A stretch of 64,000 bases of DNA, from positions 62,001 to 126,000 of the forward strand of contig CAMHMZ010000002.1 in assembly GCA_946186375.1 (NCBI GenBank), written 5' to 3'. Positions 1 to 64,000 of the stretch are shown here, one piece after another. Source of the stretch: an uncultured Clostridia bacterium. GTDB lineage: Bacteria > Bacillota > Clostridia > Oscillospirales > Oscillospiraceae. How positions within the stretch are numbered: position 1 is the first letter of the stretch; each line of letters begins with the position of its first letter. A program made the translations under genes and the position numbers. The notes under the pieces are model-generated. The model did not search any database. It saw nothing but the letters and a program-made list of their open reading frames with translations, and was not told where the DNA came from.

Positions 1-1
1 C

Positions 2-1840
2 GGGAAGAGCTCCGGCTTCATTACCGGCTGCAGCAACGAAGCCTTTATCTGCGGCCGCCGTGACGTCGGCGGTATTACCGGCCAGCTCATCCCGAGCGTC
101 AGCTGGGATTTCTCCAACGACAAGCTGGAGGCGCTGTCCGGGCAAATCGGCAGTTTGAGCCGTCTTATCTCCGCGGCCTCCCAGCACGGTGAGGAGGGCA
201 GCGAGGAACTCGCCGTGCAGCTCGGGCTCATGCAGGACTATGCAAAAACCGCGGCCGAGGAACTGAAAAAAGCTCTCACAGACCAGGAGGCCATCCACGA
301 ACGCGTCATGCACACGATCCACGTCGACCCGGAGACCGGCAGAGTCAGCTTTGATTTTCAATGGGTCGATCTGAGCAGTCTGATGAGTGCGCTGACCGAT
401 CTGCGCGCCCAGTCCGCTCTCATCGACGAGCTGATCAAGACGACCGTAACGGACGTCCGGGAGGATCTGACTAAAATCACGCAGCAGATGTCCGGCGTAC
501 TTGGCGGCATGTATTCTCTTGTCGGCGGCGCCGCAGACGCAGAGCTCTATGAAAGCTATGATATCTCCGCCGCAGAGTGCTATGATCACGACCAGGGCGC
601 TGTCGCGGACTGTATGAACACGGGCCGGATCGAAGCAGAAGACAATGCCGGCGGCCTTCTCGGTACAGTCGGCTATGAGGTCTCCTTCGATATGGAGGAC
701 TCGCTTGACGCTTCGAAGTTTTTGACAGCGGACGCCAGCCGCTATATTTTCGCTGTCGTCCGCGGCAGCCGCAGCTTCGGCGAAGTCGAAGTCAAAGCGG
801 ACGGCGCGGGGGGCATAGTCGGCTCGATGGATGTCGGCGCCGCGGTGAACTGCGTTGGCGTCGGCGCCATGCGCTCGTCGACCGGCGACTACGTAGGCGG
901 CGTCGCGGGCCGCTCCGACGGCTCGATCGTCGGCTGCTGGTCCCGCGCGGATCTGAGCGGGCGGCGCTATGTCGGCGGCATCGCCGGTCTGGGCAGCGGA
1001 CTCACCGGCTGCCGCTCCTGGGCACATATTGAAGAAGCCAGCGAATATGCCGGTTCCGTCGCGGGTTGGAGCGAGGGCGAGATCACGGATAACCTCTATG
1101 TCGACAGCCTCCCCGCCGGGATCGACGGCGTGAGCCTCAGCGGGCAGACTGACCCTGTCAGTGCGGAAGAGCTTGCGGCCATGGAGGATCTGCCGGAAGG
1201 CTTCCGGGATCTGACTGTGCAGTTTCTTGTCGACGGTACCCCAGTCAAAACGCTTACGGTGCCCTTCGGCGGCAGCGTCACGGAGTTCCCCGAGGTCGCA
1301 AACGAAGGCGAGAAATACTGGAAGTGGGACGAGGCGGATCTCAGTCAGATCTATCGCAGTCTCACGGTCAGCGGGAAATATTATTCCCCCGCCACGACGC
1401 TTTCCTCCGGCGGCGAGCTTCCGCAGTTTCTTGTTGAGGGCGTCTTCTACGAGGGACAGGAGCTGACGGTCGCCGAATATAACCCCGGTATGGAAACGGA
1501 CGATCTGATCGGCGCGTATACGCTCTATGTCGACGGCTATGAGGGAGATCTGACCGTACATCTGCGCACGGAAGAAGATGGGCGGATCTTCGCTGTTCGG
1601 GATGACGGGAGTCTTTCCCCCGTTTCCGTCCGGCGCGACGGGCAGTATCTTGTCTTTGAGCTCTCCAACGGAGCGTCCTTTGTGTATCGGCACGCAGAAG
1701 AGCTTCTGGACTACAGCACATGGATCATCGGCGGAGCCGCAGGTCTTGGTGCCGCTGCGATTGTTCTTGTCCTCGTCCTGCGCAGAAGGAAAAAGAAAAA
1801 ACAGGATCTCCCGGAGGAGATCCACGTTTCGGAAGAATAA
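2..1840 (+). CDS. Surface protein with GLUG-like repeats and C-terminal TM anchor (5'-truncated by window)
   Basis: Frame is open from base 2 through the tracked ORF; repeated GGI.G / NTG motifs (VGGIAGLGSGLTGC, AGGIVGSMD); C-terminal hydrophobic helix followed by RRRKKKK. Confidence 0.75.
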   Translation, partial: GKSSGFITGCSNEAFICGRRDVGGITGQLIPSVSWDFSNDKLEALSGQIGSLSRLISAASQHGEEGSEELAVQLGLMQDYAKTAAEELKKALTDQEAIHERVMHTIHVDPETGRVSFDFQWVDLSSLMSALTDLRAQSALIDELIKTTVTDVREDLTKITQQMSGVLGGMYSLVGGAADAELYESYDISAAECYDHDQGAVADCMNTGRIEAEDNAGGLLGTVGYEVSFDMEDSLDASKFLTADASRYIFAVVRGSRSFGEVEVKADGAGGIVGSMDVGAAVNCVGVGAMRSSTGDYVGGVAGRSDGSIVGCWSRADLSGRRYVGGIAGLGSGLTGCRSWAHIEEASEYAGSVAGWSEGEITDNLYVDSLPAGIDGVSLSGQTDPVSAEELAAMEDLPEGFRDLTVQFLVDGTPVKTLTVPFGGSVTEFPEVANEGEKYWKWDEADLSQIYRSLTVSGKYYSPATTLSSGGELPQFLVEGVFYEGQELTVAEYNPGMETDDLIGAYTLYVDGYEGDLTVHLRTEEDGRIFAVRDDGSLSPVSVRRDGQYLVFELSNGASFVYRHAEELLDYSTWIIGGAAGLGAAAIVLVLVLRRRKKKKQDLPEEIHVSEE

Positions 1841-1914
1841 AGCTTTGCAGAACAGAACCTTCTGCCTCGCTTTGCTCGACGCTGGATATCAGAATATAGC
1901 CTTTTATGCACATC

Positions 1915-1938
1915 GAGCCGGGCTGTTCAGCCCGGCTC
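1915..1938 (+). terminator. Hairpin downstream of the surface protein
   Basis: Perfect GAGCCGGGCTG-TT-CAGCCCGGCTC stem followed by an AT-rich run. Confidence 0.5.
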
Positions 1939-2002
1939 AATACTTTTATTTTGACTTCTGTTTGCGCTATTATCCCCATATCGAGTTTTTACAATATGAT
2001 AA

Positions 2003-2036
2003 AACCCTGTATCCGTTGAGAATACAGGGTTTTTTG
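2003..2036 (-). terminator. Terminator downstream of tRNA-Thr
   Basis: ACCCTGTAT...ATACAGGGT hairpin flanked by A/T runs, immediately 3' of the minus-strand tRNA. Confidence 0.6.
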
Positions 2037-2040
2037 TGGA

Positions 2041-2112
2041 GCTGGTAATGTGACTCGAACACACGACCTGCTGATTACGAATCAGCTGCTCTACCGACTG
2101 AGCTATACCAGC
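2041..2112 (-). tRNA. tRNA-Thr (CGT)
   Basis: Reverse complement GCTGGTATAGCTCAGTCGGTAGAGCAGCTGATTCGTAATCAGCAGGTCGTGTGTTCGAGTCACATTACCAGC; 7-bp acceptor; anticodon loop TTCGTAA. Confidence 0.93.
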
Positions 2113-2487
2113 GAGCGCTGCGCTATTGTAGCATAAAGTTTTTCGGAAGTCAACCTCGAATAGATATACAATCTGTATAATTCTGTTACGATTTCGTGCT
2201 TGACAAGCATTTTTTATAAGCCCTCAATGCAATTGTCTGTAATCTGCAACCCGTTTTTTGTTGGAAATCAGCCATCCGATTTTGAGGCGGTTGAGACGAA
2301 AAGCAGTAACATAATCTGTAACAATAATGACACTCCAAAGAGTTATCAACATTTTCAACAGATTTGTCAACAGGTCTAAAACTGCCTATTCAGCCGGGAA
2401 AGTTTTGATTTACTAAAAAATGGTTGATCTTCTAACACATATTCGTTACAAATCGTAAACAAGTTTTGATTTACATAATTGAAATCA

Positions 2488-3168
2488 TCACAAAAGGTTT
2501 AGAATACGGGAATCGGCAAAGGAAACATAGTCGTCACCGGCCACGATAATGTGATCTCTGAATTCAATATTCACAAGCTTCAGCGCGGCGATGACCTTTT
2601 TCGTCACATACTGATCCTCCACGGAGGGCAGCGCAACGCCGTCCGGGTGGTTATGGGCGAGGACGACGGCGCTGGCTCTGTCCTTCAGCGCGATCTCGAC
2701 GATCTTTCGGATGCTGAGATTGACTTCGTTGACGACGCCGCGGCCAAGTTCATTCGTAGAGAGGATCCGGCCGTTGGAGTCCAGGCAGACGAGCAGGGCC
2801 TTCTCGTCCTTCTCGTGCATCAAACGAGGCACGAGAAACTTCCCCGCATCCCCTGTGCCGCGGATCCATTTCATGTCCTTCGTGCTCATGACCGCGCAGC
2901 GCTTATTGAGCTCCGGCACAAGCCTGAGCAGCAAAGCCGTGTTTCTCCCGACACCCTCGACCTCGGTCAGTTCCCGAACGCCCGCGTTCATCACGGCGTC
3001 CAGAGAGCCGAAGCGCTCCAGCAGCCGGTGTGCAAGCTCATTCGTGTCCTGTCTGGGGATCGCGTAAAACAGCAGCAGCTCCAGGGCGTTGACCTCGTTG
3101 AAGTTTTCAAGACCAGACTCCTGAAACCTCGCCTTCAAGCGTTCTCTGTGTCCCTCATGGATGCCCAT
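2488..3168 (-). CDS. radC: RadC/UPF0758 family JAB-domain protein
   Basis: MGIHEGHRERLKARF start; JAB motif HNHPDG...S.ED....; HhH-like N-terminus. Confidence 0.93.
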   Translation of the reverse strand: MGIHEGHRERLKARFQESGLENFNEVNALELLLFYAIPRQDTNELAHRLLERFGSLDAVMNAGVRELTEVEGVGRNTALLLRLVPELNKRCAVMSTKDMKWIRGTGDAGKFLVPRLMHEKDEKALLVCLDSNGRILSTNELGRGVVNEVNLSIRKIVEIALKDRASAVVLAHNHPDGVALPSVEDQYVTKKVIAALKLVNIEFRDHIIVAGDDYVSFADSRILNLL

Positions 3169-3191
3169 GACTTGCCTCCGTCCTTGTTTTT

Positions 3192-4196
3192 TCAGCCGAG
3201 TTCCATCGTCGCGTAGGCATTGAGATCGCTGCCCGCGCGCACGCCAGCCAGGTACTCGTAATAGCCCTGCGCGCCGATCATCGCACCGTTGTCGCCGCAA
3301 AGCCGCAGCGGCGGGATATAGAGCTTTTTTCCGGCGCTCTCCGCCGCGCGCTGGAAGTCCGCGCGGATGCGGGAGTTTGCCGCAACGCCGCCGGCCACGA
3401 CGATCCGATCGTACCCGAGCTCCTCCGCCGCGTGCATCGTGCGCGGCACCAGACTGTCGCTGACGGCCTTGGTAAAGGAGGCTGCCAGACCCGCCCGGTC
3501 GATCTGCTCCCCCTTCTGCTCGGCATTGTGCACCAGATTGATTACGGCGGTCTTCAGGCCGGAGAAGCTCATGTCATAGGGATTGCCATCCACGTGGGCA
3601 ATGGGGAAGCTGTATTTCGTGTCGTCGCCGCCCTGGCTCAGAAGGTCGATCGGTTTTCCGCCGGGATAGGGCAGGCCGAGGACGCGCGCCGTCTTGTCGA
3701 AGCACTCCCCCGCCGCGTCGTCGCGCGTAGCGCCGAGAACGTGCATGTCCGTATAGTCACGCACGTCGACGAGCAGCGTGTTGCCGCCGGAGATAGCCAG
3801 GCACAGGAAAGGCGGCTCGAGCTCGGGATAGGCCAGATAGTTGGCGGCCATGTGGCCGCGGATATGGTGGACCGGGATGAGCGGCACGCCCAGCGCCAGA
3901 GCGCAGGACTTGGCGAAGTTGACGCCCACGAGCACCGCGCCGATCAGACCGGGCGCGTAGCTCACGGCAACGGCGTCGATGTCCTTTCGCTCGAGCTTTG
4001 CCTCCTCCAGCGCGCGGCGCGTCAGCTGGGAGATGGCCTCCACATGACAGCGGGACGCGATCTCCGGCACCACGCCGCCATATACCGCATGCAGATCCGC
4101 CTGGGAGAGGATCTGGTCGGTCAAAATCTTTCTGCCGTCCTCAACGATGGCGACGGCCGTTTCATCGCAGGTAGACTCAAAAGCAAGGATCTTCAA
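3192..4196 (-). CDS. tsaD: tRNA N6-adenosine threonylcarbamoyltransferase TsaD
   Basis: MKILAFESTCDETAVAIVEDG; HHIRGHMAANYL; CFDKTARVLGLPYPGG. Confidence 0.97.
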   Translation of the reverse strand: MKILAFESTCDETAVAIVEDGRKILTDQILSQADLHAVYGGVVPEIASRCHVEAISQLTRRALEEAKLERKDIDAVAVSYAPGLIGAVLVGVNFAKSCALALGVPLIPVHHIRGHMAANYLAYPELEPPFLCLAISGGNTLLVDVRDYTDMHVLGATRDDAAGECFDKTARVLGLPYPGGKPIDLLSQGGDDTKYSFPIAHVDGNPYDMSFSGLKTAVINLVHNAEQKGEQIDRAGLAASFTKAVSDSLVPRTMHAAEELGYDRIVVAGGVAANSRIRADFQRAAESAGKKLYIPPLRLCGDNGAMIGAQGYYEYLAGVRAGSDLNAYATMELG

Positions 4197-4205
4197 AACA
4201 ATGCC

Positions 4206-4649
4206 TCATTTCAAATAGACTGTCATCAAAAGAGCGTCCTCCGTGGGGGCGCTGTAATAGTTTTTTCGCCGTCCGACAGGCTGGAAGCCGAAGCCGCTGT
4301 AGAGCGCGATCGCCGCCTCGTTCGACGCGCGCACCTCCAGCGTGACAAAGGCCAGTTCCAGGTGTTTCGCGCGCTCCAGAAGCTCTGCCAGCAGAGCCCT
4401 CGCGACGCCCATTCTGCGGTGCTCCGGCGCCGTGGCGACGTTGGAGATATAGCCCTCGTCGAGCACATGGAGCATCCCGACATAGCCGAGCATCTCTCCG
4501 TTTTCCTCTGCGACGAGAAACACATGCCGCTCGTCAGGCATCCAGGAGCGCAGCTGCTCCTCCGTCCAAGGGATGGAGAAGCAGCGCTGCTCCAGCGCCT
4601 CCAGCGCGGGCAGATGGCGCTCCTGCGCATCGATCACCGAAAAGGCCAT
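4206..4649 (-). CDS. rimI: Ribosomal protein S18-alanine N-acetyltransferase (GNAT)
   Basis: RRMGVARALL and EVRASNEAAIALYSGFGFQPVGRRKNYY, adjacent to tsaD. Confidence 0.9.
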   Translation of the reverse strand: MAFSVIDAQERHLPALEALEQRCFSIPWTEEQLRSWMPDERHVFLVAEENGEMLGYVGMLHVLDEGYISNVATAPEHRRMGVARALLAELLERAKHLELAFVTLEVRASNEAAIALYSGFGFQPVGRRKNYYSAPTEDALLMTVYLK

Positions 4650-4659
4650 GTCTGCCTCC

Positions 4660-7215
4660 TCAGTGTGCTTCCGCCCAACTGTGGCCGATATGCGCATCCA
4701 CCGTGAGCGGTACTGCGAGCGCGGCGGTGTGCTCCATCTCATAGCTCAAAATCTCGCGCACGCGCTCGGCCTCCTCCTGCGGACACTCGACGATCAGCTC
4801 GTCGTGCACCTGCAGCAGCAGCCGCGCCTGCAGGCCCTCGGCCTTCAGACGCCGGTAGACCGCCACCATGGCGAGCTTGATGATGTCGGCGGCCGTGCCC
4901 TGGATGGGCATGTTCAGCGCGACGCGCTCGCCGAACTGCCTCGTATTAAAGTTGGAGCTTTTGAGCTCCGGCAATGCGCGCCGACGCCCGTAAAGCGTGG
5001 AGACGTATCCGTCGTGGCGTGCCTTCTCGACGATGCTCTTCATATAATCGCGCACACCGTGATACTTGTTCAGATAGGCCTCCATATAGGCCTTGGCCTC
5101 GTTCGGGAAGACACCGATGTCCTGTGCAAGAGAGAAGGCGGAGATCCCGTATACGATGCCGAAGTTGACGGCCTTGGCGCGGCTGCGCAGCGCGTGCGTC
5201 ACCTCCGAAAGCGGCGTATCAAAGACCTGCGAGGCCGTGACGGTGTGGAAATCCTCACCGCTCAGAAAAGCATCCTGCATCGCCTTGTCGCCGGAGATGT
5301 GCGCCAGAAGTCGCAGCTCGATCTGGCTATAGTCGGCGTCGACGAGCGTCATGCCCGGAGAAGCGACGAACATCCGGCGGATCTGCGCACCGAGCTCGCG
5401 TCTGACGGGGATATTCTGCAGATTGGGCTCCGTGGAGGACAGCCGCCCCGTCGCGGTGACGGTCATCTGGAAATTCGTATGGATGCGGCCATCGTCCTCG
5501 ATGACCTTCAAAAGGCCCTCGGCATAGGTGGATTTGAGCTTGGTGAGCATGCGGTAGTCCAGGACCTCCTGCACGATCGGATGTTTGCCGCGCAGCTTCT
5601 CCAGCACGTCCGCGTTCGTGCTCCAGCCGGTCTTGGTCTTCTTTCCGGCCGGGAGCATCAGCTCGTCAAAGAGCACCTCACCGAGCTGCTTCGGGGAGAG
5701 GATGTTGAAATCATGCCCGGCGTGGGAATAAATGCTCTCCTGCAGCGAGGCGATGCCCGCGTTCAGGCTCTGACCGAAGTCGTAGAGCGCTTTTCTGTCA
5801 ACGCAAAAGCCCGTATGCTCCATCTCGGCCAGCACCTCGCAGAGAGGCAGCTCCGCCGTTTCAAAGAGTTCGGTCATCCCCTCCTCGGCCAGCTTCTCCC
5901 GCAGCGGCTCCGTCAGCGTCCAGACAGCCTCCGCGCCCTTGAGCTCCTCGCCCAGATAACGCACGCTGAGCCGCTCGAGCGAATAGTCGCTGTCTGTCGC
6001 AGCGAGCAAATAGCCCGCCAGCGCCGTGTCGAATACGAAGCCCTCGAGCCCCAGCCCCTCGCGCAGCAGCAGCGTCATCAGATTTTTGACGTTGTGCGAG
6101 CGCTTTTTGACGTCTTTGCCGAAAACCGTGCGCAGCAGCTCCTGATAGCGCTCGCCGCAGGCGCTCCAGCTCAGCTCATAGACCGTCTTTCCGTCGCAGA
6201 GCTCCAGACTGTCCAGCCCCTCGAGCGGCAAGACGGCGATCTCCCCGGCCTCTTTGATCGCCCGGAGCAGCACATCGGCCGTCTCGTCTGTGACCTCGAC
6301 ACGCCCGAGCGCTTCATGCGCAGGCGCGGCCGGGGCGTTCTCCGCCTCTTTGAGGCCCCATTTTTCGATAAATTTCTGAAAGCCGAGCTTCTTGAAAAGC
6401 CCATAGAGCTCGGGCCTGTAGTCCTCGTGCCAGAGAGCCTCCTGCGGCTCGAAGGACAGCGGCACCTCGCAGAGGATCGTCGCCAGCCAATAGGACTGCC
6501 GCGCGCTGCTCTCCCCTGCCGCGAGCTTTTTCCGCACGCCGTCCTTGATATCGAGCGTGTCGAGCTCCGCATAGATCCGGTCGAGCGAGCCACAGCGGTG
6601 CAGCAGATCAAGCGCCGTTTTCTCGCCGATGCCCGGCACGCCCGGGATATTGTCCGAGCTGTCGCCCATGAGGGCCTTCAGATCGACCATCTTCTTCGGT
6701 TCGAAACCGTATTCCTCCATAAAGCGTGCGGGGGTATAGAGGATGGTCTCGGTCTGACCCATGCGGGTCTTCACGAGGCAGACGGTCGTCGTGTCCGTGA
6801 CGAGCTGCAGGCTGTCCTTGTCGCCCGTCACGATGACGCAGTCCCAGCCCGCCTTGGCGCACCGGACGGAAACCGTGCCGAGGATGTCGTCGGCCTCGTA
6901 GCCCTCTTTTTCATAGCGGCGCACGCCCATATCGTCGAGCGTCTCCTTCAAAAGCGGCATCTGCACGACGAGCTCCTCCGGCATGGGATGTCGCTGCGCC
7001 TTATAGCCCTCGTAAGCCTTGTGGCGGAAGGTCGGCGCCTTCAGATCAAAGCTGACGCAGAGGGCGTCCGGCTTCTGCTCGTCGAGCAGTCGTTGCAGGA
7101 TCACCAGAAAGCCGTAGACTGCGTTCGTCGGCGTGCCGTCGGGGGCCGTGAGCTGACGCACGCCGTAGAAGGCGCGGTTGACGATGCTGTTTCCGTCGAG
7201 GATCATCAGTTTCAT
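4660..7215 (-). CDS. polA: DNA polymerase I
   Basis: 5'-nuclease N-terminus; DADYSQIELRLLAHISGD; QVHDELIVECP. Confidence 0.98.
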   Translation of the reverse strand: MKLMILDGNSIVNRAFYGVRQLTAPDGTPTNAVYGFLVILQRLLDEQKPDALCVSFDLKAPTFRHKAYEGYKAQRHPMPEELVVQMPLLKETLDDMGVRRYEKEGYEADDILGTVSVRCAKAGWDCVIVTGDKDSLQLVTDTTTVCLVKTRMGQTETILYTPARFMEEYGFEPKKMVDLKALMGDSSDNIPGVPGIGEKTALDLLHRCGSLDRIYAELDTLDIKDGVRKKLAAGESSARQSYWLATILCEVPLSFEPQEALWHEDYRPELYGLFKKLGFQKFIEKWGLKEAENAPAAPAHEALGRVEVTDETADVLLRAIKEAGEIAVLPLEGLDSLELCDGKTVYELSWSACGERYQELLRTVFGKDVKKRSHNVKNLMTLLLREGLGLEGFVFDTALAGYLLAATDSDYSLERLSVRYLGEELKGAEAVWTLTEPLREKLAEEGMTELFETAELPLCEVLAEMEHTGFCVDRKALYDFGQSLNAGIASLQESIYSHAGHDFNILSPKQLGEVLFDELMLPAGKKTKTGWSTNADVLEKLRGKHPIVQEVLDYRMLTKLKSTYAEGLLKVIEDDGRIHTNFQMTVTATGRLSSTEPNLQNIPVRRELGAQIRRMFVASPGMTLVDADYSQIELRLLAHISGDKAMQDAFLSGEDFHTVTASQVFDTPLSEVTHALRSRAKAVNFGIVYGISAFSLAQDIGVFPNEAKAYMEAYLNKYHGVRDYMKSIVEKARHDGYVSTLYGRRRALPELKSSNFNTRQFGERVALNMPIQGTAADIIKLAMVAVYRRLKAEGLQARLLLQVHDELIVECPQEEAERVREILSYEMEHTAALAVPLTVDAHIGHSWAEAH

Positions 7216-7221
7216 AGTTTT

Positions 7222-9201
7222 TTACCTCTTAAGCTGCGTTTCGCCCTTCAGGCGGATGATCTCGTCGCGCAGCTGCGCGGCGATCTCGTATTCGAGCATC
7301 TGCGCGGCCTTGCGCATCTGGCTCTCCAACTGCTCGATGAGCTCGCGGCGCTCGCGCTCGGTCATCTTCACGCCGCCCTTTTTCTTCGGTGCATCGGAGG
7401 CGTCCGTGGAGATCTCCAGCAGATCGCGCACGCTTTTGATAATCGTCTGCGGAACGATGCCGTTTGCTTCGTTATAGGCGATCTGTTTTTTGCGGCGTCG
7501 CTCCGTCTCGACGATGCAGGCGCGCATCGAGGGTGTGATCGTATCGGCGTACATGACGACGATGCTCTCCGCGTTTCGGGCTGCGCGGCCGACGGTCTGG
7601 ATGAGGCTCGTCTCACTGCGCAGAAAGCCCTCCTTGTCCGCGTCGAGGATAGCGACCAGGCCGACCTCCGGAATATCGAGGCCCTCACGCAGGAGGTTAA
7701 TGCCAACCAGCACATCGAATTCGCCGAGGCGCAGGTCGCGGATGATCTCCATGCGCTCGATGGTGCCGATATCGTGGTGCATATAGCGGCAGCGGATCCC
7801 GGCATTTGTGAGATATTCGGACAGATCCTCCGCCATCTTCTTTGTCAGCGTCGTCACGAGGCAGCGCAGGCCGCGCTCGATGCGGGCGTTTATCTCGCCG
7901 ATCAGATCGTCGATCTGACCCTCGACCGGCCGGACGAAGATCTCCGGATCGAGAAGGCCGGTCGGGCGGATGATCTGCTCGGCGATCTGTCCGGCGCGCT
8001 CGCGCTCATAGTCGCCGGGCGTTGCGGAGACATAGACGCGCTGGTGGATGCGCTCAGTGAATTCCTCAAACTTCAGCGGCCGGTTATCAAAGGCCGAGGG
8101 CAGACGGAAGCCGTATTCGACCAGCGACTCCTTGCGCGCCCTATCGCCCCGATACATGGCTCGCACCTGTGGAAGCGTGACATGGCTCTCATCCACAAAA
8201 AGCAGAAAATCCTTCGGGAAATAATCCAGCAGCGTCATCGGCGGGCTGCCGGGCGCGCGGTTGGAGATGACGCGGGAATAATTCTCGATGCCGGAGCAGT
8301 AGCCGAGCTCCTGCATCATTTCGATATCATAGTCTGTGCGCTGGCGGATCCGCTGCGCCTCGATGAGCTTGTTGTTCTCCTCAAAATAGCGCACGCGCTC
8401 GTCGCACTCCGTGCGGATGCGCTCGATCGCAGCCTCGAGCTTCTCGCGGGTCGTCACATAGTGGCTCGCCGGATAGATTGCCGCGTGATTGAGGTAGCGC
8501 GTGACAGTGCCCGTGACGACATTGACCTCGCTGATCCGGTCGACTTCGTCCCCGAAGAATTCCACGCGGATCGCCCGGTCATTGGCATAAGCCGGGAAGA
8601 TCTCGATTGTGTCGCCGCGCACGCGGAACATGTTGCGCTCGAAGGCAATATCGTTTCTCTCATAGCGGATCTCCACAAGCTTGTGCAGCGTCTCGTCAAA
8701 GCTGCGGTGCTGGCCGGGGCGGAAGGAGATGACCATGTTCGCATAGTCGATCGGGTCGCCCAGGCCGTAGATGCAGGAGACTGAGGCCACGACGATCACG
8801 TCCCGCCGCTCGAAGAGGCTCGAGGTCGCGCTGTGGCGCAGCCTCTCGATCTCATCGTTGATGGCGCAGTCCTTTTCAATAAAGGTGTCCGTGTGCGGGA
8901 TATAGGCCTCCGGCTGATAGTAGTCATAGTAGGAGACAAAATACTCCACGGCGTTTTCCGGGAAAAACTCCTTGAATTCGCTGCACAGCTGCGCTGCGAG
9001 CGTTTTGTTGTGGGCCAGGACGAGCGTGGGGCGGTTGAGGCGCGCGATCACGTTTGCCATGGTAAAGGTCTTGCCAGAGCCCGTCACGCCGAGGAGCACC
9101 TGCTCGTCGATGCCGTTCTCGATCCCGGCGACAAGCTCGTCGATAGCCTCCGGCTGGTCTCCGGTCGGCCGATAATCCGAATGCAGCTTAAAAGTCTCCA
9201 T
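7222..9201 (-). CDS. uvrB: Excinuclease ABC subunit B
   Basis: [40 protein letters not shown]-terminal UVR motif. Confidence 0.98.
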
Positions 9202-9303
9202 GGCCCGGCCCTCCTTTTGACACATAATATAGCAAGTTATTTTACCACTTTCTTCCCCGGTTCACAAGGATAATCTGGTATTTCATCTTTCCGTCATAAA
9301 AGG

Positions 9304-9352
9304 AAGGGCTCCCCTCCGTTCCCTGACGAGAGCGAAAGGAGAGCCCTTCCAT
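9304..9352 (-). terminator. Terminator of the acyltransferase gene
   Basis: GGAAGGGCTC...GAGCCCTTCC inverted repeat followed by TTTTATG on the minus strand. Confidence 0.6.
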
Positions 9353-9401
9353 GTCGTTCTTTTTCTCTACAGCGTTGATCCGTCTGCTGCGTCCCGGTCG
9401 A

Positions 9402-10673
9402 TCAGGCAAGCCCCGGCTTGCAGGGACGCCCGATCTTTTCCCGGTAGGCAAAATACAGCTCCTCCGTCGCGAGCGCCATTTTCGTGACGGAAAAGTCACA
9501 GTCGTGCGGATAGATATACCAGGTGTCTTCCAGCGTGTTCAGATCCACGCAGTCGCCGTGCTTGCCGAGGTATTCATACTCGATATGACAGGAGTAGAGG
9601 CTCGGCACGGGCTTGAGCATCTCGAAGGGATCGCCGTCGACGTCCGTGCCGCGTACGGTAAAGCCGTTCATGTCGTGGATGAGCGTCCCCTCGCCCAGGC
9701 GGATAAAGCGTTTGGCGTTGGGCAGAGAGTCCACCGTGACCGGCAGCTCGCCCGTGGAATAGCGGCCTTCCGCGACCTCGCGGCGCACGTTCGCGCGCTC
9801 CCACTCGTACCAGTCCGGGATGTGGGAAAACTCTGTCTCCCCGTTTTCGGCACGCAGCTCGCCGAGCTCTGTCAGCTCCCAGCGCTTGCCGCATTCCCGG
9901 CAAAACAGCCGCGTCTCCTCGCTCGCCATGCGGTATTCCCTCCCGCACGCCGGGCACTGATACAGTACCTTCTGCAAGCCCTCGGCCCGTCTGGGGTACG
10001 TGATGCGGATCCCCCGCTCCTTCTGCCAGGCGTGGTCGTCATACTGGAAGGCCTGCACAAGGCGGTCGTTTATCTCGTCCGCGCTGGCCTCTTTCAGCTC
10101 CTCCGCAGTATACAGCAGCGTAAAATCGGCCTCCGTCGGTTTGACACCCCGGTCATGCAGGTTCCAGAAGGGTGAATTCACATGGTGCCCGTGGCAGATC
10201 AGCGTGACCACCGGGACGCCCAGAAGCTTGCAGAGCTTGCCGAGTGAGGCGGGCAGCACCGCGGTCGTCCCGCAGAGGGAATAACGCGCCTCGGGGTAGA
10301 TGGCGGCGATGTCGCCGTTTTTGACCACTTGTCTGAGCTGGCGTACGAGCGTGAGGTCGTTCGTGAATTTCCGCTTGCAGATGCAGCCGACCTCGCGCAG
10401 CAGCCATTCGCGGCCGATGAAGCCGTCGATCGCGACGACGTAGTTGGCTCGATGCGGATAGATGGCCCTCGTCGCCACCTTAAAATCCAGAAAGGCGTTG
10501 TGGTTGCACAACAGGACATAGGGCGGCTTGAGCCCCTCCGTGCCGTGCCGGCGGATGATAGTCTGATGCTTGAGCGTATCGGGGATACTCAGCACCCAGG
10601 TGAGCGGCCGCAGATAAAACCTGGTGGGAATAGGAGCCTTCTTCATGTCGAAACGTTCAAATGTCGTTTTCAT
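9402..10673 (-). CDS. PlsC-like 1-acyl-glycerol-3-phosphate acyltransferase with C-terminal zinc-ribbon region
   Basis: LLCNHNAFLDFKVA (HX4D-like: NHNAFLD), YPEARYS; CPACGREY...CRECGKRW zinc ribbon. Confidence 0.75.
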   Translation of the reverse strand: MKTTFERFDMKKAPIPTRFYLRPLTWVLSIPDTLKHQTIIRRHGTEGLKPPYVLLCNHNAFLDFKVATRAIYPHRANYVVAIDGFIGREWLLREVGCICKRKFTNDLTLVRQLRQVVKNGDIAAIYPEARYSLCGTTAVLPASLGKLCKLLGVPVVTLICHGHHVNSPFWNLHDRGVKPTEADFTLLYTAEELKEASADEINDRLVQAFQYDDHAWQKERGIRITYPRRAEGLQKVLYQCPACGREYRMASEETRLFCRECGKRWELTELGELRAENGETEFSHIPDWYEWERANVRREVAEGRYSTGELPVTVDSLPNAKRFIRLGEGTLIHDMNGFTVRGTDVDGDPFEMLKPVPSLYSCHIEYEYLGKHGDCVDLNTLEDTWYIYPHDCDFSVTKMALATEELYFAYREKIGRPCKPGLA

Positions 10674-10824
10674 GCTTACCACTCCTGTTTCATTATTTAC
10701 CGTTTTGTAGTATCATAACACAATGACGGTCAATAATCCACTATTATATTGGTCTCGTCAGGATCCCGTCGACCATTCCCCGCACCAGAAGAGGAGCCGC
10801 CCAAAGGCGGCCCCTCATAAAATA

Positions 10825-10945
10825 CCAAATCGAAGCCCAGCGAAGCGGGTTCGATTTGGAAAAGGAAGAAGGACGCAGCGGATGTGCAGTTTTCGCGGCT
10901 ATTACGCAAACCGTGGAAACGGAACGCAGCTGCGTTCTTCTGACG
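10825..10945 (-). repeat. 121-bp tRNA-Leu-associated element, copy 1
   Basis: Minus strand CGTCAGAAGAACGCAGC...TTCTTCCTTTTCCAAATCGAACCCGCTTCGCTGGGCTTCGATTTGG; aligns without gaps to 31291..31411 (92/121 by hand count). Confidence 0.85.
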
Positions 10946-10949
10946 TTGG

Positions 10950-11537
10950 TGCGGGTAACAGGACTTGAACTCCCTGAAGGGACTAGGACGCCGCTGCGCG
11001 CCGTCCGTCGCTGCCGCTGCCCTCCGGGCAGGCAGAACCCAGTCAACCATTCCACGCACCAAAAGAGGAGCCGCCCAAAGGCGGCCCCTCTTCTGGTGCG
11101 GGTAACAGGACTTGAACTCCCTGAAGGGACTAGGACGCCGCTGCGCGCCGTCCGTCGCTGCCGCTGCCCTCCGGGCAGGCAGAACCCAGTCAACCATTCC
11201 ACGCACCAAAAGAGGAGCCGCCCAAAGGCGGCCCCTCTTCTGGTGCGGGTAACAGGACTTGAACTCCCTGAAGGGACTAGGACGCCGCTGCGCGCCGTCC
11301 GTCGCTGCCGCTGCCCTCCGGGCAGGCAGAACCCAGTCAACCATTCCACGCACCAAAAGAGGAGCCGCCCAAAGGCGGCCCCTCTTCTGGTGCGGGTAAC
11401 AGGACTTGAACTCCCTGAAGGGACTAGGACGCCGCTGCGCGCCGTCCGTCGCTGCCGCTGCCCTCCGGGCAGGCAGAACCCAGCCAACCATTCCCCGCGC
11501 CAAAAGAGGAGCCGCCCAAAGGCGGCCCCTCCGTTGG
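10950..11537 (-). repeat. Tandem array of four 147-bp units, each with a truncated tRNA-Leu 3' end and a terminator
   Basis: Starts of TGCGGGTAACAGGACTTGAAC at 10950, 11097, 11244, 11391 and in the intact tRNA at 11538, i.e. spacing 147 each time; each unit ends with AAAAGAGGAGCCGCCCAAAGGCGGCCCCTC. Confidence 0.97.
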
Positions 11538-11617
11538 TGCGGGTAACAGGACTTGAACCTGCACGGTTGCCCACTGGAACCTAAATCCAGCGTGTCTGCC
11601 AATTCCACCATACCCGC
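11538..11617 (-). tRNA. tRNA-Leu (TAG), CCA encoded at 11535-11537
   Basis: Reverse complement GCGGGTATGGTGGAATTGGCAGACACGCTGGATTTAGGTTCCAG...GGTTCAAGTCCTGTTACCCGCACCA; anticodon loop TTTAGGT. Confidence 0.95.
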
Positions 11618-11620
11618 GGA

Positions 11621-11657
11621 TAGAAAAAAGCCTGCCGCAAATGCAGCAGGCTGTATA
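11621..11657 (-). terminator. Terminator downstream of tRNA-Gly
   Basis: Minus strand AGCCTGCTGCATTTGCGGCAGGCTTTTTTC. Confidence 0.75.
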
Positions 11658-11660
11658 TGG

Positions 11661-11733
11661 AGCGGGCAACGAGGCTCGAACTCGCTACCTCCACCTTGGC
11701 AAGGTGGCGCTCTACCGGATGAGCTATGCCCGC
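11661..11733 (-). tRNA. tRNA-Gly (GCC)
   Basis: Reverse complement GCGGGCATAGCTCATCCGGTAGAGCGCCACCTTGCCAAGGTGGAGGTAGCGAGTTCGAGCCTCGTTGCCCGC. Confidence 0.95.
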
Positions 11734-11783
11734 GTCAGCAACGGATATATATTACCACAATTTGCTGATTTGTCAAGCGGAAA

Positions 11784-13118
11784 TTACGGCGTCTCCGCAG
11801 GTTCTTCCGGTGTCGGTTCTGCCGTGGGTTCCTCCGTGGGTTCTGCCGTCGGTTCTGTTATTGGTTCTATCGTCGGTTCCGCTGTCGGTTCTGCCGTGGG
11901 CTCTGTCGTCGGTTCCGCTGTCAGTTCCGCAGTGGGCTCTGTCGTGGGCTCTGTCGTCTCGTCTGCGGGCTCAGCCTCCGCCTCTGGCTTCTCCAGCAGG
12001 TCACTGTAGCGCAGTTCTCCAAGGCAGACGGCATAGGCCGCGGTATTCCAGCGATAGAGATAATCCGACCAGAATTCCGCGTCGCTGTGCAGGAAGCCCC
12101 GCTCCAGGCCCTCCTGGATGCAGGCCGCCACATCGACATGATAGCGCTGTCCGTCGATTGTGACCGCATTCCAGAAATGCTCGTTCCAGGCCAGCTGCCC
12201 GCTGATCATCTGACATTCGATACCAAGCTGGCGGCACAGCTCCACATAGGACAGTGCCAGGCCCTCGCTGTCGGCCTTACCGAGGATCAGCGCGTCATAG
12301 AGCGAGGAGAAGCCCGGCTCCTCCGTCAGTTCGCAGTGTTCGGCCAGGTACGAGCAAGCCAGAAGCGCCGCGTGCGCCGCGTCCTGTCCCTCCGCACCGG
12401 TGTTGCTCGGCACGTCCAGGTTCACAAGCTGCGCCTTTCGGCGGATGATCTCATCCTCCGGCAGACCGTAATCCAGATCGATCTCATACAGGCGCTGGCG
12501 CCCGGAGCCGCTGTACATGTATACGTCCGTCTCAGGCTCGCCCACCGCGCACAGCGGATAGGCATGATAGGTGTCCGCCACAAGCTGCTTCATCTGCAGC
12601 GTGCTGTAGGAGCTGATATTGATGAGGATGACGATGCGCGGAAGGTTTTCCTCCATCGCGCTGCGCAGGATCTCCTCCAGCCCCGTAGCATAGGTCAGCT
12701 TCTGGATCTGATCCACCGCGGAGGCGGAGTCGACATAGCGCACATGGAGCTTGGCCTCGCCGTGCGAGACGATCGTGGAATACTCATAATCCAGCTGCTG
12801 CACGCAGTAGGCAAAGAGGGCGTCCTGAGTCCTCATCTGAGAGATGGCTCCCGTCAGATCCTCCCGGCTGCTGCCATCGTAGCTCTGGTCAAATACGATC
12901 GTGCCCTCCTCGGCGCCGGCATAGACGATACTCCGCAGCGCGCTGCGAAGCCCGGCGGCGTTTCTGACCGTGATCTTCTCGGTGACGGCAGGCTGCTCCT
13001 GCACGGGCAGCTCATAGTCGGTGACCGACACATATTCTTTTTCAAAGACGCTCCCGCAGCCTGCCAGCGAAAGCAGCAGGCATAAACTGAGCAGCGCCGC
13101 AAGTCGCCGTTTCATCAT
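11784..13118 (-). CDS. Transglutaminase-like lipoprotein with C-terminal (T/A)EPT repeat tail
   Basis: Lipobox LLSLAGCG; ALSYVELCRQLGIECQMISGQLAWNEHFWNAVTIDGQRYHVDVA; TTEPTAEPT tail. Confidence 0.8.
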   Translation of the reverse strand: MMKRRLAALLSLCLLLSLAGCGSVFEKEYVSVTDYELPVQEQPAVTEKITVRNAAGLRSALRSIVYAGAEEGTIVFDQSYDGSSREDLTGAISQMRTQDALFAYCVQQLDYEYSTIVSHGEAKLHVRYVDSASAVDQIQKLTYATGLEEILRSAMEENLPRIVILINISSYSTLQMKQLVADTYHAYPLCAVGEPETDVYMYSGSGRQRLYEIDLDYGLPEDEIIRRKAQLVNLDVPSNTGAEGQDAAHAALLACSYLAEHCELTEEPGFSSLYDALILGKADSEGLALSYVELCRQLGIECQMISGQLAWNEHFWNAVTIDGQRYHVDVAACIQEGLERGFLHSDAEFWSDYLYRWNTAAYAVCLGELRYSDLLEKPEAEAEPADETTEPTTEPTAELTAEPTTEPTAEPTAEPTIEPITEPTAEPTEEPTAEPTPEEPAETP

Positions 13119-13987
13119 CTCACCTCTGCGATGTTCTCAAAGCCGTTGCCGAAAACATTCTTGGCGTCGACCACGATGAAAAACGCGTTCTCGTCGATCG
13201 AGCGGACGAGGCTGCGGATCTCGCCGATCTGCGTGCGCTTGATGACGCACATGATAATGTCCTTCTTTCGGTGCGAGTAGGCGCCCTCCCCCTCGAGGAT
13301 CGTCACGCCGCGGCGCACATGGCCGGAGATGATCTCGCGAATCAGCTCCTGGCTGTTTTCGCTGATGATGTAGCAGATATTGGAGTTGTCGATACCGTAG
13401 AGGACAAGGTCGATCACCTTGCTGACGACGTACATGCCGATCATGGAATACATGGCGCTGTCGTATTTGTCCAGGATCAGAGCATAGGCGAAAATGACCG
13501 TGACGTCCATGAACAGGACCAGCGTGCCGAAGTTGATCTGCGCAAAGCGGCGGCGCAGGAACTTGGCGACGATATCGATCCCGCCGGTCGTGGCGCCGAC
13601 ATAATAGACGAGGCCAAGCCCGAAGCCCTTGATCACGCCGCCGATGATGCAGGCCAGCAGCGGATCGTTCGTCGCGACAAAGCTCGACATGGAAAAGATG
13701 TCGACCGCAACGGAGGAGAGCGCCATGCCCGTAAGAGACCCGAGCAGGAAATCCAGCCCGAAATGCCGCCAGGCGATCAGAAAGAGCGGGATGTTCATGA
13801 CGATCGTCAACAGGCCGACGGGCAGATCCGTCAGGCGGTTGATGATCATGGCGATGCCCACGACGCCGCCCGCGACGATCGCATTCGGGTACATAAAAAA
13901 CTGGAACCCGATCGCGTAGATAAAAACGCCGACGACAATGAACAGGTACTTTCGCAGGATCTTTTTCGCGTCAAGCCTGGCTTTCAT
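13115..13987 (-). CDS. YitT family membrane protein (DUF2179)
   Basis: YAIGFQFFMYPNAIVAGGVVGIAMIIN; GVTILEGEGAYSHRKKDIIMCVIKRTQ. Confidence 0.92.
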   Translation of the reverse strand: MKARLDAKKILRKYLFIVVGVFIYAIGFQFFMYPNAIVAGGVVGIAMIINRLTDLPVGLLTIVMNIPLFLIAWRHFGLDFLLGSLTGMALSSVAVDIFSMSSFVATNDPLLACIIGGVIKGFGLGLVYYVGATTGGIDIVAKFLRRRFAQINFGTLVLFMDVTVIFAYALILDKYDSAMYSMIGMYVVSKVIDLVLYGIDNSNICYIISENSQELIREIISGHVRRGVTILEGEGAYSHRKKDIIMCVIKRTQIGEIRSLVRSIDENAFFIVVDAKNVFGNGFENIAEVR

Positions 13988-13991
13988 AGCT

Positions 13992-16232
13992 TTACTCCTC
14001 GATCAGACTCAGTTGTTGTTCCACACGGTCCTCCGGCTTGAGCAGCGCGCCGGCGGCCGGAAGGGAGCGGACCCGATAACGGGAGACGTTTTTGATCGCC
14101 GTGTCTTTCAAAGGCATGGCGGAAGTGAGGACGCGGCGGGCCTTGAGCGCCATGACACCGACGCCCTGCGTCGTGCGGCTGCTCTTCGGCTGCAGGAGCG
14201 AGGTGTTGAAGACGAGCACGCGGTCGTCACTCGAAAAGCAGGCCACGTCCGTCTCCTCGCGCAGCACGAGAACCGCCTTGACAGGACTTTTGTCCGAGCA
14301 GGCGTTGATGAGCTTGCGTCGGTTGGTCTTCGTCTCGTAGGCGGACAGTTCGATCCGCGCGGCCTTGCCGTTTTCGAAGATCAGCAAAAGCTGTCCGCGG
14401 TAATCCTGCGGGTCGATCATGGTCAGAACATTCTCGCCCTCGTCCATCTGGAGCTTTGTCGGCAGATAGACGCCAAGGGCAGAGGCCTTCCCCTCCTCCA
14501 GATCCGCGATCTTGACCTTATACATCTGCTGATGGTCGGTGAGGATCAGAAGCTCGCCGCGGTTGGTCGCCTCAAAGCTCGTCATGAGGCCGTCGCCGTC
14601 TTTGTATTTCTGCTCGCCGCTCATGCGCAGCGACTGCGCGGTGATTTTTTTGAAGTAGCCCTCCCTCGAGAGGAAGAGAGTGACGGGATAGTCGGGCACA
14701 TGCTCGCTCTCGTCGAATTCCTCGATCTCGTCAGCATAGGCGATCCCGGTCTGCCGTGGCGTGACATACTTCTTGTTGATCTGCCGGAGTTCGTCGATGA
14801 TGATACCCTTGATCCTTCTGCGGCTGTTCAGGATCGCTTCGAGCTCCTCGATCTCTTTTTCGAGCTCCTCGGTCTCCGCGGTACGCTTGAGGATGTATTC
14901 GCGGTTGATGTTGCGCAGCTTGATCTCCGCGACGAATTCCGCCTGGATCTGGTCGATCCCGAAGCCCATCATGAGGTTCGGCACGACCTCGCTCTCGAGT
15001 TCCGTTCCGCGGATGATCTCGATGGCCTTGTCGATGTCCAGCAGGATCTTCCCGAGTCCCTGCAGCAGGTGCAGCTTTTCTTTCTTCTTCGTCAGCTCGT
15101 GGAAGACGCGGCGGCGGATGCTCTCCATGCGCCAGGCCGTCCACTCCTCCAGGATCTCCCGCACCCCCATGACGCGGGGGTTGCCCGCCACGAGGATGTT
15201 GAAGTTGCAGGGGAAAGCATCCTGCAGCGTCGTCATCTTGAAGAGCTTCTGCATGAGCTTATCCGGGTCGGTGCCGCGCTTGAGGTCGATCGCGAGTCTC
15301 AGGCCGCTCAGATCGGTCTCGTCGCGCATGTCGTTGATCTCGCGGATTTTCCCGGTTTTGATGAGCTCGGCCACCTTGTCGATGATCGCCTCGGAGGTCG
15401 TGGTATAGGGGATCTCATAGATCTCTATGATGTTCTCCTTCTGGAGATACCGCCAGCGCGCACGCACCTTGAAGCTGCCGCGGCCGGTGGCGTAGATGCT
15501 CTCCATCTCCGCACGGCTGTAGATGATCTCGCCGCCGGTCGGAAAATCCGGAGCGGGCATCGCAGCGAGCAGATCCGTCTCGGGGTCGCGCAGGAAATTG
15601 ATGGTCGTCTCGCAGACCTCGTTGAGGTTGAAGCCGCAGATCGTACTGGCCATGCCGGCGGCGATGCCGGTGTTGGCCGAGACGAGCACGTTCGGGAAGG
15701 CCGTGGGAAGAAGCGAGGGCTCCTGCATGCTGCCGTCGTAATTGTCGACAAAATCGACGGTGTCCTTGTCGATATCCCGGAAGACCTCGGCGCAGATCCC
15801 GGCGAGCTTTGCCTCCGTATAACGCGAGGCTGCGTAGGACATGTCGCGAGAATAGACCTTGCCGAAGTTGCCCTTGGAGTCGACAAAGGGCGTCAGAAGC
15901 GCCTGATAGCCGACGGAGAGGCGCACCATCGTCTCGTAGATCGCGGCGTCGCCGTGAGGGTTGAGTTTCATGGTCTGGCCGACGATGTTGGCGCTCTTCG
16001 TGCGCGCGCCGGTCAGAAGGCCCATCTTGTACATCGTAAAGAGAAGCTTGCGGTGCGAGGGCTTGAAGCCGTCGATCTCGGGGATGGCGCGCGATACGAT
16101 GACGCTCATGGCGTAGGGCATGAAGTTCGTCTCGAGCGTCTGGGTGATGGGCTGCTCCTGTACGGAGCCGCGCAGCCCGATCACGTTGGGATTATCGAAT
16201 TTTTTGACTTCCTGTTCTTTTTTCTTAGCCAT
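13992..16232 (-). CDS. Type IIA topoisomerase subunit A (ParC/GyrA-like, divergent)
   Basis: PYAMSVIVSRAIPEIDGFKPSHRKLLFTMYKMG; active-site context SYAASRYTEAKL. Confidence 0.92.
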   Translation of the reverse strand: MAKKKEQEVKKFDNPNVIGLRGSVQEQPITQTLETNFMPYAMSVIVSRAIPEIDGFKPSHRKLLFTMYKMGLLTGARTKSANIVGQTMKLNPHGDAAIYETMVRLSVGYQALLTPFVDSKGNFGKVYSRDMSYAASRYTEAKLAGICAEVFRDIDKDTVDFVDNYDGSMQEPSLLPTAFPNVLVSANTGIAAGMASTICGFNLNEVCETTINFLRDPETDLLAAMPAPDFPTGGEIIYSRAEMESIYATGRGSFKVRARWRYLQKENIIEIYEIPYTTTSEAIIDKVAELIKTGKIREINDMRDETDLSGLRLAIDLKRGTDPDKLMQKLFKMTTLQDAFPCNFNILVAGNPRVMGVREILEEWTAWRMESIRRRVFHELTKKKEKLHLLQGLGKILLDIDKAIEIIRGTELESEVVPNLMMGFGIDQIQAEFVAEIKLRNINREYILKRTAETEELEKEIEELEAILNSRRRIKGIIIDELRQINKKYVTPRQTGIAYADEIEEFDESEHVPDYPVTLFLSREGYFKKITAQSLRMSGEQKYKDGDGLMTSFEATNRGELLILTDHQQMYKVKIADLEEGKASALGVYLPTKLQMDEGENVLTMIDPQDYRGQLLLIFENGKAARIELSAYETKTNRRKLINACSDKSPVKAVLVLREETDVACFSSDDRVLVFNTSLLQPKSSRTTQGVGVMALKARRVLTSAMPLKDTAIKNVSRYRVRSLPAAGALLKPEDRVEQQLSLIEE

Positions 16233-16255
16233 AACGGTCCTGTACCCTTTCGCCC

Positions 16256-18256
16256 TCAGGAGATATCAGCCAGGTCGAGATATTTATAGCCGAACTCGGA
16301 GATGAAGTTCTTTCTCCCGTTCAGATCGTCCCCGAGCAGAAGCTCGAAGACCTCGGCCATGTGCTGCGCGTCCTCGGGCATCACCTTGATGAGGCGGCGC
16401 GTCTCGGGGTTCATGGTGGTCATCCACATCATATCCGGGTCGTTCTCGCCGAGGCCCTTACTGCGGCTGATGCTGGCCTTCGCGCCGCCGAGCTTGTCGA
16501 GGATCTCGGCTTTCTCCCGGTCGGTGTAAGCAAAATAAGTTTTGCCCTTGCAGTTGATCTCATACAGCGGAGACTCCGCGATGTACACATAGCCCTCGCG
16601 GATCAATGTCGGCACGAGGCGGTAGAGCATGGTGAGAATGAGCGTGCGGATATGGTAGCCGTCCACATCGGCGTCGGTGCAGATGACAACCTTGCTCCAG
16701 CGGAGATTGTTCAGATCGAAGTTTGAAAGATCCTTTGTGTGCTTGTCCTTTACCTCCACGCCGCAGCCGAGGACCTTCATGAGGTCGGTGATGATCTCGC
16801 TTTTGAAGATGCGCACATAATCGGCCTTGAGGCAGTTGAGGATCTTGCCGCGCACGGGCATGATGCCCTGATATTCGGCGTCGCGGCTGAGCTTGACCGA
16901 GCCGAGAGCCGAGTCACCCTCCACGATGTAGATCTCGCGCTTTTCCGGATCGCGGCTGCGGCAGTCGACGAATTTCTGTACGCGGTTGGAGATATCCACC
17001 TTTCCGGTGAGCTGGCGTTTGATGTTCTGCCGCGTCCGTTCTGCCGTTTCGCGGGAGCGCTTGTTGATCAGCACCTGCTCGGCGATCCGGTCGGCCTCCG
17101 GCTTGTTTTCGATGAAATAGACCTCGAGCTGCGCCTTGAGCCATTCGGTCATGGCCGTCTGGATAAAGCGGTTGTTGATGGCCTTCTTCGTCTGGTTTTC
17201 GTAAGAGGTCTGGGTGGAAAAGCAGTTTGTCACCAGCACAAGGCAGTCCTGCACGTCCTGGAATTTGATGGGCTGCTCGTTTTTCTGGTACTTCCCCTGC
17301 TTCTTGAGATAGGCGTCGATCACATAGGGAAAGGCATTCTTGACCGCCCGGTCTGGAGAGCCGCCGTTTTCCAGGAAGGAAGAGTTGTGATAATATTCGA
17401 TCGTCTGGACATCCTGCTTGTTGGAAAAGCAAAAGGCGGCAGAGAGCTTGACCTTGTATTCCGGCTTGTCCTCGCGGTCGCGGCCCTTGCGCTCGGCCGA
17501 GATGAAGTAGGGCGCAGTGAGCGCTCCCTCTCCTGCCAGCTCCGTCACATAGTCCTGAATGCCGTTATCATAGCGGTAATCCGTGGTTTCGAATTTGCTG
17601 CCGCGCTGCAGCCGCAGGCGGAAGGTGATCCCCGCGTTGACAACGGCCTGCTTGTGCATGACGTCGCGGAAATAGTCCTCGGGGACAGCGATGTCGGTGA
17701 AGACCTCCCGGTCGGGCAGCCAGCGGATCGTGGTACCGGTCTTTTTCCGGTCGGCCGGAGAGATCTTCAGCTGCTGGCCCTTTTTCCCGACGGGCTTACC
17801 TTTTTTGAAGCCGATCTCGTACTTGTTGCCGTCTCTCCACACCGTGACGAGCATATATTCCGAGGCGTACTGCGTGGCGCAGGAGCCGAGCCCGTTGAGG
17901 CCCAGCGAATATTCATAGTTGCCGCCGTCGGCGTTTTTATACTTGCCGCCCGCGTACAGCTCACAGAAGACGAGCTCCCAGTTGAAGCGCTTTTCCGTGG
18001 GGTTATAGTCCATCGGGCAGCCGCGGCCGAAGTCCTCCACTTCGATCGAATGATCCTCAAAGTACGTAAGCGTGATCAGATCGCCGTGCCCCTCGCGCGC
18101 TTCGTCGATGGAGTTGGAGAGGATCTCAAAGGCCGCGTGTTCGCAGCCCTCCAGCCCGTCCGAGCCGAAGATGACCGCCGGACGCTGCCGGACGCGCTCC
18201 TCGTCCTTGAGCTGGATGATGTCGTCGTTGCCGTATTGGACGCTGTTTTTGCTCAT
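16256..18256 (-). CDS. Type IIA topoisomerase subunit B (ParE/GyrB-like, divergent)
   Basis: GHKL ATPase region HAAFEILSNSIDEAREGH; toprim EGDSALGS...DADVDGYHIRTL. Confidence 0.92.
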   Translation of the reverse strand: MSKNSVQYGNDDIIQLKDEERVRQRPAVIFGSDGLEGCEHAAFEILSNSIDEAREGHGDLITLTYFEDHSIEVEDFGRGCPMDYNPTEKRFNWELVFCELYAGGKYKNADGGNYEYSLGLNGLGSCATQYASEYMLVTVWRDGNKYEIGFKKGKPVGKKGQQLKISPADRKKTGTTIRWLPDREVFTDIAVPEDYFRDVMHKQAVVNAGITFRLRLQRGSKFETTDYRYDNGIQDYVTELAGEGALTAPYFISAERKGRDREDKPEYKVKLSAAFCFSNKQDVQTIEYYHNSSFLENGGSPDRAVKNAFPYVIDAYLKKQGKYQKNEQPIKFQDVQDCLVLVTNCFSTQTSYENQTKKAINNRFIQTAMTEWLKAQLEVYFIENKPEADRIAEQVLINKRSRETAERTRQNIKRQLTGKVDISNRVQKFVDCRSRDPEKREIYIVEGDSALGSVKLSRDAEYQGIMPVRGKILNCLKADYVRIFKSEIITDLMKVLGCGVEVKDKHTKDLSNFDLNNLRWSKVVICTDADVDGYHIRTLILTMLYRLVPTLIREGYVYIAESPLYEINCKGKTYFAYTDREKAEILDKLGGAKASISRSKGLGENDPDMMWMTTMNPETRRLIKVMPEDAQHMAEVFELLLGDDLNGRKNFISEFGYKYLDLADIS

Positions 18257-18399
18257 AATCCCTTGCCTTTCAGAAAACACAATATCTTGCGGAATAATGC
18301 AGGTCATAGCTTACCTATTTTAACTTATATAGTATATCGCATCTTTTTTGTTTTTTCAAGTCTTTCCCCCGCTGTGCTTCTTTTCTTCGCATTTACAGA

Positions 18400-18432
18400 A
18401 AACACCTCGCCGTAAAGACGAGGTGTTTTTCG
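18400..18432 (-). terminator. Intrinsic terminator-like hairpin
   Basis: AAACACCTCGCCGTAAAGACGAGGTGTTTTTC. Confidence 0.6.
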
Positions 18433-18448
18433 TGTCTGATCTGAATCT

Positions 18449-19339
18449 TTATTTACCGGTATCGACTTCGGAGAGGAACTTGGCGTTGACCCAGCCCTTG
18501 ACTGTCTTGGTTTCGACATAGGTAAAGCCGTTGACCGTCTTATAGGCCGTGACCTTGGTGTTGGGCTCCATGGTCGTCATGTGCGTGAAGACTCCGTACG
18601 GATCGTACAGGACATAGACCTTGTTGTCATGCGACATGATCATTTTCTTTCCGTCGTCGGTCTTGCCGCTGACAAGGACAGGTGTATCATTGCCGTCGCA
18701 GACGAACTGGTTGGTGCCCCAGGCGTAGAGGCCGCCGGAGGTTACGAACAGCGCGTAGCCATCCTTCTGCGCGAGCACGGAAACGACGGTGCCGTTATTG
18801 ATCTTTCCGATCTTCTCGGCTTCCTTGCTGGGGGCGTACAGCTCATAGATGCAGATGCCGCGGCTGCCCAGGATCGTCTTGTTGACGGGAGCGGAGAGGA
18901 AGTACGCGTCTTCCGGGATCTCGAGCGACGCGCTCTGCGCCTTCATCTTTTCGATATGCTCGTCGTACCAGTGCGTTTCCGCGGCAACAGGCTCTTCGGT
19001 CTCAGTCGGGGCCTCGGTCTCAGTCGGGGTCTCGGTCTCAGTCGGGGCCTCGGTCTCAGTCGGGGTCTCGGTCTTGGTCTCAGCGGGCTCCTGCTCCTCG
19101 GCGGGGGCAGCCTGCTCGGGCTCTACCGTCTCGGTCAGACCGCAGCGCGTGCACTCTCTCGTGGTCTCGTCCTTTTGGATCCAGTCATGGCCAAGAGGCT
19201 CTCCGTTCTGGATCCCGCATTTTTCACATACCTGCGGCTCTGTGCAGGTCGCTTCCTTCCAGCTGTGGCTGCACTCACCGCACGCGGCCAGCATGAATAC
19301 CAGCATGGCGGCAGCCAGGATCGTGGTGATCTTTTTCAT
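18449..19339 (-). CDS. Lipoprotein with zinc-ribbon-like Cys pairs, ETPTETEAP linker and SH3-like C-terminus
   Basis: MKKITTILAAAMLVFMLAACG; CTEPQVCEKCG, CTRCG; PTETEAPTETET repeats. Confidence 0.7.
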   Translation of the reverse strand: MKKITTILAAAMLVFMLAACGECSHSWKEATCTEPQVCEKCGIQNGEPLGHDWIQKDETTRECTRCGLTETVEPEQAAPAEEQEPAETKTETPTETEAPTETETPTETEAPTETEEPVAAETHWYDEHIEKMKAQSASLEIPEDAYFLSAPVNKTILGSRGICIYELYAPSKEAEKIGKINNGTVVSVLAQKDGYALFVTSGGLYAWGTNQFVCDGNDTPVLVSGKTDDGKKMIMSHDNKVYVLYDPYGVFTHMTTMEPNTKVTAYKTVNGFTYVETKTVKGWVNAKFLSEVDTGK

Positions 19340-19685
19340 ATCATTTCCTCCAATCATTGAGATCGGCGTCATTTTACATATCCTGGGCAGACAATGCAAG
19401 ACAATCTTAAGGCAAGTGTCAAAATCTTAAGCTTAAGAATCCTTAATTTACGCAAAAGGCGGGCCGCATGGCGGCCCGCCCCGCGGCGGATATTCCCTTT
19501 TTCCCGGGGAACTCTCCGCTCACTTGACAATTTGCTGTTTTGGATGTATTCATATATCAAAGGATATATGCTTTGCATCCGGCTCTTCTGTCTTTTTTGA
19601 CGCCCAGCGCCTTGTCCGGGCATAGTATATGCAGGAAGAGATGATCATACGCAGACAGTTTCTGCCTGTCGGGAAAGGAGTGCGT

Positions 19686-19949
19686 ATGGAGACCGTTTCC
19701 GGCCTTCTGCTGCTGGCCGCCGTCGTGGTCGGTGTTATTCTGCTTATCAAGCTTCTCGCTTCGCCGTTCAAAAAGATCTTCAAGCTCTTGCTCAACGCCG
19801 TCATGGGCTTTGTGATGCTCTACGCCGTCAATTTCTTCGGCGCCTTTATCGGCATCGAGCTTGAAATCAATCTCATCAACGCCCTCGTGGCGGGCTTTCT
19901 CGGCGTGCCGGGGATCGTGCTGCTCGTCGCGCTGAAGTTCCTGCTATGA
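19686..19949 (+). CDS. bofA: Pro-sigmaK processing inhibitor BofA family protein
   Basis: KLLASPFKKIFKLLLNAVMGFVMLYAVNFFG...INLINALVAGFLGVPGIVLLVALKFLL. Confidence 0.88.
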   Translation: METVSGLLLLAAVVVGVILLIKLLASPFKKIFKLLLNAVMGFVMLYAVNFFGAFIGIELEINLINALVAGFLGVPGIVLLVALKFLL

Positions 19950-20527
19950 AAAAGCACCTGTTTCTGACCGGGCTTTCCTTTTTGGGAAGCCCGTCTCCCC
20001 TGCGTGAGGTGCTTGGCCCATCGCTGAGCGTCGCGGGCGGCTTTGTCACGGAGGCCGTCGAGGAGACAGAGCAGTCGCTGCGCGTCGTTTTGAAGCCCGC
20101 TGCGGCCGCCGGAGGCGTGGAGGGCTTTGAGACACCGCTGATCTACGAACGGCGGGGCGAACTTGTTACAAAGGATAACGAGGTGTTTCGCTCGCTGGGT
20201 GTCCGGCTTTTGTCCGAGGCCGTCTATTATCCCTTCGCCGTGCTCGACCGGATCGGCGGCTATGAGCTGGTCGTGCCGCAGTTTCGCGGTGCGCTCTCCG
20301 AGCTTCTTTCCTCCGAGACGCCGCTGGCCGGCGTGCTCGTCTCCCCGTCTGACGCCGCTGCGATCGGGCAAAGCCTCGGTCTCGGCGAGCGGTATCTGCT
20401 GCTCAACAAGCGCCTGCACGAGGCGCTGCGGGAGGATAAGGACACGCTCGTGCTCGACGCGGCCGCCTCCTCGCCCGACGCTGTGCGCCGTATCCTGCAG
20501 CAGTGGGCGCGGGAATACGTGTTTTAA
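19946..20527 (+). CDS. THEP1-like protein with degenerate P-loop (putative pseudo-NTPase)
   Basis: ATGA overlap with bofA; HLFLTGLSFLGSPSPLREVL, GGFVTEAVEE, FAVLDRIGGYELVVPQFRGAL resemble degraded NTPase signatures. Confidence 0.5.
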   Translation: MKKHLFLTGLSFLGSPSPLREVLGPSLSVAGGFVTEAVEETEQSLRVVLKPAAAAGGVEGFETPLIYERRGELVTKDNEVFRSLGVRLLSEAVYYPFAVLDRIGGYELVVPQFRGALSELLSSETPLAGVLVSPSDAAAIGQSLGLGERYLLLNKRLHEALREDKDTLVLDAAASSPDAVRRILQQWAREYVF

Positions 20528-20557
20528 ATACTTTCTGGTTCGCTGAAAATTTTTCCC

Positions 20558-20585
20558 TTGACAAAACAAGATATTCTGCTATAAT
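20558..20585 (+). promoter_or_regulatory. Sigma70-type promoter of tRNA-Leu(GAG)
   Basis: TTGACA-16 bp-TATAAT, about 75 bp upstream of the tRNA. Confidence 0.75.
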
Positions 20586-20659
20586 AACCCATGCCTTAAA
20601 TGCGGCAGGCGCCAAACGGTGATCGCGGTTTTAAATGCAATCGATGCACCGGCGCATAT

Positions 20660-20741
20660 GCGAGAGTGCTGGAACAGGTAGACAGGCACGTTTGAGGGGC
20701 GTGTGTCAACCGACGTGGGAGTTCAAGTCTCCTCTCTCGCA
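20660..20741 (+). tRNA. tRNA-Leu (GAG), CCA encoded at 20742-20744
   Basis: GCGAGAGTGCTGGAACAGGTAGACAGGCACGTTTGAGGGGCGTG...GTTCAAGTCTCCTCTCTCGCACCA; loop TTGAGGG. Confidence 0.94.
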
Positions 20742-20748
20742 CCAGACA

Positions 20749-20777
20749 GTCCATCCGAAAGGATGGGCTGTTTTTTT
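20749..20777 (+). terminator. Terminator downstream of tRNA-Leu(GAG)
   Basis: AGTCCATCCGAAAGGATGGGCTGTTTTTTT. Confidence 0.8.
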
Positions 20778-20942
20778 GCCGTTCGATGCAAAACGCGCTC
20801 CCGTATCTTTACCGCGGGGGCTTGTTTTATTGTGTACTCTCCTCTCGCCGTTGAAAGCCTCCGTGTTCCGGCAGCTTCTTTGAAATTGGAAAATCGGCGC
20901 GGACATCTGTCCGCGCCGACCTCTGAAAACTGAAAACTCTTT

Positions 20943-21359
20943 TCAGCAGCCGCAGCCGCAGTCTCCCCCGCAGCCGCAGTCCGGGCCGCAGGAGCCGCCG
21001 CAGCCGGAACAGCCTCCGCCGCAGCCGCCCTCTTCGCCGCCCAGGATGGGCAGGCGGCCGAGGACGAGCAGCTCCGCCGCCGTGTCCGCGTCGCCGCAGT
21101 AGCCGACCACGGGCACGACGCCCATGCTCAGGAGCGCTGCCTTGGCAGAGGGGCCCATGTTGCCGCTGATCACCGCGTCCACGTCCTCGTCCTTCATGCG
21201 CTGCGCCATGGCCTCGTGGCCGCTGAGTCCGCTGACGTCGATGAGGCGCTTGGTGCCGCGCTCGACATCGCCCTCCGGGAAATCATAGAGGGCAAACTGC
21301 ATGGCGTGGCCGAAATGCTCGTAAATCTCTCCGTCGTGATAGCTGACCGCGATCTTCAT
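20943..21359 (-). CDS. NifB/NifX-type dinitrogenase iron-molybdenum cofactor family protein with Cys/Gly-rich tail
   Basis: MKIAVSYHDGEIYEHFGHAMQFALYDF; tail GCGGGCSGCGGSCGPDCGCGGDCGCGC. Confidence 0.85.
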   Translation of the reverse strand: MKIAVSYHDGEIYEHFGHAMQFALYDFPEGDVERGTKRLIDVSGLSGHEAMAQRMKDEDVDAVISGNMGPSAKAALLSMGVVPVVGYCGDADTAAELLVLGRLPILGGEEGGCGGGCSGCGGSCGPDCGCGGDCGCGC

Positions 21360-22183
21360 TTCAGCAGGCCCTCCACCACATCGGCGATCGGCGCGATATG
21401 CGCTCCGTCCACGGACTCCACCTCGCCCGCGTCGACCATGACGGCGATCGCCGGGTCGATAGGCAGACGCGCGGTGTGCTCAATGCCGAAGGCCTCGGCC
21501 GTCTCCGCCACATGGCTCTCGCCAAAGATGGCATGCTCCTTGCCGCAGTCGGGGCACTTGAAATACGCCATGTTCTCTACGAGCCCAAGCACGGGGATGT
21601 TCATCATGTCCGCCATGTTGACGGCCTTCGCCACGATCATGCTCACGAGATCCTGGGGGCTTGTGACGATGACGACGCCGTCGATGGGCAAAGACTGGAA
21701 CACGGTCAGCGGCACGTCGCCAGTTCCGGGAGGCATGTCGACGAACATGAAGTCCACGTCCTGCCACAGCACGTCCGTCCAGAACTGGGTCACCGCACCG
21801 GCGATGACCGGGCCGCGCCAGACGACGGGCTCCGTCGCCTCCTGCAGGATGAGATTCATGCTCATGATCTGCAGACCCGTGTGCGTCGTGACCGGGAGCA
21901 GATATTCATCGGTGCCATAGGCGTGCTGGGTGATGCCGAAGGAGGCCGGGATGGAGGGACCGGTGATGTCCGCGTCGAGCACCGCCGCGTGGTAGCCGCG
22001 GCGCTGCATCTCGCTGGCGAGCAGGCTCGTCACGAGGCTCTTGCCGACGCCGCCCTTGCCGCTGACGACGGCGATGACCTTTTTGACCGACGCGCCCTCG
22101 CGCAGGTTTTTCCGAAAATCCACCTTGCGGCTCTCGCAATCGACCTGGCAGGTGGAGCAGTCATGCGTGCATTCGTTGCTCAT
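21356..22183 (-). CDS. Mrp/NBP35 family Fe-S carrier ATPase
   Basis: N-terminal CTHDCSTCQVDC; VVSGKGGVGKSLVTSLLA; DMPPGTGDVPLTV; CPDCGKEH. Confidence 0.94.
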   Translation of the reverse strand: MSNECTHDCSTCQVDCESRKVDFRKNLREGASVKKVIAVVSGKGGVGKSLVTSLLASEMQRRGYHAAVLDADITGPSIPASFGITQHAYGTDEYLLPVTTHTGLQIMSMNLILQEATEPVVWRGPVIAGAVTQFWTDVLWQDVDFMFVDMPPGTGDVPLTVFQSLPIDGVVIVTSPQDLVSMIVAKAVNMADMMNIPVLGLVENMAYFKCPDCGKEHAIFGESHVAETAEAFGIEHTARLPIDPAIAVMVDAGEVESVDGAHIAPIADVVEGLLK

Positions 22184-22324
22184 GAGTTCTGATACACTCT
22201 CCTTAATAATATAATTGCTGTCCGTATTATACCCGATTCCCTGTCTTTGTCAATGGCGGGGCGCCGTGCATGCGTTTCCTCTCCCGTGATTTGCGTAGCC
22301 TTTCCCGTTTTCGTCATCGTTTAC

Positions 22325-22353
22325 TTGTCAAAGCGCGGCGGGAATGGTATACT
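22325..22353 (+). promoter_or_regulatory. Sigma70-type promoter of the FHA-RodA operon
   Basis: TTGTCA-17 bp-TATACT; overlaps the tracked ATG at 22344, so the GTG at 22389 is the more likely start. Confidence 0.6.
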
Positions 22354-22388
22354 ATAGAGTGTATTATTATGTAAAGTCGAGGCCGCTT

Positions 22389-24137
22389 GTGGACATTTTT
22401 CTTACCTACAGCCTGACGGCGACAAAATACGTGCTCATCATCCTCTCCGTGACGATCCTGATCCGCTGCCTGCGCAGCATGCTCAGCGACCGTTACGAGT
22501 CGGAGACCTGGGCCTATATCCGTCTCGGGCGGGAGACGCTGCCCGTGACGCACTGGGAGAACGTGATCGGACGCTCGCGCAGCGCCGATATCCGCGTCGA
22601 CCGCAAGGGCGTGGGCCGCGTGCACGCGATCCTCAAGCGCAGCGACAAGGGCGTCTGGACCATCTACGACGTCTTTTCACGCCGCGGCGTCTGGGTAAAC
22701 TCCGTCAAGGTCGGCCCGCGCGGGATGAACCTCGACACGGGCGACGTCATCAATCTCAACGGCGCGACCGTCCGCTTTCAGGACATCACCACCGCCAGGC
22801 GTCAGAAGCTCGAGGCGCAGCGCACCAGCGCGGGCAAAAGCGTCTCCCCGCTCGGGACGATTTTGGAGCTCTCGGTCTTCGAGCTGTTTCTGCTGCTGCA
22901 GCACGCCATGACGGCGCAGGAGGAATACCTGCCCTCGATCGGCCTTGCCTTCGGTCTGCTGCTGGCGCTCGAATGGGCCTGCTATCTCTCGATGCGCCTG
23001 ATGGGGCGCTCCGGCTTTGAGGTGGAGACCCTGGCCTTCTATCTGACGGCGCTCGGCCTCTCTGTGGCGGCCAGCTCCACGCCGGAGGACATGTACAAGC
23101 AGATTTTGCTGCTGACGGCGGCGATCGTGCTGTTTCTCCTCATGGGCTGGTGGCTGCGCAGCCTCCATCGCACAACGCTCATGCGCACCGTCTTTGCCGT
23201 CGGGGCGCTGGCGCTGCTGGCCGTGAACGTGCTGGCCAGCGACGTCGTCTTCGGCGCGCGCAACTGGCTGGAATTCGGCGGCTACTCCTTCCAGCCCTCG
23301 GAGCTTGTGAAGGTCGCTTACCTCTACGTCGGCGCCTCCACGCTCGACAGGCTCTACCGCAAGAAAAACCTGTTCGTGTTCATCGCCTTCTCGGCCGCCT
23401 GCGTCATCGCGCTGGCCCTCATCGGCGACTTCGGCACGGCGCTCGTCTTCTTCACCTGCTTTCTGGTCATCTCTTTCATGCGCTCCGGCTCCATCGCCAC
23501 GGTGCTGCTGGCTGTCGCGGGCGCCGTGATGGCGGGCGTGCTCGCCGTCAGCGCGCGGCCCTACATTGGGCAGCGCTTCGCCTCATGGGGGCACGTTTGG
23601 GACGATATCTACGGCGCGGGCTTCCAGCAGAGCCGCGCCATGTCCGCCGCAGCGGGCGGCGGGCTCTTCGGCAAGGGCGCGGGCTCCGGCTGGCTCAAGC
23701 ACATCTTCGCGGCCAACACCGACCTTGTCTTCGGCATGGTCTGCGAGGAGCAGGGGCTCATCATCGGCATCTGCGCGGTACTGGCCGTGCTGGCCATGGC
23801 CTTTTTCGCCGTGCGCTCGGCGCGGCACGGCCGCTCGGCCTACTACGCCATTGCCGCCTGCGGCGCTATGAGCATGCTGATGGTGCAGATGGCGCTGAAC
23901 GTCTTCGGCTCGATGGATATCCTGCCCTTCACGGGCGTCACCTTCCCCTTTGTCAGCCGCGGCGGCTCGTCGCTGCTGTCCTGCTGGATGCTGATGGCCT
24001 TCCTCAAGGGCGCCGACACGCGGCGCGACGCGAGCTTTGTCGTAAAGCCCGTGAACACCATCGAAGAATACGAGGTCGTCTACGACGCCGAGCGCGACAA
24101 GTATGACTATGACGACGACGGGAGGGGCCAGGCATGA
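22389..24137 (+). CDS. FtsW/RodA/SpoVE family protein with N-terminal FHA domain
   Basis: FHA region NVIGRSRSADIRVDRKGVGRVHAILK; SEDS motifs NWLEFGGYSFQPSELVKVA and FTGVTFPFVSRGGSSLLSCW. Confidence 0.93.
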   Translation: MDIFLTYSLTATKYVLIILSVTILIRCLRSMLSDRYESETWAYIRLGRETLPVTHWENVIGRSRSADIRVDRKGVGRVHAILKRSDKGVWTIYDVFSRRGVWVNSVKVGPRGMNLDTGDVINLNGATVRFQDITTARRQKLEAQRTSAGKSVSPLGTILELSVFELFLLLQHAMTAQEEYLPSIGLAFGLLLALEWACYLSMRLMGRSGFEVETLAFYLTALGLSVAASSTPEDMYKQILLLTAAIVLFLLMGWWLRSLHRTTLMRTVFAVGALALLAVNVLASDVVFGARNWLEFGGYSFQPSELVKVAYLYVGASTLDRLYRKKNLFVFIAFSAACVIALALIGDFGTALVFFTCFLVISFMRSGSIATVLLAVAGAVMAGVLAVSARPYIGQRFASWGHVWDDIYGAGFQQSRAMSAAAGGGLFGKGAGSGWLKHIFAANTDLVFGMVCEEQGLIIGICAVLAVLAMAFFAVRSARHGRSAYYAIAACGAMSMLMVQMALNVFGSMDILPFTGVTFPFVSRGGSSLLSCWMLMAFLKGADTRRDASFVVKPVNTIEEYEVVYDAERDKYDYDDDGRGQA

Positions 24138-25435
24138 AAAAGATCACGAACCGGGCTGTCTCCGTGCTGCTGATCGCCGCGCTGGTGATCGTGGGGATGA
24201 CCGTCTACGTTCTGCGTTATATCGACGACGGGCGCAGCTGGGCCCTCGCCTTTTCCCGGGCAAACTCCGGCGCAAGCGGCACGATCACCGACCGCAACGG
24301 CGAGATCCTCGCCGTCTTTGACGAGACACGCAATGCCTACGCCGAGGACGCGCTCACGCGCGAGGCCTGCTACCATGTGACGGGCGACTACTGGGGCCGC
24401 AGCGGCACGGGCATCCTCAGCGCCTACTGGGACGATATGCAGTCCTTCAGCCTGCTGACCGGCACGACGCATGCGGAGTCGGCGGAGCTCAAGCTCACGG
24501 TGGACACCTCGCTCTGCCGCACGGCCTATGCTGCGCTGCTCGGCCAAAACGGCAAGGGCGCCGTGATGGTGATGAACTATAAGACGGGCGAGGTGGTCTG
24601 CATGGTCTCCGCCCCGTCCATCGACCCGATGGACGCCGAGGCCGAGCCGCCGGAGGGCGCCTTCCTCAACCGCTGCCTCTCCTCGGCGTTTACGCCGGGC
24701 TCGGTGTTCAAGCTCATCACAGCGGCCGCCGCCATCGAGACCGTGCCGAATATCGAGACGCGCCAGTTTTACTGTGAAAATCTCTATTCGATCGCCGGGG
24801 TCGAGATCCACTGCACGGGGCCGCACTACACGCAGAATTTCGAGCAGGCGCTCGCCAACTCCTGCAACATCGCCTTCGCGCAGATTGCCGTCAAGGTCGG
24901 GCAGGAGAACATGATCGAGCACGTGCGGGACTACGGCTTTCTCGATAAGCATACGCTCAGCGGGCTGACGGGCGCGGCGGGCAACTATCCGCTCGACTTC
25001 GTCGGCGACCCGGAGCTGGCCTGGTCCGGTATCGGGCAGAGCACGGACCTTGTCAATCCCTACGCCATGCTCCGCTTCGTGTCGGCCATCGCCAACCACG
25101 GCGTACTGGCCGAGCCCCATCTTCTTGAATCCGAAAACGACGGCGGCGCCACGCGGCTCATGCACGCCGACACGGCCGACCGTCTGGCCGCCATGATGAA
25201 CTACAACGTTGTGGCGCACTATGACCCCGACAACAATTTCCCCGGCCTCCCCCTCTGCGCCAAGACCGGCACGGCCGAGCTTGGCGACGGCACGAGCCAC
25301 GCCTGGTTCGTCGGCTTTCTGAACGACGAAAACCACCCCTACGCCTTCGTTGTGCTCGTGGAGCAGGGCGGCGGCGGGCTTCGCGTGGCCGGCCCTGTGG
25401 CAAACCGCGTGCTGCAGGAGGCCATGAAGCACTGA
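24134..25435 (+). CDS. Penicillin-binding transpeptidase (PbpA-like)
   Basis: GTITDRNGEILA; active site FTPGSVFKLITA; SCN-like NSCN; KTGTAE. Confidence 0.92.
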   Translation: MKKITNRAVSVLLIAALVIVGMTVYVLRYIDDGRSWALAFSRANSGASGTITDRNGEILAVFDETRNAYAEDALTREACYHVTGDYWGRSGTGILSAYWDDMQSFSLLTGTTHAESAELKLTVDTSLCRTAYAALLGQNGKGAVMVMNYKTGEVVCMVSAPSIDPMDAEAEPPEGAFLNRCLSSAFTPGSVFKLITAAAAIETVPNIETRQFYCENLYSIAGVEIHCTGPHYTQNFEQALANSCNIAFAQIAVKVGQENMIEHVRDYGFLDKHTLSGLTGAAGNYPLDFVGDPELAWSGIGQSTDLVNPYAMLRFVSAIANHGVLAEPHLLESENDGGATRLMHADTADRLAAMMNYNVVAHYDPDNNFPGLPLCAKTGTAELGDGTSHAWFVGFLNDENHPYAFVVLVEQGGGGLRVAGPVANRVLQEAMKH

Positions 25436-25485
25436 TTTTTTCCGGGAGAACAGGCTCCTCTCCTCTTCTGATTGGATGTGAAGCT

Positions 25486-27351
25486 ATGATAGAAGTGGCC
25501 GTCAAAGACCTTGTGAAGGGCTTTGAGATCGGCAATAATATTCTCGACGGACTGAGCTTTTCCGTCAACACCGGCGAGCGTGTCGGTATCCTCGGTCCCA
25601 ACGGCTGTGGAAAGACGACGCTCTTCCGGCTGCTTGTGGGAGAGCTGCGCCCGGACGAGGGCGAGATCGCCATTGCGCCGGGGCGTCGTATAGGGCTCAT
25701 CTCGCAGATCCCCGTCTACCCCGAGGGAACTACCGTGGAGGACGTGCTGCGCGAGGCGCAGCGGCGGCTCTTCACGCTGCAAAAGCGCCTGGACGAGCTG
25801 ACCGAGCGCATGGAGCGCGAGGACTCCCCCGCTCTGCTGCAGGAATACGACCGGCTCAGCGACGAATTCCGCCGTCTGGGCGGCTATGAGATGGACGCCG
25901 ACCGTAGCCGTGTGGCAAACGGCCTGGACTTGCCCCCAGCCATGCGCGAGCAGCTTTTCGACACGCTCTCCGGCGGCGAAAAGACCCGCGTCAACCTCGC
26001 CCGCCTCATTCTGGAGGACACGGATATCCTGCTGCTCGACGAGCCGACAAACCATCTGGATCTGCACGCGACCGAGTGGCTGGAGGACTATCTGCTGCAT
26101 TTTCGCGGGACGGTGCTCGCCATCAGCCACGACCGCTGGTTTCTCGACAAGGCCGTGCAGCGCTGCGTGGAGATCAGCTCCGGCCGGGCCGAATTCTACG
26201 CGGGCAACTACAGCTTTTACGTGCAGGAGCGGCAGCGCCGCTTTGAGGAAAAGCTGAAGCAGTATGAAAAGGATCAGGCCAAGATCGAGCAGCTGCAGCG
26301 CGCCGCCGAGCAGCTGCACCTCTGGGCCTTCATGGGCAACGATAAATTACATAAGCGAGCCTTTTCGATGGAGAAGCGCATCGAGAAGCTGCAGACGAGC
26401 GAAAAGCCGAAGGAAGACAAGAAGCTTTCAGTAAAGTTCAAGCAGCGCGAGTTTGCCGGGGACGAGGTGCTCGTCGTCGAGGACGTGAGCAAGAGCTTCG
26501 GCGCGCGGCAGCTCTTTGCGGGGCTTTCCATGACGGTCACGGGCGGCGAGCGCATCGCGCTCATCGGCGACAACGGCACCGGCAAATCCACGCTCGTCAA
26601 GCTGATTCTCGGCGAGGAGAAGCCGGACAGCGGCTATCTGCAGCGCGGGCCCGCCATCCGCACGGCCTATCTCCCGCAGACCGTGAGCTTTTCCGACGAC
26701 AGGCGCAGCGCCTATGACACCATGCTCTACGACGGACGCTGCCAGCCGCAGGAGGCGCGCGACCGCCTCGCCGCCTTCGGCTTTCGGGGCGAAGACGTGT
26801 TCACACCCGTGGGCGCGCTCTCCGGCGGCGAGCGCAGCCGCTTGCGCCTGTGCATGCTGATGGGCCGGGAGATCAACTTCCTCATCCTCGACGAGCCGAC
26901 AAACCACCTGGATATCGCCAGCCGCGAGTGGATGGAGGACGCCCTCTCGGACTATGACCAGACGCTCCTCTTCGTCAGCCACGACCGCTGGCTCATCGAG
27001 AAATTCGCCACGCGCATCTGGCATCTCGCCGACGGGCAGATCACCGATTTTCGCGGCGGCTACCGCGAATTCTGCGCCTGGCGCGAGAGGCAGACGGTCT
27101 TTCAGCAGAACGAGCGCAAGGAGCAGAAAAAGAAGGCCGAGCGCCCCGTCCGGCCGCAGAACACTGAAAAACAGAGCGCGCGGCTTGAGCGCGAGATCGG
27201 AAAGCTCGAAGCGAAGCTTGCCGATCTGGAACGCGAGGCGGAGGCGTGCGCCACGGATTATCAGAAGCTCATGGAGCTCGAGGAGCAGAAAAACGCCCTC
27301 AACGTCGAGCTCCTGGGGCTGTATGAACAATGGGAGGAACTCAATACATGA
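25486..27351 (+). CDS. ABC-F family ATP-binding protein
   Basis: Two Walker A (GPNGCGKTT, GDNGTGKST), two LSGGE signatures, two LLDEPTNHLD/LDEPTNHLD; coiled-coil C-terminus. Confidence 0.95.
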   Translation: MIEVAVKDLVKGFEIGNNILDGLSFSVNTGERVGILGPNGCGKTTLFRLLVGELRPDEGEIAIAPGRRIGLISQIPVYPEGTTVEDVLREAQRRLFTLQKRLDELTERMEREDSPALLQEYDRLSDEFRRLGGYEMDADRSRVANGLDLPPAMREQLFDTLSGGEKTRVNLARLILEDTDILLLDEPTNHLDLHATEWLEDYLLHFRGTVLAISHDRWFLDKAVQRCVEISSGRAEFYAGNYSFYVQERQRRFEEKLKQYEKDQAKIEQLQRAAEQLHLWAFMGNDKLHKRAFSMEKRIEKLQTSEKPKEDKKLSVKFKQREFAGDEVLVVEDVSKSFGARQLFAGLSMTVTGGERIALIGDNGTGKSTLVKLILGEEKPDSGYLQRGPAIRTAYLPQTVSFSDDRRSAYDTMLYDGRCQPQEARDRLAAFGFRGEDVFTPVGALSGGERSRLRLCMLMGREINFLILDEPTNHLDIASREWMEDALSDYDQTLLFVSHDRWLIEKFATRIWHLADGQITDFRGGYREFCAWRERQTVFQQNERKEQKKKAERPVRPQNTEKQSARLEREIGKLEAKLADLEREAEACATDYQKLMELEEQKNALNVELLGLYEQWEELNT

Positions 27352-28259
27352 AGCATCTGGCAAAAAAGGACGAGGGCCGTGCCAAAGAGATGAGCTGGCG
27401 CTGGTCACGCACGGACTGGATATGGTTCGGCGTCTGCACAGGGATCATCCTGATCGCGCTCGTGCTGCGCTTTGCCGCGAACATCATGACCCCGGCCTAT
27501 CTGCTGGGGCTCTCCGCAGCCGCTGCCCTCGCCTGGCATTTTCATAAAAACCTGCCCACGACCGTGGCCGGACTTACGGGCGGCGCTGTGCTGCTGATGG
27601 TGCTGCGCGGCTATGCCTGGTGGGGCTACAGCTTTCTCTTTCTCGCGGCGCTGCTGCTTTTGCACCGCTTTCTGCCGGTATGGCTCTGGCGCGTCGTGCT
27701 GATCCTCACCTGCGTGGGGCTCGCGTATTTCTGCTTTGTGGAGAGCTACATCATCCGAAATGCGCGCACGGACAAGGAGCCCGGGCGCGACTATCTCGTC
27801 GTCCTCGGCGCGGCGGTCTACGGCGATCAGCCCTCGCTGACGCTGGTGCGGCGGCTCGAGGGCGCGCGGGATTATCTGAACGCCTATCCCGACAGCGTCG
27901 CCATCGTCTCCGGCGGCATGGGTCCCGGCGAGACGGTCACGGAGGCGCAGGCCATGCGCGACTGGCTCGTGGCAAACGGCATCGCGCCCGAGCGCGTGCT
28001 GACGGAGGACAAGGCCACCTCCACGCAGGAAAACCTGCGCTATTCCTTTGAGATCATCCGCTCCCTCGGCGGCGAGCCGAACGGGAACGTCGCTATCGTC
28101 TCGAGCGCCTATCACCTCTACCGGGCCAAGCTCATGGCGAAGAACATGGGCGTGCAGGCCGCGGGCGTATCCGCGCCCTGGGGTTATTTCTTCGTCATGC
28201 TGAACTATTTCATCCGCGAAGCCTTCGGCGTGACGAAGCTCTGGGTACTCGGCGGCTGA
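27348..28259 (+). CDS. YdcF (DUF218) family protein with N-terminal TM segments
   Basis: DYLVVLGAAVYGDQPSLTLVRRLEGA...VSGGMGPGETVTEAQAM; ATGA overlap with the upstream gene. Confidence 0.9.
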   Translation: MKHLAKKDEGRAKEMSWRWSRTDWIWFGVCTGIILIALVLRFAANIMTPAYLLGLSAAAALAWHFHKNLPTTVAGLTGGAVLLMVLRGYAWWGYSFLFLAALLLLHRFLPVWLWRVVLILTCVGLAYFCFVESYIIRNARTDKEPGRDYLVVLGAAVYGDQPSLTLVRRLEGARDYLNAYPDSVAIVSGGMGPGETVTEAQAMRDWLVANGIAPERVLTEDKATSTQENLRYSFEIIRSLGGEPNGNVAIVSSAYHLYRAKLMAKNMGVQAAGVSAPWGYFFVMLNYFIREAFGVTKLWVLGG

Positions 28260-28356
28260 GAGACTGGAAAGGCCTTCCTTTGACTTTCGTCTCTTTGCTT
28301 GGTAAACTGGTTATAACCCATTAACGGCTAAAACTAAGAAAGGAAGTGTATGTCCA

Positions 28357-29631
28357 ATGATCCTCACCCCTGAGCAGCAGGCGATGCTCAACGGCGAACA
28401 GGGCGAGATCATGGCCAAGATCGTCCGGACCCTGGTCATGTACGGCGACGCCTTCGGGGCCGAGCGCATGGTGCCCGTCACGAGCCAGTACGGCCACACG
28501 GTCATCAGCTTCGGTCTCGAGGTCATGAAGCCGGTCTACGACCTGTACGACCAGATCATCGCGGCCGGCATCCCCGAGGGGCAGAAATTCACCGCCGACC
28601 CCAAGCCCTTAGATCCCAAGGTCCCCTCCTCCCTGCTGGAGGACATCGTATTCAAGAAGATCATGTACACGCAGCAGGAGCGCTACGAGGAGCAGCTGAG
28701 AAAGCTCGGCATCACGAACGACGACGACTACACCTGCACCTGCTATCTCGAGCAGGTCGGAAACCTCCCGAAGAAGGGCGACGTCCTGTCCTGGGCGGAG
28801 AGCTCCGCCGTCGTGTATGCCAACTCCGTCCTCGGCGCGCGCTGTAACCGCAACTCCGGCATGATCGAGCTGATGGGCTCCATCGCGGGCTTCGTGCCCG
28901 AGTTCGGCCTGCTGACGGACGTGGGGCGCAAGGCCACCTGGGTCGTCGAGGTCAAATGTAAGCATAAGCCGGAGGCGCAGCTGCTGGGCTCGGCCATCGG
29001 CATGAAGGTCATGGAGGAGGTCCCCTACGTCAAGGGGCTCGACCGGTGGCTCGGAAACGAGCTCAACGAGGAGGCCCGCTCCTATCTGAAGGACTTCGGC
29101 GCGGCTACCGCCTCCAACGGCGCCGTGGGGCTCTATCACATCGAGGGGCTCACACCCGAGGCCGTCGAAGAAGGCGAGCAGCTGATCGCCGAGGGCGCGC
29201 AGGTCTACGTGATCGACGATGAGGAGCTTCAGCGCGTCAAGGACGCCTATCCCGTCATCTGGAAGAACCCGGAGGCCAGGCCCCAGATGGCCTTTGTCGG
29301 CTGCCCGCATCTGACGCTGCAGCAGCTGAAGGACTGGACGGACAAGCTCGGCGACGAGCTGAGGAAGACCGGACGCAGCAAGGTGGCCGTGCCCACGGTG
29401 TTCACCGCCTCCACACCCGTCATCAAGGAATTTGAGCAGACCATGGACGCCTATCGGCTCAAGAAGTACGGCGTCGTGCTCAGCTACATCTGCCCGCTCA
29501 TGTACATGAACAACCCCCTCTGCAAGAAGAAGGCGGTCATCACCTGCTCCAACAAGCTGCGCACCTACACCAGCGCCCGCTATTACACCGAGGACGAGAT
29601 CCTGCACATCATCAGCGGAGGGAGGGTATGA
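28357..29631 (+). CDS. Aconitase X catalytic domain (DUF521)
   Basis: GARCNRNSG; FVGCPHLTLQQL; CPLMYMNNPLCKKKAVITCSNKLRTY. Confidence 0.9.
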   Translation: MILTPEQQAMLNGEQGEIMAKIVRTLVMYGDAFGAERMVPVTSQYGHTVISFGLEVMKPVYDLYDQIIAAGIPEGQKFTADPKPLDPKVPSSLLEDIVFKKIMYTQQERYEEQLRKLGITNDDDYTCTCYLEQVGNLPKKGDVLSWAESSAVVYANSVLGARCNRNSGMIELMGSIAGFVPEFGLLTDVGRKATWVVEVKCKHKPEAQLLGSAIGMKVMEEVPYVKGLDRWLGNELNEEARSYLKDFGAATASNGAVGLYHIEGLTPEAVEEGEQLIAEGAQVYVIDDEELQRVKDAYPVIWKNPEARPQMAFVGCPHLTLQQLKDWTDKLGDELRKTGRSKVAVPTVFTASTPVIKEFEQTMDAYRLKKYGVVLSYICPLMYMNNPLCKKKAVITCSNKLRTYTSARYYTEDEILHIISGGRV

Positions 29632-29632
29632 C

Positions 29633-30076
29633 ATGAAGCAGTTTCAGGGACGCGTGGTCGTCGCGGGCGAGTGCCGGGCGGAGGCCCTGGTCAGCCACGG
29701 CGGCTTCAACACGCTGGCAAGCTATCAGATGGCGATCATGTTCGGGGACAAGCAGGTCAAATGCGGCGACCAGAACAACGCCGACCTCTATAAAAAGCCT
29801 ATGATCGGCAAGGCGCTGTGCCTGCCGCAGACCATCGGCTCCACGACCGGCGGCATGGTGCTCTTCACCGTCTGCGCGCTGGACAAGGCGCCGGCCTGCA
29901 TGCTCTTCTCCAAGCCCATCGATTCTCTCGCGGCCTCCGGGGCCATCCTCGGGGAAGTCTGGACGGAGAACAAGATGCCCGTGGTCGATTCGCTCGGCGA
30001 CGAATTCCTCGACTACGTTCATACCGGCATGACCGTCTCCGTCGGCGCGGGCGGCGTCGTGACCGTGGAAGACTAA
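29633..30076 (+). CDS. Aconitase X swivel domain (DUF126)
   Basis: MKQFQGRVVVAGECRAEALVSHGGFNTLASYQ; CLPQTIGSTTGGMVLF; directly downstream of the DUF521 gene. Confidence 0.9.
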   Translation: MKQFQGRVVVAGECRAEALVSHGGFNTLASYQMAIMFGDKQVKCGDQNNADLYKKPMIGKALCLPQTIGSTTGGMVLFTVCALDKAPACMLFSKPIDSLAASGAILGEVWTENKMPVVDSLGDEFLDYVHTGMTVSVGAGGVVTVED

Positions 30077-30094
30077 ATCCATCATTACTTTCAT

Positions 30095-30152
30095 AAAAAA
30101 AGGCATACGGCGAAGTTAGGTTTTTCTAGCCTCGTCGTATGCTTTTTTCTTA
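30095..30152. terminator. Bidirectional terminator between AcnX and PH-domain gene
   Basis: AAAAAAAGGCATACGGCGAAG...CGTCGTATGCTTTTTTC. Confidence 0.7.
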
Positions 30153-30163
30153 TTCTTTATTAT

Positions 30164-30622
30164 TTAATTAGGCAGTACCCGAGTGTTTATGGCTGCAGCC
30201 ATTTGTTCTGCCTGCTTCTGAATTCTCCTTTGATCGAATGCTTCTATCTCGTTCAAGATTGCATTTCTGACCGTTTCGGGAGCTTTGATATACTTATACT
30301 CATATATACCGGAGGAAGATGTAACCGAAATCGTTCCATAACCGAAAATTTTTCCGAACAGTCCAATAGAAACGGAAACATTGTTGATTTTATTCAAAGG
30401 CGTGTCCAAGGTTTTTGTCTTGATCAGTCCGTATTTTCCATATAACCGATGGCTGGTAAGCACTAGTTCTGTCGTACAGATTTTAATGATTGTTCCCCAA
30501 ATCGTAATAAACCCAATAAAGAAAATACATAGAATGATATCCTTTACAAGGCAAATCTTGCTTACTTTTGCAGGAAGGACAACCGTTTCATCTTTCATCA
30601 AGTTCTGTGTAAAATTACTCAT
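30164..30622 (-). CDS. Bacterial PH-domain (YdbT-like) membrane protein
   Basis: Two hydrophobic helices then TELVLTSHRLYGKYGLIKTKTLDTPLNKINNVSVSIGLFGKIFGYGTISV. Confidence 0.8.
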   Translation of the reverse strand: MSNFTQNLMKDETVVLPAKVSKICLVKDIILCIFFIGFITIWGTIIKICTTELVLTSHRLYGKYGLIKTKTLDTPLNKINNVSVSIGLFGKIFGYGTISVTSSSGIYEYKYIKAPETVRNAILNEIEAFDQRRIQKQAEQMAAAINTRVLPN

Positions 30623-30735
30623 GTCTGCTCCTCCATTTCAGCCCGACGGCTCTTTTTCATTATTATAGCCCGTTTACGGGCTATTGTCAACAGAAAGTGC
30701 ACACCCTAATCTTAGAAACAAGAGGGGTGTGCATC

Positions 30736-30933
30736 ATGATCGTCTATGATCGGCTCTGGCAGCAAATGAAGAAAAAAGGTATCTCTCAATATAGATTACT
30801 TAAGGAATTCGGTTTCAGCAGCGGGCAATTGGATCGGTTACGAAAAAATGATAACATAAGCACATATACCTTGAATCGCCTTTGTGAGATTTTGGATTGT
30901 GCTTTGGAAGATATCGCTGAATTCAAAAAATAA
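30736..30933 (+). CDS. Small XRE/Cro-type HTH regulator
   Basis: MIVYDRLWQQMKKKGISQYRLLKEFGFSSGQLDRLRKNDNISTYTLNRLCEILDCALEDIAEF. Confidence 0.9.
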   Translation: MIVYDRLWQQMKKKGISQYRLLKEFGFSSGQLDRLRKNDNISTYTLNRLCEILDCALEDIAEFKK

Positions 30934-31037
30934 TCTTATCGTACAGAACACGATAAAATCATAGCAACAAAAGGATCCGGTAGAGAACCGGATCCTTGAC
31001 ATTTATCGCTCTTAAGTGATACATTGTATAAGCACCT

Positions 31038-31120
31038 GCCGGTGTGGTGGAATGGTAGACACCAGGGACTTAAAATCCCTTGCTGGCAACAGCGTACCGG
31101 TTCGAGTCCGGTCACCGGCA
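31038..31120 (+). tRNA. tRNA-Leu (TAA), CCA encoded at 31121-31123
   Basis: GCCGGTGTGGTGGAATGGTAGACACCAGGGACTTAAAATCCCTTGCTGGCAACAGCGTACCGGTTCGAGTCCGGTCACCGGCACCA. Confidence 0.95.
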
Positions 31121-31122
31121 CC

Positions 31123-31154
31123 AAAAAGAGCACCCCGTATGGGGTGCTCTTTTT
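31123..31154 (+). terminator. Terminator 1 downstream of tRNA-Leu(TAA)
   Basis: AAAAAGAGCACCCCGTATGGGGTGCTCTTTTT. Confidence 0.85.
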
Positions 31155-31271
31155 GGTCTCCGCCGGTGCGGGCGAGAACCGGAGCTTCGATAAGTGAGGC
31201 TCCGAGAAGACGAGCTTTGCGAAGTCTGATCGGCTAAGCCGAACTTATGCATGCGAGCGCAGCGAGTCGCT

Positions 31272-31289
31272 GTCCGGTCACCGGCACCA
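31272..31289 (+). repeat. Duplicated 3' end of tRNA-Leu(TAA)
   Basis: GTCCGGTCACCGGCACCA, identical to the last 18 nt of the tRNA including CCA. Confidence 0.9.
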
Positions 31290-31290
31290 G

Positions 31291-31411
31291 CGTCAGAAGA
31301 AACTTACTCCATTCCGCTTCCCTGGTTTCCGTAAGCGTCAGGAAAGCTCCATATCCGTAAGTTCCTTCTTCCTTATCCAAATCGAACCAACTGCGTTGGG
31401 CTTCGATTTGG
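31291..31411 (+). repeat. 121-bp tRNA-Leu-associated element, copy 2
   Basis: CGTCAGAAGAAACTTACTCC...TTCTTCCTTATCCAAATCGAACCAACTGCGTTGGGCTTCGATTTGG; same length as 10825..10945 and gapless alignment. Confidence 0.85.
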
Positions 31412-31444
31412 GTTTTGGGGAAACGATTTTTCTTTCCCCACAGC

Positions 31445-31474
31445 AAAGAGCACCCCGGACGGGGTGCTCTTTTT
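31445..31474 (+). terminator. Terminator 2 (duplicate of terminator 1 stem)
   Basis: AAAGAGCACCCCGGACGGGGTGCTCTTTTT. Confidence 0.85.
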
Positions 31475-31603
31475 GGTCTTAGCCGGTGCGAGCGAGAAAC
31501 GGAGCTTCGATCAGTGAGGCTCCGAGAAGACGAGCTTTATTGACAAACGCTCCGGGTTGTGATACAACGTGTCCGCATTGTTTTTACCTGTGGGGCTTTT
31601 GTG

Positions 31604-32794
31604 ATGTTGAAAAATACCGAGGATAAATTGACTTTCTATTATGCCGCGGTGCAGGCCGGGTTCTGGATGACCTGGTGCAGCGCGGTGAGCTATGCGGCCG
31701 TGTATCTGCAGGGCCTGGGCTACCGCAACGCCGAGCTCGGTCTGATCACCGCGGCCGGCAGTCTCTGCGGCGCGCTGCTCGGCACGAGCCTTTCCGACTG
31801 GATCGACCGGCAGCCGCGCGTCACGGCCGACCGGCTCGCGCTGCCGGTGCTCCTCGCGCAAGCCGCGGCGCTCGTGCTGCTGCTCTTCTTTCCCGTCAAG
31901 GGCGCCGTCTCGGCCGTCGGCTTTGCGCTGTACATGAGCTTTTCGGCCTCCGTCAACTCCCTCAACCTCAAGCTCTATTCCGACGCCGCCTACCGCGGCA
32001 CGGCGATCAATTACGGCTTTGCCCGCGGGATGGGCTCGCTGTTTTACGTGTTCGCCTCGCTGATTTTGGGCTTTGCCGTGGAGCGCACGTCTGTCCGCGC
32101 CGTGCCCGTCGCGGGGCTGCTGCTTTTCGTCTGGCAGCTCGCCGCGTTTCTGTGCTTTCGCCGGCACCTGCCTCCGGCCCAAACGAGCTCCGGCGGCAGC
32201 ACGGCCAAGGGCTCTCCCCTGCCGGTGTTCATCCGGAAGAACCGGCGCTTCTGCGTGCTGCTGCTTGGCACGGTGCTGATCTTCTTCGCGCACAACGTCG
32301 TGAGCAGCTACATGATCAACATCACGCGAAACGTCGGCGGCGACACGAGCACCATGGGCCTGCTCAACGGCTTCATGGCCGCCGTGGAGATCCCGGTGCT
32401 GGTCTTCTCCTCGGCGCTCTTCAGCAAAAGGAGCAATGCCTCCCTGCTGCGCGTGGCCTTTGTTTTCTTCGCGCTCAAGGCGGCAGCCATCGCCTTGGCG
32501 ACGAGCGTCCCGCTTTTGGGCGCGGCCTTCCTGTTGCAGGCACCGTCCTACGCGCTGTACACCGCTGCCATCGTCCCCTATGTCGCGCGGGTCGTGGCCT
32601 ATGAGGATTCGGCCAAGGCGCAGAGCCTCGCCTTTACAATGACGACGCTCGGCGGCGTGCTGGCCAACATCCTGGGCGGCTGGATGTTCGACGGGCTCAG
32701 TGTGAAAAACGTTCTCTGGATCGCCTGCGCCGTCTCTGTTCTGGGCGCCGCTGTCGCCGTTTCCGGCGTGCAGAGCCGCACCGTCAAAAAATAA
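31604..32794 (+). CDS. MFS transporter
   Basis: Twelve-helix hydrophobic profile; GLGYRNAELGLITAAGSLCGALLGTSLSDWIDRQPR. Confidence 0.88.
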   Translation: MLKNTEDKLTFYYAAVQAGFWMTWCSAVSYAAVYLQGLGYRNAELGLITAAGSLCGALLGTSLSDWIDRQPRVTADRLALPVLLAQAAALVLLLFFPVKGAVSAVGFALYMSFSASVNSLNLKLYSDAAYRGTAINYGFARGMGSLFYVFASLILGFAVERTSVRAVPVAGLLLFVWQLAAFLCFRRHLPPAQTSSGGSTAKGSPLPVFIRKNRRFCVLLLGTVLIFFAHNVVSSYMINITRNVGGDTSTMGLLNGFMAAVEIPVLVFSSALFSKRSNASLLRVAFVFFALKAAAIALATSVPLLGAAFLLQAPSYALYTAAIVPYVARVVAYEDSAKAQSLAFTMTTLGGVLANILGGWMFDGLSVKNVLWIACAVSVLGAAVAVSGVQSRTVKK

Positions 32795-32806
32795 AAATCA
32801 AAAACG

Positions 32807-32854
32807 ATAAAACACCGGCTGTGGAAAAGGCGTTCTCCACAGCCGGTGTTTTAT
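32807..32854. terminator. Bidirectional terminator between MFS and LysR genes
   Basis: Perfect 19-bp stem ATAAAACACCGGCTGTGGA / TCCACAGCCGGTGTTTTAT. Confidence 0.85.
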
Positions 32855-33735
32855 ATCCCCGATGCTGCCTGCTGCAGCACCTCCGTAAGGCGCTCGATGA
32901 GCTCGCGATTCTTGTCCTCCTTGCGGCAGATCAGGTTGAGGGCGATCTGCGTTTCCGGCAGCAGCGCCACCGCGGCCACGCCAAAGCGCCGGGCCAGAGA
33001 GGCCGGGCCGAGCGCGCAGCCGCGCCCGTTTCTCACCATGGTCATCACCGTGCCGATATCGTCGGCACGCAGGACGCGTGAGACAGAAAAACCGTATTTT
33101 TTGCTGACAAGGCTCATCTCCGCGTCGTCCACCGAGCCCTTCGGCCCGCAGACCACGGTTTTGCCATCGAGAAAAGTAAAGGGCAGCGCCTCCGGGCATC
33201 GCGCAGCCTGCTCGACAGACAGGAGGATGCATTGCCGCTCGGTCAAAAGCGGGACGATGTGCAGCCTTTCGAGCCGCGAGGCCGCGGGCGGCAGGCGGCA
33301 GATCGCCAGATCCATGCGCCGCTCCTCCAGCGCCTCCGGCACGTTGCGGTACATGTCTGTAATGAAGCTGACGCTCGTGGTCGGGTGGCGGTCGAAGTAA
33401 TCCAATACGGGCTTGGCCAGCCCGTTCGACTGCGCGCGCACGTCGAAGCCGATGCGGATCGTATCGTACATGGCGCCCTTGAGCTCCGCGCTGTGGGAGA
33501 GCAGCTCCTCCCAGGCAGAGACCGCCTTTTCGGCATGGCGGCAAAAGCTTGAGCCCGCCTCCGTCAGCGCCACCCCCTGCGGTGAGCGGCGAAACAGACG
33601 GCAGTCCAGCTCCTCCTCGAGCGCTCTGAGCTGCGCCGAGAGCGCCGGCTGTGAGAGATACAGCGCGGCCGCCGCCTTGGAAATGCTGCCGCAGCGGGCG
33701 ATCTCCAGCACATACTGGGCCTGTTGGATGGTCAT
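32851..33735 (-). CDS. LysR family transcriptional regulator
   Basis: MTIQQAQYVLEIARCGSISKAAAALYLSQPALSAQLRALEEELDCRLFRRS. Confidence 0.95.
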   Translation of the reverse strand: MTIQQAQYVLEIARCGSISKAAAALYLSQPALSAQLRALEEELDCRLFRRSPQGVALTEAGSSFCRHAEKAVSAWEELLSHSAELKGAMYDTIRIGFDVRAQSNGLAKPVLDYFDRHPTTSVSFITDMYRNVPEALEERRMDLAICRLPPAASRLERLHIVPLLTERQCILLSVEQAARCPEALPFTFLDGKTVVCGPKGSVDDAEMSLVSKKYGFSVSRVLRADDIGTVMTMVRNGRGCALGPASLARRFGVAAVALLPETQIALNLICRKEDKNRELIERLTEVLQQAASGI

Positions 33736-33962
33736 AAGCAAGCCCCCGGTATAAGAGTTTCTTATGTCCCTATCTTAACATACTATTTCTCTTTCGGCAA
33801 GTCATTCTTTACAATAAAGTAGTGTGAAAGCAAGGTCGCTTTCGTGACATTTGATCGAACGGAGCGTCTCCCGCGGACGCGGGATCCCGCCGCGGCTTTC
33901 ACGCGCCGCCTGCGGCGGAAGTTCTGTAATTCGTCAATCAATGAGAGGAGGGAGCCTTCCCC

Positions 33963-35720
33963 ATGGAAAAGCATCTCTTGTCCGGCAATGAGGCCATTGC
34001 CCGCGGCGCTTATGAGGCAGGCGTCAAGGTCTGCTCTGCTTATCCCGGCACTCCCAGCACGGAGATCTTTGAGTCTCTGCCCCAGTATAAGGACGCCCTT
34101 TACTGCGAATGGGCGCCGAACGAGAAGGTCGCCACGGAGGTCGCCTACGGCGCGGCCATCGGCGGCGTGCGCAGCCTCTGCGCCATGAAGCACGTCGGGC
34201 TGAACGTGGCGGCCGATCCGCTGTTCACGGCGGCCTACAACGGCGTCAACGGCGGCTTTGTGATCGTGACGGCCGACGACCCCAGCATGCACTCGTCGCA
34301 GAATGAGCAGGACAACCGCTACTACGCCCGCGCCGCCAAGGTCGCGCTGATCGAGCCCTCGGACTCGCAGGAATGCATCGACTTTCTGAAAGAGGCCTAC
34401 CGCATCTCCGAACGCTTCGACATGCCGGTCATCTTCCGCACGACGACCAACATCTCTCACTCCAAGAGCCTTGTCACCTTTTCAGGGCGCGAGGAGCCGG
34501 AGCCCATCGCCTACAAGCGCAACGCCGGGAAATTCAGCTGCTCCCCCGCCAACGCCTACCGCAATCACCCGAAGGTGGAGAAAAACCTCCGCGCGCTGGC
34601 GGAATACGGGAACTGCTGCCCGATCAACAAGCTGGAGCTGCGCGGCGGCAAGGTCGGCGTCATCACCGCCTCCGTGGCCTATCAGTATGCCAAAGACGTC
34701 TTCCCGGAGGACACCTCCTTTTTGAAGCTCGGCCTCACCTGGCCCCTCCCGATGGATCTCATCCGGGACTTTGCCTCCAGGGTCGAAAAGCTCTACGTCA
34801 TCGAGGAGCTGGAGGGCTTCATGGAGCAGGAGATCCGCGCGGCGGGCATCGAGTGCGTGGGCAAGGAGCTCGTAAGCAACATGTACGAGCTCAACCCCCA
34901 GCGCCTGCGCGAGCTGCTCTTCGGCGTCAAGCCCGAGACGAAGGCGCTCGGCGTCGCGCCGGTGTCGCGTCCGCCTACGCTCTGCCCGGGCTGCCCGCAC
35001 CGCGGCTTTTTCTATACGATGTCCAAGGGCAAGGATTTCGTGATCGCCGGGGATATCGGCTGTTACACGCTCGGCGCTAACGCCCCCCTGAGCGCCATGG
35101 ACACCTGCATCTGCATGGGCGGCGGCTTCTCCGTCGGCATGGGCATGAGCAAGGCCTTCGAGCTCAGCGGCCAGAAGAAAAAGGTCTTCGGCGTCGTCGG
35201 CGACTCGACCTTCTTCCACAGCGGCATGACCGGCGCTGCCGAGATCCTGTACAACAAGGGCCATATGATTCCGGTCGTCCTCGACAATCACATCACCGGC
35301 ATGACCGGCCACCAGGATAACCCCGGCAGCGGCTACACCCTGCAGGGCGAGATCGCCGCGGCCATCAAGATCGAAGACGTGCTGCACGCCTACGGCTACG
35401 AGAATGTGATCATCGTCGACCCGCAGGATCTGAGTGCCATGCAGAAGGCCGTCGACGACGCGCTCGCCTCCGAAGTCCCGGCCGCCATCATCGCCCGCCG
35501 TCCCTGCCTGCTCATCAAGCGCATCAAGCACGATCTGGCGCAGTGCGAGGTGGACACGGCCAAGTGCATCGGCTGCAAAAAGTGTCTGAGCGTCGGCTGT
35601 CCGGCCGTGATGGTACGGGATAAAAAGTCCTCGATCGATCCGACGCAGTGCGTAGGCTGCACGCTCTGCGCGCAGGTCTGTCCGGTCGGAGCGATCACGA
35701 GAAAGGAGAAGAAGGCATGA
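33963..35720 (+). CDS. iorA: Indolepyruvate ferredoxin oxidoreductase subunit alpha
   Basis: LLSGNEAIARGAYEAGVKVCSAYPGTPSTEI; C-terminal 2x[4Fe-4S] CIGCKKC...CVGCTLCAQVCP. Confidence 0.95.
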   Translation: MEKHLLSGNEAIARGAYEAGVKVCSAYPGTPSTEIFESLPQYKDALYCEWAPNEKVATEVAYGAAIGGVRSLCAMKHVGLNVAADPLFTAAYNGVNGGFVIVTADDPSMHSSQNEQDNRYYARAAKVALIEPSDSQECIDFLKEAYRISERFDMPVIFRTTTNISHSKSLVTFSGREEPEPIAYKRNAGKFSCSPANAYRNHPKVEKNLRALAEYGNCCPINKLELRGGKVGVITASVAYQYAKDVFPEDTSFLKLGLTWPLPMDLIRDFASRVEKLYVIEELEGFMEQEIRAAGIECVGKELVSNMYELNPQRLRELLFGVKPETKALGVAPVSRPPTLCPGCPHRGFFYTMSKGKDFVIAGDIGCYTLGANAPLSAMDTCICMGGGFSVGMGMSKAFELSGQKKKVFGVVGDSTFFHSGMTGAAEILYNKGHMIPVVLDNHITGMTGHQDNPGSGYTLQGEIAAAIKIEDVLHAYGYENVIIVDPQDLSAMQKAVDDALASEVPAAIIARRPCLLIKRIKHDLAQCEVDTAKCIGCKKCLSVGCPAVMVRDKKSSIDPTQCVGCTLCAQVCPVGAITRKEKKA

Positions 35721-36295
35721 GCACGAAAAGCGCGATCCTCGTCGGCGTCGGCGGCCAGGGAGCCATTCTGACGGCCAAGGTGCTCGTCAACGGTCTCATG
35801 AAGGCCGGCTATGACGTCAAAATGTCCGAGGTACACGGCATGAGCCAGCGCGGCGGCAGCGTATCCACGCAGGTCCACTGGGGCGACAAGGTCTACTCCC
35901 CCGTCATCGGACACGGAGCGGCCGATCTGCTCGTCGCCTTTGAAAAGATGGAGGCTGTGCGCTACGCCCCCTTCCTCAAGTCGGACGGCGTAGCCGTCAT
36001 CAACGACTACGCGCTGCCCTCGGCCACGATCGCGGCGGGCCTGGCCGAATACCCGGAGGGCTGTCTCGAGGCCATGCAGGCCAATTACCGCTGCTTTACG
36101 CTCAACGCGGCCGAGATCGCCGCCGGGCTCGGCAGCCCCAAATGCATGAACATCGTCCTTTTCGGCGCGATGACCCGGGCGCTGCACTTCGGCGAGATCG
36201 ACTGGGAGAGCGTCATCCGTGAAACGGTGCCGCAGAAGTTCGTCGAGCTGAACCTCGCGGCCTTCCGCGCCGGCCGCGACGCCGTGAAGGAGTAA
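35717..36295 (+). CDS. iorB: Indolepyruvate ferredoxin oxidoreductase subunit beta
   Basis: ILVGVGGQGAILTAKVL...EVHGMSQRGGSVSTQVHWG; ATGA overlap with iorA. Confidence 0.95.
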   Translation: MSTKSAILVGVGGQGAILTAKVLVNGLMKAGYDVKMSEVHGMSQRGGSVSTQVHWGDKVYSPVIGHGAADLLVAFEKMEAVRYAPFLKSDGVAVINDYALPSATIAAGLAEYPEGCLEAMQANYRCFTLNAAEIAAGLGSPKCMNIVLFGAMTRALHFGEIDWESVIRETVPQKFVELNLAAFRAGRDAVKE

Positions 36296-36347
36296 GATAA
36301 CGACAAATTCGGAATGCGGAATGCGGAATGAAGAGAAACGAAGGCCG

Positions 36348-36537
36348 TTGTAGGGGCCGATCCCCTGATCGGCCCGCAAATCCGACCTGCACAGGCGGGG
36401 CGATGAGGGAAAAGGCGCTCGCGCTGCCGGTGGCAGAAAAAGCGAGCAGCCTTTTACCGCAGCGGTCGAAAAACCGAAGGCCCAGCGTGAGCCCGAACGG
36501 TTTTTCGGGCACCGCAAGGCGGATTCGCCCCCTACGA
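36348..36537. mobile_element. MITE-like / fold-back intergenic element
   Basis: Imperfect terminal inverted repeat TTGTAGGGGCCGATCC ... GGATTCGCCCCCTACGA; internal IR CGAAAAACCG/CGGTTTTTCG; no ORF. Confidence 0.55.
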
Positions 36538-36591
36538 TATCACATAAACAGATCGCTAAATCCCCGTTTTCCTTTCTGAAAACTGAAAACT

Positions 36592-36641
36592 AAAAAACCA
36601 CAGGGCTGTGAAAACTTGTTTTCACAGCCCTGTGGTTTTTT
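36592..36641. terminator. Bidirectional terminator iorB / metallohydrolase
   Basis: Perfect 24-bp arms AAAAAACCACAGGGCTGTGAAAAC / GTTTTCACAGCCCTGTGGTTTTTT. Confidence 0.85.
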
Positions 36642-37623
36642 AGGCGATGTATTCCCAGGAAAGCTTTCCCGCAGCGCCGACGGTTATGACCAGGGCGCTG
36701 TGGGGCGGGATGCTCTCCCCTTCCACCGGCGGGCAGTCGGAGAAGAGGCGGACGGCGCCGCGCTCGGCGATGAGGCGCATGAGCCCCGGCTCGGCGCTGT
36801 TGTAGCGCCGGTCGCTGCTGGCGCAGCAGACGACGGCCTTCGGCTGCACGGCGTCCAGAAGCGCCGCGTCCGCGCCGTCGCGCTGGCCGTGATGGCCCAC
36901 CTTAAAGAGATCGGCGCGCAGCAGTGCGGGATCAATATCGCCGTAGCCCGCGAGGTTCGTATCCCCCGGCAGGAGGATTCGCGTTCCTTTGTAGTCAAGC
37001 AGCAGGATGACGCTGCGGTTATTCAGCATGGCGTCGAGGGCGTTGAGCTTTTTCAGAAAAGCCTCTTCGTCCGTCTCCGCGTACAGTGCCTCAAAGCGCG
37101 TCAGCAGATCGGCAAGCTGCTGCTCCGACGGGCCGAGCACCGTGCAGCGCAGGCCCTGGCAGAGCTCCCCGCTCCAGCCGGGGCGAGGCACCGAAACGGC
37201 TCCTCCGGCCTCCTCCGTCTCCCGGCTGAGGGAGGCGCAGTCGTTGAGGGCATGCAGGAATTTGTCCTGGGACATATTCCGCGCCAGAGACACGTCCAGC
37301 CTTCGCATGGAGCGGCAAAAAACTGGCGGCAGCGTCTGCCAAAGCTTTTTCGGCGGCAGCAGGCGTGCGGCATTCAGAAGGCCGCTGACATGATCCTCGT
37401 GGGGATGGGTGTTCACCATGAGGTCGATGTGCTTTGTCCCCTCCCGGCGCAGATAGTCCGCGATCGGAAGGCGGCCGCTCTCGCCGACAAACTCGGTCTC
37501 GTCCGCCCCGCCGCCGTCGATGAGCATGGTGAACGTGCCCGCTGGGAAAGCCGGATCCGGACATTCGAGCAAAATCGCCTCGCCGTAGCCGACGTTGACA
37601 AAGGTGAGTTTCAACTCTTCCAT
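36640..37623 (-). CDS. MBL-fold metallohydrolase (ComEC C-terminal-like)
   Basis: NVGYGEAILLECPD...MVNTHPHEDHVSGLLNA...LLPGDTNLAGYGDIDPALLRADLFKVGHHGQRDG. Confidence 0.88.
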   Translation of the reverse strand: MEELKLTFVNVGYGEAILLECPDPAFPAGTFTMLIDGGGADETEFVGESGRLPIADYLRREGTKHIDLMVNTHPHEDHVSGLLNAARLLPPKKLWQTLPPVFCRSMRRLDVSLARNMSQDKFLHALNDCASLSRETEEAGGAVSVPRPGWSGELCQGLRCTVLGPSEQQLADLLTRFEALYAETDEEAFLKKLNALDAMLNNRSVILLLDYKGTRILLPGDTNLAGYGDIDPALLRADLFKVGHHGQRDGADAALLDAVQPKAVVCCASSDRRYNSAEPGLMRLIAERGAVRLFSDCPPVEGESIPPHSALVITVGAAGKLSWEYIA

Positions 37624-37627
37624 AGTG

Positions 37628-38524
37628 TCAGCCCATGGCGCGCTTGATGTAGGCGCTGGCGAGAATGAGGACGATGACCGTCATGACGATGGCGCCGGCG
37701 CTGCCGAAGCCAAAGTCAAAGACCTTGATGCCGGTGTTATATAGATACTGGGTGATCGTCGTCGTGCTGTTGGCAGGGCCGCCGCCGGTGAGGAGGTTGA
37801 CCTTGTCGAACAGACGGAAGCTGTCGATCGTGCGCAGAAGGGCGCAGAGAGCCAGTGAGTTTTTGATATTGGGGATCGTGATATAGATCAGCGTTTCAAA
37901 GGTAGTGGCGCCTTCGATCTTCGCTGCCTCATACTGATCCTGCGGCACGGCCTGCAGCGAGGCGTAGAGCAGCAGGAACACGAAGGGCGAGGACTGCCAG
38001 ATATCGATCAGCAGCAGCAGAGGGAAGGCGGTCCGGATGTCCGAAAACCAGTTGTAAACCGGCAGATGGAGCGAATTGAGCGCCTGGTTGATGATGCCAT
38101 AGTTCGGGGAGAGCATCATACGCCAGCTCAAAGCGACCGTGACCGTGGGCAGCAGATAAGGCAGCAGCAGCAGCGTGCGCAGCAGACGCTGACCCTTCCG
38201 CAGGCTGTTGACGAAGGTCGCCATGATGAAGCCGAAGAGCATCTCAAAGATCACGGCAAAGATCGTGAACTTGACCGTGTTCCAGATGGCCTTGCGGAAA
38301 TACTCGTTGCCCAGGAGCTTGGTATAGTTTTTGAGCCCGATGAAGTGCGCCGGGTTCTTCAGCACCTTCAGCAGGTTATAGTCCGTCAGGCTGTAATAAA
38401 AGGTAAAAATCAGCGGGTAGGCCGTCAGGATCAAAAGGACGATCAGCGTGGGCGTGATCATCGAGACGCCGAAGCGCCTGGTCTGTGTCGCGCCGCTGAC
38501 CAGTCTGTCTCCGTGTTTATTCAT
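37628..38524 (-). CDS. Sugar ABC transporter permease (MalF-like)
   Basis: EAAKIEGATTFETLIYITIPNIKNSLALCALL EAA loop; six-helix profile. Confidence 0.93.
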   Translation of the reverse strand: MNKHGDRLVSGATQTRRFGVSMITPTLIVLLILTAYPLIFTFYYSLTDYNLLKVLKNPAHFIGLKNYTKLLGNEYFRKAIWNTVKFTIFAVIFEMLFGFIMATFVNSLRKGQRLLRTLLLLPYLLPTVTVALSWRMMLSPNYGIINQALNSLHLPVYNWFSDIRTAFPLLLLIDIWQSSPFVFLLLYASLQAVPQDQYEAAKIEGATTFETLIYITIPNIKNSLALCALLRTIDSFRLFDKVNLLTGGGPANSTTTITQYLYNTGIKVFDFGFGSAGAIVMTVIVLILASAYIKRAMG

Positions 38525-38630
38525 AGCGGGGTACCTCCCGTCAGAGGATGAATGATCCGGTTTGGAAGGAAGCGGCCGGGGCCGCTTCCTTCCCTGCTGG
38601 GGTAAAAGCTTGTAAAGAATAAGCGTCAGC

Positions 38631-39944
38631 TTACCAGGTGATGTCGGACTCGAGGTGAGCCTGCGCATCGGCCAGGCCCTGCTCCACGGTCTTCGTGCCG
38701 GCGATGATGTTGCTCATCTCCGTGCCGATGATCTCATACATTTCGGGCCACTGGGGGATGACCGGACGGTACTTGCCGTTCTCGAGAGCAGCGCAGACGA
38801 CCTTGAACTCGGGGTGGGCCGCCAGAACTTCCTCGTTCTGCAGAGCGGAGTAGCGGCAGGGCACGCCGCCGTCGGGAACCGTGCTGAGCTGCACGTCCTT
38901 ATCCATGATGTAGCTCAGGAGCTTCGCAGCAAGCTCGGGGTGCGTGGTGTTGGCCGGCACGCCGACGGTCCAGATGCCGTAGACGTTGGCGAGATGAGCC
39001 TCGTCGCCCTCGTGAGCAACGCCGGTGATGGCGCCGTACTCAGAGCCGGTATTCTCGGGAGACCACCAGCCGGGCCAGCCGATGCCCATGGCGCCGGCGC
39101 CGCTCTCGATGGTAGCCTTCAGGTCATCACGGACCTCGGCGTCGCCGGTGGCGATCAGCTCGAGATAGAAGTCCATGGCAGCCTTGAACTCGGGGGTGTT
39201 CACGCTGGGAGCGCCGTTGTCGTCAAGGACCCAGCCGCCGAAGCTGAGCAGGATGGGCAGGAAGTCGGTGACATAGTTGCTGTTGGAGTCGCCGCGGTAG
39301 ATGAAGCCCTTCTTGCCGGCGTCCTGCGCGGCCTTGCAGATCTTCAGCATGTCGTCCATGTTGGCGATGGTGTCGCCGGTGTAGCCGGCAGCCTCAACCA
39401 GAGCCTTGTTGTACAGCAGGACCGTCACGTTCCCGTAGTAGGGAGCGAAGTAGGTCTGGCCGTCGATGACGCAGACGGCGGTGGTGGCGGGGATGATGTC
39501 GTCGTCCAGCGCATAGCCGAGCTCGGTCAGGTTGGCCATGACGCCGTTGCTGGCGAAGTCGGCCGTCCAGGAGCCGTCGACCATGACGAGGTCATAGGTA
39601 CCGGCAGCGTTGATGGCGTCCATCGCGATGTTGTTGCGCAGATCCGCCTCGTCGAGCTTGAGAACTTCGATGGAGACATTGTTCTCCGCCTCAAACGCGG
39701 GCAGGCACTTCTCGATGACGTCGGCATAGGTGCCGCTGCGCAGAGCGATCGTCATCTTGACAGCCTCGGCAGGAGCCTCGGCAGGAGCTTCGGCAGGGGC
39801 CTCGGCGGGAGCTTCGGCAGGAGCCTCGGCGGGGGCTTCGGCGGGAGCCTCAGCAGGGGCTTCGGCAGGGGCGGCCTGCTGACCGCAGGCAGCGAGAGCG
39901 AAGACCATGGCAAGCGCCAGAAGCAGGGCAAGCAGCTTTTTCAT
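38631..39944 (-). CDS. Extracellular sugar-binding lipoprotein with N-terminal (AEAP)n linker
   Basis: MKKLLALLLALAMVFALAACGQ; about ten PAEA repeats; SBP1 fold sequence. Confidence 0.93.
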   Translation of the reverse strand: MKKLLALLLALAMVFALAACGQQAAPAEAPAEAPAEAPAEAPAEAPAEAPAEAPAEAPAEAVKMTIALRSGTYADVIEKCLPAFEAENNVSIEVLKLDEADLRNNIAMDAINAAGTYDLVMVDGSWTADFASNGVMANLTELGYALDDDIIPATTAVCVIDGQTYFAPYYGNVTVLLYNKALVEAAGYTGDTIANMDDMLKICKAAQDAGKKGFIYRGDSNSNYVTDFLPILLSFGGWVLDDNGAPSVNTPEFKAAMDFYLELIATGDAEVRDDLKATIESGAGAMGIGWPGWWSPENTGSEYGAITGVAHEGDEAHLANVYGIWTVGVPANTTHPELAAKLLSYIMDKDVQLSTVPDGGVPCRYSALQNEEVLAAHPEFKVVCAALENGKYRPVIPQWPEMYEIIGTEMSNIIAGTKTVEQGLADAQAHLESDITW

Positions 39945-39973
39945 GTGTTTTCCTCCTGATTTAAAATATTCTG

Positions 39974-40810
39974 TTATCCTTTCACAGCACCGCTTGACAA
40001 ACCGGAGATCAAGTAGTTCTGTGCAAAGATCACAAACAAGGTGATGGGGATGACGGAGATGACGCCGCCCGCGGCCACAAGGCCGAAGTTCGTCGCGGCG
40101 TCGTCCGCGCTCAGCAGCGCCAGCGCCAGCGGGATCGTGCTGTTGGCGGGGCTGCGCGTGAAGATGACCGTGTAGGTGTATTCATTCCAGGCGTACATGA
40201 ACGAGAGCATGGCGACGGCCGCGATGCCGGGCAGGACCAGCGGCAGGACGATGCGCGTGAACATCTTCCATTCACTCGCGCCGTCGACCTTGGCGCTCTC
40301 CTCCACCTCCTCGGGCAGATCCTGGAAGAAGCTGATGAGGAACCAGATGATGAGCGGGACGTTGATGAGGACACAAGCCAGCATGACGGGCAGCTTCGTG
40401 TTGAGGATGCCGATCTTGTTGAACATGATGTAGAGCGGGATCGTGAAGGCCACCGGCGGCAGCACACGCACCAGCAGCACCCAGTAGGTCAGCGGACGCT
40501 TGAGCCCGAAGCGGAAGCGGCGGCGCGCCAGGATATAGGCGCAGCAGATGCCGACCACCAGCGAAATGACGAGCGAGCCGAGCGTCGTCTGCAGGCTGTT
40601 GACGATCGCCGTGCCGAAGCCCTTTGAGGCAAAGAGCTCCTTGAAGTGCACGAGCGTCAGCCCGCGCGGGATGAGCGAAATGGAACCGACCATTTCGTTC
40701 GACACGCGAAAGCCCATCACGAGCAGCCAATAGATCGGGAAAAGCGCAATGATCAGCAAAAGCGCCACGCCGATCCATTTTGCGATCCGGATCCCCAGTT
40801 TTTCCTTCAT
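39974..40810 (-). CDS. Carbohydrate ABC transporter permease (MalG-like)
   Basis: ESAKVDGASEWKMFTRIVLPLVLPGIAAVAMLSFMYAWNEYTY. Confidence 0.93.
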   Translation of the reverse strand: MKEKLGIRIAKWIGVALLLIIALFPIYWLLVMGFRVSNEMVGSISLIPRGLTLVHFKELFASKGFGTAIVNSLQTTLGSLVISLVVGICCAYILARRRFRFGLKRPLTYWVLLVRVLPPVAFTIPLYIMFNKIGILNTKLPVMLACVLINVPLIIWFLISFFQDLPEEVEESAKVDGASEWKMFTRIVLPLVLPGIAAVAMLSFMYAWNEYTYTVIFTRSPANSTIPLALALLSADDAATNFGLVAAGGVISVIPITLFVIFAQNYLISGLSSGAVKG

Positions 40811-40823
40811 GGATGTCCCTCCC

Positions 40824-41822
40824 TTACGTTGACCGGCGGACGATCAGCTCCGTCGGAACGGTAGACAACAATTCGATATCCTTTTCCCCGTGCAGCAGCG
40901 CCGTCAGGCGCTCCACGCACAGCTCCCCCATCCGCCTGCAGTCGACATGCACGCTCGTCAGCTCCGGCTCCAGCAGCGGACAGATGGACGAATCGTCAAA
41001 ACCGACGACGGCCAGATCCTGTGGGATCCGCAGGCCGAGCCTGCGCGCCGCCTTATAAGCCCCGGCGGCAGCGACGTCGTTGATACAGAAGAGAGCTGTC
41101 GGTCTCTCCTCCGCGCTGCGCAGCAGCTCCTCCGCGGCGGCCTCGGTGCTCTCCACGTTCGCCTCGCACATTCTGATCGACGCAGGACTGACCTCCAGGC
41201 CGCACGAGCGCATACCGTCAACAAAAGCATGATAACGCTCGCTCATGACATAGGCGTTGACCCGCCCGGCCAGCATGGCGATTTTTTTATGACCGCGTGC
41301 TGCGAGATGCCCGATCACCTGTTCTACACCGGAAGCCTCGTCCGCCACGACGCTCGGCAGCTCCGCCCCGGCTACACGGTTATTCACCAGCACGACCGCA
41401 ACCTTGCGCGCCTGGAATTCGGAGATGAGCGCGGGCTCGGCCGTGCCGCCGAGGATAACGCCCTCGATCTGCTTGCTCTCGGCCGCGCTCACCGTCAGCC
41501 GCCAGTCCTCCGCCGTAGAGACGAGGAGCTGATGCTCGGCCCGGTTGGCCGCGCGCATGATGCCCTCGCAGATCCCGGCATAGAATTCGTCCAGGATCGT
41601 CGCGCCCTTTTTGCAGATGATGTAGGCGATGCGGTCTGTCCGCTGACGGGCCATGGCGCGGGCGATCGCGTTTGGCGAATAGTTCAGCACCGCAGCGGCG
41701 TCGTAGACCTTGCGCCGCGTGCTCTCCTTCACGCGATCCGGCTCAGAAAAGGTTCGGGAAACCGTGGCCGTTGACACGCCGGAGAGACGGGACACATCAT
41801 AAATTGTCGGTGAAGACGCCAT
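40824..41822 (-). CDS. LacI family transcriptional regulator
   Basis: PTIYDVSRLSGVSTATVSRTFSEPDRVKESTRRKVYDAAAVLNYSPNAIARAMA. Confidence 0.95.
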   Translation of the reverse strand: MASSPTIYDVSRLSGVSTATVSRTFSEPDRVKESTRRKVYDAAAVLNYSPNAIARAMARQRTDRIAYIICKKGATILDEFYAGICEGIMRAANRAEHQLLVSTAEDWRLTVSAAESKQIEGVILGGTAEPALISEFQARKVAVVLVNNRVAGAELPSVVADEASGVEQVIGHLAARGHKKIAMLAGRVNAYVMSERYHAFVDGMRSCGLEVSPASIRMCEANVESTEAAAEELLRSAEERPTALFCINDVAAAGAYKAARRLGLRIPQDLAVVGFDDSSICPLLEPELTSVHVDCRRMGELCVERLTALLHGEKDIELLSTVPTELIVRRST

Positions 41823-41849
41823 TCCCTGCCTCCCGCGGGCGCTTAATCA

Positions 41850-41863
41850 TGTAAGCGGTTACA
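41850..41863. promoter_or_regulatory. LacI/CcpA-type operator
   Basis: TGTAAGCGGTTACA, 28 bp upstream of the lacI-type gene; fits TGNAANCGNTNNCA. Confidence 0.7.
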
Positions 41864-42000
41864 AAATCAAGCCTGTCTTTTAAGCTACTGTTTGTATTAT
41901 TTGAATAAAGAATACCATTCTTTTCACGATCTCGCAATACATTCTTAAAAACTTTGTACAATTAGTGCAAAGCAGCCTCTCTTTTATGGTCACTTTGACA

Positions 42001-42015
42001 TGGTAAGCGCTTTCA
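42001..42015. promoter_or_regulatory. Second LacI-type operator-like site
   Basis: TGGTAAGCGCTTTCA (opposite strand TGAAAGCGCTTACCA). Confidence 0.5.
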
Positions 42016-42066
42016 TTTTTCGTGCTGTTCACGCCTGCCTCGCGGAAAGTCTGTCTCGCATACGAA

Positions 42067-42100
42067 AAGAGACGGGATCCGAAGGACCGGATCCCGTCTC
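42067..42100 (-). terminator. Terminator of the downstream membrane-protein gene
   Basis: GAGACGGGATCC-GAAGGACC-GGATCCCGTCTC, TTTT on the minus strand. Confidence 0.75.
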
Positions 42101-42123
42101 TGCAGCGGCATGATTTTTTCTCG

Positions 42124-42900
42124 TCACAGGGGCATATAGGTAAAGAGCAGGAAGTTGCCGAGCTCACCCGCCAGGTTGCCATAGACGATATAGCGGGCGG
42201 TGCGATTGCGATCCTGTTCGTTGACAAGCAGGATCAGCGCCACAAATTCCGCGACGACCAGCAGGAAGCAGAACATAAAATAGAAGGCCGAATTCATGGG
42301 ATTAAAGTTGATCCAGCCGTTTGTCCAGACCGCCTGCAGGCCGAGGATGACGAGGTTTATCAGCGCAAAACGCAGCCAGCTCTTCTTTAAGCGATAGCCC
42401 ATGAGCCAGAAGACGAGGCTTTTGACGGCAAGCAGGAGCAGCACGCGCAGCCCGATCAGCAGCGGCGCGCGCCAGGGTGCAAAGCCACGGGTCATCTTGC
42501 CGGAGTTATAATAGAGCGTGATATAATCGTTGAGATCGTGCTCGCTCACAAGCTCCGTCGGGAATGGGATCCTGCGGCTCTCGCCGCCGCTGATGAATTC
42601 GATCTCCGTGTCCTGCAGGTCGTAGGCGTTGCCGTACCAGCGAGTGAGCTCCCAGGCCGCCTCCCGGCGAAAGCGATAGGCAGTCTCCCACAGACGCCGC
42701 TCCGGCTCGAGCACCACCATGGCGCTCCCCTCTTCCTTGACGATATGGAAGACGATCTGCAGATCCTGCGGCGCGCCGTAGACGATCATGGTCAGAGCGG
42801 GCGGAAGATAGGGGCCGATCGCATAGGCCTGCGCGGACGGCCCGGTCAGAAACAGCACGGCCACAAGCAGCAGCACGAGCAGCTTTTTCAGTTTTTCCAT
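42124..42900 (-). CDS. Membrane protein of unknown function with signal peptide
   Basis: MEKLKKLLVLLLVAVLFLTGPSAQAYAIGPYLPPALTMIV; C-terminal TM helices. Confidence 0.7.
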   Translation of the reverse strand: MEKLKKLLVLLLVAVLFLTGPSAQAYAIGPYLPPALTMIVYGAPQDLQIVFHIVKEEGSAMVVLEPERRLWETAYRFRREAAWELTRWYGNAYDLQDTEIEFISGGESRRIPFPTELVSEHDLNDYITLYYNSGKMTRGFAPWRAPLLIGLRVLLLLAVKSLVFWLMGYRLKKSWLRFALINLVILGLQAVWTNGWINFNPMNSAFYFMFCFLLVVAEFVALILLVNEQDRNRTARYIVYGNLAGELGNFLLFTYMPL

Positions 42901-42977
42901 CGTTCCCTCTCCCCTTTCATTAAACAAGTCAATCGTATCACGACTTCCGTATCCTGTCAACAAAAGCTGTTTCTTCG

Positions 42978-43016
42978 CAAACAGCAAGACCCCGGGCCAA
43001 AGCCCGGGGTCTTGAA
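42978..43016 (-). terminator. Terminator-like hairpin
   Basis: CAAGACCCCGGGCCAAAGCCCGGGGTCTTG. Confidence 0.65.
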
Positions 43017-43028
43017 AAGTGGTTCGAT

Positions 43029-43727
43029 TTACTTGGAAACAGCGGTGGTGTGGAGGTTGGGTCCGTTGTACCAGTAGAGGTAGCCGGTCAGATCCACGAC
43101 GTCGCCGACCTGCAGCGCCTCGACGGCCTTGTACACGTCGGTGTCGTTGCCGCGGAGGTAGAACTCCACGCAGAATTCATAGGTCTGCCCGTTGAGGGTG
43201 GCCTTGAAGTAGAGGTCGTCGGTCTTGCCCTCGGGATCCTTGTAAGCGAAGGCGGCGCCGGACTCATCATAGGCCTCGATGGTCACGCCCTTGAAGGTGA
43301 CGAGCTGGTTCTGGAAATTGACCATGTCGTCGGTGCCCCAGGCGGCGGTGGCGTCCACAGGCTCGGCAATGTAGCTGTCGCCCTTGACGAGTTCGAAGGT
43401 CGCGTCGACGATCTCGACCTCACCGGACCACTCGCCCTTGGTGCCGGTGACCAGGATCTTCTGACCGGGAACGAGCTTGGCAGCGTCTTCCTCGGAGCAG
43501 GCCATGTTGTAGATGAAGTAGGCGCCGTCCTTGGAAGCGGCATAGACGGTGATCTGGTTGTCCCACCAGGACTGGTGATCCTGCACATAGGTCTCGACGA
43601 CGACGGGCTCATCCACGGCGGCGGCCATGAACTCGTCGTGGCTCATCGCCTTGGTCTTGCCCTGTCCGCAGGCAGCCAGCGCAAAGATCATGCAAAGGGC
43701 CAGAAGCAGCGCAAAGAACTTTTTCAT
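43029..43727 (-). CDS. Lipoprotein, possible OB-fold-like domains
   Basis: MKKFFALLLALCMIFALAACGQG; alternating-strand sequence such as KLVPGQKILVTGTKGEWSGEVEIVDATFEL. Confidence 0.65.
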   Translation of the reverse strand: MKKFFALLLALCMIFALAACGQGKTKAMSHDEFMAAAVDEPVVVETYVQDHQSWWDNQITVYAASKDGAYFIYNMACSEEDAAKLVPGQKILVTGTKGEWSGEVEIVDATFELVKGDSYIAEPVDATAAWGTDDMVNFQNQLVTFKGVTIEAYDESGAAFAYKDPEGKTDDLYFKATLNGQTYEFCVEFYLRGNDTDVYKAVEALQVGDVVDLTGYLYWYNGPNLHTTAVSK

Positions 43728-43815
43728 TTTCATTCTCCTCAAAAAATATAGTATGCTCTGTTCGGTTTTCCCACAAAGAACACCAGTCACATTATAGCGG
43801 CCTTTTCGGCACAAA

Positions 43816-45435
43816 TCAAGAGCCGCGCTGCTTTTTTGTCTGTTTCTTTTTTATCAGGCCGCGCAGCGCGAACAGGCCGATCAGCGTCCAGATGGATACG
43901 AGAGAGATCAGCAGCGCCCGGGATCCGGCGGGCAGCGCCCCGGGATTGACGCCGTTTTCAAGGCGGTAGAGGGAGATCACTTCCTTGTAAAGCGAGTCCA
44001 TGTAGGCCTCATCCACGGTCGTCTTGCGGCGCACCGCCTTGTTCACGTTCTCGATGAGCTGCCCGGCCGCGTCGCGCACGGAGGTCGAGCCGTTGAAGAC
44101 CGGGGTAACGAAGGTGTTTTCGGTGTTGGCCATCAGAAGCTCGGAGGCCTCGATCTTCACGCGGTAGTGCGCGTCGTTGTCCTCGCCGCTGCGGCTGAGA
44201 TAATCCCGATAGCCCGCGTCCTCCTGCGCCTTGCGCGTGACGGGGACATAGCCCTCCGTCTCGGCATAGGCGATCTGGACGTCATTCGTCAGCAGGTACT
44301 GCGTGAAGAGCCAGGAGGCCAGCACCTCCTGCGGATCCTTCTTGTTGAAGATACAGACGCTCGGCCCCTGCGAGATCATCAGCGGGTGCTCCGTGTCATA
44401 CTGCGGGATCGGCAGGACGGCGGTCTCGAAGTTTACGACCTGGTCGGGCGGGATGTCCACCAGCGGGGCGTCGGAGCCCATCCAGGTGGCGCCCGCCGTG
44501 GAGTCCACCGCGAAGATGCACTGCCCGGCATTGAGGAAATTGGCCGGATAGCTGATGTGCTTGAAGGTGTCGAAGGCGCCGGACTTGACATGCTCCGCGA
44601 TTGTAAAGAGGATCTCGCGCGTCGTATCGTTGAAGAGGAGCACCGTCCCGTCCTCCGTCGAGTAGCCCGCGCCGCGCTGCCGGAGCATCTGGATCATCAT
44701 GTTGTCGGTAGATTTATAGATGAAGGGGATCATGACCTTCTGGCCGTTGACCAGATAGGTGCCGTCGGCATTTTTCGCCATGGCCGCCTCCGAGACCTCC
44801 CACACGAAGTCCCAGGTCAGCACGTCCGGCAGCTCATAGCCCAGCGCTTCGACGAAGGTTTTGTTGACATAGCAGGCCTCCGTGGAGCGCATATAGGGCA
44901 CGGCGTAGTGCAGGCCGTCCAGCACGCATTCGGACAGAAATTCCGGGACGAGCTCGTCCTGGCGGGGCGATTCGTATTTGAGCTCGCTCCCGCCGAGGCC
45001 GTATTTTGCGTCGGCAAAGAAGCCGTCGAGCGGCACGACCACATTCTGCCCGGTCATGTAGGTGGCGATATGGTCGGGGTAGGTCACGCAGACATTCGGC
45101 GTCGTGTCCGTGGCGATGTTCGTGATGACGTCGTTGTAGATCCGGCCGTAGTCCGTGTACAGGCGCAACTTCACCGTGACGTTCGGATAGAGCTTCTGGA
45201 AGTCCTCGATCGCCTTCTGGTAGATGGCGATCTGGGTCTTGTTGGTGTCGTTCTTGGCCCAGAAGCTGATTTCAAGCTTTTTGCTTTCATCAAAGCTCTC
45301 CGGCACGGCGGGCAGCTCCGCCGTTTCGCCCGCCGCGTCGGTCTCCTGCACGAGCCGCCCGTGACAGCCGCTGAGCAGGGAGAGCGCCATCGTGAGCAGA
45401 AGCAGCAGAACGATGGGTTTACAGATTTTTTTCAT
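43816..45435 (-). CDS. Extracellular solute-binding lipoprotein with C-terminal TM helix
   Basis: Lipobox LLSGCHG; SBP1-like body; C-terminal ALLISLVSIWTLIGLFALRGLIKKKQTKKQ. Confidence 0.85.
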   Translation of the reverse strand: MKKICKPIVLLLLLTMALSLLSGCHGRLVQETDAAGETAELPAVPESFDESKKLEISFWAKNDTNKTQIAIYQKAIEDFQKLYPNVTVKLRLYTDYGRIYNDVITNIATDTTPNVCVTYPDHIATYMTGQNVVVPLDGFFADAKYGLGGSELKYESPRQDELVPEFLSECVLDGLHYAVPYMRSTEACYVNKTFVEALGYELPDVLTWDFVWEVSEAAMAKNADGTYLVNGQKVMIPFIYKSTDNMMIQMLRQRGAGYSTEDGTVLLFNDTTREILFTIAEHVKSGAFDTFKHISYPANFLNAGQCIFAVDSTAGATWMGSDAPLVDIPPDQVVNFETAVLPIPQYDTEHPLMISQGPSVCIFNKKDPQEVLASWLFTQYLLTNDVQIAYAETEGYVPVTRKAQEDAGYRDYLSRSGEDNDAHYRVKIEASELLMANTENTFVTPVFNGSTSVRDAAGQLIENVNKAVRRKTTVDEAYMDSLYKEVISLYRLENGVNPGALPAGSRALLISLVSIWTLIGLFALRGLIKKKQTKKQRGS

Positions 45436-46295
45436 CCCTTGGTGCCTCCTCTCGAGACGCCGGCCATGATCTTGTTGCGGAAGATCAGGAACAGCACGAT
45501 CAGCGGCACGCTCACCACGACGACGGCGGCCATCATGGCCGGCACGTTCTCGCGGCCGAAGCCGTTTTCACGCAGCTCCTGGATGCCGTTGGAGACGAGG
45601 AAGTACGCGGCGTCGTCCGTGATGAGACGGGGCCAGACGTAGGAGTTCCAGCACTCGATGATCTTGAGGATGATGACCGTGACGACGGTCGGGCGGCAGA
45701 TGGGGAGCATAACCTTGAAAAGATACTTGAGGTCGCTCGTGCCGTCTACCTTGGCCGCCTTGTACAGCTCATCCGGGATCTGCTCGAAGTTTTCCTTGAG
45801 CAGGTAGATATAGAAGACGCTCGTCACCGAGGGTAGGATGAGGCCCCAGAAGGTGTTGCGCATGTCCCAGTTCGTGATGGTGACGAAGTTCGTGATGACG
45901 ACGAGCTCGTTCGGGATCATCATCAGCGCCAGAAACAGCGAGAACAGCAGGTTCTTGCCGCGGAAATTGAGCCTCGCAAAGGCATAGGCCGCGAAGATGA
46001 TGACGCAGAGCATGAGCCCGGTCGTAGCCAGGGTGAAGATGATGGTGTTGGTAAAGTAGCGCGCCAGCGGCACCTCGGTAAAGGCGGTGACATAGTTTTC
46101 CGCCGTGGGCGCGAGGGTGAAGAGCGCGGGCGTGCGCTCGGCGTTGTAGGCGCTGTAGCTCTTGATGGAGCTGAGGAGCATCCAGTAAAACGGGAAGAGG
46201 ACGATCAGCGCCCAGATGCTCAGAAGCACGTAGGTCACGGTTTTGCGCACGCGCTCGCCGGTCCTGGCCCGGCGTTCGACGATCTCATAATCCAT
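45432..46295 (-). CDS. Carbohydrate ABC transporter permease (MalG-like)
   Basis: KAAKVDGTSDLKYLFKVMLPICRPTVVTVIILKIIECWNSYVWPRL. Confidence 0.93.
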   Translation of the reverse strand: MDYEIVERRARTGERVRKTVTYVLLSIWALIVLFPFYWMLLSSIKSYSAYNAERTPALFTLAPTAENYVTAFTEVPLARYFTNTIIFTLATTGLMLCVIIFAAYAFARLNFRGKNLLFSLFLALMMIPNELVVITNFVTITNWDMRNTFWGLILPSVTSVFYIYLLKENFEQIPDELYKAAKVDGTSDLKYLFKVMLPICRPTVVTVIILKIIECWNSYVWPRLITDDAAYFLVSNGIQELRENGFGRENVPAMMAAVVVVSVPLIVLFLIFRNKIMAGVSRGGTKG

Positions 46296-46308
46296 GCTGC
46301 GCACCTCC

Positions 46309-47196
46309 TTACAGCGTGTTCTTGCGGCTGATCATCAGATTGATCACCGTGATCGTAAACACGATGACAAAGAGGATCAGCGCCGCGGCGGACGCGTAGG
46401 ACGGGTAGCCGCCGCTGTTGCCGTAGAGCATATCGTAGACATAGCCGACGATGGTGTTCATGCCCGCCACGTTCAGATCCGTGCCGAAGATGGCGACCTC
46501 GTCCGAATAGGCCTTGAAGGCACCGATGAAGCCGGTGATGACGAGGTAGAAGATCATCGGGGAGATCATCGGCAGCGTGATGCGCGTGAAGATGCGCCAG
46601 CGGCTCGTCCCGTCGACCCGGGCGGCGTTGTAGTAGTCCTGGTTGACCGAGGCCAGCGCGCTTGTGAGGATGAGGATCTTGAAGGGCATGACGACCCAGA
46701 CCGTGTACAGGCACATCACCAGCATCTTTGCCCAGTAGGGGCCGTCGATAAAGTCCACCGACTGGCCGCCGAAGGCGTTGATGAGGAGGTTGATGAGGCC
46801 GTCGGAATAGGCGGTCTTCTTGAAGAGGATCATGAACACGAGGCCGACGGCCAGGGTGTTCGTGACGTAGGGCAGGAAGAAGACGGTCTGATAGAGCTTG
46901 CGCAGGGGCTTGATGGAGTTGAGCCCCAGCGAGATCAGCAGCGCCAGCCCCGTCGAGAGCGGCACCGTGATGATGACAAGGATAAAGGTGTTCTTCACCG
47001 CCTGCAGGAAATAGGGGTCGCGCAGGACATAGCGGTAGTTATACAGGCCGTAGCCTGTGAAGGTCTGCGAAGCGAAGTTGAATTTCTCCTCGACGGAATA
47101 GATCAGCACGTCGAAGAGCGGATAGACCATGAAAACGCCCAGAAAGGCGATGGCCGGCAGCAGATACAGCCAGGCCCGGTTGTTCCTGTTTTCCAT
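46309..47196 (-). CDS. Sugar ABC transporter permease (MalF-like)
   Basis: NAARVDGTSRWRIFTRITLPMISPMIFYLVITGFIGAFKAY. Confidence 0.93.
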   Translation of the reverse strand: MENRNNRAWLYLLPAIAFLGVFMVYPLFDVLIYSVEEKFNFASQTFTGYGLYNYRYVLRDPYFLQAVKNTFILVIITVPLSTGLALLISLGLNSIKPLRKLYQTVFFLPYVTNTLAVGLVFMILFKKTAYSDGLINLLINAFGGQSVDFIDGPYWAKMLVMCLYTVWVVMPFKILILTSALASVNQDYYNAARVDGTSRWRIFTRITLPMISPMIFYLVITGFIGAFKAYSDEVAIFGTDLNVAGMNTIVGYVYDMLYGNSGGYPSYASAAALILFVIVFTITVINLMISRKNTL

Positions 47197-47199
47197 GGC

Positions 47200-48303
47200 T
47201 CAGGCCTCCGCGTCGAAGGGGATGCGCTCCTGTGTCGTGTGGTCAAAGAGGAAGACCTTGGCGCTCTTGAGGCGGAAACGCACGTGCTCCGGCGAGCCGG
47301 AAGGCCTGTCCTCCGAGGGGATGATCGCGCGGAGATTGGCGCTGACGCGCGCGGGGTGCTCGAAGACGATGCTCGTGTCGCGCCCCATGACCTCGATCTG
47401 ACGGAGCGCGCAGGAAAAGGCGCCCGCTTCGTCGAGCTGGAAGCCCTCGGGGCGCACCGCGGCATACACCGCCCCGTCCGGCGCGCCGGGAACGGAGAGC
47501 ACGCTCTCGCCGCCGATGAGGAGCTGACCGCCCTCCACCTCGCCCTCGAAGACGTTGATGGGCGGCGTGCCCAGAAACTCCGCCACGAAGCGGTTGACCG
47601 GGCTGTCATACACGTCCTGGGGCTTGCCGATCTGCTGCACGACGCCGTCCTTCATGACGACGATCATGTCGGAGATGCTCATGGCCTCCTCCTGGTCGTG
47701 GGTGACGAAGATGGTGGTGATGCCGGTCTCGCGCTGGATGCGCCGGATCTCCTCGCGGGTCTGCAGGCGCAGCCGCGCGTCAAGGTTTGAGAGCGGCTCG
47801 TCCAGCAGAAGGACGCGCGGGCGCTTGACCAGGGCACGGGCGATCGCCACGCGCTGCTGCTGGCCGCCGGACATCTCGCCGGGCTTGCGCTCCATGAGCT
47901 TGTCGATCTGGACGAGGCGTGCCGCCTCGAGCGCCTTGGCCTCCATCTCCTCCTTGGAGGGGCGGTCTTTTCCCTTGAGGTTTTGCAGCGGGAAAAGGAT
48001 GTTCTGCCGCACGGTCATGTGCGGATAGAGCGCGTAGTTCTGGAACACGAGGCCGACGCCGCGGTTTTCCGGAGGCAAAGCGGTCACGTCGTCCTCGCCG
48101 AAGAGGATCTTGCCCTCGGTGGGCTTCTCCAGACCGCTGATGAGGTTGAGCGTGGTGCTCTTGCCGCAGCCGGAGGGCCCCAGCAGGCCGATCAGCTTGC
48201 CGTCCGGGATCTCGAAATCGAAGTCGTTGACGGCGATGACGTCCTCGCCCTTTTTGTTGCGGCTCGGAAACTTCTTTGTCAGATGCTGCAGGACAACTTT
48301 CAT
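47200..48303 (-). CDS. Carbohydrate ABC transporter ATPase (UgpC/MsmX-like)
   Basis: LLGPSGCGKSTTLNLISGLE; MSGGQQQRVAIARALVKRPRVLLLDEPLSNLDARLR; C-terminal TOBE-like region. Confidence 0.94.
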   Translation of the reverse strand: MKVVLQHLTKKFPSRNKKGEDVIAVNDFDFEIPDGKLIGLLGPSGCGKSTTLNLISGLEKPTEGKILFGEDDVTALPPENRGVGLVFQNYALYPHMTVRQNILFPLQNLKGKDRPSKEEMEAKALEAARLVQIDKLMERKPGEMSGGQQQRVAIARALVKRPRVLLLDEPLSNLDARLRLQTREEIRRIQRETGITTIFVTHDQEEAMSISDMIVVMKDGVVQQIGKPQDVYDSPVNRFVAEFLGTPPINVFEGEVEGGQLLIGGESVLSVPGAPDGAVYAAVRPEGFQLDEAGAFSCALRQIEVMGRDTSIVFEHPARVSANLRAIIPSEDRPSGSPEHVRFRLKSAKVFLFDHTTQERIPFDAEA

Positions 48304-48494
48304 ATGCCTCTCCCCTTTTCTTTTGTGCCGGGCAAAACTTGAGTACGCTGGTTCTATTTTACATGATGACGCGCCCGCGGTCAATGCCGTTGCGCCGCTG
48401 CGCTGCCAAAAAATCTGACGAAAGGTGGAATTTTCTCTTGCAAGCGGCTGCGCTCTGCGGTATAATGCGCAGGCTCTCAGGAGGAACACCGTCC

Positions 48495-49847
48495 ATGGAT
48501 AAAAACGATCTGACACAGGGGAGCATCCTTAAAAAGCTCGGCCTGTTCTTTTTTCCCATTCTTTTTGGCATGCTGTTTCAGCAGCTGTACAACACCGTCG
48601 ACGCCGTGATCGTCGGCAAATGCGTCGGCCCGGCGGCGCTGGCCGCGGTCGGCGGCAGCCCGGCAGTCATCGTCAACCTCGTCATTGGCTTCTTCGCGGG
48701 GCTCGCCTCCGGCGCCTCGGTGATCATCTCGCAGTATTTCGGCTGCCGCGACCGCGAAAGGCTTCTGCAGGCCGAGCATACGATCCTGCTCTTCTGTCTG
48801 GTGATCGGTCTGCTGCTGACGGCGCTGGGCCTGGTCTCGGCGAGCTGGTCCCTGCGCCTTGTGAAGACGCCCGAGGATATCCTCGCAGACTCGGCCCGCT
48901 ATCTGCGCATCTACTATGTGGGCGCCGCGCCCCTGCTGCTCTTCAACATCGGCTCGGGCGTGCTGCGCGCTGTGGGCGATTCGCGGCATCCGCTCGTCTT
49001 TCTCGGCGTCTGCTGCGCGCTGAACATCGCGCTGGATCTGCTGTTTGTGGCCGGGCTCTCGATGGGCGTTGCCGGGGCGGCCTGGGCGACCGTCATCTCG
49101 CAGAGCGTGAGCGCCGTGCTGGTGCTGGGCCATCTCCACCATGCCGATCCCCTGCTCCGCCTTGACTTTTCGCGCCTGCGCATCTATCCCGCCGCGCTGC
49201 GCCGCATCCTCTATATCGGCGTCCCGGCCGGGCTGCAGAGCGCCATGTACTCTGTCTCCAACCTGATCATCCAGGCCGCTGTCAACGCCCTCGGCACGAC
49301 GGTCGTCGCCGCCTGGACCGCCGTGAGCAAATACGACGGGCTCTACTGGGTCGTCAGCAACTCCTTCGGCGCGGCTATCTGCACCTTTGTCGGCCAGAAC
49401 TATGGCGCCGGGCTCTTCGACAGGATGAAAAAGGGCATCCGCCAGTGGCTCCTGGTCGCGCTCGGTACCTCCGTCGCGATCTCTGCTCTGCTGATCGGCT
49501 TTTCCGATCTGGGCTTCCGGCTTTTCACGGACGACCCCGCCGTCATCCGGGAGGCCAGCGCCATGCTCTGGTACTTTGTCCCCTTCTATTTTATCTGGTC
49601 CTTCATCGAGGTCATCTCCAATTCGCTGCGCGGCGCGGGCGATTCCTTCCGGCCGATGCTGATCATCCTCTGCGGCGTTTGCCTGCTGCGCATCGTCTAC
49701 ATCGCCTTCGTGATCCCGCAGTGGCACACGGTTTTGAGTGTCAGCCTCTCTTACCCCATCTCCTGGGCGCTGACCGCGCTGGTGTTCACGGTCTATTATT
49801 TGCGCGGGACGTGGCTCACAAGGCTCCGCGCCCACGAATCCAACTAA
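48495..49847 (+). CDS. MATE family efflux transporter
   Basis: NTVDAVIVGKCVGPAALAAVGGSPAVIVNLVIGFFAGLASGASVIISQYFG. Confidence 0.94.
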   Translation: MDKNDLTQGSILKKLGLFFFPILFGMLFQQLYNTVDAVIVGKCVGPAALAAVGGSPAVIVNLVIGFFAGLASGASVIISQYFGCRDRERLLQAEHTILLFCLVIGLLLTALGLVSASWSLRLVKTPEDILADSARYLRIYYVGAAPLLLFNIGSGVLRAVGDSRHPLVFLGVCCALNIALDLLFVAGLSMGVAGAAWATVISQSVSAVLVLGHLHHADPLLRLDFSRLRIYPAALRRILYIGVPAGLQSAMYSVSNLIIQAAVNALGTTVVAAWTAVSKYDGLYWVVSNSFGAAICTFVGQNYGAGLFDRMKKGIRQWLLVALGTSVAISALLIGFSDLGFRLFTDDPAVIREASAMLWYFVPFYFIWSFIEVISNSLRGAGDSFRPMLIILCGVCLLRIVYIAFVIPQWHTVLSVSLSYPISWALTALVFTVYYLRGTWLTRLRAHESN

Positions 49848-49852
49848 TACTA

Positions 49853-50000
49853 TTTCCTGATTAAATTCTTTAATCAGGAAAGCCGCAGTTTCTGCGGCGT
49901 TTTCAGCGCAAAACGCTGAAAACACGTCTCATACAGAACCTCTACGCGCCCTATGGCGCTATGAAAACCTTTAAGCGATTAAAGGTTTTCATGAGGTTCT
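49853..50000. repeat. Cluster of perfect hairpins with an outer closing stem
   Basis: Stems at 49853-49881 (13 bp), 49882-49898 (7 bp), 49899-49923 (10 bp), 49946-49959 (5 bp), 49963-49990 (12 bp), and AGAACCTC 49935-49942 / GAGGTTCT 49993-50000. Confidence 0.9.
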
Positions 50001-50015
50001 AGTATAAATATAGCG

Positions 50016-50041
50016 GAAAGCCGCCCTGTCGGGCGGCTTTC
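50016..50041. terminator. Bidirectional terminator MATE / pyruvate kinase
   Basis: GAAAGCCGCCC-TGTC-GGGCGGCTTTC. Confidence 0.75.
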
Positions 50042-50043
50042 TT

Positions 50044-51012
50044 TCATTGTTGATATTTTTCCGCCTCACGCACGGTGCGGGCGAGAAAGCGGATCGTCTC
50101 GACCGGATAGGCGCCGACGGCGGTCTCCCCCGTGACCATCACGGAGGCCGCGCCGTCGAGCACGGCGTTGAAGATATCGCTGACCTCCGCGCGGGTCGGC
50201 ACGGGGCTGCGTTCCATGGAGGCAAGCATCTGCGTGACGACCATGAAGGGTCTGCCCGCCGCGCGGCAGGCGGCGGAGATGCGCTTCTGCAGCGCCGGCA
50301 GCTCCCACAGGGGGCCGGTGTTGCCGAGGTCGCCGCGCGCGATCACGATCTCATCGCACGCGTCCAGCAGTTCCGGGAGGTTCTTGACGCCCTCGCGGCT
50401 CTCGATCTTGGCATAGAGTCGGATCTGCTCCCCACCCGCAGCGTCGAGCGCGGCGCGCACGGCCTGCAGATCCTCCCGGCCGCGCACGAAGGGCTGCATC
50501 ACCGCCGTCACGCCGAAGCTTTTCGCGTCGGCGATATTTTGAAGATCGCTCTCCGTCAGGGCCGGGAGGCGGATCTCCTTTCCCGGCAGCGCCACACTTT
50601 TGCGGCTGTGCAGCAGCCCGCCGCGCACGACGAGGGCGCTCTCCGCCGTAAGGCAGCGCAGCAAAAGCTTTCCGTCGTCCAGCAGCAGCTCCTGGCCCGG
50701 CTCGAGCGCGGCCAGGACGCTCTCCGGCAGCGGGATCGCTTCGCGCAGCGTCACGCTCTCGCCCTCTGTAAGCGTCAGCGGATCTGAAAGCGCGCCGATG
50801 CGCAGCTCCGGCCCCTGCATGTCGATCAGAAGCTCCGGGCTCACGCCGCAGCGCGCCGCCGCCTCGCGCAGGGCCTTGACCTGTCCCGCAGCCTCGCGCA
50901 GCGTGACGTGCGAGAGATTGAGCCGCACGCCGGTCATCCCCTCGCGCAGCATGCGCTCGAGGACTTCAGCCGAAGCGCAGGCGGGCCCCAGGGTCCCGTA
51001 GATCTGCGTCAT
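50044..51012 (-). CDS. Short pyruvate kinase-like protein lacking the C-terminal domain
   Basis: YGTLGPACAS; LLIDMQGPELRIG; AKIESREGVKNLPELL; VIARGDLG; VVTQMLASME...PTRAEVSDIFNAVLDGAASVMVTGETAVGAYPVETI. Confidence 0.88.
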   Translation of the reverse strand: MTQIYGTLGPACASAEVLERMLREGMTGVRLNLSHVTLREAAGQVKALREAAARCGVSPELLIDMQGPELRIGALSDPLTLTEGESVTLREAIPLPESVLAALEPGQELLLDDGKLLLRCLTAESALVVRGGLLHSRKSVALPGKEIRLPALTESDLQNIADAKSFGVTAVMQPFVRGREDLQAVRAALDAAGGEQIRLYAKIESREGVKNLPELLDACDEIVIARGDLGNTGPLWELPALQKRISAACRAAGRPFMVVTQMLASMERSPVPTRAEVSDIFNAVLDGAASVMVTGETAVGAYPVETIRFLARTVREAEKYQQ

Positions 51013-52127
51013 ACAGCGCCTCCCCTCAGGCTGTCGAAGGAGCTTTTCGCTTCGTCCCACAGTACGTCCTTGCCCGCCAGGGCGAGCTTTTTCATCGTCT
51101 CCAGCGCGTCGCGCCGCAGCGCCGGGTCGAGCTCGCGCACCGCACGCAGCACCGCGTTATAGCTGACGCGCTTGTTGGCGTTGAGCTCTGTAAGCGTGAC
51201 GGCGCCGGTGGCCTCCAGCGAATCGAAGATCGCGGAGACGAGATTGGCCCGCTGCGTGTCGCTGAGCATGTCCATCCAGCGGTCGAGCGCCTCGTTGAGG
51301 AGCTGACTGACGGTGCTGAGGCGCTCCGCTTTTGCAAAGCCCTTTCCTTCCACGAGCCAGGTATAGGGGCTGTGCTGCTGGGGGCCCTCTGCGGAGCTCT
51401 TGATCACGATGGGCGTCTCCCCCGCCGTCAGCAGCAGGCCGATGACCGTGCCCTCCGGTACGATCTTGATGAGCTTTGGCGAGATCTCCCGATAGAGGGC
51501 GCGCTCCGTGATCTCCCGGCGAAAGCCCGGGCCGTCGTTGGAGTAGACGGCGGCGATGCGGCTTTTGACAGCGCTTGCGCAGAAGGCCGCGGCGTAGAAG
51601 GCGAGGTTGCCGCCCTTGGAGTGTCCGCCGACGCGCAGAAGGCCCTCGTGATGTGCCGCCGCCTCGTCGAGATAGGCCGCCGCCAGGCGCTGGCCGGGCG
51701 TCTCGCTGAGGACGCAGAGGTTGAAGTCCTCCCGCCAGCCGACGATGGTGTTGTCCGTGCCGCGGAAGGAAACGAAGACGGAGCCGTCGTCGAGCTCGAT
51801 GGTGAGGGCCGCAAACTGCAGCTGCTCCTTTTCATCGGTCTTGTCGGCATAGGCGCTGAGCCTTGCCGAGCCGAAGCGCTCGCTTGCGGCGGCGCGCTGC
51901 AGGAGCAGGCCGGGATCGTTTGCCATGTGGGACTGATTGCGTCCCTCCTCGGCATAGCGCCGCGCGGCTTCACGCAGCGTGACGCTCTCCCCCGCTGCTT
52001 CCGGCACGATGCCGCCGAGCTCGGCGTAGGCCAGCTCCGAGAGAATGAGATTATCTACCTCATTGAAGGGATCGCGTGCAAACGGCAGGTCGCCCCGCCA
52101 GTCGATATAGTCCAGGAAATTTGCCAT
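51009..52127 (-). CDS. DUF2974 (Mbeg1-like) alpha/beta hydrolase
   Basis: MANFLDYIDWRGDLPFARDPFNEVDNLILSELAY; FVSFRGTDNTIVGWREDF; VGGHSKGGNLAFYAA. Confidence 0.9.
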   Translation of the reverse strand: MANFLDYIDWRGDLPFARDPFNEVDNLILSELAYAELGGIVPEAAGESVTLREAARRYAEEGRNQSHMANDPGLLLQRAAASERFGSARLSAYADKTDEKEQLQFAALTIELDDGSVFVSFRGTDNTIVGWREDFNLCVLSETPGQRLAAAYLDEAAAHHEGLLRVGGHSKGGNLAFYAAAFCASAVKSRIAAVYSNDGPGFRREITERALYREISPKLIKIVPEGTVIGLLLTAGETPIVIKSSAEGPQQHSPYTWLVEGKGFAKAERLSTVSQLLNEALDRWMDMLSDTQRANLVSAIFDSLEATGAVTLTELNANKRVSYNAVLRAVRELDPALRRDALETMKKLALAGKDVLWDEAKSSFDSLRGGAV

Positions 52128-52195
52128 ATCCGTGTCTCCTTGTCTGCAGGTGTCGTTCATTCCCCGGGGAAACGGGATCTCCCTGCGGCATGGTC

Positions 52196-52235
52196 AAGGC
52201 CCGCGGGAGAAGGTCTCTCCGCGCGGGCCTTATTT
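52196..52235 (-). terminator. Terminator of the HtrA gene
   Basis: AAGGCCCGCGGGAGA...TCTCCGCGCGGGCCTT. Confidence 0.75.
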
Positions 52236-52248
52236 TATTTGTAGCTTG

Positions 52249-53571
52249 TCAGCCGTAGATATCGTTCGTGTCGACGAGCTTGACGTCCACCTCGAAGATC
52301 TCACCCTCGCGCCAGAGCTTGAAGTGCAGCGAGTCGCCGACCTGGAACTGATCCTTGATCGCGGCGACCTCCGCCGTCTCCGAGACCGGCTGCCCGTTGA
52401 CCTCGAGCAGGATATCGCCCTCGCGCAGGCCCTGGGCCAGGGCGTCGGAGCCCTCGCTCACGTCTGTGATATACAACCCGCCCGGCAGATCGTACTCCTT
52501 GGCAGCGCTCTCCGGGATGGGTCCGATGGTAATGCCGATGGAGGGGCGGCCGCGCACCTCACCGGTTTCGATGAGGGAGTTGATGACGCTGACCACGGTG
52601 CCGCTCGGGATGGCAAAGCCGATGCCCTCGATGCTCGAAGCGCTGGACATCATCTTCATGTTCGTGATGCCGATGACCTGCCCGTGCATGTTGAAGAGGG
52701 GCCCGCCGGAGTTGCCCTCGTTGATGGCGGTGTTCGTCTGCAGCAGGTTCATGCTGCGACCCTTGTAGCTGACGCCGCGCTCGATGGCGGAGATGATGCC
52801 GTCGGTGAGCGTCATGCGGAAGCTCTCGCCCAGGGGGTTGCCGATCGCAGCGACGCGCTCGCCCACGGTCAGCACGTCGCTCTGGCCGAACTCCGCCGCG
52901 GGAAGCCCTGTGGCCTCGATCTTCAGCACGGCGATATCGCTGATGCTGTCGGCGCCGACGAGCCTGGCCTCGAATTCCCTGTCATCATAGAGGGTAACCA
53001 CGGCGCGGTCGCAGCCGTCCACGACGTGGGTGTTCGTGAGGATCAGCCCGTCGGACGAAAGGATGACGCCGCTGCCCCAGCTGTAGCCGACCTGCTTGCC
53101 GGTGTAGCCGCTGATGCCGACCACGGAGGGCGAGCATTTCTGATACAGCTCCTGCAGGCTCAGTTCTTCTCCAACCGCGGCCTTGACCGAGACCTGGAGC
53201 TTACTGCCGAGCTTGACCTTTTCGATGTCGACGCGCGCGGGTGTATTCTCGACCGACTCATAGTAGCTGCGGAAGAAATCGCGCCAGTCGTCGGGCATGC
53301 TGTCAGGCACCTCGCCGGGCAGCTCATCCGTAAAGGGCGTGTCCTCCCGCTGCGCGGGCGTGTTCGCCGGGGCGCTCTTGCCCGAGCCCGTCTCCCGGAA
53401 GGCGATGCTGCTGCCGATCAGAAGCATTAGCCCCAGGCAGCTCCAGAGCGCGATACGCCAACCTTTCTTCAGCTTTTTCTTTGTTTTCTTCTGTTCCTGC
53501 GCCGGCTGCTGCTTCTCGCTTGTCAGCGGCGCGTACCAGCTTTCGCTGCCATACCAGCTCTCGTTGCTCAT
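52249..53571 (-). CDS. HtrA/DegP-like trypsin-PDZ serine protease with N-terminal TM
   Basis: GSGVILSSDGLILTNTHVVDG; NEGNSGGPLFNMHGQVIGI; PDZ region GSDALAQGLREGDILLEVNGQPV. Confidence 0.94.
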   Translation of the reverse strand: MSNESWYGSESWYAPLTSEKQQPAQEQKKTKKKLKKGWRIALWSCLGLMLLIGSSIAFRETGSGKSAPANTPAQREDTPFTDELPGEVPDSMPDDWRDFFRSYYESVENTPARVDIEKVKLGSKLQVSVKAAVGEELSLQELYQKCSPSVVGISGYTGKQVGYSWGSGVILSSDGLILTNTHVVDGCDRAVVTLYDDREFEARLVGADSISDIAVLKIEATGLPAAEFGQSDVLTVGERVAAIGNPLGESFRMTLTDGIISAIERGVSYKGRSMNLLQTNTAINEGNSGGPLFNMHGQVIGITNMKMMSSASSIEGIGFAIPSGTVVSVINSLIETGEVRGRPSIGITIGPIPESAAKEYDLPGGLYITDVSEGSDALAQGLREGDILLEVNGQPVSETAEVAAIKDQFQVGDSLHFKLWREGEIFEVDVKLVDTNDIYG

Positions 53572-55022
53572 ATGCGTTCCCCAGACTTTCCTTGTTTGAT
53601 CTCCGTCAGCGGCAGCGTGAACACAAATTCCGTCATGCCGTCGGCGCTTTTCACGGCGATGTCCTCGTCGTGGCTGTTGATGATGGTCTTGACCAGATAG
53701 AGCCCCAGGCCGACGCCGTCCTTATCCAGGCTGCGGGATCGGTCGGACTTGTGAAAACGGTCGAAAATAAAGGGAAGATCCTCCGGCGGGATGGTCTCGC
53801 CGCAGTCCTTGACGGATACATAGGCCTTCTTGCCCTCGCGATAGAGCCGCAGGGTGATGCAGCTGCCCGGCGCGGCGAATTTCACCGCGTTATCCAGGAG
53901 GTTATAGATCACCTGCGTGATCGCGTCCTTGTCGGCGCGCACCATGATGTGGTTGTCCGGCAGCTGCGGATCGACGTCGAGCCGCTTTTTCGTTGCGCGG
54001 CTTTCAAAGCTCAAAAGCGTCTGCAAAATGAGCTCCGTCAGATCGAAGTCCGTCCTTCTCGTCGGGTCGGCTGCGCGGGCGCGCATCTGCGACACGTCCA
54101 GCATGTCCCGCACGAGGCGTGACAGGCGTCTTGTCTCGTCCCGGATGGAGCGCAGGTATTTCTCCTCGTCCTCCTTGGGAATCGTGCCGTCCAGAATACC
54201 GTCGGCAAAGCCCGCGATCGTGGTCATGGGCGTACGCAGTTCGTGGGAAATGTTGGCGATGAACTCGCTGCGCCTGGCCTCGGCGCTCTCCAGCGAGTCG
54301 GCCATTTTATTGAAGGAGTCGATCAGCGCTCCCATCTCGTCCGTCGGGTCCTCCTCCTGCTTGACACGCACAGAGAAGTCGCCCCGGGCGAATTTCCGGG
54401 AAGCGGCGGCGATCTCGTCGAGCGGCCGTGCCATGCGCTTGGAATAAATGAGACTCAGCGCGAGCGCCGCCAGAAAGACGCCGATCGCCACGAGTGAGGC
54501 CACGCCCAGGAAGGTCGACCAGGCGCCGAGGATGCTGTCGATGCCGTTGGTGACGAAGACATAGCCCAGCGCTTCTCCGCTGCGGGCTGTAACAGGCTTG
54601 GCCACGATGAAACGGTCTTTAGAATAGAAGCCGTCGAGCGAGCTGATCTGCTCATACTGTCCTTCCGCGTCGAGCTGCTGCAGCATCGCCTCCGGCATCT
54701 GAGCGCCGATATGCTCGCACAGGGCGCCGCGATCCGAACAGGAGACGATGCGCCCGCTCCGGTTGGCCAGAAAGATGTGGTTGCCGGTGCTGCTCGAGAT
54801 GGAGCTGAGGTTCAGGCGCAGCGCCCAACTCGTCAGATCCTCGCTCTCGCCCATGGCTGAGGCCAGGCGCGCGATCTCGTCAGCACTTTTCTCCATCGTG
54901 CCCTGGTATTCGTCCAGCACGAAGCTGCGCCCGATGCCGACGAAGGCCACCGCCACGATCAGAAAGCAGAGCGCGACCATCGTGGCCGTGGCCACGAAGT
55001 TGCGCAGATAGATGCTTTTCAC
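53568..55022 (-). CDS. HAMP-domain sensor histidine kinase
   Basis: FIANISHELRTPMTTIAGFADGILDG; GVGLGLYLVKTIINSH; GTG start. Confidence 0.94.
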   Translation of the reverse strand: MKSIYLRNFVATATMVALCFLIVAVAFVGIGRSFVLDEYQGTMEKSADEIARLASAMGESEDLTSWALRLNLSSISSSTGNHIFLANRSGRIVSCSDRGALCEHIGAQMPEAMLQQLDAEGQYEQISSLDGFYSKDRFIVAKPVTARSGEALGYVFVTNGIDSILGAWSTFLGVASLVAIGVFLAALALSLIYSKRMARPLDEIAAASRKFARGDFSVRVKQEEDPTDEMGALIDSFNKMADSLESAEARRSEFIANISHELRTPMTTIAGFADGILDGTIPKEDEEKYLRSIRDETRRLSRLVRDMLDVSQMRARAADPTRRTDFDLTELILQTLLSFESRATKKRLDVDPQLPDNHIMVRADKDAITQVIYNLLDNAVKFAAPGSCITLRLYREGKKAYVSVKDCGETIPPEDLPFIFDRFHKSDRSRSLDKDGVGLGLYLVKTIINSHDEDIAVKSADGMTEFVFTLPLTEIKQGKSGERI

Positions 55023-55025
55023 GCC

Positions 55026-55709
55026 TTACTCCAGCACTTCGAACTTATAGCCCACGCCCCAGACCGTCTTGAGAGACCATTTCTCCGAGACGCCCTCGAG
55101 CTTTTCGCGCAGACGCTTGATGTGTACGTCGACCGTCCGCGAGTCGCCGAAATAATCGAAGCCCCAGACCTCGTCGAGAAGCTGGTTGCGCGTGAAGACG
55201 CGGTTCGGCGAGGAGGCCAGATGGAACAGCAGCTCCATCTCCTTGGGCGGCGTGTCCACCTTTTTCCCGTCGACGATCAGCTCATAGGAGTCGAGATTGA
55301 TGATCAGCTTGTCATAGCTGAGCTTCTTCTCCACCGGCGCATCCGCGTCCTTGCGGCGCATGACCGCATGCACGCGGGCGATCAGCTCCTTGACGTCGAA
55401 GGGCTTGGTTACATAATCATCCGCACCCATCTCGAGACCATTGACTTTATCGCTGATCTCTCCTTTTGCGGTTAACATAATGATAGGAGTCGAGGACTTC
55501 TTGCGGATATCCCGGCAAACCTGCCAGCCGTCCTTGACGGGCAGCATGATGTCCAGCAGCACGACATCCGGCTGGAAGAGATCAAAGTCGCTCTCGGCCT
55601 TGCCGCCGTCAGAGGCGATCATGACCTCGAAGCCGTCCCGGCCCAGATACAGGCGCAGCAGCTCCGCAATATTGCCGTCGTCCTCCACGACCAGTGCGCG
55701 TTTACTCAT
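55026..55709 (-). CDS. OmpR/PhoB-family response regulator
   Basis: ALVVEDDGNIAELLRLYLGRDGF; DVVLLDIMLP; winged-helix VFTRNQLLDEVWGFDYFGDSRTVDVHIKRLREKL. Confidence 0.96.
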   Translation of the reverse strand: MSKRALVVEDDGNIAELLRLYLGRDGFEVMIASDGGKAESDFDLFQPDVVLLDIMLPVKDGWQVCRDIRKKSSTPIIMLTAKGEISDKVNGLEMGADDYVTKPFDVKELIARVHAVMRRKDADAPVEKKLSYDKLIINLDSYELIVDGKKVDTPPKEMELLFHLASSPNRVFTRNQLLDEVWGFDYFGDSRTVDVHIKRLREKLEGVSEKWSLKTVWGVGYKFEVLE

Positions 55710-55802
55710 AACTACGTTCCTCCGTTTACACTTCTGACTTTTTATTATACACAAATTATAGCGCGTCGGGAAGAGCAAAGGTTAAAAAAATGTAAAAAAC
55801 GA

Positions 55803-55848
55803 AAAGCCCGCTGGCGGTCTCTTGCGGCTCCGCCAGCGGGCTTTGCTC
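55803..55848 (-). terminator. Terminator of the dipeptidase gene
   Basis: AAAAGCCCGCTGGCGG...CCGCCAGCGGGCTTT. Confidence 0.75.
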
Positions 55849-55858
55849 TGTATACCGG

Positions 55859-57238
55859 TCAGAAGCTGAGCTTTTCCAGCTCGATGAGCGCCACGATATA
55901 GACCTTCAGCGCCTCGAGAAGCCAGGCCTTGCAGGCCGCCTCGTCCACGCCGTGGATGGGTCCGGCGAAGTCCGGCTGCGGCCGCTCCGGGTGCTCGGGT
56001 CCGAAGGACACGGCGTTCGGGAAGTCGCGCGCGTAGGTGCCGCCGCCGATGGTATAGGGCTCGGCGTTTTCGCCGGTGACGGCGTTGTAGGCGCCGATGC
56101 AGGCGCGGATCTCCGGCTTGTCAAGGCTCATGTAGAAAGGCGGCGCGTCGCGCTCGACCGTGACCTCGCATACATCGCCCACCTTCTCGCGGATCTTGGC
56201 CGCGATCTGCTCGCCGCTGGTGTTCGTGGGATAACGGCTGTCGAGCGTCTGGAACATGCGGCCGTCCTCCACGCCGATCACGCCGCCGACAAGCGTGAGG
56301 GGCTTGAAGAGCCCGTCGTCAGCCTGTACGCCGAGGCCGCTGCCGTCGCTGTTTTCGTTGAGCATCGCCACCGCGCGCAGGAATTTCGCCTCCTGTTCCC
56401 CGGCAAGGCCCTTCTCAAGCAGGTAATTGACCAGCACGCCGATGGCGTTGACCGTGCCCTCGGGCAGCGAGGCGTGGCCGCCGACGCCGACAGCCGTCAG
56501 ATGCCAGAGGCCGTCTTCGGTCTTTTCCGCCGTCACGCCGGGGGCGCTCCCGGCCTTCTCCGCCTTCACCCAGGCCTCCGCCTTGTCGGGAATGGCGTTG
56601 GCCGCAAAGCCGCCCTTGATGTCGACGAGCTTTTCCATCGGCACCTTCGCTATCATGCGCCCGTGGTAGATGCCCTTCTCACCGTTGCAGAGGGGGAAGT
56701 TCGCGTCCGGGCTGAAGCAGAAGAGCGGCGCGCGGAAATGGGCCAGATAGTAGTCCACATCGCCCATGCCGGTCTCCTCGTTCGCGCCGAGCAGGGCGCG
56801 CACGGGATAGCGCAGGGGGATGCCGCGATCCTTGAGATATTTGAGTGCGTACAGGCACAGCACGCTCGGCCCCTTGTCGTCCATGACGCCGCGGCCGATG
56901 ATATAGCCCTCCCGCTCGCGCATTGTGAAGGGGTCCTCCGTCCAGCCGTCGCCGACGGGGACCACGTCGAGATGCGTAATGGTGGCGAGATAGTCCTCGC
57001 CCTCGCCGATCTCAGCGTATCCGATATAGTTTTCGCAGTTGACCGTTTTCAGCCCCAGCTCGCGGGCGATGCGCAGCCCCTCGTCCAGCGCGCGGGCCGG
57101 GCCCTCGCCGAAGGGGGCGCCGGGCGCCGCCTCGCCCTCCACGCTGTTGATCGCCACGAGGCGGGCGATGTTCGCAAAGATCTCCTCTTCATGCGCCTCA
57201 ATAAAGGCGTCGATCTCCCGGTTCAGAATGTCGTCCAT
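55859..57238 (-). CDS. Sapep/PepV family Mn2+-dependent dipeptidase
   Basis: ATITHLDVVPVGDGWTEDPFTMREREGYIIGRGVMDDKGP; GANEETGMGDVDYYL. Confidence 0.93.
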   Translation of the reverse strand: MDDILNREIDAFIEAHEEEIFANIARLVAINSVEGEAAPGAPFGEGPARALDEGLRIARELGLKTVNCENYIGYAEIGEGEDYLATITHLDVVPVGDGWTEDPFTMREREGYIIGRGVMDDKGPSVLCLYALKYLKDRGIPLRYPVRALLGANEETGMGDVDYYLAHFRAPLFCFSPDANFPLCNGEKGIYHGRMIAKVPMEKLVDIKGGFAANAIPDKAEAWVKAEKAGSAPGVTAEKTEDGLWHLTAVGVGGHASLPEGTVNAIGVLVNYLLEKGLAGEQEAKFLRAVAMLNENSDGSGLGVQADDGLFKPLTLVGGVIGVEDGRMFQTLDSRYPTNTSGEQIAAKIREKVGDVCEVTVERDAPPFYMSLDKPEIRACIGAYNAVTGENAEPYTIGGGTYARDFPNAVSFGPEHPERPQPDFAGPIHGVDEAACKAWLLEALKVYIVALIELEKLSF

Positions 57239-57482
57239 GCTGCCGCTCCTTTTCAGATGATTCCGGCCCCCGCCGGCCGAGGTCTTGTTGTTCGTTTCCA
57301 GTATACTCTTTTGCTTCGGAACTTGCAATCTTTCCTTTGCTGTGAACAGAAGGCCCGTTTTTTCCGGGATCGGGTTTGCTTTTTTGATCGGCCTGTGATA
57401 GGATAAACGCAGCGTTTTTTCCTGTTTGCGCCTTCGGATCCGGAGCGCAGACAGACTTCAGTCTCTTGGAGGAGACCCTTTG

Positions 57483-58634
57483 ATGAAACATAAGCGTCTT
57501 TTTATTCTTTTTCTTATTCTCCTGCTGCTCGCCGGCTGCGCCGAAACAGCCTCCCCCGCTCCGGCGGAGCCCTCTGCGGAGGCGGCGTCCGATCGCTCCC
57601 CGAAGCCGACGCCCGAGCCGACCCCGGAGCCTACACCTGAGCCTACACCAGAGCCGCCGCGCTCGGTCGTTCTAAGTGATGAGACGGCCGAGGAGATCCT
57701 CGCCCTGGTGGATAATCCGCTTCTGGAGGAGGTAGACGGCAGCGCCTGCCGTGAAACGGCAGCCATGGCGCAGCTGCAGCGCCTGCGGCCGGACTGTGAG
57801 GTGAGCTTTTCCTATGTCTACCGGGGCGAGACGCTCCCCTCCGACACTCGGGAGTTGACCGTGACGGAAGCCGAGGACGCCTGGGACGCTCTGAGCTGCC
57901 TGCCGAAGCTCGAGCACGTCGATATGCATACGCTTGACTGGAGCGTGGAAGAGATGGAGCGCTTCGAGTCCGCCTTCCCGGAGGTCGATTTCCTGTGGAC
58001 GCTTCATTTCGGAGAATGGACCGTGACGAGCGACATCACCTGCTTCTCCACGCTGCGCACAGGTCTTGAGGGCAGCCACCGCTATACGAACGACGAGCTC
58101 TATCCCCTTTTGCGCTTTGCGCACCACCTCCGGGCGCTCGATCTGGGCCACAACGCGCTGACTGATCTTACGCTGATCGGTCAGATGTCTGAGCTTCAGG
58201 TGCTGATCCTGGCTGACAATGAGACGCTGCTGGACATCTCCCCGCTCTCCCAGCTGGAAAACCTCTATTACCTCGAGCTTTTCCTCTGCCGGGAGATCGA
58301 GGACTTCTCCCCGCTCGCTTCTCTGACGAAGCTCAAGGATCTCAACCTCTCCTATGACAAATATTTTGACAGCCTCGATTTTCTGGAAAACTGCCCCGAG
58401 TTTGAAAACGGCTGGTTCCGCAATACCCCCGTGACCCGCGAACAGGCCGACGCCTATCTGGCCGGGCACCCTGACGCGACGCTGATCGTCGGTTACCCGG
58501 CGGACGTATCCTCCACCGCCTTCGGCTGGCGCGAGACGGAGCGAAACATCGCCATCCGAAACGCCTTTACCAACTGGCCCACGGTCGCCGACTGGCGGCA
58601 CTGGGACGACATCGAATACCGGGAGGACGCGTAG
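57483..58634 (+). CDS. Leucine-rich-repeat lipoprotein with TPEP linker
   Basis: LLLLAGCAE lipobox; PTPEPTPEPTPEP; LRALDLGHNALTDLTLIGQMSELQVLILADN. Confidence 0.82.
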   Translation: MKHKRLFILFLILLLLAGCAETASPAPAEPSAEAASDRSPKPTPEPTPEPTPEPTPEPPRSVVLSDETAEEILALVDNPLLEEVDGSACRETAAMAQLQRLRPDCEVSFSYVYRGETLPSDTRELTVTEAEDAWDALSCLPKLEHVDMHTLDWSVEEMERFESAFPEVDFLWTLHFGEWTVTSDITCFSTLRTGLEGSHRYTNDELYPLLRFAHHLRALDLGHNALTDLTLIGQMSELQVLILADNETLLDISPLSQLENLYYLELFLCREIEDFSPLASLTKLKDLNLSYDKYFDSLDFLENCPEFENGWFRNTPVTREQADAYLAGHPDATLIVGYPADVSSTAFGWRETERNIAIRNAFTNWPTVADWRHWDDIEYREDA

Positions 58635-58656
58635 GCAGTTTCAGTATTTCATATAT

Positions 58657-58703
58657 AAAAAGACAGGCTGTGAGAAACCGTGTTTCTCACAGCCTGTCTT
58701 TTT
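58657..58703. terminator. Bidirectional terminator LRR protein / plsY
   Basis: Perfect 22-bp arms AAAAAGACAGGCTGTGAGAAAC / GTTTCTCACAGCCTGTCTTTTT. Confidence 0.85.
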
Positions 58704-58714
58704 GGCTTTGTTTT

Positions 58715-59329
58715 TTAATCTTTTGCGGGGCCTTTGGCGCCCTTGGCGCGGAAGTCCGGCTCTGTTCCGGCGATGAGGCGCTTGATGTTCTCCCTGTGCT
58801 GCCAGATGGCGAGCGTCATGGCGAAGATCGCCAGCAGCAGCCGCGGGGTGCTCACGCCGAAGAGGAGCGACGCGGCCGTGATCGCCAGCGCCGCGAGCAC
58901 GGAGCCGAGCGAGACCTTCTTGCTCAAGAAAGCGCCGAGCAGGAACACGCCCAAGACCACGAGGCCGACACGCCAGTCGATCGCGAAGGCGATCGCGCCG
59001 CCGGCAGAGATGCCCTTGCCGCCGCGGAAGCGGTAGAGCAGCGGAAAGCAGTGCCCCAGCATGCAGGCTGCGCCCGCGCAGGCCAGGCCCCAGTCGCCCA
59101 GCATCCAACAGCCGAGGAGCATCGCGGCCACGGTTTTGAGCATGTCGCCCGCCATGGCGGCTAACCCCGCGCCAAGCCCGTAGGTCCGGGCCATGTTGGT
59201 GGCGCCGGCGTTTCCGCTGCCGTGGCTGCGCACGTCCCCGCCCAGGCCCTGGGAGATCAGAATGGACAGATTGACAGAGCCGAGAATAAAGCTCACGATA
59301 ATGATAACCGCGTATTTTGCGACCATCAT
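58715..59329 (-). CDS. plsY: Acyl-phosphate glycerol-3-phosphate acyltransferase PlsY
   Basis: ILGSVNLSILISQGLGGDVRSHGSGNAGATNMAR; LGHCFPLLYRFRGGKGIS. Confidence 0.94.
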   Translation of the reverse strand: MMVAKYAVIIIVSFILGSVNLSILISQGLGGDVRSHGSGNAGATNMARTYGLGAGLAAMAGDMLKTVAAMLLGCWMLGDWGLACAGAACMLGHCFPLLYRFRGGKGISAGGAIAFAIDWRVGLVVLGVFLLGAFLSKKVSLGSVLAALAITAASLLFGVSTPRLLLAIFAMTLAIWQHRENIKRLIAGTEPDFRAKGAKGPAKD

Positions 59330-59414
59330 AACACTCACCTCGAATTCACTCACGCCCCATATTATACACAGCCCTCCCTCCTTTTTCAATGGAGAGAGGG
59401 CCGTTCACGATAAT

Positions 59415-60041
59415 TTAAAAATTCACAGTCCAAGGCCACAGCTCCGGCGGGGGCGCCGTGAAGCAGAGCTTCTCCCTGCTCTTCGGATGGGTAAAACGCA
59501 GGCTGTGCGACCAGAGGGCGATCGGACAGTCGTCCTCCGGCAGGCCGTATTTCCTGTCGCCCACGAGCGGCAGGCCTCGTGAGGAAAACTGGCAGCGGAT
59601 CTGATGTGTGCGCCCGGTCACAAGCTCGATGCGCACAAGGCTCAGCCCCTCGCGCCGCCCAAGCGTCTCGTAGCGCAAGATCGCCTCCTGCACGCCCTTG
59701 CCCGGCGCCTCGGCCACAAAGGTCAGGCACTTGACCCTGTCGCGTGCGAGGAGGTCTCGCATTTCTCCCCTGTCCTCTGTCCGGCCGTGTACGACGGCGA
59801 GATAGCGCTTGTCAAAGCCGCCCTCCCGGATCTGACGCGAGAGCTCAGACGCGCTCTCGGCATCTTTAGAGAGCACCATCAGCCCGCCGACGACCCGGTC
59901 GAGCCGGTGCACGGTGCGGATCTCTCTTGCTCCGAGCTGGGCGCGCAAAAGCTCCGGCACGCCGCCTGGCTCGTCCGTGGACAGAACCCCCGCGGGCTTT
60001 AGCACGACGACGAGCGAGGCGTCCTCATAGACAAGCTCCAT
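59415..60041 (-). CDS. RluA family pseudouridine synthase
   Basis: IRTVHRLDRVVGGLMVLSKD; VTGRTHQIRCQFSSRGLPLVGDRKYG. Confidence 0.94.
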   Translation of the reverse strand: MELVYEDASLVVVLKPAGVLSTDEPGGVPELLRAQLGAREIRTVHRLDRVVGGLMVLSKDAESASELSRQIREGGFDKRYLAVVHGRTEDRGEMRDLLARDRVKCLTFVAEAPGKGVQEAILRYETLGRREGLSLVRIELVTGRTHQIRCQFSSRGLPLVGDRKYGLPEDDCPIALWSHSLRFTHPKSREKLCFTAPPPELWPWTVNF

Positions 60042-60169
60042 GCCGCTCCCCCCTTTTCTCATTTCTTTAAAGATTTTACCACAGTCTCCGCCGTTTTCTC
60101 AACACAGATCGCGCAAAAAACATAGCTATTTGCCGAAATCTGTGCTATGCTGTGCGGGAGGTGTAATCA

Positions 60170-61324
60170 ATGATGGAAAACGAACGCGCGCTCTGCCCTC
60201 ATCGCCGCGCCTGCGGCGGCTGTCAGCTCCAGAATCTGAGCTATGCCGAGCAGCTCGGCCACAAGCAGCGGCAGGTCATCGGCCTGCTGGGCCGCTTCGG
60301 CCACGTGGAGGAGATCTGGGGCATGGAAGAGCCCTGGCATTACCGCAACAAGGTGCACGCCGCCTTTGCGCTCGACCGGAGAAGGCAGATCGTCTCCGGC
60401 ATCTATCAGTCCAGCAGCCACGCGGTCGTGCCGGTGGACAGCTGTCTCATCGAGGACGAGCTGGCCGACCGGATCATCGTCGCCATCCGCGGCATGCTTC
60501 GCCCCTTCAAGCTGCAGGCCTACGACGAGCGCAGCGGCACCGGCTGGCTGCGGCACGTGCTGGTGCGCCGCGGCTTTACGAGCGGCCAGGTGATGGTGGT
60601 GCTGGTGGCGGCCTCCCCCATTTTCAAAAACCAGAAACCCTTTCTGGCAAAGCTTCTGAGCGACTTTCCCGAGATCACGACCGTCGTTCTGAATGTCAAC
60701 GACCGCTTCGGCTCCATGCTCCTCGGTCCGAAGAGCAAAACGCTCTATGGAAACGGGTATATTGAAGATGAATTATGTAAACTGAAATTCCGCATCTCCC
60801 CCTCCTCCTTTTATCAGATTAACCCGCTGCAGACCGAGAAGCTGTACGCTGAGGCGATCCGGCTGGCGGGGCTGACCGGGAAGGAGACGGTGCTCGACGC
60901 CTACTGCGGCGTGGGGACGATCGGTCTCTGCGCCGCTTCTCAGGCCGGGCAGGTCATCGGCGTGGAAGTAAACGCCGACGCCGTGAAGGACGCCATCGTC
61001 AACGCCAGGCTCAACGGGATCAAAAACGCGTGGTTCACCGCCGGGGACGCCGGGCAGTTCATGGAGGGCATGGTGGCCGAGGGGCGGCGCCCCGACGTGG
61101 TGTTCATGGATCCGCCCCGCGCCGGGAGCGACGAAAAGTTCCTGCGCTCCCTCCTGCGCACGGCCCCGGAGCGGATCGTGTACGTCTCCTGCAACCCCGT
61201 CACCATGCAGCGCGACCTCACCATGCTCGTCAAGGGCGGCTACCGCGTCCGGCACATCCAGCCGGTGGACATGTTCCCGCACACGGAGCATGTCGAATCA
61301 GTTGTGAAACTGATTCGACAATGA
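60170..61324 (+). CDS. 23S rRNA (uracil-5-)-methyltransferase, RumA/RlmD family
   Basis: CPHRRACGGCQLQ cluster; DAYCGVGTIGLC; MDPPRAGSDEKFL; YVSCNPVTMQRDL; C-terminus HTEHVESVVKLIRQ. Confidence 0.93.
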   Translation: MMENERALCPHRRACGGCQLQNLSYAEQLGHKQRQVIGLLGRFGHVEEIWGMEEPWHYRNKVHAAFALDRRRQIVSGIYQSSSHAVVPVDSCLIEDELADRIIVAIRGMLRPFKLQAYDERSGTGWLRHVLVRRGFTSGQVMVVLVAASPIFKNQKPFLAKLLSDFPEITTVVLNVNDRFGSMLLGPKSKTLYGNGYIEDELCKLKFRISPSSFYQINPLQTEKLYAEAIRLAGLTGKETVLDAYCGVGTIGLCAASQAGQVIGVEVNADAVKDAIVNARLNGIKNAWFTAGDAGQFMEGMVAEGRRPDVVFMDPPRAGSDEKFLRSLLRTAPERIVYVSCNPVTMQRDLTMLVKGGYRVRHIQPVDMFPHTEHVESVVKLIRQ

Positions 61325-61470
61325 ATTGCGCCTGTCGGCGCTTGAATTGCCTTGCGGCATGAATTGACCTTCGGTCATGAATTGCCCTGCGGGGCATAAG
61401 ACGCAATTCAATTCACGGAGCGCAGCGAGAAATCATGCGCGCAGCGCAAATCATGACGCGCAGCGTCAAT
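61291..61470. repeat. Micro-hairpin array with repeated ATGAATTG and AATCATG anchor words
   Basis: Perfect stems at 61291-61320, 61328-61341, 61348-61359, 61365-61377, 61383-61396, 61436-61448, 61454-61468. Confidence 0.92.
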
Positions 61471-61490
61471 TCATTCAAAGGAGAAAAGCT

Positions 61491-61850
61491 ATGGCAGACA
61501 ACCAACTTGTCTTCCTGTCAAAAGCATTTGCAGTTGATATCATCGGTCTTTGTGAAAGCCTCAGGGAACGCAAAAAGGCGAACGCGATCCTCAATCAGCT
61601 TCTCCGAAGCGGCACAAGTATCGGCGCCAACATACATGAGGCAAATTACGCGTCAAGCAAGGCGGATTTTATCAACAAGTTTCAGATAGCATTGAAAGAG
61701 TGTTATGAAACCGAATACTGGCTTGAAATATTTCATGACTCAAAAGTGCTCTCAGACGAAGAATACTCGAATATGTCTTCGCAATGCAGTAAGCTTCGAA
61801 AACTATTGATTGCCTCGATCACAACAGCAAAGAAAAACGCCGAACGTTGA
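61491..61850 (+). CDS. Four-helix-bundle protein (S23/IVS-protein, Avd-like family)
   Basis: KAFAVDIIGLCESLRERKKANAILNQLLRSGTSIGANIHEANYASSKADFINKFQIALKECYETEYWLEI; RBS AAAGGAG. Confidence 0.9.
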   Translation: MADNQLVFLSKAFAVDIIGLCESLRERKKANAILNQLLRSGTSIGANIHEANYASSKADFINKFQIALKECYETEYWLEIFHDSKVLSDEEYSNMSSQCSKLRKLLIASITTAKKNAER

Positions 61851-61902
61851 AAAACGGTTATATTGATCACCCAAGCGAAAACGTAAAACACAGGAGAGTT
61901 TT

Positions 61903-62382
61903 ATGCAGCTTATCACAGATAAAGATTTATACCAAAGGATTTGGGATAAGATCTATTCGGATTATGCTTTCTATCCTTCAACAGACAGTCATGGAAAATG
62001 GCTGAAACCGGAAGGCATATTTCGAACATATAAACTTGGAAAGATTTGGAACGAGGAGCAGGAAGCCGTTATCAATTTCATTCTTTGTGAAGTGATTGGG
62101 AAGGAAATGTATGCGCTTGACTGGCATCATGATTGTTTCCTCTTTGATCCAAACGAGAGAATACCGACCGGATATGAATACTATGATGACGCGAGAAACT
62201 GCAATGTGTATTTTCCCGAATATTATCCGAACGGGGACTATCATTTCTTTGTTTCAAAGGATTGGACGTTAGGTCTCTACGGACATCCGTGGAGAAAGGA
62301 ATTAATCGTCGCTGGTGAAGAATTGATTCTGGCAATAGAAAAGAATCTCGCTGAACTGGGATTGAAAAAACAATATTCTTGA
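61903..62382 (+). CDS. DUF2716-like hypothetical protein
   Basis: WDKIYSDYAFYPSTDSH...YEYYDDARNCNVYFPEYYPNGDYHFFVSKDWTLGLYGHPWRKELIVAGEEL. Confidence 0.65.
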   Translation: MQLITDKDLYQRIWDKIYSDYAFYPSTDSHGKWLKPEGIFRTYKLGKIWNEEQEAVINFILCEVIGKEMYALDWHHDCFLFDPNERIPTGYEYYDDARNCNVYFPEYYPNGDYHFFVSKDWTLGLYGHPWRKELIVAGEELILAIEKNLAELGLKKQYS

Positions 62383-62565
62383 GGCCATAGACTTTGTGAA
62401 AATGGTCAACGGCATATTCCTGACGCCGAGGGTCGTGTGGGCAGCGTAGATAATGAGTTATTTATTCACGCTATTGTCCCAAGGCATGTCGAGATGGTGA
62501 CACTTTTATCCCGCAGAAAAGATGAGCCGAGAGTACAGGTGACGATGACTTGCAAGTCTGACTAA
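62383..62565 (+). pseudogene. Decayed C-terminal fragment of a RumA-like RNA methyltransferase
   Basis: Open frame without start: ...PDAEGRVGSVDNELFIHAIVPRHVEMVTLLSRRKDEPRVQVTMTCKSD*; HVE.V.LLSR is the RumA-family C-terminal signature. Confidence 0.6.
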
Positions 62566-62621
62566 TACAGTAAAGAAACGTTTTAATAAATTAACAAATC
62601 GTATTTATGGGGATGACTCAG

Positions 62622-63272
62622 ATGAACTATAAGGTAATTGACAGAGAAACATATTATAGAAAAGGTGTGTACCGTCACTTCTCGGAAGATTGTAAATGCT
62701 CGACATCCATGACGGCGAGAATAGATGTCACAAATCTCGCTGCATATTCCAAGAAAACAGAAACAAAGTTTTATATCAACTTTTTATATATTCTTTCAAA
62801 GGTTATGAATTCACGCGAAGATTACAGAATGGGATATCTCTGGCAGACAGATGAACTGATTTGCTATGACGTGGTCAATCCCACACAGTATGTCTTCCAT
62901 GAAGACACGGAAACCTGCACCCCTGTGTATACGGAATACTTTGAGGACTATGATAAGTTCTACGCTGCTGCATTGCGGGATGTTGAAGAGGCGAAGAAGA
63001 CAAGGGAATACGAGCTGGATATGCAAAATCATCCCAACTGGTTCGATGCCTCGTTTATTTCATGGCTCTCTTATGATTCACTGAATCTTGAGCTGCCCGA
63101 TGGAAATCTGCATTTTGCGCCAATTGTCAATTGGGGAAAATACAGGGAAGAAAACGAAAGACTTGTCATGCCTGTAACTGTTCGGCTGAATCACGCGATT
63201 GCTGATGGTTATTTGGTCGCAAATGTATTCCGCCTTCTGGAGCAAGAAATAAAGTTGTTTGTTGGGCTTTGA
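62622..63272 (+). CDS. Chloramphenicol acetyltransferase (CatA)-like protein
   Basis: CSTSMTARIDVTNL; HPNWFDASFISWLSYDSLNLEL; LNHAIADGYLVANVFRLLE. Confidence 0.88.
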   Translation: MNYKVIDRETYYRKGVYRHFSEDCKCSTSMTARIDVTNLAAYSKKTETKFYINFLYILSKVMNSREDYRMGYLWQTDELICYDVVNPTQYVFHEDTETCTPVYTEYFEDYDKFYAAALRDVEEAKKTREYELDMQNHPNWFDASFISWLSYDSLNLELPDGNLHFAPIVNWGKYREENERLVMPVTVRLNHAIADGYLVANVFRLLEQEIKLFVGL

Positions 63273-63353
63273 TTGATATATTCAAAACTGTCGAGACGGT
63301 ATGCCTGCTGATCAGGAATTGATATCCGGCAGACATGGATTACGGAGGTCAAT

Positions 63354-63842
63354 ATGCTTGAGATAAAAGAAACGACGCCTGAGGATCTCAAAAGCGTTCA
63401 GCGGCTTTGGGCCGACGGGGACGTCATGCGCTTTGTCGGCTTCCCGGACGGGCTGCGGCAGACAGACGAAGACATGCGGCGCTGGTATCGGTGGATCGAC
63501 GGCGGCAGACCGAGGATCGATCACTACTCGATCTTTGAGGACGGCGTATACTGCGGAGAGTCCTTTTATGAGGTCGATCCGGAGCACCGGAGCGCCGCGC
63601 TGGATATCAAGCTCTTCGCTTTTGCCCGAGGCCGGGGCATCGCGGCGGCCGGGCTGCGGCATGCGATCGAAGCGGCCTTCCGAAACGGGGCCGGGGTCGT
63701 CTGGGTCGATCCGAATCCGGAGAACGGGAAGGCGATCGCCCTGTATGAGAGGCTGGGGTTTCATCGGAAGGACTTTCCGGCGTACCTGCGCTCCGGGGAC
63801 GAGCCTCCGCGCTCGGTCTACATGGAGCTTCGCAAAGCCTGA
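63354..63842 (+). CDS. GNAT family N-acetyltransferase
   Basis: LDIKLFAFARGRGIAAAGLRHAIEAAF...VDPNPENGKAIALYERLGFHRKDF. Confidence 0.9.
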   Translation: MLEIKETTPEDLKSVQRLWADGDVMRFVGFPDGLRQTDEDMRRWYRWIDGGRPRIDHYSIFEDGVYCGESFYEVDPEHRSAALDIKLFAFARGRGIAAAGLRHAIEAAFRNGAGVVWVDPNPENGKAIALYERLGFHRKDFPAYLRSGDEPPRSVYMELRKA

Positions 63843-63861
63843 ATTTTTCATGGAGGCAGGT

Positions 63862-64000
63862 ATGGAATTGATCGAGATCCGTACGCAGGACGCCGAAAGG
63901 CTCGCTCCCCTCGTCGCTGCGTTCCGGGTGCAGCTGAACGCCTATAGAGGGATCCTCTCGCAGCCGAATATGGAAAGTGCCCGCGAGGAGCTCCTCGACT
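63862..64000 (+). CDS. GNAT-like acetyltransferase, truncated by window end
   Basis: MELIEIRTQDAERLAPLVAAFRVQLNAYRGILSQPNMESAREELLD..., preceded by a GGAGG RBS. Confidence 0.6.
   Translation, partial: MELIEIRTQDAERLAPLVAAFRVQLNAYRGILSQPNMESAREELLD

Follow-up and report, generated by a model that had tools for sequence, protein, structure and literature searches.

The window analysed here, a stretch of 64,000 nucleotides from an uncultured Clostridia bacterium, contains an intact tRNA-Leu(TAG) and an intact tRNA-Leu(TAA) gene, and at both loci a copy of one and the same element, called E below, is found (Table 1). Copy 1 runs from 10945 to 10825 on the minus strand, behind a CCA (10949-10947) and a single A at 10946, and copy 2 runs from 31291 to 31411 on the plus strand, behind a CCA (31287-31289) and a single G at 31290. 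In each case the adjoining tRNA sequence is a duplicated 3' end and not the intact gene. The surroundings are themselves repetitive. Upstream of copy 1, four tandem units of 147 bp fill 10947-11534 on the minus strand, each with the tRNA terminator at its start and a copy of the tRNA-Leu(TAG) 3' end at its finish. At 31125-31538 on the plus strand, a repeat unit with the terminator and a GGAGCTTCGAT..GTGAGGCTCC motif is present twice, 320 bp apart, and copy 2 is located between both units.

The initial annotation had described the two copies as gapless homologues with 92 of 121 identities, each starting 1 nt after a duplicated tRNA-Leu CCA and lying ahead of a copy of the terminator of its own locus. 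These observations hold: BLAST aligns all 121 positions without gaps (92/121, 76.03%), the single intervening nucleotide is read directly from the sequence at each locus, and the terminator copies lie about 8 nt past copy 1 and about 31 nt past copy 2. With an expect value of about 5e-20, the likeness is not due to chance. The arms of the 3' hairpin P3, CCAAATCGAA/TTCGATTTGG, are the same in both copies, as had been reported. A larger upstream pairing, P1, had gone unreported; it reads GAAGAACGCAGC/GCTGCGTCCTTC in one copy and GAAGAAACTTAC/GTAAGTTCCTTC in the other, and its covariation between the copies is more striking than that in P3.

Table 1. Features of the two tRNA-Leu loci and of the E copies within the window
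Feature	Position	Strand	Remark
Element E, copy 1	10825..10945	-	5' end at 10945; cmsearch 136.9 bits
Copy 1 CGTC tag, unpaired	10942..10945	-	consensus, near-invariant columns
Copy 1 P1 5' arm	10929..10941	-	includes the A of the conserved A.C mismatch
Copy 1 P1 3' arm	10867..10879	-	
Copy 1 P2 5' arm	10911..10920	-	
Copy 1 P2 3' arm	10889..10898	-	
Copy 1 P3 hairpin	10825..10859	-	
CCA of the duplicated tRNA-Leu 3' end ahead of copy 1	10947..10949	-	
Intact tRNA-Leu TAG gene	11535-11617		
Intact tRNA-Leu TAA gene	31038-31123		
Duplicated tRNA-Leu(TAA) 3' end ahead of copy 2	31272..31289	+	18 bp
Element E, copy 2	31291..31411	+	5' end at 31291; cmsearch 131 bits
Copy 2 P1 5' arm	31295..31307	+	
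Copy 2 P1 3' arm	31357..31369	+	
Copy 2 P2 5' arm	31316..31325	+	
Copy 2 P2 3' arm	31338..31347	+	
Copy 2 P3 hairpin	31377..31411	+	

Architecture and spread of the E family

Element E is about 120 bp long and consists of an unpaired CGTC tag, a two-part hairpin (P1 and P2) and the separate 3' hairpin P3. P1, with twelve pairs and one internal mismatch, encloses P1b (two pairs) and P2 (nine pairs); in the consensus, which is devoid of terminal inverted repeats, CCT comes after P1. The tag forms alignment columns 1-4 and is at least 90% conserved, with TGTC and CCTC variants present. The covariation anticipated for the stems is indeed present, strongly and in all of them. Stem cells are paired in 93.7% of cases against 79.1% after shuffling, and double-changed cells number 460 against 124.8 in the shuffles, which do not remove the relatedness among copies; none of 500 shuffles reaches 460. 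In the slide control, which does keep this relatedness, moving the partner columns by 1-3 positions abolishes the covariation signal. The irregularities of the stem are conserved as well. The A.C mismatch of P1 is retained in 96 of 100 copies, and among the 26 copies unpaired at three inner positions of P1, 22 share the mismatch CTC/TCC.

A conserved peptide was considered and rejected: some copies carry a reverse-strand SD-like stretch with a short open reading frame (MQFSRLFRKPRKRNGASFF), the frame being broken in copy 2, L005 and L007. More generally, E and its complement yield long spurious reading frames at many loci (e.g. L107, L306). These join unrelated predicted proteins in clustering, and the recurring proteins adjacent to E are mostly the translation of E itself, so that such false frames can mislead annotation.

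The window's own genome holds ten matches to E at an expect value below 1e-6, and 48 of the 61 genomes of the genus contain at least one, with a maximum of 16 per genome. A covariance model built on 100 copies and used for the family and class searches, with at most 9-14 candidates scored per genome, detects the element in 191 of 301 genomes of the family, representing 82 of its 106 genera. Among 392 genomes drawn from the class, ten carry E, and in the seven that lie outside the family the same architecture is visible. The named matches in an exact-pattern scan are metagenome-assembled genomes (MAGs) assigned to Oscillospiraceae, Ruminococcaceae or Clostridia, many with a ruminant-gut label, and E was found neither in viral contigs by exact patterns nor in phage or plasmid records by BLAST. 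E is apparently a large repeat family of gut Clostridia that has not been described before; our search of the open-access literature found no earlier description from Firmicutes, which is not proof of novelty.

Docking at gene boundaries

The initial annotation regarded E as a small element tied to the 3' ends of tRNA-Leu genes. The existence of a defined element and its association with tRNA 3' ends are borne out, and the restriction to tRNA-Leu is not: E also lies behind tRNAs for Arg, Gly, Gln, Pro, Ser, Ala, Thr, Met, Cys and Asp, and other copies adjoin stop codons, the 5' ends of tRNAs and parS-like sites. Of the 137-139 copies with an intact 5' end, 43 begin no more than 5 nt past a same-strand tRNA 3' end, at offsets of 0, 1 or 3 nt, and forty further copies stand behind a CCA outside called tRNAs, many of which are duplicated tRNA ends. 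No tRNA-linked copy lies 6-30 nt behind its tRNA, and no tRNA 3' end faces the 3' side of E. Same-strand stop codons are approached with similar precision: 18 copies have offsets between -2 and +3 nt, and in 11 of these the offset is exactly 0. Five copies in the genus and six in the family abut tRNA 5' ends in reverse, and a tRNA end lies no more than 5 nt away from 22 of the 59 family copies. Three lineages (L076, L323, L339) have E abutting palindromes (GTTTCACGTGAAAC, GTTCCACGTGGAAC) which, judging by their motif, we take to be parS.

Homologues recovered by BLAST and the covariance model include many at tRNA 3' ends and a good part at no recognised boundary (35/137 genus copies, 33/59 family copies), fractions that are not genome averages, the genus loci having been picked by similarity to a tRNA-linked copy and the family loci by score. 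The empty interval at 6-30 nt is independent of this selection bias. The bases immediately upstream of E favour [AC][CT][ACG]A (54 contexts). No regular target duplication accompanies E; duplications of a gene 3' end, 43-49 bp long, bound it only at two loci, L080 and L081, and a diverged example, judged by eye, is present at L094.

Other causes of docking were considered. Gradual loss of spacer is disfavoured by the lack of tRNA-linked copies at 6-30 nt, and compactness of operons by offsets that pile up at 0 and leave the free window unfilled. RNA-primed copying from tRNA 3' ends leaves stop codons, tRNA 5' ends and parS unexplained.

Orthologous sites are variably occupied. Depending on the species, the spacer between tRNA-Arg(tct) and the next tRNA is bare and short, carries E directly at the CCA, or carries another palindrome. 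Two genes, which we read from their proteins as hgdB-like and kduD, likewise have stop codons followed by E in some species, by other hairpins in some and by nothing in others. A different short element, CGCCAGAGGGTGG..CCACCCTC, occupies the same place behind tRNA-Arg(tct) at L153, L157, L160, L168 and L169, and short perfect hairpins unrelated to E stand 0-2 nt behind the same stop codon at L172, L174, L181, L187, L189 and L191. Unrelated copies of E are found at the identical nucleotide position in different species, and of the 48 copies at recurring sites, 30 are most closely related to a copy at a different site and 18 to one at the same site. Such relationships are consistent with copies having repeatedly arrived at, or been replaced at, a single nucleotide position. 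Copies at different places within one genome reach at most 94-98% identity over the core, and no fresh transposition event was seen.

Folded DNA or RNA

The stems of E comprise 2,741 Watson-Crick cells, 435 of which differ from the commonest pair, against only 17 GU and 18 AC cells, counted over P1, P1b and P2 and, in type-I P3 hairpins, over the ten outermost pairs. The SRP RNA of the same genus gives 778 Watson-Crick, 137 GU and 2 AC cells, and tRNA acceptor stems give 423, 25 and 6. For the copies directly behind tRNAs the counts are 514, 3 and 2. In more distant alignments the Watson-Crick-only signal is weaker, with 53 GU against 25 AC; GU, at 2-3%, is about twice as frequent as AC and both are rare, in alignments fitted to the covariance model, a procedure that leans towards GU. 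Because strong covariation comes almost without G.U pairs, unlike in SRP RNA, these counts suggest that the constraint on the stems would act on a folded DNA strand and not on RNA, a constraint that the pairing tests assign to neither strand in particular.

The same counts bear on the proposal that E is a functional RNA in the trailers of tRNAs or mRNAs, co-transcribed with the preceding gene as a processing signal, sponge or regulator. Its orientation, which matches that of the tRNA in all 43 tRNA-3' cases, and its strong covariation are what such an RNA would show. However, GU is as rare as AC, each below 1%, even in the tRNA-linked subset, and G.U is not clearly tolerated above A.C as it is in SRP RNA and tRNA. 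Antisense placements exist at tRNA 5' ends and between convergent genes, orthologous tRNAs lack E in related species, and an Rfam search returned no described family, which together make a trailer RNA improbable. A further possibility, that E serves as a portable intrinsic terminator distributed behind genes, we consider scarcely credible. In its favour, P3 forms a hairpin where genes end and, in some copies (e.g. L005, L288, L295), precedes a T-run. Such runs, however, number 10 among 134 copies and 6 among 134 control windows, a comparison on which the terminator reading was rejected, and E is also found between tRNAs inside tRNA operons. Neither an RNA nor a terminator role for E is supported.

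Pairing of this kind could also arise if template switching during DNA replication copied one arm onto the other, leaving E as an inert palindrome with no selection on a folded strand. Multi-base Watson-Crick changes with few intermediates are expected from such events (PMC8794818), and the equal rarity of GU and AC agrees with this. Template switching would, however, erase mismatches, and because the A.C of P1 (96/100 copies) and CTC/TCC (22 of 26 unpaired copies) are kept, the arms are not simply copied in this way. As it also leaves the docking unexplained, we regard this explanation as unlikely.

A proposed mobile hairpin and its possible mobiliser

The reading we prefer, with a probability of roughly 55%, is that E is a non-autonomous, chromosomal, REP-like mobile DNA hairpin with an unusually precise target, moved by an enzyme acting in trans. 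It starts from direct observations, namely the family, its structure, its Watson-Crick covariation, its docking and its presence or absence at orthologous sites; from these we infer single-strand recognition, transposition and target choice. The enzyme would recognise E as a folded single DNA strand, and this recognition would keep the stems Watson-Crick and the irregularities fixed. It would insert E so that the CGTC end comes immediately 3' of a short and loosely defined target, [AC][CT][ACG]A (CCA, TGA, ACA). Such a site would frequently border on a tRNA gene, a stop codon or a palindrome of the parS type, and the host gene would stay intact. The inserted copy would have no evident function, and both window copies would be inserts at tRNA-Leu-derived CCA sites. 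Points against this reading are that the searches described below yielded no mobiliser, that neither regular target duplications nor fresh transposition events were seen, that GU outnumbers AC in the distant alignments, and that a loose tetranucleotide preference alone fails to explain docking at exact gene ends.

Candidate mobilisers were sought in the genomes. Y1 genes do not track the copy number of E, being present in 8 of 13 genomes without E and absent from the E-rich G043, G029, G049 and G060, with the caveat that MAGs are incomplete, and none of 30 Y1 loci has E nearby. RVT_1 genes do not track the copy number either. The search for Y2_Tnp gave no match in any genome, controls included, and carries no information. 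A serine recombinase gene (PF00239) ends directly before E in L016 (G036) and overlaps it in L067 (G049), which brings up the possibility that E is an attachment end or remnant of integrated, recombinase-bearing elements using tRNA 3' ends. The recombinase frame ends in GGTTCGGATTTGGATTGCCCCGGTGCACCA directly before E, and the same tail lies ahead of E at other loci; since other loci share it, integrated elements seem to have left those CCA ends behind as remnants. Many tRNA-linked copies are also flanked by tail modules that terminate in ACCA. Yet the gene occurs at two loci only, the E sites at stop codons, tRNA 5' ends and parS-like palindromes have no such tails, and searches of viral, phage and plasmid collections by exact patterns or BLAST found no E. 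We find this origin very improbable and read the two recombinase genes as separate integrations at tRNA ends.

Among described repeats, the nearest kind are the CGTC-tagged REPs, palindromes with no known transposase or mobiliser (Di Nocera et al. 2013, PMC3733652). E resembles them in its unpaired terminal CGTC with TGTC and CCTC variants, its palindromic nature, its many copies and its location downstream of coding regions, mostly beside gene 3' ends. The CGTC-tagged REPs are, however, 20-40 bp long, with stems of 8-9 bp, loops of 4-5 nt and a short unpaired CCA tail, and their description names no Firmicutes and no docking at tRNA ends (PMC3733652), whereas E is about 120 bp long, has two hairpin domains and a P1 of 12 pairs, and carries CCT after P1. 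Because it differs in size, stem, loop and tail, E is not filed with them, though it may work like one. GTAG REPs, whose termini often supply a stop codon (PMC3733652), are tagged hairpins beside stop codons as well, moved in trans by a single-strand transposase; E has another tag, and no RAYT/Y1 gene tracks it or is flanked by it. MITE-like repeats such as ERIC (127 bp) are similarly non-autonomous, intergenic and of comparable size, but E has neither terminal inverted repeats nor regular target duplications. In integron attC sites, a single DNA strand folds up with irregularities that are conserved, and the sites lie just behind stop codons, which is reminiscent of E. The core sites RYYYAAC/GTTRRRY (R''/R') are nevertheless missing from the ends of the E consensus, and E targets resident genes, not cassettes.

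Strong covariation should not by itself be taken to imply RNA. How G.U cells compare in number with A.C cells, judged against an established RNA from the same genomes, helps to separate DNA from RNA and could be examined before structured-RNA candidates are named. More tentatively, and with rather low confidence, E might serve as substrate for a hitherto undescribed clostridial system of single-strand DNA recombination, in which a recombinase acting in trans would insert the hairpin exactly at functional boundaries such as mature tRNA ends, stop codons and parS. We know of no other bacterial mobile repeat with such a boundary-targeting rule. Abundant, precise in its target and recurring at identical nucleotides in many species, E offers a tractable system for finding the enzyme.

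Follow-up and report, generated by a model that had tools for sequence, protein, structure and literature searches.

In an uncultured Clostridia bacterium of the gut, a member of the Oscillospiraceae, four units of 147 bp each (10947-11534, minus strand) lie behind the tRNA-Leu(TAG) gene, which probably form a clostridial tandem array resembling the tRNA-linked repeats (TLRs) of Escherichia coli, and which would give short structured RNAs upon read-through of the first terminator. Unless a contig is named, coordinates refer to the window, that is the whole stretch of 64,000 nucleotides that was analysed. With respect to the parts of this reading, confidence is high for the anatomy, an array of TLR type whose structured core is conserved, and falls somewhat short of even for the RNA mechanism taken alone, every transcriptional step of which is inferred. 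The reading is based on the placement of the elements behind tRNAs, their host-specific tails, the covariation and predicted fold of the units and the clustering of the cores according to the host tRNA, together with the part order and fold shared with the E. coli TLRs and the precedent of the RrA, RrB and RrF elements (PMC8144298).

The locus and its repeat unit

The features of the locus, in the order of transcription of the minus strand, are as follows.

11749-11776, minus strand: promoter-like site TTGACA-16-TAATAT with TG ahead of the second hexamer, 5' of the tRNA-Gly/tRNA-Leu pair (candidate from a consensus scan)
11658-11733, minus strand: tRNA-Gly(GCC), upstream of tRNA-Leu(TAG) (ARAGORN, Rfam RF00005)
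11535-11617, minus strand: tRNA-Leu(TAG), the host tRNA, of which every unit repeats the last 24 nt (ARAGORN, Rfam, tail copies)
11388-11534, minus strand: unit 1, 147 bp, tRNA-proximal (TRF, sequence comparison)
11500-11534, minus strand: first terminator-like GC hairpin, in unit 1 (sequence)
11406-11485, minus strand: core of unit 1 (covariance model R1)
11388-11410, minus strand: tail copy TTCAAGTCCTGTTACCCGCACCA of unit 1 (exact sequence match)
11241-11387, minus strand: unit 2, 147 bp (TRF, sequence comparison)
11353-11387, minus strand: terminator-like GC hairpin opening unit 2, as likewise every unit (sequence)
11336-11355, minus strand: TGGTGCGTGGAATGGTTGAC in unit 2, the tRNA acceptor and T-stem copied imperfectly and in inverse orientation (predicted fold)
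11094-11240, minus strand: unit 3, 147 bp, identical to unit 2 (TRF, sequence comparison)
10947-11093, minus strand: unit 4, 147 bp, identical to unit 2 (TRF, sequence comparison)
11259-11338, 11112-11191 and 10965-11044, minus strand: cores of units 2-4 (covariance model)
11241-11263, 11094-11116 and 10947-10969, minus strand: tail copies TTCAAGTCCTGTTACCCGCACCA of units 2-4 (exact sequence match)
10759-10816, minus strand: fifth-unit remnant, made up of the hairpin and the first part of the inverted copy (58 bp, 90% identity)

The preliminary description had announced four exact 147-bp units. Both the array and its period are recovered by TRF as a single array (10947-11558, period 147, 4.2 copies, 98% matches, no indels); exactness holds for units 2-4, which are mutually identical, and not for unit 1, which differs from them at 6 of 147 positions including its first three bases, in agreement with the remark that the unit adjoining the tRNA is slightly different. 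The fourfold recurrence of the tRNA 3' end is likewise confirmed, since the 23-nt tail occurs exactly five times, once in the tRNA itself (11535-11557) and once per unit. Within its own genome the full 147-bp unit is confined to the array, the other match being the 58-bp remnant of the fifth unit; a dispersed repeat of unrelated sequence is inserted between this remnant and the array. Upstream, an intrinsic-terminator-like hairpin was called between tRNA-Gly and tRNA-Leu (11629-11652, minus strand) and no promoter-like site was called in this gap by the consensus scan, so that tRNA-Leu may itself need read-through. Further upstream, a low-complexity 12-bp repeat (11805-11958) encodes the Thr/Glu/Pro-rich C-terminal tail of an adjoining 444-aa protein.

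Each unit opens with a terminator-like hairpin, which is followed by the tRNA 3' end in inverted form, then by the three-hairpin core and lastly by a direct tail copy of 24 nt. The terminator previously assigned to each unit is retained as a strong GC-rich hairpin (GAAGAGGGGCCGCC-TTT-GGGCGGCTCCTCTTTT), but it is followed by a T4 tail only and was not called by the consensus terminator scan. The inverted copy TGGTGCGTGGAATGGTTGAC provides the 5' arm of a predicted closing stem, and the core consists of a CTGCC..GGCAG hairpin with an inner stem, CGAC, a GG..CC hairpin, TAG and a TCCC..GGGA hairpin. The 3' end of the unit, GTTCAAGTCCTGTTACCCGCACCA, is an exact copy of the last 24 nt of tRNA-Leu(TAG), from the T-loop to CCA. 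The core is located in the T-arm of the tail copy, immediately 5' of the T-loop; the GGCAG ahead of it is similar to the 5' T-stem strand, so that the 3' part of the tRNA is present a second time with the core in its T-arm, and the same arrangement is clearly visible in the tRNA-Thr unit of the same genome, GCCAG-(core)-ATTCGAATCTGGC. The preliminary description, with its spacer of about 90 nt between a terminator and the next tail copy, had missed the inverted tRNA 3' copy and the conserved core, as well as their recurrence behind other tRNAs of the genus.

In the predicted fold of the unit (-56.1 kcal/mol, z -2.4), the inverted copy pairs with the tail copy and closes around the three hairpins. 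The duplex between the inverted arm of unit 2 and its own tail copy reaches -31.1 kcal/mol and surpasses those formed with all 19 tail copies from other tRNAs. In relatives the inverted copy can be exact over 14-16 nt, TGGTGCGGGTAACAGG behind tRNA-Leu(TAG) and TGGAGCTGCTGGGC behind tRNA-Thr, and the closing stems are weak at loci with a truncated tail copy. The fold bears on the decoy of tRNA 3'-processing enzymes that the preliminary description raised as a possibility; in a wider form, the units would mimic the acceptor/T-arm minihelix and so attract these or CCA-binding enzymes. The exact T-loop-to-CCA copy that ends every unit speaks in favour of a decoy, but its CCA is predicted to pair with the TGG of the inverted copy, and many relatives have kept the core but not the CCA portion of the tail copy, which weakens the decoy and makes it very unlikely.

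With a relaxed E-value, the Rfam search of region 10000-12500 gave tRNAs alone as matches above the gathering threshold. Sub-threshold matches to Qrr, mir-3158 and other families were dismissed as chance; hammerhead and T-box candidates, for which the models used were those of Rfam alone, were dropped on inspection by eye because their defining motifs are missing. The matches listed from phage and plasmid collections (distant blastn) do not extend beyond the tRNA-Leu portion of the query, and the tRNA-like ends known from relatives (GGTTCGGATTTGGATTG..GGTGCACCA) are absent from the genome.

Recurrence, constraint and descent of the core

Copies of at least 14 nt of the host tail occur downstream of 4 of the 25 tRNAs of the genome, a phage-like contig being left out, whereas the tails of other tRNAs gave such copies in 0 of 800 comparisons, so that a chance origin is excluded; the loci of this control were partly picked for holding the core, and 4/25 is the unbiased figure. 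No tail copies of this length were found behind the tRNAs of two related genomes (0/15 and 0/21). Two of the four loci carry the core, the second core unit standing behind tRNA-Thr(GGT); the tail copies of tRNA-Pro(TGG) and tRNA-Leu(TAA) surround different hairpin inserts. The tRNA-Leu(TAA) locus of the window (31038-31289, plus strand) thereby provides a second TLR-like unit with a differing insert: behind the tRNA come a terminator-like hairpin, an inverted tail-like stretch, further hairpins and, at 31272-31289, an exact tail copy of 18 nt. As to contig C1 binned with this genome (G000, L089-L092; 378 kb), tens of tRNA genes are scattered there amid genes of phage type (DNA polymerase, RNase H, nuclease and clamp-loader-like ATPase, according to PHROGs), and the contig probably represents the genome of a huge phage.

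When 85,488 species genomes were scanned for an exact core pattern, 13 stretches were recovered. Of these, 11 belong to Clostridia and mostly follow a tRNA-Leu, tRNA-Thr or tRNA-Pro gene, and two belong to one Gordonibacter; a core-pattern search of viral contigs gave zero matches. The Gordonibacter stretches belong to two similar dispersed repeats located off tRNAs (L120, L122) in Candidatus Gordonibacter avicola, an actinobacterium. Covariance model R1 matches 31 of 101 genomes of the genus versus 1 of 297 other genomes of the order, and since the majority of the genus genomes have no match, the element is dispensable. Where a tRNA on the same strand is directly upstream, the core mostly starts 45-65 nt behind it, and the hosts comprise eleven isoacceptors for eight amino acids. 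Full-length copies finish with the tail of the very tRNA that hosts them; in many relatives the tail copy is truncated. Core copies are few per genome. Tandem arrays were also found behind Ala(GGC) in G094 (period 150), Leu(TAG) in G033 (136) and G082 (104), and Leu(TAA) in G089 (113-117). In this respect, an assembly artefact, to which a metagenome-assembled genome of 133 contigs and 84% completeness with three identical units might be prone, is most improbable, for unit 1 and the fifth-unit remnant differ in sequence and the arrays of these four other genomes are independent. The exact copy number of the array could still be off.

In addition, the core module resides in the 3' arm of palindromic repeats unrelated to tRNAs, including C62:190-263 of the same genome, and once within a type A repeat. 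The latter dispersed repeat, CGTCAGAAGAAC..GTCCTTCTTCC followed by a terminator-like hairpin, has a copy in the window (10817-10946, minus strand) and ten matches in the genome, on contigs C7, C49, C6, C2, C23, C3 and C33; in the genus it often lies directly 3' of the CCA of a tRNA or of a tail copy. Its two paired ends change in concert, so that it too may be a structured RNA.

The core structure is under constraint. Among 62 distinct cores, standard pairs occupy 95% of the pair cells, and 226 pair cells are doubly changed, against 67.8 upon shuffling and at most 52 with slid partners, in an alignment that was fitted to the structure model and hence favours pairing; a MAFFT alignment of 16 sequences not fitted to structure still yields 42 doubly changed cells against 14.0 upon shuffling. 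The CGAC and TAG joining strands are invariant in the 16 best cores. Mutation that corrects palindromes could also add paired changes, and covariation alone is no proof of an RNA function. That the repeats encode a protein akin to Tpr, the protein proposed for E. coli rtT, is extremely improbable: 147 is a multiple of three and open frames of 293, 276 and 242 aa run across the array, but any frame is broken by the periods found in relatives (136, 104 and 113) and by changes of core length that are not multiples of three, and the substitutions track base pairing.

With respect to descent, cores behind the same tRNA in different genomes are the most alike (similarity 0.744, versus 0.644 for different tRNAs of one genome and 0.618 when both differ), which points to a mainly vertical descent along with the host tRNA. 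The occurrence of the module in unrelated palindromes and in a type A repeat makes some mobility, present or past, likely. The main rival explanation holds that the core is a functionless MITE- or REP-like palindromic module which settled in hairpins, both T-arm copies of tRNAs and further palindromes, was multiplied here through slippage or unequal crossing-over and plays no part as an RNA. It accommodates the non-tRNA palindromes, the type A repeat, the two Gordonibacter copies distant from tRNAs and the patchy distribution, but fits poorly with the few copies per genome and the strong placement behind tRNAs, the strong covariation with nearly invariant joining strands, and a clustering that follows the host tRNA and not the genome; on balance it is an unlikely explanation, though one of some weight. 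REP/BIME sequences, MITEs and the Rickettsia palindromic elements are short, palindromic, nested and at times tandem; unlike them, the window element is few in copy, bound to tRNA 3' ends and provided with arms derived from the host tRNA.

The direct copies running from T-loop to CCA also recall the target duplications of integrases, and the units might accordingly be att-site duplications left as a footprint of mobile elements integrating at the tRNA 3' end. A locus of G089 (C38, about 26480-26800; L126), where a lone displaced tRNA-Thr 3' half is found with a terminator and a core unit, looks like the attR end that integration into the anticodon loop would be expected to leave. However, integrase and cargo are absent between the copies, and units of 100-150 bp with one conserved core common to eleven isoacceptors are hardly what integration would leave, so that little credence can be given to this origin.

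Comparison with the tRNA-linked repeats of E. coli

Such repeats are said to have been known since 1978, those of E. coli having reportedly been treated by Egan and Landy in 1978 and by Rudd in 1999. The E. coli TLRs comprise rtT/tyrTV, proK, lysV and argQ/Z/V, tyrT being a member of the group (PMC8144298). The resemblance to tyrT noticed in the preliminary description is borne out by the K-12 tyrV, proK, lysV and arg loci, which share the layout of the window array, and by the matching predicted folds of proK and argZ. In both cases the array sits directly behind a tRNA gene and the unit ends in a copy of the 3' end of that tRNA, 24 nt long here and 18-19 nt long at tyrV, proK, lysV and argQ/Z/V. 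Four copies and a remnant, with several loci in the genome, compare with 1-5 copies per locus in E. coli. At proK and lysV the order of the parts is the same and the terminator is repeated 3' of the unit. An inverted T-arm copy, which opens the lysV unit as an exact 13-nt stretch, and a multi-hairpin insert at the T-loop also occur on both sides. A predicted closing stem around hairpins is found in the window unit, in proK and argZ, and partly in tyrV; minimum free energy folding gave no closing stem for the lysV unit.

In contrast, the insert is located just before the T-loop in the window and inside the T-loop in E. coli, about 5 nt apart, the core sequence is not detectably related and the phylum is different. 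Model R1 detected no core homology at the K-12 TLR loci (best score 6.9 bits, E 1.1). Judged on these grounds, the window element displays the hallmarks stated for TLRs, and shared descent with the E. coli TLRs is not indicated.

The closest functional precedent is that of RrA, RrB and RrF, E. coli TLRs located between the rrn dual terminators, which are produced by read-through of the first terminator and subsequent processing and whose structure is retained across genera (PMC8144298). Like them, the window unit is flanked by two terminator-like hairpins and ends with a copy of the 3' end of the upstream stable RNA; unlike it, they follow 5S rRNA and bind Hfq and CsrA in vitro (PMC8144298). 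They are the only E. coli TLRs with a reported function (PMC8144298), and the silence on the others favours the functionless palindromic module. The sRNA sponge 3'ETS-leuZ of E. coli derives from a tRNA trailer (PMC8144298), as would the candidate RNA of the window, but leuZ has neither a repeat nor a tail copy behind it. In agreement with the earlier remark that no equivalent was known to be described in Clostridia, no clostridial TLR was found in the literature searched, the accounts found dealing with E. coli and other Enterobacteriales.

Possible formation and role of the unit RNAs

In the proposed mechanism, the array would consist of non-coding elements inhabiting the trailer of the tRNA-Gly/tRNA-Leu operon, whose transcription would in part pass the weak first terminator. 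The unit RNA would then fold in a cloverleaf-like manner, closed by the inverted copy paired with the tail copy, and trimming at the tail copy or a stop at the next hairpin would free RNAs of about 120-147 nt. Their amount would track the transcription of the tRNA, and the serial hairpins would halt residual read-through. Unequal recombination between identical units would have made the tandem copies, the element being inherited mainly along with its host tRNA. Among the roles suggested earlier, an sRNA array is plausible, and a recombination footprint accounts for the copy number but leaves the core unexplained.

The TLR-array reading is weakened by the lack of homology between R1 and the E. 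coli loci and of a closing stem at lysV, by the cores located away from tRNAs, in Gordonibacter too, which fit a mobile palindrome, and by the many genus genomes with no match and the weak closing stems at truncated tails. A broader proposal, rather unlikely as a whole, would make of the core an undescribed class of structured RNAs of gut and rumen Oscillospiraceae living in tRNA trailers, with the tail of the host tRNA as closing stem and processing signal and a regulatory role in which the RNA level reports tRNA transcription; the E. coli and clostridial TLRs would then be parallel inventions.

As a TLR-like array, the locus represents a second, distant lineage with TLR architecture but a different core. 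Its dozens of natural variants behind eleven isoacceptors offer comparative data beyond the reach of E. coli and distinguish the parts that are kept (inverted copy, tail copy and hairpins) from the variable ones. Owing to covariance model R1, a structured element with no Rfam match in region 10000-12500 can now be searched for, and the variants make the choice between an RNA function and a selfish palindrome testable.
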